Position numbers and translations under genes: made by a program. The notes beneath the pieces were generated by a model. That model saw only the letters and a program-made list of their open reading frames with translations. It ran no database searches and had not been told where the DNA came from. Positions 1 through 32,142 of a DNA stretch of 32,142 bases are shown here, in pieces (position 1 is the stretch's first letter; each line of letters begins with the position of its first letter). The stretch is from Eubacterium sp. (GTDB lineage: Bacteria; Bacillota; Clostridia; Lachnospirales; Lachnospiraceae). Location: NCBI GenBank assembly GCA_022767895.1, contig JALENH010000005.1, forward strand, positions 1-32,142, read 5' to 3'.

Positions 1-186
1 GTCTTCTTGAAAATAGATTCCCTTCGGAACATCGGCAGATGGATGATTCCTGAAGGCGATGTATCTATTTTTGTCGGGCCCAATTTTACCCCGGCAGAGA
101 TTAATCGGGAACGCTGTTCGGTGAAGGAAGTTGTATCATACACAAGGGAGCAGATTCTGCATCTACAGGAGATGTCCTCTAGTTGA
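1..186 (+). CDS. C-terminal fragment of an unidentified protein, possibly a PlsC-like acyltransferase
   Basis: An open frame enters from the left edge and ends at TGA 184-186, leaving 61 residues. The stretch VSIFVGPNFTPAEIN followed by a helix ending in QILHLQEM resembles the last strand and helix of 1-acyl-glycerol-3-phosphate acyltransferases, where an 'iGkPi' strand precedes the final helix. This is weak pattern similarity only, because the catalytic HX4D motif would lie outside the window. The stop codon overlaps the -35 box of the alaS promoter, so the two genes abut closely but alaS has its own start signal. Confidence 0.4.
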   Translation, partial: VFLKIDSLRNIGRWMIPEGDVSIFVGPNFTPAEINRERCSVKEVVSYTREQILHLQEMSSS

Positions 187-211
187 CATTTGCTGTCAAA
201 AAAATTATAAT
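183..211 (+). promoter_or_regulatory. alaS promoter with a palindrome over the -35 box
   Basis: TTGACA (183-188), a 17-base spacer and TATAAT (206-211) make a perfect consensus promoter. The -35 box is the left arm of a perfect inverted repeat, TTGACA-TTTGC-TGTCAA (183-199), which could be an operator. Transcription should begin near 218. That leaves under 30 bases of leader before GTG 247, too short for a T-box riboswitch. Confidence 0.75.
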
Positions 212-246
212 TATAATAGTGAAGACACATATAGGAGGCAAATTAC

Positions 247-2889
247 GTGAAACCATATGGATTAAACGAATTACGCAAAAGGTATCTGGAATTTTTTGAG
301 AGTAAAGGACATTTGGCAATGCCTAGTTTTTCTCTTGTTCCGGAGAACGATAAGAGTTTGTTGCTGATTAATGCTGGAATGGCTCCTCTGAAACCATATT
401 TTACCGGGCAGGAGATTCCGCCGAGAAGACGGGTTACGACTTGTCAGAAGTGTATTCGCACCGGTGATATTGAAAATGTGGGAAAGACGGCCAGACATGG
501 AACATTTTTTGAAATGCTTGGTAATTTCTCGTTTGGAGATTATTTTAAGCATGAGGCGATTGCCTGGTCATGGGAGTTCCTGACAGAAGTTTTGGAAATT
601 CCGGCAGATCGATTATATCCATCGGTCTATGAGGAAGATGATGAGGCATTTGATATCTGGAATAAAGAAATCGGTATCGAGAAGGATCGCATTTTCCGTT
701 TTGGGAAAGAAGATAATTTCTGGGAGCATGGTGCAGGCCCCTGTGGACCGTGTTCGGAGATTTACTTTGATCGCGGCGAGAAATATGGCTGTGGAAAACC
801 AGGGTGCACGGTAGGTTGTGAGTGTGACCGGTATATTGAGATTTGGAATAACGTTTTTACCCAGTTCGAGAATGATGGGAATGGGAATTATACGGAATTG
901 GAAAACAAGAACATTGATACTGGTATGGGCTTGGAGCGTCTGGCAACCGTGATGCAAGATGTGGATTCCATTTTTGATGTGGATACAATCAAGGCAATCC
1001 GGGACAAGGTATGCGAATTTGCTGGCGTAACCTATGGACAGGTTTATAAGCAGGATGTTTCCATCCGTGTGATTACCGATCATATCCGCTCTGTAACCTT
1101 TATGGTTTCGGATGGTATTACTCCGTCAAATGAGGGAAGAGGTTATGTGCTTCGACGCCTTTTGCGTCGTGCCGCCCGCCATGGCAGACTGCTGGGAATT
1201 CAGGGTGAGTTTCTTGCAGAACTGAGTAAGACGGTTATTGCAGAATCCCACATGGGATATCCGGAACTGGCAGACCGTCAGGATTACATTCTGAAATTGA
1301 TTACAGTGGAGGAACAGAATTTTAACAAGACCATCGATCAAGGTCTGGCTATTCTAAATGACATGATGGCAGAACTGGAGAAAAGCAGCAGTAAAGTTTT
1401 GTCCGGTGATAATACGTTCAAATTGTATGATACGTATGGATTCCCGATGGATCTTACCATTGAAATTCTGGAAGAAAAGGGATTCACTGTTGACGAGGAT
1501 GGATTCCATGCAGCTATGGAAAATCAGAGGCAGACAGCTCGGGAGGCCCGTGAAACGACAAATTATATGGGGGCAGACGTGACAATTTATCAGTCAATTG
1601 ATGCCTCTGTTGAAAGTGCTTTTGTTGGTTACGACAGATTGCAGCACGAATCAACGGTTACAGTGCTTACTACCCAAGATGCTCTTGTGGATGAGCTAAA
1701 AGCCGGAGAAGAAGGTACCATTCTTGTGGAGGAGACTCCGATGTATGCCACCATGGGTGGACAGGTTGCTGATACTGGTGTGATTAAATCCCCGGAGGGA
1801 ACCTTTGTTGTGGAAGATGTCATCAAACTCCAGGGAACCAAGATTGGTCATGTGGGCCGTGTGACGGAGGGGACAATCCGAAAAGGAGAGAAAGTTGTAC
1901 TTTCCGTGGATGAAGAGAGAAGAAACTTGACGGCAAACAACCACAGTGCCACTCATTTGATGCAGAAAGCTTTACGGATGGTTCTTGGAAATCATGTAGA
2001 GCAGAAAGGATCTCTTGTAGATAAGGATAAACTGAGATTTGACTTTACCCATTTTTCTCCAATGACAGCAGAAGAAATTGCTCAGGTGGAAGAAATTGTT
2101 AATAAAGAAATTACAGCAGGCCTTGATGTGGTTACCAAGGAAATGTCTATTGAGGATGCTAAGAAAACAGGAGCCATGGCGTTGTTTGGAGAAAAGTATG
2201 GTGAAGTTGTACGGGTTGTTCAGATGGGTGAGTTCAGTTCTGAGCTTTGTGGCGGAACACATGTGAGCAACACGAGAAATATTTCTGCTTTCAAGATTAT
2301 TTCTGAAAGCGGCGTGGCAGCGGGTGTTCGCCGTATTGAGGCACTGACAGGAAGTGCTCTGTATCAGTATTATAATACGATGGAGAAAGAGCTGTTGGAA
2401 GTTTCCAGACTGTTGAAATCAACACCGGCTGATGCGGCAGCAAAAGTAACTTCTTTGCAGGAGGAAGTGAAACAACTGCAAAAGGAAAATGACAAGTTGA
2501 AAGCGAAACTTGCGAAAGAGGCTGCCGGTGATATCTTGTCTGATGCCGTAGAAGTGAATGGAATCCAGATTCTGGCAAAGCAGCTTACGGATGTTGATAT
2601 GAATGGCATGCGTGATCTGGGTGATGAGGCAAAACAAAAACTGGGAGAGACATTCCTTGTATTTGCCTGTGAAGCTGGAGGAAAAGCTAATCTAATTGCC
2701 ATGGCAACGGATGCGGCCATGAAGAAGGGCGCCCATGCCGGTAATCTGATTAAAGAGATTGCATCGATTGTCGGTGGCGGCGGAGGAGGCCGTCCCAATA
2801 TGGCTCAGGCTGGCGGAAAAAATCCTGCTGCGATTCAGGAGGCACTGGAGCGGGCAGTGGTTGTTATGAAAGAACAAATTAAACAATAA
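247..2889 (+). CDS. alaS: Alanine--tRNA ligase
   Basis: Charges tRNA-Ala with alanine in the cytoplasm and clears mischarged seryl- or glycyl-tRNA. The 880 residues match the usual length (about 875). The N-terminal class II catalytic core shows [15 protein letters not shown] near residue 41, and the tRNA-recognition part has [17 protein letters not shown]. The editing domain has the zinc motif HSATH (H565, H569) and CGGTH (C668, H672). A coiled coil and the C-Ala domain ([15 protein letters not shown]) end the protein. The start is GTG 247, with AGGAGG at 233-238 eight bases upstream. The chemoreceptor gene follows after 17 bases and is probably cotranscribed. Nothing is missing or truncated. 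Confidence 0.98.
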
Positions 2890-2906
2890 GGACGGAGGAT
2901 GAAAAA

Positions 2907-4604
2907 ATGAAAAGTAGCAAAGACAAAGTAAGGTTTTTTAGTAAAATTAGTTTCAAGGTGGTTTTGATTATAGCATTGGCTGGGGCTCTTATTTCCACGC
3001 TGACTATGGTTATGACAGTTCCGCGCAGTACTACCCAGGTGGAGAATATGACCAAGAATGAGATGATCAGTCTTGTTAAGGCATATGCGACAGATCTGAA
3101 TGATAAACTGATTGAAAAAAGTGTTTTATCTTATGATGGATATGCCAATCTTTTGAAGGATGTCAAAGTTTCAGGATTAGGCACATCCTATGCGTATCTG
3201 GTTGACAGTGATGGGATTATGCGGTTTCACCCAACGGAATCCAAAGTGGGAAAATCCGTGGAAAATGTGGCAGTGAAAGATGTGGTGGCGAGACTGAAAA
3301 AAGGAGAGAATGTGGGACGTGACTTTGTATCTTATGAATACAAAGGTGAGATGAAATATGCTGCGTATGAGGTTCTCACTGACAAGAGCATATTGATTAT
3401 TACGGCAGATGAGGCAGATGCTATGTCAGTACCTCGTTCTCTATGGTTACGCGGTATTGTAGTAGCCTTGATTGGTATTGTAATTAGTGTTCTAGTCGGT
3501 TTGTTTGCTGTAATTCTGATTATACGTCCACTGATCCGACTGACGGATGTGATTGACGAGACATCGGAACTTGATTTTACGGATGACACAAAGGTAAAAG
3601 AAATCGCACAAAGACATGATGAAGTTGGCCTTATGGGAAAAGCAGTTTATCGTATGAGAGAAAGTCTGCGTGAAAGTGTAATCAGCTTACAGACGGCAAG
3701 TGAGAAAATTTATCAGGAAGTTGCCAAAGTTAATGATGTCAGTGTGAAAATTCGTGAGCAGTGTATGGATAATTCTGCTACGACGGAGCAGCTGGCAGCT
3801 GGTATGCAGGAGACATCAGCAACTACTGCTACGATTACGCAGAATATTGGCGATATGAAGAATGGAGCAGCCGACATTTCCCGCCTGTCTATGGATGGTG
3901 TGAAGTTGTCAGGCGAGATTTCTGAGAGAGCAACTTCTCTTGGTGAATCTGCAAACGATGCAACATTACGTGCAACGGATATGTATGATACCATCAAAAA
4001 GCAGGTGAAGAAAGCAGTGGATGCTGCTGATTGCGTGAAACAGATTAATGAGATGACAGAATCTATTATGCAGATTTCTTCCCAGACAAGTCTGCTGGCG
4101 CTAAATGCTTCGATTGAAGCTGCCCGTGCAGGGGAAGCTGGAAAAGGTTTTGCTGTGGTTGCTTCTGAGATTAGTAAACTTGCCAATGAGACATCAGATT
4201 CCGTAACAAGTATTAATGAAATTGTAACAGAAGTTAATTCTTCTGTTGACGAGATGGTACATAGCATGGAGGATACCACAAAATTCCTGGATGAGGTGGT
4301 ACTGCAAGACTATGATCAGTTCAAGGCCATTAGCGACCAGTATAATAACGATGCTGATGTGGTGAAGACCAGTATGGAAAATGTAGAGAATGCAGTTGTC
4401 ACCCTGACGGATGCGATTGCAGTTATTGCTGATGCCATCAGCGGTATCAATTCGACGATTGATGAGTCCACAGTTGGTGTTACCGATATTGCAGAAAAGA
4501 CAGGTACGGTTGTTACGGAGACTGCTGAAAATGCGGATCTCGTAGATGCCTGCATGGAATCAGTAGAAGAACTGGAGAAGATTGCGAAGAGATTTTCACT
4601 TTAA
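2907..4604 (+). CDS. Methyl-accepting chemotaxis protein with a Cache-type sensor
   Basis: A 565-residue transmembrane chemoreceptor. A first membrane helix (about residues 13-33) is followed by an outside sensor of about 140 residues. The segment [18 protein letters not shown] in it is typical of single Cache domains. The second membrane helix is at about 180-206, then a HAMP segment ([18 protein letters not shown]). The cytoplasmic signalling coiled coil has the conserved hairpin tip [18 protein letters not shown] near residues 390-410, which contacts CheA and CheW. No C-terminal CheR/CheB tethering pentapeptide is present. GGAGG at 2894-2898 supports the ATG. It lies 17 bases after alaS and no chemotaxis kinase genes are nearby, so it is an orphan receptor. 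The ligand cannot be read from sequence. Confidence 0.93.
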
Positions 4605-4620
4605 TTGAAAAAAACGATAG

Positions 4621-4675
4621 AAAAGAAGGAAGGATTCACTGAACAAGTTGCTTGTGAGGGAACCTTCCTTCTTTT
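4621..4675. terminator. Bidirectional terminator between the chemoreceptor gene and but
   Basis: AAAAGAAGGAAGG (4621-4633) is complementary to CCTTCCTTCTTTT (4663-4675), and a smaller hairpin, ACAAG-TTG-CTTGT (4643-4655), sits in the loop. The A-rich left and T-rich right flanks give a U-tract in both directions, as fits two converging genes. Confidence 0.85.
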
Positions 4676-4711
4676 GGCTAATGAAAAGCTTTTTTGCCGT
4701 GGAAAACAGAA

Positions 4712-6046
4712 TTAGCGGTTGCTTCTCCGCCAGATATTCATTTTCTCAGCTTCTTTTATCAGATTATCACGGAAATCCGGATGGGCAATGCTAATCAGAG
4801 CTTCTGCTCGCTGCCATGTGGACAATCCTTTCAGATTTACCATACCATATTCGGTTACTACATACATTGTATTAGCACGGGTGTCCGTTACGATGGAGCC
4901 ATTGGCAAGGGTTGGACGGATGCGGGATTGCAGTTCGCCCTGCTTGTTTTTGAAAGTAGAAGAGAGGCAGATAAAACTTTTGCCGCCCTTTGATTTATAA
5001 GCGCCTAGGACAAAGTCCAGCTGTCCGCCGGCGCCGCTTATGTTTTTTGTCCCTGCGGATTCGGCATTTACCTGACCGAAGAGGTCAATGTCTACGGCGT
5101 TATTGATGGAGATGAAATTGTCATGGGCAGAAATAACATCAATTTCATTGGCGTAATCCACCGGTACACTCATGCATTCCGGATTGTTGTCGAGATAATC
5201 ATACAGCTTTTTCGTTCCGGCTGCAAAAGCGTAGACCTGGCGTCCCTTGTTAATGTTCTTTTTGGAACCGTTGATTTTACCGGCTTTTGCAATGTCGACA
5301 AAAGCATCGACATACATTTCTGTATGAACTCCCAGATCTTTTAAATCGGAATCTGCAATCAAAGAACCAACGGCATTTGGCATACCACCGATACCAAGCT
5401 GAAGGCAGGCACCATTTGGAATCTGCTCTACAATTTGCTTTGCAACAGCCTGATCTACTTCGGTTGCAGCAGCGCCGCCACCCATCTCTGCCATTGGCGG
5501 GTTATCCCCTTCAATAATCATATCAACTTTGGAGATGTGGATTCCGTTTTCAAAGCCACCGAGACATCTTGGTATATTTTCATTTACCTCTACGATGATG
5601 CATTTGGAGCGCTCACATGCAGCACTCAGATGGGAAGCGCTCGGGCCAAAGTTGAAGTATCCATGTTCATCCATTGGAGCCACCTGCATAACAGCCACAT
5701 CCACATCTTCCGGCATATCGCGATAGTAGCGTGGTAATTCGGAGTAGCGGATTGGTGCATAGAAGGAAAAACCTTTAGCGACCGCTTTTCTCTCGATTCC
5801 GCCCATGTGCCAGGAATTCCATGTCATATGGGCTGCCGGGTCATCAATTTTAAAAATTTCCGGTTCCCACATCAGGATTCCTCCACGGAAATTCACATTT
5901 GTCAGTTCCGGCAGCCGCTCTGCCATGGCCTTGTCAAAGGCAACCGGTGTGGTAGTTGTCCAGCCATAGTCTACCCAGTCCCCGGATTTGACAACAGCCG
6001 CTGCTTCTTTGGCAGTTGTCAGCTTGCTCTTATATAATTCGTTCAT
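4712..6046 (-). CDS. but: Butyryl-CoA:acetate CoA-transferase
   Basis: Moves CoA from butyryl-CoA to acetate, releasing butyrate and acetyl-CoA, the last step of butyrate formation in many Lachnospiraceae. At 444 residues it fits the acetyl-CoA hydrolase/transferase family. It carries [55 protein letters not shown] and [17 protein letters not shown], which I recognise from Roseburia-type But proteins. Glu243 (GVHTEM) is the likely catalytic residue, by analogy with Glu238 of 4-hydroxybutyrate CoA-transferase. A longer open frame exists upstream, but MNELYKSK is preceded by GGAGG ten bases away and matches family N-termini, so 6046 is taken as the start. It diverges from the coaD-butyrate operon. 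A closely related 4-hydroxybutyrate or propionyl-CoA transferase is possible but less likely given the neighbours. Confidence 0.93.
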
Positions 6047-6095
6047 CTTGCTAAAACCTCCATTCTGAAAAAAGTTACTATATAACAGTGTTTCT

Positions 6096-6124
6096 ATTTT
6101 AGCATTATCCGCAATTGTGGTCAA
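6096..6124 (-). promoter_or_regulatory. Promoter of but
   Basis: On the minus strand, TTGACC (6124-6119), a 17-base spacer and TAAAAT (6101-6096) lie about 50 bases upstream of the but start. The spacer contains a near-palindrome, CCACAATTGCGG. Confidence 0.7.
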
Positions 6125-6178
6125 GTAGACGGAAAAAAGAACAGGTACCATTCATCACAGAAAATTCACTAAAAAACT

Positions 6179-6196
6179 TTGTTAAATTGTTGACAA
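6179..6196. promoter_or_regulatory. Putative Rex operator upstream of coaD and the butyrate operon
   Basis: TTGTTAAATTGTTGACAA differs at one position from the clostridial Rex consensus TTGTTAA-N4-TTAACAA. It covers the whole -35 box of the coaD promoter (6190-6195), the expected place for a repressor that leaves DNA when NADH is high. The site is seen directly. Rex binding is inferred, and no rex gene lies in the window. Confidence 0.65.
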
Positions 6197-6218
6197 TATA
6201 CCCTTGTTTTGTTATGAT
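6190..6218 (+). promoter_or_regulatory. Promoter of coaD and probably of the butyrate operon
   Basis: TTGACA (6190-6195), a 17-base spacer and TATGAT (6213-6218). The leader to ATG 6282 is about 57 bases. No convincing promoter was found in the 50 bases between coaD and thl, so this may drive all seven genes. Confidence 0.75.
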
Positions 6219-6281
6219 AAATACGTGTTGGAAAATCGAAACAGGCAGGTTGTTCCGTCAATCTGCAGATGGGAAGGGAAC

Positions 6282-6770
6282 ATGATAAAAGCAATATATC
6301 CCGGCAGCTTTGATCCGGTTACATATGGTCACCTGGATATTATAAAACGTGCTTCCAAAGTTGTGGATGAACTGATTATTGGAGTGTTGGTGAATCAGAA
6401 GAAAAAGCCGCTTTTTTCCATGGAAGAGAGAATGGAGTTGTTGCGGGAGACAACAAAGGAATACAGTAATGTGACGGTGAAGACCTTTGAGGGACTGACA
6501 ATTGACTTTGCCAGAAAGAATGAGGCAAAGCTGATTATTCGTGGACTTCGCGCCGTGACTGATTTTGAATCGGAGATGCAGATTGCCCAGACCAATCACA
6601 GTATTGAGCCGGAGATTGATACGATGTTTTTTACAACCAGTCTGGAATATGCATTTTTGAGTTCCACTATTGCAAAGGAAGTGGCATTCTATGGATCCGA
6701 TGTGTCGAAACTTGTACCGCCGGTAGTGGCTGAGGCATTTCGGAAGAAATATGATCATGAACTGCAGTAG
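6282..6770 (+). CDS. coaD: Phosphopantetheine adenylyltransferase
   Basis: Transfers AMP from ATP to 4'-phosphopantetheine, giving dephospho-CoA, the penultimate step of CoA synthesis. The 162 residues are normal for CoaD. The N-terminal nucleotidyltransferase signature YPGSFDPVTYGH includes the TxGH motif (H17). RGLRAVTDFESEMQIAQTN and the C-terminal LSSTIAKEVA are also typical. An upstream in-frame ATG at 6204 falls between the promoter boxes, so MIKAIYPG at 6282 is taken as the start, behind the purine-rich GGGAAGGGAA. The gene lies 50 bases ahead of thl with no terminator between them, which places CoA synthesis in the same unit as a pathway that runs on CoA thioesters. Confidence 0.96.
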   Translation: MIKAIYPGSFDPVTYGHLDIIKRASKVVDELIIGVLVNQKKKPLFSMEERMELLRETTKEYSNVTVKTFEGLTIDFARKNEAKLIIRGLRAVTDFESEMQIAQTNHSIEPEIDTMFFTTSLEYAFLSSTIAKEVAFYGSDVSKLVPPVVAEAFRKKYDHELQ

Positions 6771-6820
6771 CAGTAATGATAGATAAGTAACAGTAAAATA
6801 TTTTTAAGGAGGATATATTC

Positions 6821-8005
6821 ATGTCTAAAAAAGTTGTATTAGCAGGTGCTTGTCGTACAGCGATTGGTAAGATGGGTGGTGCCCTGAGCACAACTCCTGC
6901 ACCGAAACTGGGTTCTATTGTAATTGAAGAGGCTCTGAAGAGAGCAGGCGTTCCAAAGGATGCTGTTGACCATGTATACATGGGTTGTGTTATTCAGGCA
7001 GGTCTTGGACAGAACGTAGCTCGTCAGGCTTCCATCGGAGCAGGACTTCCGATTGAGACAACTGCAGTTACGGTGAACGTTGTATGTGGTTCCGGTCTGA
7101 ACTGTGTAAACATGGCAGCTCAGATGATTCAGGCAGGAGATGCTGATATCGTAGTAGCAGGTGGTATGGAGAACATGTCCATGGCTCCTTATGCAGCTAT
7201 GAATGGTCGTTTTGGTTACCGTATGAACAATGGCACTCTGGTAGACACCATGGTAAACGATGCATTGTGGGATGCATTTAACCAGTATCATATGATGATT
7301 ACTGCTGAGAACGTAGCAGACCAGTATGGAATTACCCGTGAGGAACTGGATGAGTTCTCTGCCAACAGCCAGCAGAAATGTGAAGCCGCTATCGCAGCAG
7401 GTAAGTTCAAAGATGAGATTGTTCCGGTTGAAATCAAATCCAGAAAGAAAACAATCGTATTTGATACCGATGAGGGTCCACGTCCTGGTACAACAGCAGA
7501 GGGACTTGGTGCACTGAAATGCTGCTCCGGCAAAGAGGGCGGTGTTGTTACAGCTGGTAACGCTTCCGGTATTAACGATGGTGCTGCTGCAATCGTTGTA
7601 ATGAGCGAAGAGAAAGCCAAAGAACTTGGTGTTACACCGATGGCAACATTCGTAGCCGGTGCTCTTGGCGGTGTTGATCCGAAAATCATGGGTGTTGGCC
7701 CGGTTGCTTCTACCAAGAAAGTATTTGCAAAGACCGGCCTGACAATTGACGATATGGATTTGATCGAGGCAAATGAGGCATTTGCTGCACAGTCCATCGC
7801 AGTAGGACGTGATTTGAACTTTGATCTTTCCAAACTGAATGTAAATGGTGGTGCCATTGCACTTGGACATCCGGTAGGTGCCAGTGGATGCCGTATTCTT
7901 GTTACTCTGCTTCATGAGATGCAGAAACAGGATGCGAAAAAAGGTCTGGCAACACTTTGTATCGGTGGTGGAATGGGATGTTCCACAATCGTTGAGAGAG
8001 ACTAA
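6821..8005 (+). CDS. thlA: Acetyl-CoA acetyltransferase (thiolase)
   Basis: Condenses two acetyl-CoA to acetoacetyl-CoA, the first committed step of butyrate synthesis. It has 394 residues, the normal length. The acyl-accepting cysteine is C89 ([10 protein letters not shown]), the catalytic histidine H350 is in [14 protein letters not shown], and the second cysteine C380 is in [16 protein letters not shown] is the usual thiolase loop. AAGGAGG (6806-6812) lies eight bases before the ATG. It is first of the six contiguous butyrate genes, in the order thl-crt-hbd-bcd-etfB-etfA. An 11-bp hairpin separates it from crt. Confidence 0.97.
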
Positions 8006-8017
8006 TCAATATCATGG

Positions 8018-8045
8018 AACTGGCCGGTTCTTACACCGGTCAGTT
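8018..8045 (+). other. Intercistronic hairpin between thl and crt
   Basis: AACTGGCCGGT (8018-8028) pairs with ACCGGTCAGTT (8035-8045) over 11 bp with one G-T pair and a six-base loop. Only TTTATAT follows, so it is a poor terminator. It may instead protect the 3' end of thl mRNA or partly attenuate crt and the genes after it. Confidence 0.7.
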
Positions 8046-8086
8046 TATATGTCAAAGAGACAAAATAGAAACAGGAGGTTTTTTCA

Positions 8087-8878
8087 ATGGAATTCATAAC
8101 ATATGAAGTGGAAGGACAGGTAGGAATCATTACCATCAATCGTCCAAAGGCTTTGAACGCATTGAACAGTACTGTGTTGGATGAACTGAATGAGACACTG
8201 GATGCTGTAGATCAGAACGAAATCCGCTGTCTGATTCTCACCGGTGCAGGCGAGAAGTCTTTTGTAGCCGGTGCGGATATCGGTGAAATGAGTACGCTGA
8301 CAAAGGCAGAGGGTGAGGCATTTGGCAAAAAGGGAAATGATGTGTTCCGCAAACTGGAGACATTCCCGATTCCTGTCATTGCTGCCGTAAACGGTTTTGC
8401 ACTGGGTGGTGGCTGCGAGATTTCCATGAGCTGTGATATCCGTATTTGTTCAGACAACGCTGTTTTCGGCCAGCCGGAAGTAGGACTTGGTATTACACCT
8501 GGTTTTGGTGGTACCCAGAGACTGGCTCGTCTGGTAAGCCCGGGTATGGCAAAACAGATGATTTATACGGCACGCAACATCAAAGCAGAGGAGGCTTACC
8601 GTATTGGCCTCGTAAATGCTGTATATCCGCAGGAAGAGCTGATGCCGGCAGCAAAGAAGATGGCAGCTGGTATTGCTATGCAGGCTCCGATTGCTGTGCG
8701 CAATTGTAAGAAAGCCATCAATGATGGTCTTCAGGTAGATATGGATGAGGCAATTGTCATTGAGGAGAAATTATTTGGCGACTGCTTCGAGACTGAGGAT
8801 CAGAAAGCGGGAATGGGCAATTTCCTGGAAAAGGATAAAGAAAAGAAACTGAAAGTTGTTCCATTCAAAAATTGTTAA
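8087..8878 (+). CDS. crt: 3-hydroxybutyryl-CoA dehydratase (crotonase)
   Basis: Removes water from 3-hydroxybutyryl-CoA to give crotonyl-CoA. It is an enoyl-CoA hydratase/isomerase-family protein of 263 residues. The oxyanion-hole segments are SFVAGADIGEM and FALGGGCE. The two catalytic glutamates are E111 (GGGCEISMSCD) and E131 (QPEVGLGITPGFGGTQRL), both present. AGGAGG (8073-8078) supports the ATG. It sits 81 bases after thl and 58 bases before hbd within the butyrate operon, which favours short-chain crotonase over a general fatty acid hydratase. Confidence 0.96.
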   Translation: MEFITYEVEGQVGIITINRPKALNALNSTVLDELNETLDAVDQNEIRCLILTGAGEKSFVAGADIGEMSTLTKAEGEAFGKKGNDVFRKLETFPIPVIAAVNGFALGGGCEISMSCDIRICSDNAVFGQPEVGLGITPGFGGTQRLARLVSPGMAKQMIYTARNIKAEEAYRIGLVNAVYPQEELMPAAKKMAAGIAMQAPIAVRNCKKAINDGLQVDMDEAIVIEEKLFGDCFETEDQKAGMGNFLEKDKEKKLKVVPFKNC

Positions 8879-8936
8879 TCTGTGAGAAAATCCCTACAGG
8901 GGATTCGAATCAAATAAAAATGGAGGTATGTATTCA

Positions 8937-9779
8937 ATGAAAGTTGGAATTATCGGTGCAGGAACCATGGGTTCCGGTATTGCGCAGGCATTTGCGCAGA
9001 CAGAAGGTTTTGAGGTATATTTGTGTGACATCAATGAGGAATTTGCTGCAAACGGTAAAAACAAGATTGCAAAAGGTCTTGAGAAGAGAGTAGCGAAAGG
9101 CAAAATGGAGCAGGCTGCTGCAGATGCAATCCTGAACAAAATCACAACAGGTGTAAAAGATATTTGTACAGACTGTGATTTGATTGTTGAGGCTGCTCTT
9201 GAAGTTATGGATGTTAAGAAGCAGACATTCAAGGAATTGCAGGACATTGTAAAGAAAGAGGACTGCATCTTTGCTACTAATACATCATCCCTTTCTATCA
9301 CAGAAATTGGACAGGGCATCTCCCATCCGGTGATTGGTATGCACTTCTTCAATCCGGCTCCGGTTATGAAACTGGTAGAGGTTATTCGTGGTGAGAATAC
9401 AACGGATGAAGTAAATGATAAAGTAGTTGCTATTGCAAAAGAAATCGGCAAAACACCGGTTGAAGTAAAAGAAGCTGCTGGTTTTGTTGTAAACAGAATT
9501 CTGATTCCGATGATTAACGAAGCAGTTGGCATTTATGCAGATGGCGTTGCTTCCGTAGAAGGTATCGACGCTGCTATGAAGCTTGGTGCTAACCATCCAA
9601 TGGGACCTCTGGCTCTCGGTGACCTGGTAGGTCTGGATATCTGTCTGGCTATTATGGAAGTTCTTCAGGCAGAGACAGGTGATCCGAAGTATCGCCCACA
9701 TCCATTGCTGAGAAAGATGGTTCGCGCTGGCAAACTGGGAATGAAGACCGGTATCGGTTTCTATGATTATTCCAAATAA
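8937..9779 (+). CDS. hbd: 3-hydroxybutyryl-CoA dehydrogenase
   Basis: Reduces acetoacetyl-CoA to 3-hydroxybutyryl-CoA with NAD(P)H. The N-terminal Rossmann fold has GAGTMGSG at residues 7-14. The catalytic His-Glu pair is H136 (GMHFFNPAP) and E148 (MKLVEV), followed by the helical C-terminal domain ([32 protein letters not shown]). Two in-frame ATGs exist. The one at 8928 lies one base after GGAGG (8922-8926), too close to be used, so 8937 is chosen, with a ten-base spacing and 280 residues. It is the third gene of the butyrate block. Confidence 0.96.
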
Positions 9780-9805
9780 TTTGATAGAAAGGAGTTCATG
9801 GTATC

Positions 9806-10957
9806 ATGGATTTTAAATTAGACAAACAGCATGAGATGGCGAGACAGCTGTTCAAAGATTTTGCTGAGAACGAAGTAAGGCCACTTGCGCAGGAAACAGA
9901 TGAAACAGAAGTATTCCCTCGTGAGACTGTTGAGAAAATGATGAAACTTGGTTTCATGGGAATTGCGATTCCAAAAGAGTACGGCGGACAGGGCTGTGAT
10001 CCTCTGATGTATACGATGTGCGTTGAGGAACTTGCTAAAGTTTGCGGTACGACAAGTGTTATTGTATCTGCTCATTCTTCTCTTGGTGCAGATCCAATCA
10101 TGATGTATGGTACAGAGGAGCAGAAACAGAAATATCTTGTTCCACTGGCTAGCGGAGAGAAACTTGGTGCTTTCGGTCTGACTGAGCCGGGTGCCGGTAC
10201 CGATGCACAGGGACAGCAGACAAAAGCTGTTCTGGATGGTGACGAGTGGGTACTGAATGGTTCCAAGTGCTTTATCACCAATGGTAAAGAGGCAGATATT
10301 TACATTATCATCGCCGTTACCGGTATCATTGAGAAACGAGGCAGAAAAGTAAAAGAGATTTCTGCATTTATTGTAGAGAAAGATACACCGGGATTCACCT
10401 TCGGAACAAAAGAGAAGAAGATGGGTATCCGTGGTTCTTCCACATACGAGCTGATCTTCGAGGACTGCCGTATTCCAAAAGAGAACCTTCTTGGTGCACA
10501 GGGCAAAGGTTTCGGTATTGCCATGCACACACTGGATGGTGGACGTATCGGTATTGCTGCACAGGCTCTTGGTCTTGCTGAGGGTGCTCTGCAGGCAACC
10601 ATTGATTATGTCAAAGAAAGAAAACAGTTTGGCCGTTCCATTGCACAGTTCCAGAACACCCAGTTCCAGCTGGCTGATATGGCAACAAAGGTGGAGGCTG
10701 CCAAGATGCTTGTATATCGTGCTGCTATGGCAAAGGCTACTCAGAAGGTATACAGCGTAGAGGCTGCTATGGCAAAATTGTATGCTGCTGAGGTTGCTAT
10801 GGAAGTGACGACAAAGGCAGTTCAGTTACACGGTGGTTATGGCTACATTAGAGAATATGACGTTGAGCGTATGATGCGTGATGCAAAAATCACAGAGATC
10901 TACGAAGGAACATCAGAAGTTCAGCGCATGGTTATCTCTGGCAGCTTATTGAAATAG
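9806..10957 (+). CDS. bcd: Butyryl-CoA dehydrogenase (acyl-CoA dehydrogenase family)
   Basis: An FAD enzyme that reduces crotonyl-CoA to butyryl-CoA, in clostridia as a complex with EtfAB that bifurcates electrons from NADH to crotonyl-CoA and ferredoxin. It has 383 residues, normal for the family. FGLTEPGAGTDAQG is the flavin and substrate loop, and the catalytic base is E367 in TEIYEGTSEVQ. QLHGGYGYIREYDVERMMRDAKI is typical of short-chain dehydrogenases. AAAGGAG (9788-9794) precedes ATG 9806. An ATG at 9798 is out of frame. Its stop codon overlaps the ribosome site of etfB, so the three subunits are made together. Confidence 0.96.
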   Translation: MDFKLDKQHEMARQLFKDFAENEVRPLAQETDETEVFPRETVEKMMKLGFMGIAIPKEYGGQGCDPLMYTMCVEELAKVCGTTSVIVSAHSSLGADPIMMYGTEEQKQKYLVPLASGEKLGAFGLTEPGAGTDAQGQQTKAVLDGDEWVLNGSKCFITNGKEADIYIIIAVTGIIEKRGRKVKEISAFIVEKDTPGFTFGTKEKKMGIRGSSTYELIFEDCRIPKENLLGAQGKGFGIAMHTLDGGRIGIAAQALGLAEGALQATIDYVKERKQFGRSIAQFQNTQFQLADMATKVEAAKMLVYRAAMAKATQKVYSVEAAMAKLYAAEVAMEVTTKAVQLHGGYGYIREYDVERMMRDAKITEIYEGTSEVQRMVISGSLLK

Positions 10958-10968
10958 GAGGTGCTCTC

Positions 10969-11751
10969 GTGAAAATAGTAGTATGTATTAAACAGGTGCC
11001 GGATACAAAGGGCGGCGTAGTATTTAACCCGGATGGCACATTGAACAGAGGTGCAATGCTTACAATCATGAATCCGGATGATAAAGCCGGTCTGGAAGCT
11101 GCACTGAGAATAAAAGAAGAAACAGGTGCTGAAGTTACCGTACTTACCATGGGTCTTCCAAAGGCTGAGGAAGTACTTCGTGAGGCTATGGCAATGGGTG
11201 CTGACAACGGAATCCTTGTAACAGACCGTGTACTTGGTGGTGCCGATACATGGGCTACCTCCACAACGATTGCCGGTGCTTTGAGAAACATTGATTATGA
11301 TCTGATTATCACTGGTCGTCAGGCTATCGATGGTGATACTGCACAGGTAGGACCTCAGATTTCTGAGCATTTGAATATTCCTGTTATTTCCTATGCACAG
11401 GATATTAAAATCGAAGGTGACAGCGTTGTAGTACAGCGTCAGTATGAAGACAGATATCATGTTGTAAAGGCTAAAATGCCATGTCTGATCACCGCTCTTT
11501 CTGAGTTGAATGAGCCACGTTATATGACTCCGGGCGGAATCATGGATGCATTCGACAAAGAGATTACGGTATGGGGACGTGCAGACTTAAAGGATGTAGA
11601 TGATGCTAACCTTGGTCTGAAAGGTTCTCCGACAAAGATTGCTAAGGCTTCTGACAAAGTTCGTAAGGGTGCCGGTGAAGTGGTGACTCTTGACCCAACA
11701 GAAGCTGCACAGTATATTGTTGATAAGTTCAAAGAGAAACATGTAATCTAA
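10969..11751 (+). CDS. etfB: Electron transfer flavoprotein beta subunit
   Basis: The smaller Etf subunit. In butyrate-forming clostridia it carries the bifurcating FAD that takes electrons from NADH. The 260 residues show the family start KIVVCIKQVPDT and the conserved TGRQAIDGDTAQVGPQ, with ELNEPRYMTPGGIMDAF near the C-terminus. The start is GTG 10969. AGGAGG (10956-10961) overlaps the bcd stop, with seven bases of spacing. Its place directly after bcd and before etfA supports a Bcd-Etf complex rather than a respiratory Etf. Confidence 0.95.
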   Translation: MKIVVCIKQVPDTKGGVVFNPDGTLNRGAMLTIMNPDDKAGLEAALRIKEETGAEVTVLTMGLPKAEEVLREAMAMGADNGILVTDRVLGGADTWATSTTIAGALRNIDYDLIITGRQAIDGDTAQVGPQISEHLNIPVISYAQDIKIEGDSVVVQRQYEDRYHVVKAKMPCLITALSELNEPRYMTPGGIMDAFDKEITVWGRADLKDVDDANLGLKGSPTKIAKASDKVRKGAGEVVTLDPTEAAQYIVDKFKEKHVI

Positions 11752-11770
11752 TAATTATAAAGGAAAAGTG

Positions 11771-12817
11771 GTGAAAAATATGAGTTTAGAAGAATATAAA
11801 GGTGTATACGTCTTTGCACAGCAGGTTGACGGAGAGGTCAGCAGCATTGCATTTGAACTGCTTGGCAAAGCAAAAGATCTGGCAAAAGATCTGAACACAG
11901 ATGTTACCGCAGTTGTTCTTGGTTCCGGCATCAAGGGCCTTGCTGATTCTTTGGCTGAGTACGGTGCCGACAAGGTGATCGTTGTGGATGATCCGGAGCT
12001 TGAAGTATATCGTACAGAGCCATATGCTCACGCCCTGGCATCTGTCATCAATGAGTACAAGCCGGAGATTATGTTGGTTGGTGCTACGGCAATCGGTCGT
12101 GACCTTGGCCCTCGTGTTTCAGCACGTGTGGCAACTGGTCTGACAGCAGACTGTACCGTTCTCGAGATTGGTGATTTTACGGATTCCATGACGAAGGAAA
12201 CCATACCGAATCAGTTGCTGATGACTCGTCCTGCATTCGGTGGTAACACAATTGCCACTATTGCATGTCCGTACAACCGCCCACAGATGGCTACGGTACG
12301 TGCCGGCGTTATGCAGAAGATTGATCCGGTCAAGGGTGCGAAAGCAGAAGTGATTGAGTACAATCCTGGCTTTACTCCGGACAACAAATATGTCGAGATT
12401 CTGGAAGTTGTTAAGTCTGTAGCCGATACAGTGGATATTGCAGACGCTAAGATTCTGGTATCTGGCGGTCGTGGTGTTGGAAGTGAAGAGAACTTCAAAC
12501 TTCTTCAGGATTTAGCAGATGTTCTTGGCGGAACCGTAAGCTGTTCCCGTGCGGTAGTAGAGAATGGCTGGTTGCCTGTTGAGCGTCAGGTAGGACAGAC
12601 TGGTAAAACGGTTCGTCCAAATGTATACTTTGCTATCGGTATTTCCGGTGCTATCCAGCACGTAGCTGGTATGGAGGAATCCGATATCATCGTTGCCATC
12701 AACAAAGACGAGACAGCTCCTATTTTCGATGTGGCTGACTACGGAATTGTTGGAGATCTGAACAAGATTCTTCCACAGCTGACAGAGATGCTGAAAGCAG
12801 AATTGGCAGCAAAGTAA
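11771..12817 (+). CDS. etfA: Electron transfer flavoprotein alpha subunit
   Basis: The larger Etf subunit. Its C-terminal domain binds the FAD that passes electrons to Bcd. The FAD-binding region is visible as [13 protein letters not shown], the [30 protein letters not shown] stretch (split over residues about 255-290), and [37 protein letters not shown]-type sequence after it. The start is uncertain. GTG 11768, GTG 11771 and ATG 11780 share a frame. AAAGGA (11759-11764) is three, six and fifteen bases away respectively, so 11771 is preferred, although homologues often begin at the later MSLEEYKG. It is the last gene of the butyrate operon, followed by a strong terminator. Confidence 0.95.
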
Positions 12818-12844
12818 GATATAGTAAGATACAGGTGAAAAACC

Positions 12845-12873
12845 TTGCAGAAAATCCCCGATAAGCTTATAAT
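12845..12873 (+). promoter_or_regulatory. Promoter of the glycan operon, set in the etfA terminator
   Basis: TTGCAG (12845-12850), a 17-base spacer and a perfect TATAAT (12868-12873). The -35 is weak (three of six). The start point would fall near 12880, in the right arm of the terminator, about 30 bases before ATG 12912. Confidence 0.55.
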
Positions 12874-12892
12874 AAACTTATCGGGGATTTTT
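12851..12892 (+). terminator. Terminator of the butyrate operon
   Basis: AAAATCCCCGATAAG (12851-12865) and CTTATCGGGGATTTT (12877-12891) form a perfect 15-bp stem whose right arm ends in a T-run. The 11-base loop contains TATAAT (12868-12873), the likely -10 box of the following gene. Confidence 0.92.
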
Positions 12893-12911
12893 CATGAATG
12901 GAGGAAAATAC

Positions 12912-14201
12912 ATGAATCCAATTGGGGTTGTGATATGCAATTTCAACAAGAAAGATTATGTGTTGGAATGCGTGCAGAGTGTTTTGGAGAGCAAGGTAGA
13001 TAATTTTGACATCTATGTCGTAGACAATGCCTCCACGGATGGCAGTGTGGAAGCGCTGGAAAAGACCTATGGTGATCAGATTACTGTTCTTGCCAACGAG
13101 GAAAATCTGGGAGGATCCGGTGGTTTTAATACGGGACTCCGCGTGGTGCGTGACAAGGGATATGAGTATTTTATGTGTCTGGATGATGACGCTCTTGTGG
13201 ATGAAAATGCCATTTTTGAACTGTTTGAGTACATGGAGGCAAATCCGGATGTGGGGATGGCCGGGTGCCGTGTTTATCACAGGCAGATGCCGGACTATAT
13301 CCAGCAGTGTGGCTTGTATATTGATTTTGACCATTATACAGCACAGACTATCGGTGCGGATCAGTTGGAGGACGGAACGCTTCCGGACGTCATTGAGTGT
13401 GATACCGTGGCCACCTGTGCCGTGATGGTGCGTGGTTCTGTGATTCGGGAGACGAATGTAGGAATTATGCCGGAGGATAATTTTATCTACTGGGATGATA
13501 TGGAATGGGGCCATCGGATTCATCTGGCAGGTTATCGTGTGGTGACACTGGCGGCGGCAAAAGCATTGCACCAGATGGGAGCTAATACAAAGCGTCCTAA
13601 CACATTTATCAACTACTATATGTGGCGCAATCGCACGAACTTTTTCATGCGCTATACGCCGGAGGAAAAAATGGATGAAATGAGCGCACAGGTGCTGGGA
13701 GCTATCTTTGATTCCATGTATGAGAGCATGTTTCGGGAGGAACATAATGTGATGCAGACGATTTCCTATGCCTATCAGGATGCTTTGGCAGGAGTGAGAG
13801 GAAAAGCAGAGGAGTACAAAATTCTTCTCAATGATGCCAATGATGATAAGCTGATTGCTTTCATGAAGGAGAAAAAAAGTTTTTGCATCATTCCTGGAAA
13901 TCAGGAGGAAGAATACATTTATCTCAGAAACTTCCTGCAAAGCGTTAATCCGGATCTTGTGGAGATGGCGGAGGAAGAGGCAGAAGTTGTTTTCCGTCTC
14001 TGTCCGTACATTTTTCAGGTGGGAGATTTGTCCCGGAAAGAGATCTATATTGATGGGGACCGGAATTGTATCCTTACAGAAGATGATGCAGAAGTCTGCC
14101 GGAATTACCAATATAGCAAACTGCTTTTCATTTACCTGAATCAGGGAGTATTTTTAGCGGCAGCACGCCGAATGAGAGAAGAGGGAGGTTACCATGAATA
14201 A
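12912..14201 (+). CDS. Family 2 glycosyltransferase
   Basis: A predicted cytoplasmic glycosyltransferase of 429 residues that adds a sugar from a nucleotide donor to a surface glycan or lipid-linked acceptor. The GT-A fold begins at once (GVVICNFNKKDYVLECVQS). NASTDGSVEAL and NLGGSGGFNTGL follow, then the metal-binding CLDDDALVD near residue 95. WDDMEWGHRIHLAGY carries the likely catalytic acid region. This resembles rhamnosyl- and galactofuranosyltransferases. A further 120 residues at the C-terminus have no recognised domain. ATG 12894 in the same frame lies before the ribosome site GGAGG (12900-12904), so 12912 is the start. The end overlaps the next gene by eight bases. Donor and acceptor are unknown. 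Confidence 0.88.
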   Translation: MNPIGVVICNFNKKDYVLECVQSVLESKVDNFDIYVVDNASTDGSVEALEKTYGDQITVLANEENLGGSGGFNTGLRVVRDKGYEYFMCLDDDALVDENAIFELFEYMEANPDVGMAGCRVYHRQMPDYIQQCGLYIDFDHYTAQTIGADQLEDGTLPDVIECDTVATCAVMVRGSVIRETNVGIMPEDNFIYWDDMEWGHRIHLAGYRVVTLAAAKALHQMGANTKRPNTFINYYMWRNRTNFFMRYTPEEKMDEMSAQVLGAIFDSMYESMFREEHNVMQTISYAYQDALAGVRGKAEEYKILLNDANDDKLIAFMKEKKSFCIIPGNQEEEYIYLRNFLQSVNPDLVEMAEEEAEVVFRLCPYIFQVGDLSRKEIYIDGDRNCILTEDDAEVCRNYQYSKLLFIYLNQGVFLAAARRMREEGGYHE

Positions 14202-15027
14202 AAGAATGATGCGCTTTCCGGGAGGGAAAGCAAAAGCTGTAACATTGAGTTATGATGATTGTATCGAGGAAGATCAGGATCTGATTCATCGGATGGAAAA
14301 ATATAAAATGAAAGGAACGTTCAATCTGATTCCCGGATGGTTTGCGAAAGAGGGAACGACTTATCCGGAGGGAGAGACCTATCGCCTTGTGACAACTTCC
14401 CAGGCAAAGGAAATGTATATTCATCCTCTTGTGGAGGTTGCAAACCATGGGAATGAGCACAAGTATATGACATCTCTTACGACGGCAGAGATGGCTGAAG
14501 ATACGATTCTCTGTCGCAAAGCATTGGAGGAGTTGTTTGAGAGAAATGTTCGTGGAATGGCCTATCCCTATGGCTGGTTTAATGAGGAACTGGCCGATGT
14601 TCTGAGAATGTGCGGCATTACTTATTGCCGGACAGTGGAAAATACAAGACAGTTTGAATTGCCCGAGAACTGGCTGATGTGGAATCCGACTTGCCATCAT
14701 GATGATGAAATGTTAATGGATTTGACCGATGAATTTATTCGGATGGATTCTGTGGAACATCCCCGTCTGCTTTATGTCTGGGGCCATACCTTTGAATTTG
14801 AAAGAAATCATAACTGGGACAGAATGGATGCTTTTATGGAGAAAATTTCCGGCAGGGAGGATATCTGGTATGCTACCAACGGAGAGATTTATGATTATGT
14901 AAAAGCCTATGAGAGTCTGGAGTTTTCTGCGGATGGAAAAAGAATTTACAATCCCACAAAAATACCTGTGTGGATGGAGATTGATGGAACTTGTTATGAG
15001 GTGAGGGACGAGCTTGTTTTAGCCTGA
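14194..15027 (+). CDS. Polysaccharide deacetylase (NodB/CE4-like)
   Basis: A predicted metal-dependent deacetylase of 277 residues acting on an N- or O-acetylated glycan. The first NodB motif is LSYDDC (D21, D22), the second is HGNEH (H85, H89), supplying the metal site, and YPYGWFNEELADVL is the third. VWGHTFEFERN carries the late conserved histidine. No signal peptide or membrane helix is present, so it would act inside the cell on a precursor, or be exported by another route. GGGAGG (14183-14188) precedes ATG 14194. The overlap with the glycosyltransferase implies translational coupling and a shared substrate. Confidence 0.87.
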   Translation: MNKRMMRFPGGKAKAVTLSYDDCIEEDQDLIHRMEKYKMKGTFNLIPGWFAKEGTTYPEGETYRLVTTSQAKEMYIHPLVEVANHGNEHKYMTSLTTAEMAEDTILCRKALEELFERNVRGMAYPYGWFNEELADVLRMCGITYCRTVENTRQFELPENWLMWNPTCHHDDEMLMDLTDEFIRMDSVEHPRLLYVWGHTFEFERNHNWDRMDAFMEKISGREDIWYATNGEIYDYVKAYESLEFSADGKRIYNPTKIPVWMEIDGTCYEVRDELVLA

Positions 15028-15048
15028 TATCTCAGAAAGGATGAATGT

Positions 15049-16026
15049 ATGAAGAAAAGAACATTTTTTTTGTGTATGTTAATGTCATTGTTTGTTGTGG
15101 GTCTCGGTTTTTCCGCTATCCGGTCGGAGGCGGCTACTCCGGTGGAAAAGTGGGGACGCCTGAAAGTGTCCGGCAGGAACATTGTCAGTGAAAATGGAAA
15201 AAAAGTTCAATTAAAAGGAGCCAGTACCCATGGAATTGCCTGGTTTCCCCAGTATGTGAACAAATCCTGTTTCCAGAGTTTCAAGAAGATGGGGGTCAAT
15301 ACGATTCGTCTTGCACTGTACAGCGATCCCGGTGCCGGATATTCCAAAAGCCTTTATCAAAAAGTGGATGAGGGAATCCGCTATGCCACAGAGCTTGGTA
15401 TGTATGTTATTTTGGATTGGCATATTCTGAATGATGGAAATCCGAAGACCCACCAGAAAGAAGCCTTGAAATTCTTTACAAGATATGCAAAAAAATATGG
15501 AAAACAGAAAAATATTTTGTATGAAATCTGCAATGAGCCAAATGGTGATGTTACGTGGAAGAGGGACATCAAGCCGTATGCCAATAAAGTAATCACAAGA
15601 ATTCGGAAATATGATAAGAAGAATATTGTTGTGGTGGGAACACCAACATGGTCACAGGATGTGGACATTGTGGCAGGAAGTCCTTTGAAGCAGAAAAATG
15701 TGGTGTATGCCCTGCATTTTTATGCGGCAACTCATACCGACTTTTTACGTGACAAAGTAAGGAAGGCGTATGAGGCCGGACTCCCCATGCTTGTCTCGGA
15801 ATTTAGTATTTGTGATGCTTCCGGTAATGGTGGTATTGATAAAAAAAGTGCAACGAAATGGATGAATTTACTTAAGAAATATAAAATTGGCTACGTTGCC
15901 TGGAATATTTCCAATAAAAATGAAACCTCTGCGTTAATTAAAGCCAGTTGTCAGAAAACCGGCAGTATTACGAAGAGTAATCTTTCAAAATCCGGAAAAT
16001 GGATTGCGAAATGGTGGAAAAAATAA
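15049..16026 (+). CDS. Secreted family 5 glycoside hydrolase (endoglucanase-like)
   Basis: A secreted beta-glucanase of 325 residues with a retaining GH5 catalytic domain. Residues 1-28 are a signal peptide (MKKR, a hydrophobic core, cleavage after SEA). LKGASTHGIAWFP and MGVNTIRLALYS start the barrel. VILDWHILNDGNP follows. The acid/base is E163 (YEICNEPNG) and the nucleophile E251 (LVSEFSICD). AWNISNKNETSALI is typical of the subfamily that includes clostridial cellulases (GH5_2). There is no cellulose-binding module, dockerin or wall anchor. AGAAAGG (15034-15040) precedes the ATG. It lies among genes of glycan synthesis, so it may trim the cell's own exported beta-glucan instead of feeding on cellulose. 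Confidence 0.92.
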   Translation: MKKRTFFLCMLMSLFVVGLGFSAIRSEAATPVEKWGRLKVSGRNIVSENGKKVQLKGASTHGIAWFPQYVNKSCFQSFKKMGVNTIRLALYSDPGAGYSKSLYQKVDEGIRYATELGMYVILDWHILNDGNPKTHQKEALKFFTRYAKKYGKQKNILYEICNEPNGDVTWKRDIKPYANKVITRIRKYDKKNIVVVGTPTWSQDVDIVAGSPLKQKNVVYALHFYAATHTDFLRDKVRKAYEAGLPMLVSEFSICDASGNGGIDKKSATKWMNLLKKYKIGYVAWNISNKNETSALIKASCQKTGSITKSNLSKSGKWIAKWWKK

Positions 16027-16042
16027 GGTGGAGGAAATGTAA

Positions 16043-17026
16043 GTGAATGCCAGAACATATGTGAATCAAATTCTAAAAAAGGGGAATAAGAATCTTCGCG
16101 TGGCCTTTCTGGGGGGCTCTCTCACGAAAGGTGAGTTGGTAAAGAAGGAAAAATGTTTTGTTTCTCTTTTTGAAAAAAAACTTCCGGAAGTACTGGGAGA
16201 GGAATGGGAAACAACTATCCTTCGTTATGGTGAGTCTGGCACTATGTCTGCCAACGGTTTGTTCAAGGTGAGGGATTTGGTGAGTAAAAAGCCGGATCTT
16301 GTTTTTCTGGATTATGCCATGAATGACACAGGAGATCGTTATCTCTGGGAAGCGACAGAGGGAATCTGTTATCAGCTTCTGGAGGCAGGGATTGGCGTGG
16401 TTGTTCTTTTGTTCTGTAACGATCAGGGACTTTGTACACGGGGTGCAATGGAGCGGGTGGCAGCACATTATCATTTCCCTGTGTATGATATTGGTGCAAA
16501 AATAATTATGCGAATGAAAGAAGGTAGTCTGACATGGCAGGAATATGGCCAGGATTATGTGCATCCTACAGTATATGGTCATGAGCTGATTGCAGATTAT
16601 CTGCTTCAGTTATTCCAGACAGGTGATGGAGAAGAAAATAGTTTCGAGATGAGGGAATTACCGGATGATTCTGCCTTCGAGGGTGCTTTCCGAAAAAGCG
16701 TGGTTTTGGATTTGTCGGAGAAAATGAAAAAGGCAGAACCGGGTGATATCATTTTCGATGAAGAGATTTCTTTTAAAATGCTTCTCATGGAATTTTGGCA
16801 GGACAGTGTGCCAAATGATGCCAGTGTGCTGATTTCCCTGAATGGGAAGAAAATTGCTTCAGCAGATGCCTATGCCAGCATGGCATGGGGAAATCCCGTC
16901 TGTCGTTATATCGGGGGAGATGGAATGTTGGAAAAATATCAGCTGACAGTGTCTCTGGGAAAGAGTGCACCGCCAGCCGGATGGGATTATTCGATGTTTC
17001 GATTTCGGTTTATGGTGGGGAAGTAG
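16043..17026 (+). CDS. SGNH/GDSL-type hydrolase with extra C-terminal domain
   Basis: A predicted esterase of 327 residues, likely removing or adding acyl groups on a carbohydrate. The nucleophile block is FLGGSLTKG (S26), the oxyanion asparagine N94 is in LDYAMNDTGDRY, and the catalytic pair D171 and H174 is in DYVHPTVYGH. The first 200 residues hold the SGNH fold. Residues about 205-327 look like a beta-rich domain (DIIFDEEISFKMLLMEFW; VLISLNGKKIASADAY). No signal peptide is seen. GTG 16043 is the start, with GGAGG (16030-16034) eight bases upstream, 16 bases after the GH5 gene. The gene ends three bases from the converging lysR-type gene with no terminator between them. Confidence 0.87.
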   Translation: MNARTYVNQILKKGNKNLRVAFLGGSLTKGELVKKEKCFVSLFEKKLPEVLGEEWETTILRYGESGTMSANGLFKVRDLVSKKPDLVFLDYAMNDTGDRYLWEATEGICYQLLEAGIGVVVLLFCNDQGLCTRGAMERVAAHYHFPVYDIGAKIIMRMKEGSLTWQEYGQDYVHPTVYGHELIADYLLQLFQTGDGEENSFEMRELPDDSAFEGAFRKSVVLDLSEKMKKAEPGDIIFDEEISFKMLLMEFWQDSVPNDASVLISLNGKKIASADAYASMAWGNPVCRYIGGDGMLEKYQLTVSLGKSAPPAGWDYSMFRFRFMVGK

Positions 17027-17029
17027 GAG

Positions 17030-18010
17030 TCAGAACTTCCATGTTCCCTGTCCGATTAATTGTTTGAGAAGATTTATATAGGTTGGGGCCGTCTGTGTCA
17101 GAAAATGTTTTTTGCTGTAGGCGACCACAATCTTTTTTTCTGTAATGCCAAAACATCCTTTTGGCTCTTTCAAACGATAATAGATTGGATGTTCTTTAAA
17201 ATTGCCGAAACGAATCAATGTATCTGGGATAATGCCCATACCAAGATTGGAATTGACCCAGTGAAACATGGTTTCAATATTGCAACACCGAAGTGTAATC
17301 TGAGGTTTCTGCTTCATATTGTGAAAAAGGTCTACGGTGATATCCGGGTCATTGTTCTTTGTGTCTAGGACAACGAAGGACTCATCCAGACAGTCACTGA
17401 GTGAAATTTCTTTGTTCTCATACAAAGCAGAGGAATCGGATGCAATATCGGAATCCATCAATTGTTGTTCCTTATGCTTGTCATTGAAAGGATTTTCTTT
17501 GCTGACAGCTAAATAGTAATGTTCCGTGGCAAGTTCTTCAACATAGAATAGTTCCGGATCGAAATCAGTTGCTTCAATACAGATATCAATCTCTCCGGAA
17601 AGAAGAAGTGCCTGAAGTTCCCGCACGTTAGCAGTGATTACGTCGACCTTTACCCCGGGAAACTGCTGGGTAAAGGCGGCAAAACTTTTCGGAAGCATAC
17701 AGGAACCCCGGAATGGTGTGGTTCCGATAGTAAGAGTTCCGGTTTTCAACTTGTTAATATCGGATATCCGGTTTTCCAGTTCCCGTTCTGTGGAAAGAAT
17801 CTTTTTTGCAGCATCATAATAAGCCTGCCCTACCGGAGTCAGCCGGATTGGTGAAGAGGAGCGGTCAAACAGTGGTGCTCCAAGCTGGGTTTCCATATTT
17901 TTTATAAGCTGGCTGATAGAAGGCTGTGTTACAAACAATTTTTTGGCTGCTTTGGAAAAACTTCCTTCCTCTGCTAACGTAATAATACATTGTATCTGTT
18001 GTGTTGTCAT
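17030..18010 (-). CDS. LysR-family transcriptional regulator
   Basis: A DNA-binding regulator of 326 residues. The N-terminal winged helix-turn-helix is clear (LAEEGSFSKAAKKLFVTQPS at about residues 12-31), followed by the linker helix and a two-lobed effector domain starting at TLTIGTTPFRGS near residue 94. NSNLGMGIIPDTL is the usual late effector-domain motif. AAGGAG at 18024-18019 precedes the start. It is divergent from the DUF4867 and beta-helix genes, with the two -35 boxes only 17 bases apart, so these are its probable targets. The inducer is unknown. Within the effector domain, residues about 185-205 are unusually polar (DKHKEQQLMDSDIASDSSA). Confidence 0.94.
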   Translation of the reverse strand: MTTQQIQCIITLAEEGSFSKAAKKLFVTQPSISQLIKNMETQLGAPLFDRSSSPIRLTPVGQAYYDAAKKILSTERELENRISDINKLKTGTLTIGTTPFRGSCMLPKSFAAFTQQFPGVKVDVITANVRELQALLLSGEIDICIEATDFDPELFYVEELATEHYYLAVSKENPFNDKHKEQQLMDSDIASDSSALYENKEISLSDCLDESFVVLDTKNNDPDITVDLFHNMKQKPQITLRCCNIETMFHWVNSNLGMGIIPDTLIRFGNFKEHPIYYRLKEPKGCFGITEKKIVVAYSKKHFLTQTAPTYINLLKQLIGQGTWKF

Positions 18011-18039
18011 ATAATCGTCTCCTTACTAAAACTATACTT

Positions 18040-18068
18040 ATTATAACAAAAATATGATGGGGTGACAA
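18040..18068 (-). promoter_or_regulatory. Promoter of the LysR gene
   Basis: On the minus strand, TTGTCA (18068-18063), a 17-base spacer and TATAAT (18045-18040), about 30 bases ahead of the start codon. Confidence 0.75.
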
Positions 18069-18085
18069 GAGGAATCTTACATTGG

Positions 18086-18114
18086 TTGACAACCCTCAAA
18101 ATTCCCGATATAAT
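18086..18114 (+). promoter_or_regulatory. Promoter of the DUF4867 and beta-helix genes
   Basis: TTGACA (18086-18091), 17 bases and TATAAT (18109-18114) are a perfect consensus. It diverges from the LysR promoter, and the 17 bases between the two -35 boxes are a natural regulator site. Confidence 0.82.
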
Positions 18115-18149
18115 TGAGAAAAAGAACTTTTTCAGGAGGTATTTTGACA

Positions 18150-18779
18150 ATGAGTATTCAGATTCAAAAGGTAACAGATGCAAGTTTTAGAAAGTATGGA
18201 CGTATTCTCACAGGCGAGTATGATGTGACCGACTTGATGGCTGCTATGGAGAAGACAGAGTGTCCTGATGATGCGGTTATTTATATTCCATCGGACAAAG
18301 AAATTGAGAAATTGCCGATTATGAAGACTTTTACAGATAGTCTTTATGGTGGCCTTCCGATTCAGATTGGATATTGCAATGGTAACAACCATTTATTGAA
18401 TGCCGTTGAGTATCATCGTTCTTCTGAGGTAAATGTGGCATGTACAGATTTGATTCTTCTGATTGGCTGTGAACAGGACATTGAACCGGATTTTACATAT
18501 GATACAAGCAAGATTGAGGCTTTCCTTGTGCCAAAGGGAACCGTTGTTGAAGTATATGCAACAACACTTCATTATGCACCTTGCAGCGTGGATGGTAACA
18601 ATTTCCGGTGCGTTGTGGTTCTGCCGAAAGATACCAATCTGGAACTTGAGGTAAAACCGGAGGGCGCAAAGGAAGATCCGCTTTTGGTAGCGCGCAACAA
18701 GTGGGTGATTGCCCATGAAGAAGCAGGTATCGAAGGTGCTGTAAATGGATTGAAAGGTGAGAACATAAGCGTTGAATAA
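18150..18779 (+). CDS. DUF4867 family protein of unknown function
   Basis: A 209-residue soluble protein that I recognise as DUF4867, a family common in Lachnospiraceae with no known function. Features include YGGLPIQIGYCNGNNHLLNAVEYHRSSE-type sequence around residues 65-90 and a run typical of a cupin-like barrel (TDLILLIGC; KIEAFLVPKGTVVEVYATTLHYAPC). The histidines and glutamate there (NAVEYHRSSE, LHYAPC) could bind a metal or a sugar acid, which is inference only. ATG 18150 has AGGAGG (18134-18139) ten bases upstream. A longer frame starting at 18114 begins inside the -10 box and is rejected. It overlaps the beta-helix gene by eight bases. Confidence 0.8.
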   Translation: MSIQIQKVTDASFRKYGRILTGEYDVTDLMAAMEKTECPDDAVIYIPSDKEIEKLPIMKTFTDSLYGGLPIQIGYCNGNNHLLNAVEYHRSSEVNVACTDLILLIGCEQDIEPDFTYDTSKIEAFLVPKGTVVEVYATTLHYAPCSVDGNNFRCVVVLPKDTNLELEVKPEGAKEDPLLVARNKWVIAHEEAGIEGAVNGLKGENISVE

Positions 18780-20679
18780 ACAGACATACCACAGAACTTT
18801 TATCGTTTTGGGGTGTGTTATCGTGAGTCTCTTTATTTTGCTGTCTGTGTCCGTGAGGGCACAGGCGGCGGATAAAGAGATTCTTATTACGACAGAAAAT
18901 TATAGGGGCGGTATTGCAATACAGGAAGCGCTGGACTGGCAGAGCAACAGCGAGACGGCCTATGATCATCTTACGGTGTCTATCCAATCGGGAACCTATG
19001 ATATTACGGAAGCACTTCTTGTGTATAGCAATACCACAATTCGGGCTGCGTCAGATGCGACGATCCGCTATACCAGGGAAAAGGTTTCAGGTAATCAGGG
19101 GCGTGCACCTTTGATTTCCAATTTTTGCTCAGGAAAAAGTGGCTATTCCGGGGCCGGAAATATTACAATAGAAGGTGGAATCTGGGACTTTCAAGGGCAT
19201 CAGGGTGGTGTGGGTTATGGCATTACCATGGAGGCCTTTCGTTTTATGCATGGAAGTAAATTCCGTGTTGTTAATGTCACGATGCAGAACATCTACCGCA
19301 GTCATTTTCTGACTATTGAAGGGGTTGAACAGGTGGAAGTGACAGGATGTGTGTTTCGGGATTATACGAATCGTACAAACAAAAAGGAAGCCATACATAT
19401 TGATTGTCTGCACAACGATGCCATGGCGCCTTCCAATCAGGAAAATGTAATCTACGACGATACGATTTGTAATCATATATCGGTGAATAATTGCTCGTTT
19501 TCGAATGTGCCAAGAGGTGTGGGGACCCATATTGCCGTGGCAGGTTTATTTCCGTCTGATATCGTAATTTCCAACAATACATTCACGGATATTACCTATG
19601 AGGCAATCAAGGCGTATCATTACAAAAATGCGCAGATTACAGGGAATGTCATTACGCGGGCAGGGTGTGGTATCAAGTGTTATCTGTATGCTGCAGACAG
19701 CGATAGGGATGAGGAGGGTGCCTCTAATTATCTGCCTGCTTTGCCGGGAGTGACAACAGAGGGGACAGCCCCCAATCTGAATACGATTATCCAGTGGAAC
19801 GTAATCCGGGATGTGCCGGATAGTAAACTTGGTTTCGGAATTCATCTGGCAGGAAACGCAGATCGGGTTGTAAAAGATATAACCGTGTCAAATAATGTAA
19901 TCACATCGACAGGGGCGGTGTCTACAAAGCGTTCCGGCATATATGTCAAGTACGGGGAAAATATACGCCTGTTAAACAATACGATAGCAAAGACAGGTGG
20001 TGCCGGAATTCTTGTGGTTCAGGGAAAAACTTTGACGATTTCCCAGAATCAGATTAGTTTTCCCGTATCGAACGGAGTATCTGTTCAGGATAGCAGTGTT
20101 GTGACATTGCAGAGCAATGCTGTAAGCTACGCAGGGAAAAGGGGAATTTACCTGAAAAACACCGGAAATTCCAGAATCTCCACAAATACGATTAATAAAG
20201 ACAGGACCGGTGGAATAGGAGTGACAAAAAATAGCATTCAGGTGAGTGTTGTAAAAAATAATCTTTTGTACTCGGGGAAAAATGCCGTTTCTGTGTGTGA
20301 TTCGAGACAGGCACTGGTGTATGGCAATACCATTCAGTCCCCAAAAAATTTTGGAGTATATGCCTACAAATCGGATAGCAGTAAGATTAAGAAGAATACG
20401 TTGAGAAGTACAAAGAGTACGGCTGTTATTGCTTCTACCAGTACAGGAATTCTGGTGGCAAAGAATGTAATTGAAAAGACCGGAAAATATGGCATTCTTT
20501 TTACCAGCGCAAAAAAAAGTTATGCATCAAAAAATAAGATACAGCGGACAAAGACCTACGCTATTATATATTCAGAAAATAGTAAGAATAAGAAACAGAA
20601 TCTGAATTATCCTCATGTGAGTGCGAAAAAGGGGAAAAAGGAGATTCACGGATATACATACAAAAATATGAAAATCTAG
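18772..20679 (+). CDS. Secreted right-handed beta-helix protein, cut short by an amber codon
   Basis: A 635-residue exported protein. Residues 1-33 form a signal peptide (NKQTYHR, hydrophobic core, cleavage near AQAAD). From about residue 90 to 610 it is a series of parallel beta-helix coils with repeated N-N-I/T-I and SGIYV-type turns, as in pectate lyase-like and carbohydrate-binding surface proteins. I cannot place a catalytic site. The start is TTG 18772, overlapping the stop of the preceding gene, with AAAGGTGAG 11 bases upstream. After TAG 20677-20679 the same frame stays open for 50 more codons with Ig-like character, so the last domain seems broken. Polysaccharide lyase or adhesin roles are both possible. 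Confidence 0.85.
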   Translation: MNKQTYHRTFIVLGCVIVSLFILLSVSVRAQAADKEILITTENYRGGIAIQEALDWQSNSETAYDHLTVSIQSGTYDITEALLVYSNTTIRAASDATIRYTREKVSGNQGRAPLISNFCSGKSGYSGAGNITIEGGIWDFQGHQGGVGYGITMEAFRFMHGSKFRVVNVTMQNIYRSHFLTIEGVEQVEVTGCVFRDYTNRTNKKEAIHIDCLHNDAMAPSNQENVIYDDTICNHISVNNCSFSNVPRGVGTHIAVAGLFPSDIVISNNTFTDITYEAIKAYHYKNAQITGNVITRAGCGIKCYLYAADSDRDEEGASNYLPALPGVTTEGTAPNLNTIIQWNVIRDVPDSKLGFGIHLAGNADRVVKDITVSNNVITSTGAVSTKRSGIYVKYGENIRLLNNTIAKTGGAGILVVQGKTLTISQNQISFPVSNGVSVQDSSVVTLQSNAVSYAGKRGIYLKNTGNSRISTNTINKDRTGGIGVTKNSIQVSVVKNNLLYSGKNAVSVCDSRQALVYGNTIQSPKNFGVYAYKSDSSKIKKNTLRSTKSTAVIASTSTGILVAKNVIEKTGKYGILFTSAKKSYASKNKIQRTKTYAIIYSENSKNKKQNLNYPHVSAKKGKKEIHGYTYKNMKI

Positions 20680-20832
20680 GTTACAATCTCCAAAAAGACG
20701 AAATCCACGAAAACGAAGAAAAATGGTCTGTTCTCCGTAAAGGTGAAGAAATTGAAGAAGAAACAGAAATATACCATTCAGGTGACGGACAAGCTGGGAA
20801 ATTCGTTGACGAAGGAGCGGAGTGTGACGTGA
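20680..20832 (+). pseudogene. Detached C-terminal half of an Ig-like domain after an amber codon
   Basis: Directly after TAG 20677-20679 the frame of the beta-helix gene continues for 50 sense codons to TGA 20830-20832. It encodes a lysine-rich stretch with NGLFSVKVKKLKKKQ and YTIQVTDKLGNSLTKE, the hallmark of bacterial Ig-like (Big_6-type) domains in which 'G.fsv.v..l' leads to 'v.vtDkaGN'. The first strands of the same domain (KKEIHGYTYKNMKI) lie just before the stop. A nonsense mutation, or amber read-through, explains this. Confidence 0.7.
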
Positions 20833-20862
20833 TGAATTATACTTAGAAAGGAGAGTAGTTTT

Positions 20863-22122
20863 ATGTATATAAAAATTGCGTTACTTATTATTGTTCTTTT
20901 ACAATTAACTGTGTTTGCTGTTTCCTGTATCCAGTCCAAAAGACAACATACAAAATATCTGCAGGCACTTAACGTTCGTTTCTTATGGGGGATTGCCATT
21001 TGCATTAACATGCTTTGTCTGGTTCCTCTAACAAGCGTGCTAAAATATGATTTGGGTACCGATGAGTGTATAGAAAATCAATATACCATAGCAGCAATTT
21101 TAATATTGATATTGTTGGAAATCGCCCATCTCCTTTTTCGATACATCAAGCAGAGGAAGTGGATGGGATACTTGTGTTATTTTATCGATATTAGTATAGT
21201 TGCGGTTCTTGTGGTTCGTTTTCTGATAATGGATCATACATTGATTCGTTCATTTGTTATTGTCCTTTTTGAAGTAAATGTTGTTCCAATTGTGGCAGAT
21301 GTTATTGCAATATTTACTCTAAAGGAGAAAGATAAAGTTTTTGGGGGTGTTGAATTGAAAAAGAAATTTATAATCTTTCTATTTGTTTTTTCCACGATGT
21401 TTGTTAACTCGTTTTCTGGAATGGCTGCTGTAAAGGAGAGTACATATAAAAAGCCTTATCCATTTAGAAAAATGACAAGACTTAAGGTGGGAAATAAAAC
21501 ATTAAAAGCTTCTTCCAAGAAAAATGCAATGATATTGAAAATTTATCAAAAAGGGAAGAAGTTAAAAACAGAAAAAATCAGTTTTAAGAAGTATGTAAAG
21601 AAGTATAAAAATCTGCGAATCATTCAGATTAATAAATGTTCAGCAGGTAAAATCAGAGTATTATATGCAAACGAAGATGCCAACAGTTCAACAGGAAGTT
21701 CCGGCGGAAGTGTTATTGTTGATTATCGAAAGAGAAAAACAAAACAAGAGGCAGTATATAATTTCTGGCCGACAGCAATGGATGATGGATATGTATATTC
21801 TGCGGTTGGAGGCTTCATTCAGGTTGCAAAACAAAAAACAGGAAAGAGAGTTTCTCTTTATTCAAAGCCGGAAACGGATATGGTGGCTGGGTACGAGGCT
21901 TATTCATGCAAAAGCGGATATTTTTTGTATGTCAATACAAAGGGGGCTTTTCTTGCTAAAATTGGTGATGAAAAGTTTTCTAAAGTGGTTGATTTTTCAA
22001 AATCAAGATACCGGGAAAAATATGTGAAGAATGCATTGCTGTTGAGTAATAAGAGCTTTGTTATTGGTTTTGCTTCGGATGAGTCGTGCGATGCCGATAC
22101 GTTTGTGAAGTATAGTATCTGA
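20863..22122 (+). CDS. Hypothetical membrane protein joined to a secreted lysine-rich domain
   Basis: 419 residues without a recognised family. Residues 1-150 carry about five hydrophobic helices (near 1-21, 41-61, 75-94, 104-122 and 128-152). From residue 165 the sequence looks like the start of a second protein. LKKKFIIFLFVFSTMFVNSF with MAAVKES behind it has the form of a signal peptide, and the remaining 230 residues are soluble, lysine-rich and glycine/serine-looped (NSSTGSSGGSVIVDYRK). A TTG at 21355 sits five bases after GGGGGTG (21343-21349), a plausible ribosome site, so the second half may also be made separately. AAAGGAG (20847-20853) precedes the main ATG. The gene is clearly more AT-rich than its neighbours, suggesting later acquisition. 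Confidence 0.6.
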   Translation: MYIKIALLIIVLLQLTVFAVSCIQSKRQHTKYLQALNVRFLWGIAICINMLCLVPLTSVLKYDLGTDECIENQYTIAAILILILLEIAHLLFRYIKQRKWMGYLCYFIDISIVAVLVVRFLIMDHTLIRSFVIVLFEVNVVPIVADVIAIFTLKEKDKVFGGVELKKKFIIFLFVFSTMFVNSFSGMAAVKESTYKKPYPFRKMTRLKVGNKTLKASSKKNAMILKIYQKGKKLKTEKISFKKYVKKYKNLRIIQINKCSAGKIRVLYANEDANSSTGSSGGSVIVDYRKRKTKQEAVYNFWPTAMDDGYVYSAVGGFIQVAKQKTGKRVSLYSKPETDMVAGYEAYSCKSGYFLYVNTKGAFLAKIGDEKFSKVVDFSKSRYREKYVKNALLLSNKSFVIGFASDESCDADTFVKYSI

Positions 22123-22205
22123 ATGCTCCGCCAGTCTGTATCTGAATTCGTCTACGGGCTTCGCCAGTCGTATCTGAATTCATCTACACGCGGGCTGTCG
22201 CCCGC
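22115..22205. repeat. Short tandem repeats and GC hairpin after the membrane/secreted gene
   Basis: GTATCTGAAT occurs at 22115-22124, 22138-22147 and 22170-22179. The last two are part of a longer repeat, CGCCAGTC(T)GTATCTGAATTC(G/A)TCTAC, at 22130-22155 and 22163-22187. The first copy contains the TGA stop of the gene. GCGGGC-TGTC-GCCCGC (22190-22205) is a perfect hairpin. GACTGGC (22271-22277) repeats the word in reverse. Confidence 0.75.
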
Positions 22206-22206
22206 T

Positions 22207-22270
22207 ATAGAAAAGAAAAAGGAGGCCCTCTTGCAAGCGAGCTTGCGAGGGACTCCTTTTTCTTTTCTAT
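22207..22270. terminator. Long bidirectional terminator facing glmS
   Basis: A 64-base inverted repeat centred at 22239. An A-rich left arm with AAAAAGGAG and CCCTC, then GCAAGC-GA-GCTTGC, is followed by GAGGG and CTCCTTTTTCTTTTC. T-runs occur on both strands, as suits the two converging genes. Confidence 0.93.
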
Positions 22271-22292
22271 GACTGGCTCGTAGCTTTCGCGC

Positions 22293-24116
22293 TCATTCTA
22301 CAGTGACGCTTTTGGCGAGGTTTCGCGGCTGGTCTACATTGAGGCCTTTTTCTACGGATACGTAGTAGGCCAGGTACTGCAGAACGACGGTTGCAACAAA
22401 CGGTGCAAAGAGTGGGTCTGTGTCCGGCAGTACGATGTGATAGTCGCAGAGTGCGGCATCTACTTCCGCGTCTGCCCCGGTAATCAGGATGACTCTTGCA
22501 CCACGGGACCGCACTTCCTGTACGTTGGAAATAATCTTGGCATAAACATCCGGCTGGGTTGCCAGTGCAATGACAGGAACGTTATCCGTAATAAGGGAGA
22601 TTGTTCCGTGTTTCAATTCGCCTGCAGCGTAAGCTTCCGAGTGTATATAACTGATTTCCTTTAATTTCAGTGATCCTTCACAGGAGAGGGCATAGTCGAG
22701 GCCACGTCCCAAGAAGAAAATGTCTGTAGCTTTTGTCAGGCGTTTGGCAATGCGCTCGGTCTGAGAGTCGTAGCCAAGAACTTCTTCCACCTTGTTGATG
22801 GTATTCATCATGGTTGTCATATATTCAGCAGCTTCCTGTTCACTGATTTTTCCACTGACAAGAGCAAGGCGGAAAGCAATCAGATACATAACGGCAACCT
22901 GCACACTATAGGCTTTTGTACTGGCCACGGCAATTTCCGGACCGGCATGGGTGTACAGGACATAATCGCTTTCACGGGCGATGGAAGAGCCTTTTACATT
23001 TACAACGGAAAGTGTTTTGGCACCTCGTTCCTTTGCCAGGCGAAGAGCGGCAAGGGTATCGGCTGTTTCGCCGGACTGGGATACCGTAATCAGAAGTGTT
23101 TTCTCATCGATAATCGGATTCTGGTAACGGAATTCCGAAGCGATATCAACGGTTACCGGAATACGGCATAAACGTTCAATCATATTTTTTCCCATGAGTC
23201 CGGAATGCATGGCAGTTCCACAGGCAGTAATGACGATACGGTTGATGCCTTCGAAAATGTCATCGCCAATATTATCAGCAGAAAAATCCGGGAGTCCGTT
23301 CACCATACGGGGACGGATTGTATTCCTGAGAGCTTCCGGCTGCTCGTGAATTTCTTTCATCATGAAATAATCATAGCCGCCCTTTTTCGCAGAAGCCATA
23401 TCCCAGCTGATATGGTGGATATAAGGGCCATAAACTTCACCATTTTCATCTTTTACAATAATCTCGTCCTCTGTCAGTTTGGCGATGTGCCCTTCCTTTA
23501 AAACAAAATAATGTTTTGTATAGCTTACCAGTGCCACCATATCAGAAGCAATGATGGAACCGCGGTCGGTGTGGGCTGCTACCAGTGGGCTTCCGTTTCT
23601 CACAGCGTAAATCGTCTCCGGAATGTCAGAGAACATAACACAGAAGCCGTAGGCACCCTCTAGTTTTGTAATTGCTTTTTTGATGGCGGCTTCCGGGTCA
23701 CCATGATAGCAGTCATTGATGACCATGGCAGCAATCTCGGTATCAGTCTGGGAAACCGGTTCCAGACCCTTGGCAGCCAGCTCTTCCTGCAATTCCTTGT
23801 AGTTTTCAATGATTCCGTTGTGAATCAGCGTTACTTTCCCGGCTGTATGAGGGTGGGAGTTGGTGGCTGAGACGCCACCGTGGGTCGCCCAGCGTGTATG
23901 ACCGATTCCGCAGGTAGCAACATCATCGGATGCCTCATCTGCCACTTTTTCCTTCAGTTTGGAAACCTTTCCAACTGTTTTAATAGTTTTGATTCCTTCC
24001 GGCTGGCAGTACGCAATTCCGGCACTGTCATAGCCACGATATTCCAATGTCTGTAAGCCTTTAATCAACGCTTTTTTTGCATCATCAAGGCCAACATAAC
24101 CAATAATTCCACACAT
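22293..24116 (-). CDS. glmS: Glutamine--fructose-6-phosphate aminotransferase (isomerizing)
   Basis: Makes glucosamine-6-phosphate from fructose-6-phosphate and glutamine, the entry to amino-sugar and cell-wall synthesis. The 607 residues are normal. The N-terminal glutaminase starts with the catalytic Cys2 (MCGIIGYVG), with CGIGHTRWATHGG and the TDTEIAA segment. Two SIS sugar isomerase domains follow (ITACGTAMHSGL; TVSQSGETADTL; FFLGRGLDYALSCEGSLKLKE). The C-terminus QPRNLAKSVTVE is the conserved end. AAGGAG at 24131-24126 precedes the ATG. Its leader holds a glmS ribozyme, so it is switched off by its own product. Confidence 0.98.
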   Translation of the reverse strand: MCGIIGYVGLDDAKKALIKGLQTLEYRGYDSAGIAYCQPEGIKTIKTVGKVSKLKEKVADEASDDVATCGIGHTRWATHGGVSATNSHPHTAGKVTLIHNGIIENYKELQEELAAKGLEPVSQTDTEIAAMVINDCYHGDPEAAIKKAITKLEGAYGFCVMFSDIPETIYAVRNGSPLVAAHTDRGSIIASDMVALVSYTKHYFVLKEGHIAKLTEDEIIVKDENGEVYGPYIHHISWDMASAKKGGYDYFMMKEIHEQPEALRNTIRPRMVNGLPDFSADNIGDDIFEGINRIVITACGTAMHSGLMGKNMIERLCRIPVTVDIASEFRYQNPIIDEKTLLITVSQSGETADTLAALRLAKERGAKTLSVVNVKGSSIARESDYVLYTHAGPEIAVASTKAYSVQVAVMYLIAFRLALVSGKISEQEAAEYMTTMMNTINKVEEVLGYDSQTERIAKRLTKATDIFFLGRGLDYALSCEGSLKLKEISYIHSEAYAAGELKHGTISLITDNVPVIALATQPDVYAKIISNVQEVRSRGARVILITGADAEVDAALCDYHIVLPDTDPLFAPFVATVVLQYLAYYVSVEKGLNVDQPRNLAKSVTVE

Positions 24117-24194
24117 AGTAGAAATCTCCTTATGAAAATAATAATATTTTGCTACTGTTCCTTTTGTTTCTCTGTTGCCAGAGGTTTTGTAGAA

Positions 24195-24335
24195 CAGCTA
24201 CGCACAACGTGAGTGTTTCACGCCTTACAATGTGCGGGAGAGCATCCGCCGAAAATTCGATCCGTAATGATACGATGTGAGGATAATTCACATTCTCTCC
24301 ACCTCGTCAACCCCGTGGGTCTGGCGCTAATTTTA
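24195..24335 (-). ncRNA. glmS ribozyme (glucosamine-6-phosphate-activated self-cleaving riboswitch)
   Basis: On the minus strand the leader of glmS reads AGCGCCAGACCCACGGGG, GTTGACGAGGT, ATCGAATTTTCGGCGGATG and CTCCCG in order, the conserved core of the glmS ribozyme class. The cleavage site lies just before G of GCGCC, between 24328 and 24327. A following stem, CGCAC...GTGCG with an inner GTGA/TCAC pair (24201-24236), fits P4. Binding of glucosamine-6-phosphate triggers self-cleavage and mRNA decay. Outer limits are approximate. Confidence 0.95.
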
Positions 24336-24391
24336 CCGCTTCTTTTTGCGGAAGCATTTCTGCTTGAAAACTCCTTTCTTTATCCTATGAA

Positions 24392-24420
24392 ATGGTATCA
24401 TTTCTTGTGCACAATGTCAA
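24392..24420 (-). promoter_or_regulatory. Promoter of glmS
   Basis: On the minus strand, TTGACA (24420-24415), a 17-base spacer and TACCAT (24397-24392). The spacer begins with the perfect palindrome TTGTGCACAA (24405-24414), a possible operator. It lies about 60 bases before the ribozyme cleavage site. Confidence 0.6.
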
Positions 24421-24439
24421 GAAAATGGAGGGAGATTAG

Positions 24440-24468
24440 TTGCGCAAAATAGGGAATTGCGATATACT
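24440..24468 (+). promoter_or_regulatory. Promoter of aroB
   Basis: TTGCGC (24440-24445), 17 bases and TATACT (24463-24468), about 40 bases ahead of the aroB ATG and back to back with the glmS promoter. The -35 is weak. Confidence 0.55.
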
Positions 24469-24509
24469 TAGACAATAGAAATGAACTAACTGGAAAGAGA
24501 GGACAGGTT

Positions 24510-25622
24510 ATGAGCCGTTTTCATGTAGAATTGAAGAAAGTTGTGGATGATTCCTATGATGTGCAGATTGGGAATGACCTGATTGATGTCATGGTAGAAG
24601 ATATAAAACAGGGACTGGCTGGCAGTCGGAAAAAATTTGCTGTCATTACGGATTCCAATGTGGAACCTTTGTATGGAGAACCGGTTTTACAGGCGATAAA
24701 AAAGGCCGGATATCAGGGAGATTTATTTGTCTTCCCTGCCGGTGAGAAAAGTAAGGTGAGGAAAACAAAAGAAATGCTGGAGGACGCTATGCTGGCAAAG
24801 GGCTATCGTCGTGACTGTTGTGTGATTGCCGTGGGTGGTGGCGTTGTGACAGATTTGGCAGGGTTTTTGGCAGGTACTTTTGGAAGAGGGGTTCCCTTTA
24901 TCAATTTTGCTACCACACTGTTAGCTGCGGCGGATGCTTCCATCGGTGGAAAAACAGCAGTGGATACCGATCTTGCTACGAATCTGATTGGTTTGATTTA
25001 TCAGCCGCTAAAAGTGTATGTAGATATCGGGGCATGGAAAACGCTGCCCCAGAGACATCTGGTGAACGGACTGGCAGAGACGGTAAAGCATGCTTGCCTG
25101 GCAGACAGGGAACTATTTGCTTATCTGGAAAGCCACAAAGAGGAAATTTTAGCCTGCAATCCGGAAGCATGTAGCTTTATTTCCGAGCGGAACTGTGCTG
25201 TGAAATATGAGGTCGTGATGAAGGATGAGAAGGAGAAGAATCTTCGGGAAATTCTGAATCTTGGGCACACGGTAGGTCGTGCCATCGAGACAGTGAGCGA
25301 ATACAAGCTGCTGCATGGAGAAGCGTTGTCTATTGGCATGACTGCCCAGGTGAAACTCGGCTGCCAGTGCGGCTATCTTACAGAGGCAGAGTGTGACCGG
25401 GTTATTGCACTTCAGAAAGATATTGGACTACCGGTGGAGATACCATCCTATATTGACCGGGAAGCGTTGGTGAAAAAACTGTACACGGATAAGAAAGTGA
25501 GAGATGGTAAACTTCGTTTTGTATTCCAAAAGGGAATTGGAGATGTCATGACTTTTGGTGATGAGGTGTACGCAAGACCCGTGGCAGAGGATGAAATCCG
25601 CGATGTGTTGATGAATATGTAG
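24510..25622 (+). CDS. aroB: 3-dehydroquinate synthase
   Basis: Converts DAHP to 3-dehydroquinate, step two of the shikimate route to aromatic amino acids, using NAD and a metal. It has 370 residues, within the usual range. The NAD-binding GGGVVTDLAGFLAGTF begins near residue 107, followed by TTLLAAADASIGGKTAVD. The three metal ligands are present: E190 (NGLAETVKH), H253 (NLGHTVGRAIE) and H269 (LLHGEALSIG). GAGAGG (24497-24502) precedes the ATG. No other shikimate gene is in the window, so it stands alone, diverging from glmS and closed by its own terminator. Confidence 0.97.
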   Translation: MSRFHVELKKVVDDSYDVQIGNDLIDVMVEDIKQGLAGSRKKFAVITDSNVEPLYGEPVLQAIKKAGYQGDLFVFPAGEKSKVRKTKEMLEDAMLAKGYRRDCCVIAVGGGVVTDLAGFLAGTFGRGVPFINFATTLLAAADASIGGKTAVDTDLATNLIGLIYQPLKVYVDIGAWKTLPQRHLVNGLAETVKHACLADRELFAYLESHKEEILACNPEACSFISERNCAVKYEVVMKDEKEKNLREILNLGHTVGRAIETVSEYKLLHGEALSIGMTAQVKLGCQCGYLTEAECDRVIALQKDIGLPVEIPSYIDREALVKKLYTDKKVRDGKLRFVFQKGIGDVMTFGDEVYARPVAEDEIRDVLMNM

Positions 25623-25683
25623 ACTTTATTTATGGGCTTATATTACCACAAAATGGCGAAAAAATCAAGACTGTTCCTATGTT

Positions 25684-25731
25684 ACCTCCCGTGTTATAAT
25701 CGTTTTCTATTAACGACACGGGAGGTTTTTT
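25684..25731 (+). terminator. aroB terminator that also masks the next ribosome site
   Basis: ACCTCCCGTGT (25684-25694) pairs with ACACGGGAGGT (25716-25726), followed by TTTTTT. The right arm contains GGGAGG, the ribosome site for ATG 25732, so read-through mRNA would hide it. The loop holds TGTTATAAT (25692-25700), an extended -10 promoter element for the next gene. Confidence 0.82.
25692..25700 (+). promoter_or_regulatory. Extended -10 promoter of the DUF6323-like gene
   Basis: TGTTATAAT matches the TGnTATAAT extended -10 consensus, and no clear -35 box is seen upstream. Start would be near 25707, beyond the left arm of the terminator, so this mRNA keeps its ribosome site free. Confidence 0.5.
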
Positions 25732-26181
25732 ATGGGTTTTAACGGGATGAATTTGTGGCAGAGGGAGAGTCAGATTGCAAAAGTGATTGAGACCAATCAG
25801 AAGACAGCAAAATTTGGTCTTTCCTTAACAGAAGAGGAGGCAAAGCTGATTGTAAGGGAAAAAAGCGATGTACTGAAACGGCAGCGCAGAGTGGAGTTTG
25901 GAGCAGGCATCACAGAAAAACTGATTTTTGAATTTTGTGATTCGGTGTATTTGGATTCTTCCAATTATGTGGAGACGATTATTCGACTGCAGGAGATTTT
26001 TTATTGCTATAAAAATGAGGTGTTGGATCAGGTTACGGATGATGAACTGCTGCATTTTATGAAAAAGCAATTTGAAACAAGATGTCATGGTGATTTGGAT
26101 TATCTGGAAAGCACCTGCCTGGAAAATTTTGCCCGGGCAATCCGTGCAGGATATGACCCGGATTGGGAGGAGTGGGAATGA
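25732..26181 (+). CDS. Uncharacterised protein, DUF6323-like
   Basis: A 149-residue, acidic, helical protein without signal peptide or membrane helix. From memory it resembles DUF6323, known only from Clostridia: LSLTEEEAKLIVREKSDVLKRQRRVEFG, split near residue 30-57, and FCDSVYLDSSNYVETIIRLQ near 73-92 are the kind of blocks conserved there. No function is known. The ribosome site GGGAGG (25720-25725) sits in the aroB terminator stem, six bases before the ATG. The gene overlaps the next one by ATGA, so the two are translationally coupled and probably act together. Confidence 0.75.
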   Translation: MGFNGMNLWQRESQIAKVIETNQKTAKFGLSLTEEEAKLIVREKSDVLKRQRRVEFGAGITEKLIFEFCDSVYLDSSNYVETIIRLQEIFYCYKNEVLDQVTDDELLHFMKKQFETRCHGDLDYLESTCLENFARAIRAGYDPDWEEWE

Positions 26182-26990
26182 TGAATTTCAGTGTGGAAGA
26201 ATTACTGCCGGTTGTGGGAAAGCTGGCAGAAAAGTATACCGGATGGGAAAGTACATCCATTACCTACGAAAAGGCGGAACAACTGATGGAGGCAGTTTTG
26301 TACTGTATCCGGGAAATGGACGGCCAGAAGGAAGGACTGGTGTCGCAGGAGAAAATGTCTGCTGAAATGGCATATGAGCTGGGGTATCAATGTGTGGTGG
26401 AAAAGGTAAAAGAAACATTGGATTTGTACCACAAAATATTGCCGGATTTTTCTTTTTATGAAAACCGGTGTCTGCGCGATACTTTTTTGAAAGGGATACC
26501 TGAATTTTTTCGGTGGTATGACGTGAAATTTGAACCGCAGAACACAATTTTGACGCTGGATTATCCGGTATTGGTTGATTTATCCGGTTGCTCCGGAATC
26601 GACAGAATTCACAAATATCTGGCTTGTATTCATGTGGAGCAGAAATTCCTGCAGCGTTTTCCGGAAGAAGAAGTAATCCACATTTTATCCCGATATAACA
26701 AGCACCACAGGGACATGATTGTAAATATCTGTGACTTTGTTTTGCTGGATATTGCGAAAAAAATGGTGGCGGAGGCTGGTCTGACGGGAGAGCAGGAAAT
26801 CAAAGATTTTCTCCGGAGTGTTGTTCCCAGACTGGTGCAGGAGTACTATGGGGGAGACGAGGATTTGTGTGATTATCTTTCCCATGGTATGGATAATGTG
26901 ATTACCCGGATTTTAATTTGCAAGGAAAATTTTATAGATTTTAATTTGCAAGGAAAATTTTTCTTGACATTTATCCGAAATGGGAGTTAA
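26178..26990 (+). CDS. Uncharacterised protein, DUF6179-like, with a shifted C-terminus
   Basis: A 270-residue soluble, mostly helical protein resembling DUF6179, recalled as a regular neighbour of DUF6323. FLKGIPEFFRWYDVKFEPQ and ILTLDYPVLVDLSGCSGIDR mark the conserved centre. ATG 26178 overlaps the upstream stop (ATGA) and has GGGAGG (26165-26170) seven bases before it. A 28-base tandem duplication at 26909-26961 changes the reading frame near the end. Without it the protein would end at a TGA shortly after ICKENF, so the last 16 or so residues are new. A promoter for the following operon overlaps its 3' end. Confidence 0.75.
   Translation: MMNFSVEELLPVVGKLAEKYTGWESTSITYEKAEQLMEAVLYCIREMDGQKEGLVSQEKMSAEMAYELGYQCVVEKVKETLDLYHKILPDFSFYENRCLRDTFLKGIPEFFRWYDVKFEPQNTILTLDYPVLVDLSGCSGIDRIHKYLACIHVEQKFLQRFPEEEVIHILSRYNKHHRDMIVNICDFVLLDIAKKMVAEAGLTGEQEIKDFLRSVVPRLVQEYYGGDEDLCDYLSHGMDNVITRILICKENFIDFNLQGKFFLTFIRNGS
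26909..26961. repeat. 28-base tandem duplication
   Basis: A 25-base AT-rich unit at 26909-26933 recurs unchanged at 26937-26961, giving a period of 28. As 28 is not a multiple of three, the two copies are read in different frames (ILICKENF then DFNLQGKF). Perfect identity points to a recent event. Confidence 0.93.
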
Positions 26991-26992
26991 AT
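26964..26992 (+). promoter_or_regulatory. Promoter of the ATP-grasp/alpha-E/transglutaminase operon
   Basis: TTGACA (26964-26969), 17 bases and TTAAAT (26987-26992), overlapping the end of the preceding gene and directly after the AT-rich tandem repeat, which may act as an UP element. No later promoter fits before the first gene of the operon. Confidence 0.6.
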
Positions 26993-27002
26993 AGGTACTA
27001 GA

Positions 27003-27036
27003 ACAAAGGCGTTAGGACTTTTCCTGACGCCTTTGT
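27003..27036 (+). other. Hairpin at the 5' end of the ATP-grasp operon mRNA
   Basis: ACAAAGGCGT-T-AGGA (27003-27017), loop CTTT, then TCCT-G-ACGCCTTTGT (27022-27036) form a 15-bp stem with one T-G pair. The tail CGTGTTTT is a weak terminator at best. With a start near 26999 the mRNA would begin with this stem, which fits a stabilising cap or an attenuator. Confidence 0.75.
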
Positions 27037-27068
27037 CGTGTTTTATGGAAGAGAAAGGGGGCAACCAA

Positions 27069-28388
27069 ATGCATGAAATGGACTTGTATGATCACACAGA
27101 AACGGTTAACGAGCTTTTGGCCCGCTATGGAGTGAAATTTGGTATTTATAAAAACAATACCTTTAAGGAGCAACTTTTTCCCTTCGATGCGATCCCCAGA
27201 ATTATTCCCAAAGAGGAGTTTGATAAACTGGAAAAAGGATTGAAGCAACGAGTTATGGCACTGAATCTTTTTCTTAAGGATATTTATGGTGAAAAAAGGA
27301 TTATCCGGGATAAAGTGGTGCCGGAGGAGTTTATTTATGCTTCCAGCGGCTATCTGACACAGTGTGAAGGAATTTGCCCGGTAAAAGGAATTTATTCCCA
27401 TATTTCCGGCATTGATCTCGTGCAGGGGAAAGACGGGGAGTGGTACATTCTGGAAGATAATCTGCGGGTGCCTTCCGGTGCTTCTTATCCCATGATTGCC
27501 CGTGAGCTGTGCAGACGGAGCAGTCCGAGAACGTTTCAGGAATATCACCTGGAGGACAACCGGAACTATGCGGACCTTCTGCGGCATACCATGGACTATG
27601 TCAACGTGGAAGGGCATACGGTGATTCTTACACCGGGACGATACAATGCCGCCTATTTTGAGCATTCCTATCTGGCGGAGCGGACAGGTGCCCATCTGGT
27701 GAACGCTTCCGCATTGCGGGTAGAGGATGATAAATTATATTTCATCAGTGCCAGTGGAAAGAAGGAGCGGGTAGGAGCTGTTTACCGGAGGATATCCGAT
27801 GAATATATGGATCCCATCGCCTTCAATGAGGAATCGCTGATTGGTATTCCTCACATCTTCGATGTGTACCGCAAAGGAAATGTGGCACTGCTTAACGGCA
27901 TCGGGAACGGCATTGCGGATGACAAGGGAATTTACTATTTTGTTCCCCGGATGATTCGCTATTATCTGGATGAGGAACCGATTCTGCAGAATGCACCGAC
28001 TTATCTTCCTTTTTATGAAGAGGACATGGCATATGTACTGGAACATTTTGATTCCCTCGTCTTAAAGGATGTGGCGGAAGCCGGCGGCTACGGTGTTGTA
28101 TTTGGAAGCAGTATGACAAAGGAAGAAAAGGAAAATTTTATTGCTTTGTTAAAACGGGAGCCACGGCGATTTATTGCACAGGAAGTTATTGATTTTATGG
28201 ATCTCGATATTATGGATAAGGGAGAAATTGTCCCCCGCAAAGCGGATCTTCGCGCCTTCGTACTGATGGCAGAGGAACCAATGGTGTGGAAAAGCGGTCT
28301 GACCCGGTTTTCCAGAAACCCGGATTCATTCATTGTGAATTCATCACAGGGAGGAGGTTTTAAAGACACATGGGTATTATCTCAGTAG
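27069..28388 (+). CDS. Circularly permuted ATP-grasp protein (type 2)
   Basis: A predicted ATP-dependent amide or peptide ligase of 439 residues in the family of circularly permuted ATP-grasp proteins (DUF404/DUF407). Conserved blocks appear in order: SHISGIDLVQGKDGEWYILE and DNLRVPSGASYP (near 115-145), LTPGRYNAAYFEHSYLA, LLNGIGNGIADDKGIYYFVP, LVLKDVAEAGGYGVVFGS, the glycine-rich ATP loop, RRFIAQEVI, and FIVNSSQGGGFKDTWVL at the end. Start 27069 has AAGGGGG (27055-27061) seven bases upstream. In-frame ATG 27045 lacks such a site. It overlaps the alpha-E gene by 19 bases. The family is known from predicted peptide-synthesis operons with alpha-E and transglutaminase-like proteins. The substrate here is unknown. 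Confidence 0.9.
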   Translation: MHEMDLYDHTETVNELLARYGVKFGIYKNNTFKEQLFPFDAIPRIIPKEEFDKLEKGLKQRVMALNLFLKDIYGEKRIIRDKVVPEEFIYASSGYLTQCEGICPVKGIYSHISGIDLVQGKDGEWYILEDNLRVPSGASYPMIARELCRRSSPRTFQEYHLEDNRNYADLLRHTMDYVNVEGHTVILTPGRYNAAYFEHSYLAERTGAHLVNASALRVEDDKLYFISASGKKERVGAVYRRISDEYMDPIAFNEESLIGIPHIFDVYRKGNVALLNGIGNGIADDKGIYYFVPRMIRYYLDEEPILQNAPTYLPFYEEDMAYVLEHFDSLVLKDVAEAGGYGVVFGSSMTKEEKENFIALLKREPRRFIAQEVIDFMDLDIMDKGEIVPRKADLRAFVLMAEEPMVWKSGLTRFSRNPDSFIVNSSQGGGFKDTWVLSQ

Positions 28389-29038
28389 AACAATTAGACC
28401 GGCTGTATTGGCTGGGGCGGTATGTGGAGCGGGTATATACTACGACATGCCTGTACTCCACCAGATATGATATTATGATTGATGGTGATTCCACCAGTTA
28501 TGCAGATTTCTGCAGAAATTTGGAAATTCCCAATATTTATACGTCACCGGAGGATTTTCGTTATACCTATGCCTATAGCGAAGAAGATGAAAATTCCATT
28601 TTCAGTAATCTGAACCGGGCCTATGATAACGCCATTGAACTTAGGGAGACCATCGGCAGTGAGGCGCTGTCTTACATCCAGCTGGCAATTTATGATATGA
28701 ATAAGGCCAAAATCAGTGATGCACCATTGATTGATTTACAGAAGGTGATGGATAATCTACATGCCTTCTGGGGTGTTATTGATGATGAGGTGGATGATGA
28801 ACGCTGTCGGAATACGATGTTGATTGGCAAGCGGGTGGAGCGAATTGACCTCTATGGCAGATTGAAGTTGGACCGCAAGGCAATGACTAGAGAGGTGCAG
28901 CGCCTGGCAGGCCGCATCGACCGGAGTGCCATTCATTATCAGAAATCCATGCTGGAAGAACTGCAACAGCTGGTAGAAGCAGAACCTCTGGATTATCATC
29001 ATATCGTACAGGATGTGGAGAGGATTCGCTGCGAATAA
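28370..29038 (+). CDS. Alpha-E domain protein (DUF403), short form
   Basis: A helical protein of 222 residues. The family start is clear: ISVEQLDRLYWLGRYVERVY, the counterpart of 'LYWLGRYLERAE' in alpha-E proteins. LNRAYDNAIELRETIGSEAL and the later ERIDLYGRLKLDR also fit. Most alpha-E proteins have about 300 residues, so this one lacks roughly a quarter. No frameshift is visible. GGAGGAGG (28350-28357) lies 12 bases before the ATG, inside the ATP-grasp gene. Alpha-E proteins are thought to partner the permuted ATP-grasp enzyme, and the 19-base overlap suits that. Biochemical role unknown. Confidence 0.87.
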   Translation: MGIISVEQLDRLYWLGRYVERVYTTTCLYSTRYDIMIDGDSTSYADFCRNLEIPNIYTSPEDFRYTYAYSEEDENSIFSNLNRAYDNAIELRETIGSEALSYIQLAIYDMNKAKISDAPLIDLQKVMDNLHAFWGVIDDEVDDERCRNTMLIGKRVERIDLYGRLKLDRKAMTREVQRLAGRIDRSAIHYQKSMLEELQQLVEAEPLDYHHIVQDVERIRCE

Positions 29039-29056
29039 AGGGAGTGGCAGACTACC

Positions 29057-29875
29057 ATGAAGACACTTTTGTTTGATTATGAAATGAAAATTGTTTTTGA
29101 TGCGCCTGTTTCAGATCATCGTTTTACTGTAAGGTGTATTCCGCTTGACAGTGAGAGACAGAAAATTCAGAAACTTTCGTATTCGATTTATCCTGACAGT
29201 TCACTGGAAACCGGTTTTTCCCAAGGCACAGATTCATTTGGAAATTTCTGTGTCTATGGGGAATGTGCCAGACCACATGAGCATTTCAGCATCCAGGTGA
29301 AAGGGGAGGCGGTTTCCGGTCTAAGCGACCATGAATCTGCCGAAGCACTGCATATGTTGGGACGATTCCGCTATCCATCCCATTACACCAGACCGGGAGA
29401 AAATCTGCTTGCTTACCATCGCAAATTTGCTTTTCCGGCCTCGGATACGGCGATGGAAAAAAGCATTGTTATGATGCGCCGGCTCTACCGGGATTTTTTA
29501 TATGTTCCCGGTGCTACCAATGTCAGTACGACGGCGGAGGAGGCAATGACTCTGGGACGTGGTGTATGTCAGGATTATTCTCACATTCTCATTGCCCTTT
29601 GCCATATGGAGCGGATTCCGGCCAGATATGTAGTGGGGATGTTGGAAGGGGAGGGAGCCAGCCATGCCTGGGTGGAGATTTATGACCGGGGGAGTTGGTA
29701 TGCACTGGATCCTACGAACAATCTGATTGTCAGTGATTCCCATATCAAAATCTCACATGGTCGTGATTACAAAGACTGCCTGATTAATCAGGGGGTTTTT
29801 ACCGGTCAGGCAGGTCAGCGGCAGGAAATTTATGTTTCCGTGAAAGAGGAAGAAAAAGAGGAGTGGAGAAAATGA
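29057..29875 (+). CDS. Transglutaminase-like cysteine protease family protein
   Basis: 272 residues. The N-terminal 110 residues are a beta-rich domain (FDYEMKIVFDAPVSDHRFTV; DSFGNFCVYGECARPHEHF) of the kind found before bacterial transglutaminase-like folds. The catalytic triad is complete: C171 (GRGVCQDYSH), H203 (GASHAWVEI) and D218 (YALDPTNN). No signal peptide is seen, so it acts in the cytoplasm. In such operons the protein is predicted to cleave or transfer the peptide or amide bond made by the ATP-grasp partner. It lies 18 bases after the alpha-E gene and overlaps the next gene by ATGA. Confidence 0.92.
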   Translation: MKTLLFDYEMKIVFDAPVSDHRFTVRCIPLDSERQKIQKLSYSIYPDSSLETGFSQGTDSFGNFCVYGECARPHEHFSIQVKGEAVSGLSDHESAEALHMLGRFRYPSHYTRPGENLLAYHRKFAFPASDTAMEKSIVMMRRLYRDFLYVPGATNVSTTAEEAMTLGRGVCQDYSHILIALCHMERIPARYVVGMLEGEGASHAWVEIYDRGSWYALDPTNNLIVSDSHIKISHGRDYKDCLINQGVFTGQAGQRQEIYVSVKEEEKEEWRK

Positions 29876-30843
29876 TACAAACAGTGACACAATTAACGTT
29901 ACCGGTGGATGAGACTCTGATGATACAGAAAAATCATCTGGTGCCGGAAGGGGAAGATTGCGGGAAGCGGATTAGTATCGTCACCGGAATTCACGGTGAT
30001 GAACTGGAAGGACAATATGTCTGCTATGAAGTGGCAAGAAGGATTCAGGAGCAGCCGGAACTCCTTACCGGTACCGTGGATATTTACCCGGCGATGAATC
30101 CCTTGGGAATCGATTCGGTGACCCGTGGAATTCCGTCCTTTGATATGGATATGAACCGGCTTTTTCCGGGAAATGAGGATGGCTCCATGACGGAATATCT
30201 GGCATCCCAAATTATAAAAGATTTGGAAGGCTCTGACCTTTGTGTGGATATCCACGCCAGCAATATCTATCTGACAGAAATTCCGCAGATTCGTATTAAT
30301 GAGCTGCACAAGGACTGGCTGGTGCCGATGGCTGCGAAGATGAATGTGGACTTCATCTGGGTGCATAGTAATGCGACGGTTTTGCAGTCTACACTGGCAT
30401 ACAGTCTGAATCATGCCGGTACTCCGACGCTGGTTGTGGAAATGGGAGTGGGAATGAGAATTACCAAATCCATTTGTGAACAGCTGGTGGATGGTATTTT
30501 CTACTCCATGAAGGAGATGGGAATCTGGCAGGGAGAGGTAAAACCGGTTCGTAAGCCAATGATTTCTATTGATGAAAGCAAGGTGGCATTTCTTAATGCC
30601 TCTGCTTCCGGTGTTTTTGTGCAGACAGCACGGCATGGACAATATTTGCAGGAAGGTGACGAAATTGGGCGGATTCTGAATCCACTGGCAGGGGAGGTAT
30701 GTTCTTTCGTCCTTTCGCCGGTAGACGGGGTTCTTTTTACCATCCGTGAATATCCAATTGTTGACCAGGGGTCACTGGTAGCCCGTGTACTGCAGAGAAA
30801 TGAGCCATATACGGCGGAATCTGAGGGGAGAGAAAAGGAATGA
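29872..30843 (+). CDS. Succinylglutamate desuccinylase/aspartoacylase family protein (zinc site intact)
   Basis: A zinc-dependent acylase or carboxypeptidase-like protein of 323 residues (M14/AstE-AspA superfamily), likely cleaving an N-acyl amino acid or amide. The zinc ligands are H41 and E44 (GIHGDELEG) and H128 (CVDIHAS). Substrate-binding DMNRLFPG follows the family pattern, and E190 (VVEMGVG) is the probable catalytic base. The C-terminal 100 residues look like the small beta-barrel of AstE proteins (GVFVQTARHGQYLQEGDEIG). GTG 29863 is possible, but ATG 29872, overlapping the upstream stop as ATGA with GAGGAG eight bases before, is preferred. It is fourth in the ATP-grasp operon. Confidence 0.88.
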   Translation: MIQTVTQLTLPVDETLMIQKNHLVPEGEDCGKRISIVTGIHGDELEGQYVCYEVARRIQEQPELLTGTVDIYPAMNPLGIDSVTRGIPSFDMDMNRLFPGNEDGSMTEYLASQIIKDLEGSDLCVDIHASNIYLTEIPQIRINELHKDWLVPMAAKMNVDFIWVHSNATVLQSTLAYSLNHAGTPTLVVEMGVGMRITKSICEQLVDGIFYSMKEMGIWQGEVKPVRKPMISIDESKVAFLNASASGVFVQTARHGQYLQEGDEIGRILNPLAGEVCSFVLSPVDGVLFTIREYPIVDQGSLVARVLQRNEPYTAESEGREKE

Positions 30844-31769
30844 AAGAGACTACATTATATCAAATTGATTCTTTATACCGGGATCATTTTCGTGTAAAGG
30901 GATACATTTTTGGCGAAGGGAAAAAATCCCTCTGTGTGATGGGAAGCTTGCGGGGAAATGAGATTCAGCAGATTTATGTCTGCTCCCAGCTGATCCAGTG
31001 TCTGAAATTATTGGAGGAAGAGGGCCTGCTTGCCAAGGGACACCAGATTCTTGTGGTACCCTCCGGTAATCCTTATTCCATGAATATCCAGAAGCGTTTC
31101 TGGCCAACGGACAACACAGATATCAACCGCATGTTTCCGGGTTATGATAAGGGAGAAACCACCCAGCGTATTGCTGATGGAATTTTCCGAGGGATTCAGG
31201 ACTATGAGAATGGAATCCAGCTCACTTCTTTTTACATGCCTGGGGATTTTATGCCGCATGTGCGTATGATGACGACAGGGATGGAAAATGTGGAACTGGC
31301 CAAACGATTCGGTCTTCCTTATGTTGTCCTGAGAGAGACAAGACCCTATGATACGACAACCTTGAACTATAACTGGCAGATTTGGGAATCCAATGCCTTC
31401 AGTCTTTACACGACGGTTACATCACGTATCGATAAAATAAGTGCCAAGCAGGGGATCGAGGCCATTTTACATTTTATGTATGAAGAAGGACTTTTGACAG
31501 AGCAGGTGGGGCGTGAGGATCCGGTTCCGGTTCATGTCATCCGGGATACAGATATGATTGTGGCACGAACGAGCGTAGCAGGACTCTTTGAAACCGAAGT
31601 GGCAGTGGGGCAGATGGTGTCAAAAGGAGAATTGCTGGGACGGGTACTGGACTCCTATACAGGAGATGTACGGGAGGAGATTTTTGCACCGACAGGAGGA
31701 ACCATTTTCTTCCTTTATACCGATCCTCTTGTGTATGAGAGGACCGCTGTATTTAAAATCGTGAGCTAG
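30840..31769 (+). CDS. Degenerate AstE/aspartoacylase-like paralogue lacking zinc ligands
   Basis: 309 residues, clearly related to the preceding protein. MGSLRGNEIQQ aligns with TGIHGDELEG, DINRMFPG with DMNRLFPG, and both end in a similar beta-barrel (GLFETEVAVGQMVSKGELLG). The zinc histidine is replaced by R38, the second histidine position falls on T129 (GIQLTSF against CVDIHAS), and the glutamate region reads LRETRP. E41 alone remains. It is therefore likely a non-zinc or inactive partner, perhaps a binding subunit of the active paralogue. ATG 30840 overlaps the previous stop (ATGA). It is the last gene of the operon, with no strong terminator after it. Confidence 0.82.
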   Translation: MKETTLYQIDSLYRDHFRVKGYIFGEGKKSLCVMGSLRGNEIQQIYVCSQLIQCLKLLEEEGLLAKGHQILVVPSGNPYSMNIQKRFWPTDNTDINRMFPGYDKGETTQRIADGIFRGIQDYENGIQLTSFYMPGDFMPHVRMMTTGMENVELAKRFGLPYVVLRETRPYDTTTLNYNWQIWESNAFSLYTTVTSRIDKISAKQGIEAILHFMYEEGLLTEQVGREDPVPVHVIRDTDMIVARTSVAGLFETEVAVGQMVSKGELLGRVLDSYTGDVREEIFAPTGGTIFFLYTDPLVYERTAVFKIVS

Positions 31770-32142
31770 GGGCGGATGAGTTCTGGTTTATGGTGGGGGG
31801 AACGGACTAAATTGGCCTTTCTTTTCTGGGAACCGTAAAATATACCGATGTTCTATCGGGGATTACGGTCTAAATTCTGAGTATGGAGTATACGACACGT
31901 AATTGACTCAGAATCTCTGGGGGTGACGGACTAAATAAGATATTATTGCAATTTGGGGGGTAAAGGTGTAGCGGAGGACTCCGAGTTTTACGGTTCAATT
32001 TGGCCTGTTGCGTTGTATAGACCGTTGGGCTTTTCTGAGACTGGAGGATTGTTACCGCTGAGATTTTTTATTTCTTTGAATAGTCCGTAATTGATTAGAC
32101 CATAATGGCTCAGCGTGGTGATTTTACGGTTCTACGAGGAGA
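31770..32142. other. Gene-free, repeat-rich stretch at the right edge
   Basis: No frame of note is open on either strand. The stretch has many short repeats. CGGACTAAAT occurs at 31803 and 31927, with CGGTCTAAAT at 31866. TTTTACGGTTC occurs at 31986 and 32122 and inverted at 31830-31840. CGTAATTGA occurs at 31898 and 32086. Hairpins include ACCGTAA/TTACGGT (31832-31869) enclosing CCGAT/ATCGG, ATTCTGAGT/ACTCAGAAT (31874-31914), and CGGA-GGAC-TCCG (31972-31983). Function unknown. Confidence 0.7.

Follow-up and report, generated by a model that had tools for sequence, protein, structure and literature searches.

Gene layout of the operon

The window, i.e. the whole stretch of 32,142 nucleotides that was analysed, originates from a Eubacterium sp. 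of the Lachnospiraceae and carries an operon of five genes, all on the + strand, between positions 27069 and 31769 (Table 1). The arrangement given in the initial annotation, with overlaps of 19, 4 and 4 bases and one gap of 18 bases, was recovered in full, and of 99 loci 86 have precisely the same 19-base overlap between the ATP-grasp and alpha-E genes. The ATP-grasp gene starts with the ATG at 27069, which has AGAAAGGGGG in front of it; the TTG at 27033, a mechanical open reading frame call, was rejected as start because it is located inside the terminator stem.

Table 1. Features of the operon and its leader in the window.
Feature	Position	Strand	Characteristics
Sigma-A-type promoter, TTGACA-N17-TTAAAT	26964..26992	+	10/12 match; overlaps the end of the upstream DUF6179 gene
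Small hairpin, GAAC-[AAAGGC]-GTTA	27001..27014	+	Three pairs; ANTAR-like hexaloop (A1, G4)
Intrinsic-terminator-like hairpin of the leader	27003..27036	+	15 pairs; z -4.0; covariation in relatives
ATP-grasp	27069..28388	+	Circularly permuted; CP_ATPgrasp_2 3e-135 (Pfam); relative of PDB 3N6X
Alpha-E	28370..29038	+	Alpha-E 3.4e-18 (Pfam); 19-base overlap with ATP-grasp
Transglutaminase-like	29057..29875	+	Transglut_core 1.2e-16 and Bact_transglu_N (Pfam); 18-base gap after alpha-E
AstE1, intact AstE/DoeB-like zinc deacylase (M14-like)	29872..30843	+	AstE_AspA_cat 6.8e-26 (Pfam); 4-base overlap
AstE2, zinc-less AstE/DoeB-like pseudoenzyme	30840..31769	+	AstE_AspA_cat 1.7e-11 (Pfam); 4-base overlap

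The ATP-grasp, alpha-E and transglutaminase families, hereafter the trio, are thus adjacent in one operon. Genes of these three families were reportedly described by Iyer et al. in 2009. The ATP-grasp protein can be aligned to 3N6X over nearly its whole length. The alpha-E protein is short, with 222 amino acids matching positions 7-164 of 294, and its structure model is all-helical; this model had no fold match in PDB at E<=0.001, and the best match by sequence was a designed peptide (E 0.29). In the transglutaminase-like protein Cys171, His203 and Asp218 are invariant in 25 of 25 sequences.

Conservation of the five-gene unit

Among 200 genomes of the family, AstE2 was found in all 27 that encode alpha-E and in 24 that do not, while 149 had neither (27/0/24/149, Fisher 1.2e-19, with kinship not accounted for). 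Where the contig of a relative continues past the transglutaminase gene, the AstE pair follows it (24 of 24). Of 80 loci, 68 have the full order (five of these with one gene in two pieces), nine are cut by a contig end, two are deletion remnants and one, from a Treponema MAG (L129), has the five genes in their usual order but interrupted by inserted genes, so that a split locus was ruled out. The set of 26 relatives and the set of 80 loci overlap and four AstE2 row pairs are identical, so pooled counts include a few duplicates. In G114 the pair is found on contig L211 and the trio on contig L041, and adjacency is not readable there. A sample of 398 genomes from the phylum showed the order kept in six of six AstE2 genomes (E<1e-40), and the pair was absent from three of the nine genomes in this sample that have alpha-E. 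The operon is also carried by Eubacterium plexicaudatum ASF492 (L128), a commensal laboratory strain.

The initial annotation made its proposal of a five-gene system depend on the two AstE-like genes being conserved next to the trio, and such conservation was observed. The converse does not hold, as 24 of the 51 AstE2-bearing genomes of the family sample lack alpha-E, which speaks against a strict five-gene unit.

These 24 genomes, out of 200 in the family, indicate that the AstE pair can do something alone. The tandem pair was present in 21 of the 22 retrieved (G042 and G124 were not retrieved as regions), and a purL-like gene is located directly downstream in 17 of 31 loci without the trio. 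Shortened trio genes persist in L110, L164, L199, G124, G094 and G019, suggesting that the trio has been lost more than once. In G124 a partial ATP-grasp gene overlaps a partial AstE2 gene. In G019 residues 1-277 of the ATP-grasp protein are directly followed by residues 71-264 of the transglutaminase on a contig of 163 kb; truncation at a contig end was ruled out, and the locus is taken as a remnant left by deletion (or as a fault in the assembly). In the phylogenetic tree the AstE2 sequences without trio did not form one clade and the deepest branches were trio-context sequences (FastTree, weak backbone support), with L199, a remnant, and L203, a short contig without trio gene, counted as trio rows both here and in the residue comparison below.

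The AstE1 and AstE2 proteins

AstE1 has the motifs HGDE and DIHAS while AstE2 has RGNE in place of HGDE and no second His; the description of one intact and one zinc-less aspartoacylase-like protein in the initial annotation is therefore right. AstE1 agrees with PF24827 in family score, zinc ligands (H-x-x-E ... H) and catalytic Glu. In trio context H41, E44, R85, N95 and R96 of AstE1 are found in 114 of 114 rows, one more row being gapped, and H128, R141 and E190 in 115 of 115. In AstE1 of pairs without the trio, R96 is found in 19 and H41 in 25 of 30 rows.

AstE2 has kept the fold and lacks the zinc ligands and the catalytic Glu of PF24827, with R38 in 115 of 117 rows, DIHAS replaced and Tyr at the Glu position in 114 of 117. 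Beside the trio M98, Y102 and G105-R110 are found in 117 of 117 rows (113 distinct), or in 115 of 115 when L199 and L203 are excluded, and the motif MFPGYxxGETTQR is invariant. In 31 rows without the trio, Y102 is retained in one, Q109 in eight and W182 in two. A decaying copy was ruled out by a mean column identity of 64% in 68 rows. Judged from its sequence, AstE2 is a conserved pseudoenzyme. The solved relatives of both proteins are DoeB and the cyanophycin-dipeptide hydrolase CphZ, which the AstE2 model matches at 1.4e-20 and 1.1e-17, respectively. The DoeB equivalog TIGR02994 has a cut-off of 402.7 bits, which is not reached by the pair (58.0 and 35.8 bits).

Promoter and leader hairpins

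A lone 10/12 promoter match could be due to chance, and the one in the window was absent from the automated promoter scan, which accepts a second hexamer only with A as its second base. Compared with shuffles that preserve single-base composition only, a promoter match of at least 10/12 was more frequent in the 94 homologous upstream regions (73%) than in mononucleotide shuffles (7%), and a hairpin of -15 kcal/mol or lower was formed by 68 of 68 strong-promoter leaders (66 distinct) but by just 7 of 68 shuffles. The single promoter placed ahead of the operon in the initial annotation is thereby upheld; the terminator hairpin between this promoter and the first gene was not included there.

The general form of the small hairpin is GAAC-[AAAGGC]-GTTC. 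Its 3' side is common to the terminator, and the two structures are therefore mutually exclusive. A stem of at least three pairs is formed in 53 of 63 leaders of the operon and in 24 of 25 other sites found with the leader model described below, vs 13% with a shuffled 5' arm. Two-sided changes occur in relatives; the number of two-sided cells was above all 500 shuffles, and the number of pairs with two-sided changes was not above the shuffles (3, against a mean of 1.8; 66 of the 500 shuffles had at least as many). No Rfam family came near threshold for the leader copy in the window, and no description of the element in Lachnospiraceae was found among the matches listed in the open-licence literature.

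A leader shared with nitrogen-assimilation genes

A leader model (R1), trained solely on leaders of this operon, matches 60 of 91 testable operon upstream regions (59/89 distinct), and 21 of 52 (20/50 distinct) among regions outside the training set. The 31 regions with no match comprise nine behind transporter genes, the rest being diverged or leaderless. In the same Eubacterium sp. genome R1 also matches 47 nt upstream of glutamine synthetase (GS) III. The model gave 24 matches in a set of 25 family genomes that lack alpha-E, and 14 of these are located ahead of nitrogen-assimilation genes, namely GS III (five), GS I (three), glutamate synthase (two), P-II (two) and AmtB (two). Two further matches precede carA and purF, six of the 24 lie ahead of other genes or none, and 10 of the 25 genomes have no match. 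The leader is thus a compact RNA element common to GS, glutamate synthase (GOGAT), P-II and ammonium-transporter genes, and this common element points to the operon belonging with the nitrogen-assimilation regulon of the Lachnospiraceae. Because the operon has the leader of ammonia-assimilation genes, a role in the nitrogen nutrition of these gut Lachnospiraceae is suggested.

The window leader has an A1/G4 hexaloop hairpin (loop AAAGGC) overlapping an intrinsic terminator, as expected of an ANTAR target. Position 1 of the hexaloop is A in 50 and G in 13 of 63 leaders and position 4 is G in all 63, but A or G at position 1 and G at position 4 were built into the site pattern. An ANTAR protein is encoded in 28 of 28 genomes, and 28 of 29 ANTAR sites adjoin GS I. 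Tandem hairpins, with the first ANTAR hairpin P1, were found in four of 63 operon leaders and two of 25 other sites, where about 8% is expected by chance, and a canonical dual-hairpin ANTAR RNA was therefore ruled out. The proposed role of ANTAR rests on context, since all genomes tested encode the protein whether or not R1 matches there, P1 is absent and G occupies loop position 1 in the 13 leaders above.

Neighbouring genes

A minority of relatives have a polar-amino-acid-type ABC, ArAE/FUSC-HAD exporter-like or peptidase C26 gene in or next to the operon, and some of these additions are located behind the same leader. The arrangements vary: among 112 loci, the chain formed with the operon includes ABC genes together with a matching permease or solute-binding gene in 13 (12 distinct), and ArAE/FUSC-HAD genes in 10. 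The solute-binding protein of L030 is closest to 2v25, an Asp/Glu-binding protein. A fixed transporter as part of the unit was ruled out, as such genes are present in subsets only. The initial annotation reasoned from the lack of a transporter to a possibly cytoplasmic product; the window cluster indeed contains none, but the reasoning is weakened by the transporter and exporter genes of these relatives. No upstream gene recurs at most loci. Flanking ORFs of at least 80 amino acids include no recurring tag gene, and no carrier-protein or precursor gene of at least 80 amino acids recurs near the operon.

Proposed function and alternatives

The five genes probably constitute an operon for nitrogen limitation, which would build and unbuild an amide-linked compound to capture or release nitrogen. 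At the level of sequence the conserved unit, its leader and the occurrence of this leader ahead of nitrogen-assimilation genes are established, and a cycle of ligase and hydrolase is plausible. Transcription would start at 26964-26992 and, with ample nitrogen, end at the terminator. When nitrogen is limiting, the small hairpin would be held by an antiterminator, for which the glnA-adjacent ANTAR protein is the likeliest candidate, so that transcription passes. The ATP-grasp enzyme with its alpha-E partner, encoded by the overlapping gene, may then spend ATP on amide-bond formation with a small amino compound, and the transglutaminase-like enzyme, with Cys, His and Asp kept, may act on the product. 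AstE1, a predicted zinc deacylase with carboxypeptidase-like substrate residues, would cut an amide bond and free an amino acid, while its catalytically dead twin AstE2 could bind the ligand of AstE1 and so serve as its partner or as a sensor. Placement in the nitrogen regulon indicates when to look, in which strain (Eubacterium plexicaudatum ASF492) and for what kind of product. The interpretation in the initial annotation is, as a whole, partly supported.

Peptide tagging and untagging as proposed for Anbu operons, with the ATP-grasp enzyme tagging proteins and the AstE hydrolase stripping the tag, is considered unlikely. The same trio is found in those operons, where tagging has been proposed (PMC5666114, PMC6376114), and the pairing of ligase and hydrolase is strictly conserved; against this, the substrates of functionally known AstE/DoeB-type relatives are small acyl-amino acids or dipeptides, no tag gene recurs, and proteasome, HslV and Anbu were not found in this genome (90% complete). 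It is quite unlikely that the operon makes an exported amide or peptide metabolite from imported amino acids, with the product leaving via the ArAE-like protein. The chained ABC and ArAE/FUSC-HAD genes and the relationship of the L030 protein to 2v25 agree with such a route, but transporter genes are absent from the window and from beside most loci, carrier and precursor genes do not recur, and the leader points to nitrogen nutrition.

A separate two-protein hydrolase merely travelling with the trio would explain the AstE2 genomes without alpha-E and the purL-like neighbour of the lone pairs. This is very unlikely given that AstE2 is present in every genome of the family sample with alpha-E, that trio-context pairs retain residues lost in lone pairs, that the deepest (weakly supported) branches are of trio context and that remnants suggest repeated trio loss. 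That the hairpin before the first gene is the plain terminator of the upstream gene is highly improbable. It is terminator-like and located 12 bases past the DUF6179 stop, but in relatives a hairpin of this kind follows the promoter in 68 of 68 leaders even though most loci have no recurring upstream gene, the small hairpin shows covariation with an arm that is not part of the terminator, and the same leader precedes GS, GOGAT, P-II and AmtB genes in other genomes; the explanation was rejected. A nitrogen-limitation operon with an amide cycle is the preferred reading.

Comparison with known systems

AstE1 and AstE2 resemble the AstE/DoeB/CphZ deacylases (PF24827) in fold, and AstE1 also in zinc ligands and in its arginine, Asn-Arg and glutamate residues. 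They differ in that the family member occurs twice in tandem, with zinc ligands missing from one of the copies, and in scoring far below NCBIfam equivalog cut-offs.

The leader resembles the ANTAR antitermination leaders (PMC3369931) in the terminator overlapping a small A1/G4 hexaloop hairpin, the nitrogen-gene targets and the ANTAR gene beside glnA. It differs in having no P1, while the published case requires both hairpins (Ramesh et al. 2012, PMC3369931).

The Anbu literature reports that the ATP-grasp protein of the Anbu operon releases phosphate from ATP and that expression of Anbu is high under nitrogen starvation (PMC6376114), and that in Pseudomonas putida on nitrate vs ammonium the ATP-grasp and Anbu genes of this operon rise by 4.0 and 4.4 log2, respectively (PMC8050072). 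No substrate of the trio is named in the accessible parts of the trio literature found, and a literature search for the trio together with an aspartoacylase found nothing. Anbu itself (NTN-hydrolase, PF00227) has no match in this genome or among the window operon proteins; AstE1 and AstE2 may take the hydrolase slot that Anbu occupies in other bacteria. Tentatively, the trio and the AstE pair could form an unrecognised nitrogen-assimilation pathway, co-regulated with GS-GOGAT via a single-hairpin ANTAR variant and driven by ATP, in which nitrogen would be captured in and set free from an amide-linked intermediate, and of which the Anbu operon would be a version with another hydrolase. The two operons have the same three families, with nitrogen-linked expression reported for one (PMC6376114, PMC8050072) and a nitrogen-type leader found in the other. 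The window operon differs in its short alpha-E protein (222 amino acids vs about 300 in the phylum relatives L081-L084), in lacking Anbu, in having AstE1 and AstE2 at the fourth and fifth positions and in its probable control by a leader hairpin.

The five genes in the window

The window is contig C68 of a genome of 2.58 Mb in 332 contigs. The five genes of the initial annotation, encoding an ATP-grasp, an alpha-E, a transglutaminase-like (TG) and two AstE-like proteins (AstE1 and AstE2), are borne out together with the overlaps and the gap it reported. Pfam assigns the products to CP_ATPgrasp_2, Alpha-E, Transglut_core with Bact_transglu_N, and twice AstE_AspA_cat. The 19-base overlap between the ATP-grasp and alpha-E genes is found exactly in 86 of 99 loci.

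The ATP-grasp protein can be aligned with 3N6X over nearly its whole length, including EDNLRxPSG, GGYG and VNSSQGGGxKDTW. The TG residues Cys171, His203 and Asp218, which we take to be the catalytic triad, are invariant (25/25). The alpha-E protein of the window is short, 222 aa, and covers Pfam positions 7-164 of 294. Its structure model is all-helical (pLDDT 93, pTM 0.90) and gave no match at E<=0.001 in a fold search of the PDB.

Coordinates of features in the window and in fetched locus regions (L numbers); R1 is a sequence model of the leader in front of the ATP-grasp gene
Feature	Position	Strand	Remarks
Five-gene operon	27069-31769	+	
DUF6323 and DUF6179 genes	25732-26990	+	Named by Pfam; closely spaced, reaching up to the operon promoter
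Repeat attttaatttgcaaggaaaatttt	26910-26961		24 bases, present twice, 28 bases apart; end of DUF6179 gene, directly 5' of the promoter
glmS ribozyme (RF00234)	24144-24339	-	44.2 bits; just upstream of the following gene
Glutamine-fructose-6-phosphate aminotransferase-like gene	22293-24116	-	Named by eye
Weak R1 match, own genome, contig C13	L235:1285-1330	-	29.4 bits, E 0.02; before a 294-aa gene, CorA-type-transporter-like by eye
Second nitrogen-type leader	L110:8079-8125	+	Start of an aminotransferase-like gene (by eye)
AstE2 gene with C-terminal extension	L080:7669-9204	-	Extension of about 200 aa, methyltransferase-domain-like by eye

Conservation of the five-gene unit

A search of 200 family genomes with PF04168 (alpha-E) gave 27 positives including the window genome, and regions from all 26 positive relatives made up the close-relative set. 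The proposal that the AstE pair belongs with the trio of ATP-grasp, alpha-E and TG is upheld within the family, as AstE1 and AstE2 follow TG in 24/24 relatives with a continuing contig. The contig ends after or inside TG in L031 and L041 and starts after the ATP-grasp gene in L032, and in L050 alpha-E is interrupted by stops and ATP-grasp is shortened; in all relatives other than these four the gene order is intact.

Scanning named genomes yielded at least 582 AstE2 relatives, of which the best 80 were used; this set overlaps slightly with the close relatives (four identical AstE2 pairs). AstE1 is present in 80/80 loci. The order is complete in 68, of which five have a single gene split into two pieces, and contig ends truncate 9 loci. 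Operon remnants are seen in L110 and L164, and alpha-E was not found elsewhere in these two genomes. The locus of a Treponema MAG (L129; L174) has the five genes on one strand and in order but spread over 16 kb, with insertions that include the gene of a 987-aa protein and others resembling PIN or WYL genes (all named by eye). This locus is telling, since the spacing is broken and yet none of the five genes is lost.

Among 398 phylum genomes the AstE2 profile found six at E<1e-40, all with the five genes in order (6/6); they include other classes and a family, f60, with full-length alpha-E. Alpha-E itself occurs in nine of the 398, three of them without the AstE pair. Two further loci, from family genomes, are deletion remnants with the leader still in front: in L242 (genome G094) ATP-grasp residues 4-81 precede AstE2 residues 279-308, and in L250 (genome G019) ATP-grasp 1-277 is followed by TG 71-264.

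The AstE pair without the trio

AstE2 was found in 51 of the 200 family genomes, namely every one of the 27 with alpha-E plus 24 without it, and in 10 of 146 order genomes, where three loci from other families (L208-L210) have all five genes in order and four (L204-L207) the pair only. So within the family the trio implies the pair, but the pair does not imply the trio. Permuted ATP-grasp occurs in 2 of the 24 genomes having AstE2 but no alpha-E, partial in both. Thirty-eight further loci were fetched, and in 31 the trio is missing beside the pair, with AstE2 alone in one of the 31. Downstream in 17/31 (within 500 bases in 13) is a gene of about 1250 aa, presumably purL from its N-terminus.

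The zinc ligands H41, E44 and H128 of AstE1, as well as R85, the N95-R96 pair and E190, are kept in every trio-context row with letters there; in trio-less pairs R96 is lost in 11/30 and H41 in 5/30. By analogy with M14 carboxypeptidases we assume that a free carboxylate is bound by the conserved residues, from which AstE1 is predicted to release amino acids or cleave acyl-amino acids.

In AstE2 the first zinc position is R in 115/117 trio-context rows, and DIHAS and the Glu are absent. M98, Y102, G105, E106, T107, T108, Q109 and R110 are present in 117/117 rows beside the trio (113 distinct sequences); among 31 trio-less rows Y102 is kept in 1, Q109 in 8 and M98 in 14. AstE2 of f60 still has the zinc residues without the Glu, which suggests that catalysis was lost stepwise while the ligand site was retained. 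The AstE2 model (pLDDT 88, low at 92-100) matches DoeB and the cyanophycin-dipeptide hydrolase CphZ.

The leader and its probable regulon

In 68/91 upstream regions (66/89 distinct) a promoter scoring 10 of 12 or better is located 52-207 bases 5' of the first gene, and 68/68 such leaders fold at <= -15 kcal/mol (50-base window) versus 7/68 shuffles. The conserved letters form a terminator hairpin (GAACAAAGGCGTTCTGC, loop, GCAGRGCGCCTTTTTT) whose 13 pairs show 45 two-sided covariation cells versus 7.1 in shuffles. The same letters give rise to a smaller hairpin, GAAC-[AAAGGC]-GTTC, with its 5' arm outside the terminator; because the two hairpins have bases in common they are mutually exclusive. 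The small hairpin has 11 two-sided cells versus 3.5, a level attained by 0/500 shuffles, and 3 pairs with two-sided changes versus 1.8, attained by 66/500. Its stem variants include GAAC/GTTC, AAAC/GTTT and AAGC/GCTT, and at least 3 pairs form in 53/63 operon leaders with the site pattern and 24/25 other R1 sites, versus 13% with the 5' arm shuffled. Upstream of the ATP-grasp gene in L052 is a 28-pair near-perfect inverted repeat resembling a small mobile element.

R1 was trained on 39 leaders of the five-gene operon alone, including that of the remnant L110. It matches 60/91 testable upstream regions of this operon, 21/52 outside the training set. The own genome has two strong matches, one in the window and the other 47 nt upstream of a gene for a 703-aa glutamine synthetase (GS) III; all others have E values of 0.02 or higher. 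In Eubacterium plexicaudatum ASF492, a carrier of the operon, R1 matches the operon leader, an Lrp/AsnC gene and the front of an operon that combines glutamate-synthase-like genes with a GlnA-like gene and one for an ANTAR protein. Applied to 25 family genomes that lack alpha-E, it gave 24 matches (E<=0.001), spread over 15 of them. The gene that follows is GS III five times, GS I three times, glutamate synthase, P-II and AmtB twice each, and carA, purF, PucR, LuxR, an IS200 gene and a piece of an amidohydrolase gene one time each; two matches precede the shortened ATP-grasp of G094 and G019, and two no gene. On 33 loci fetched for the trio-less pair, R1 matched L193 (AstE1 start), the remnant L199 and, weakly, L178.

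In loci that have transporter genes 5' of ATP-grasp and whose front can be seen, the leader precedes the transporter genes (ArAE and ABC ATPase in L039, ABC ATPase in L030). Second leader copies stand before ABC genes (L093) and peptidase C26 (L126, L140). L110 has a five-gene operon with an internal deletion, and putrescine-aminotransferase-like and aldehyde-dehydrogenase-like genes (by eye) upstream of its second leader.

ANTAR proteins bind terminator-overlapping hexaloop hairpins with A1 and G4, mostly before nitrogen genes, according to PMC3369931. An ANTAR gene is present in 28/28 genomes tested, those without R1 matches included, and adjoins GS I at 28/29 places. But the second ANTAR-type hairpin was sought in the leaders and is not there, and hexaloop position 1 is G in 13/63. 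The likeliest reading is that the leader is a single-hairpin ANTAR element; the antiterminator may also be some other RNA-binding protein.

Function and comparison with known systems

The operon fits a putative ATP-driven route for nitrogen capture or release via an amide-linked compound. This reading draws on the control in common with GS and glutamate synthase, on the kinship of AstE1 to enzymes that free acylated or isopeptide-bound amino acids, on the polar-amino-acid-type ABC, ArAE-HAD and peptidase C26 neighbours in a minority of loci, and on the nitrogen-linked expression of Anbu-type relatives in Pseudomonas, as reported in PMC8050072 and PMC6376114.

The trio itself is already known, and the Anbu operon, with the NTN-hydrolase Anbu, is its known four-gene form in other bacteria. 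The window operon differs in that the AstE pair occupies the hydrolase slot. Among the literature matches listed neither this arrangement nor the nitrogen leader is described, and to that extent both are what is new here.
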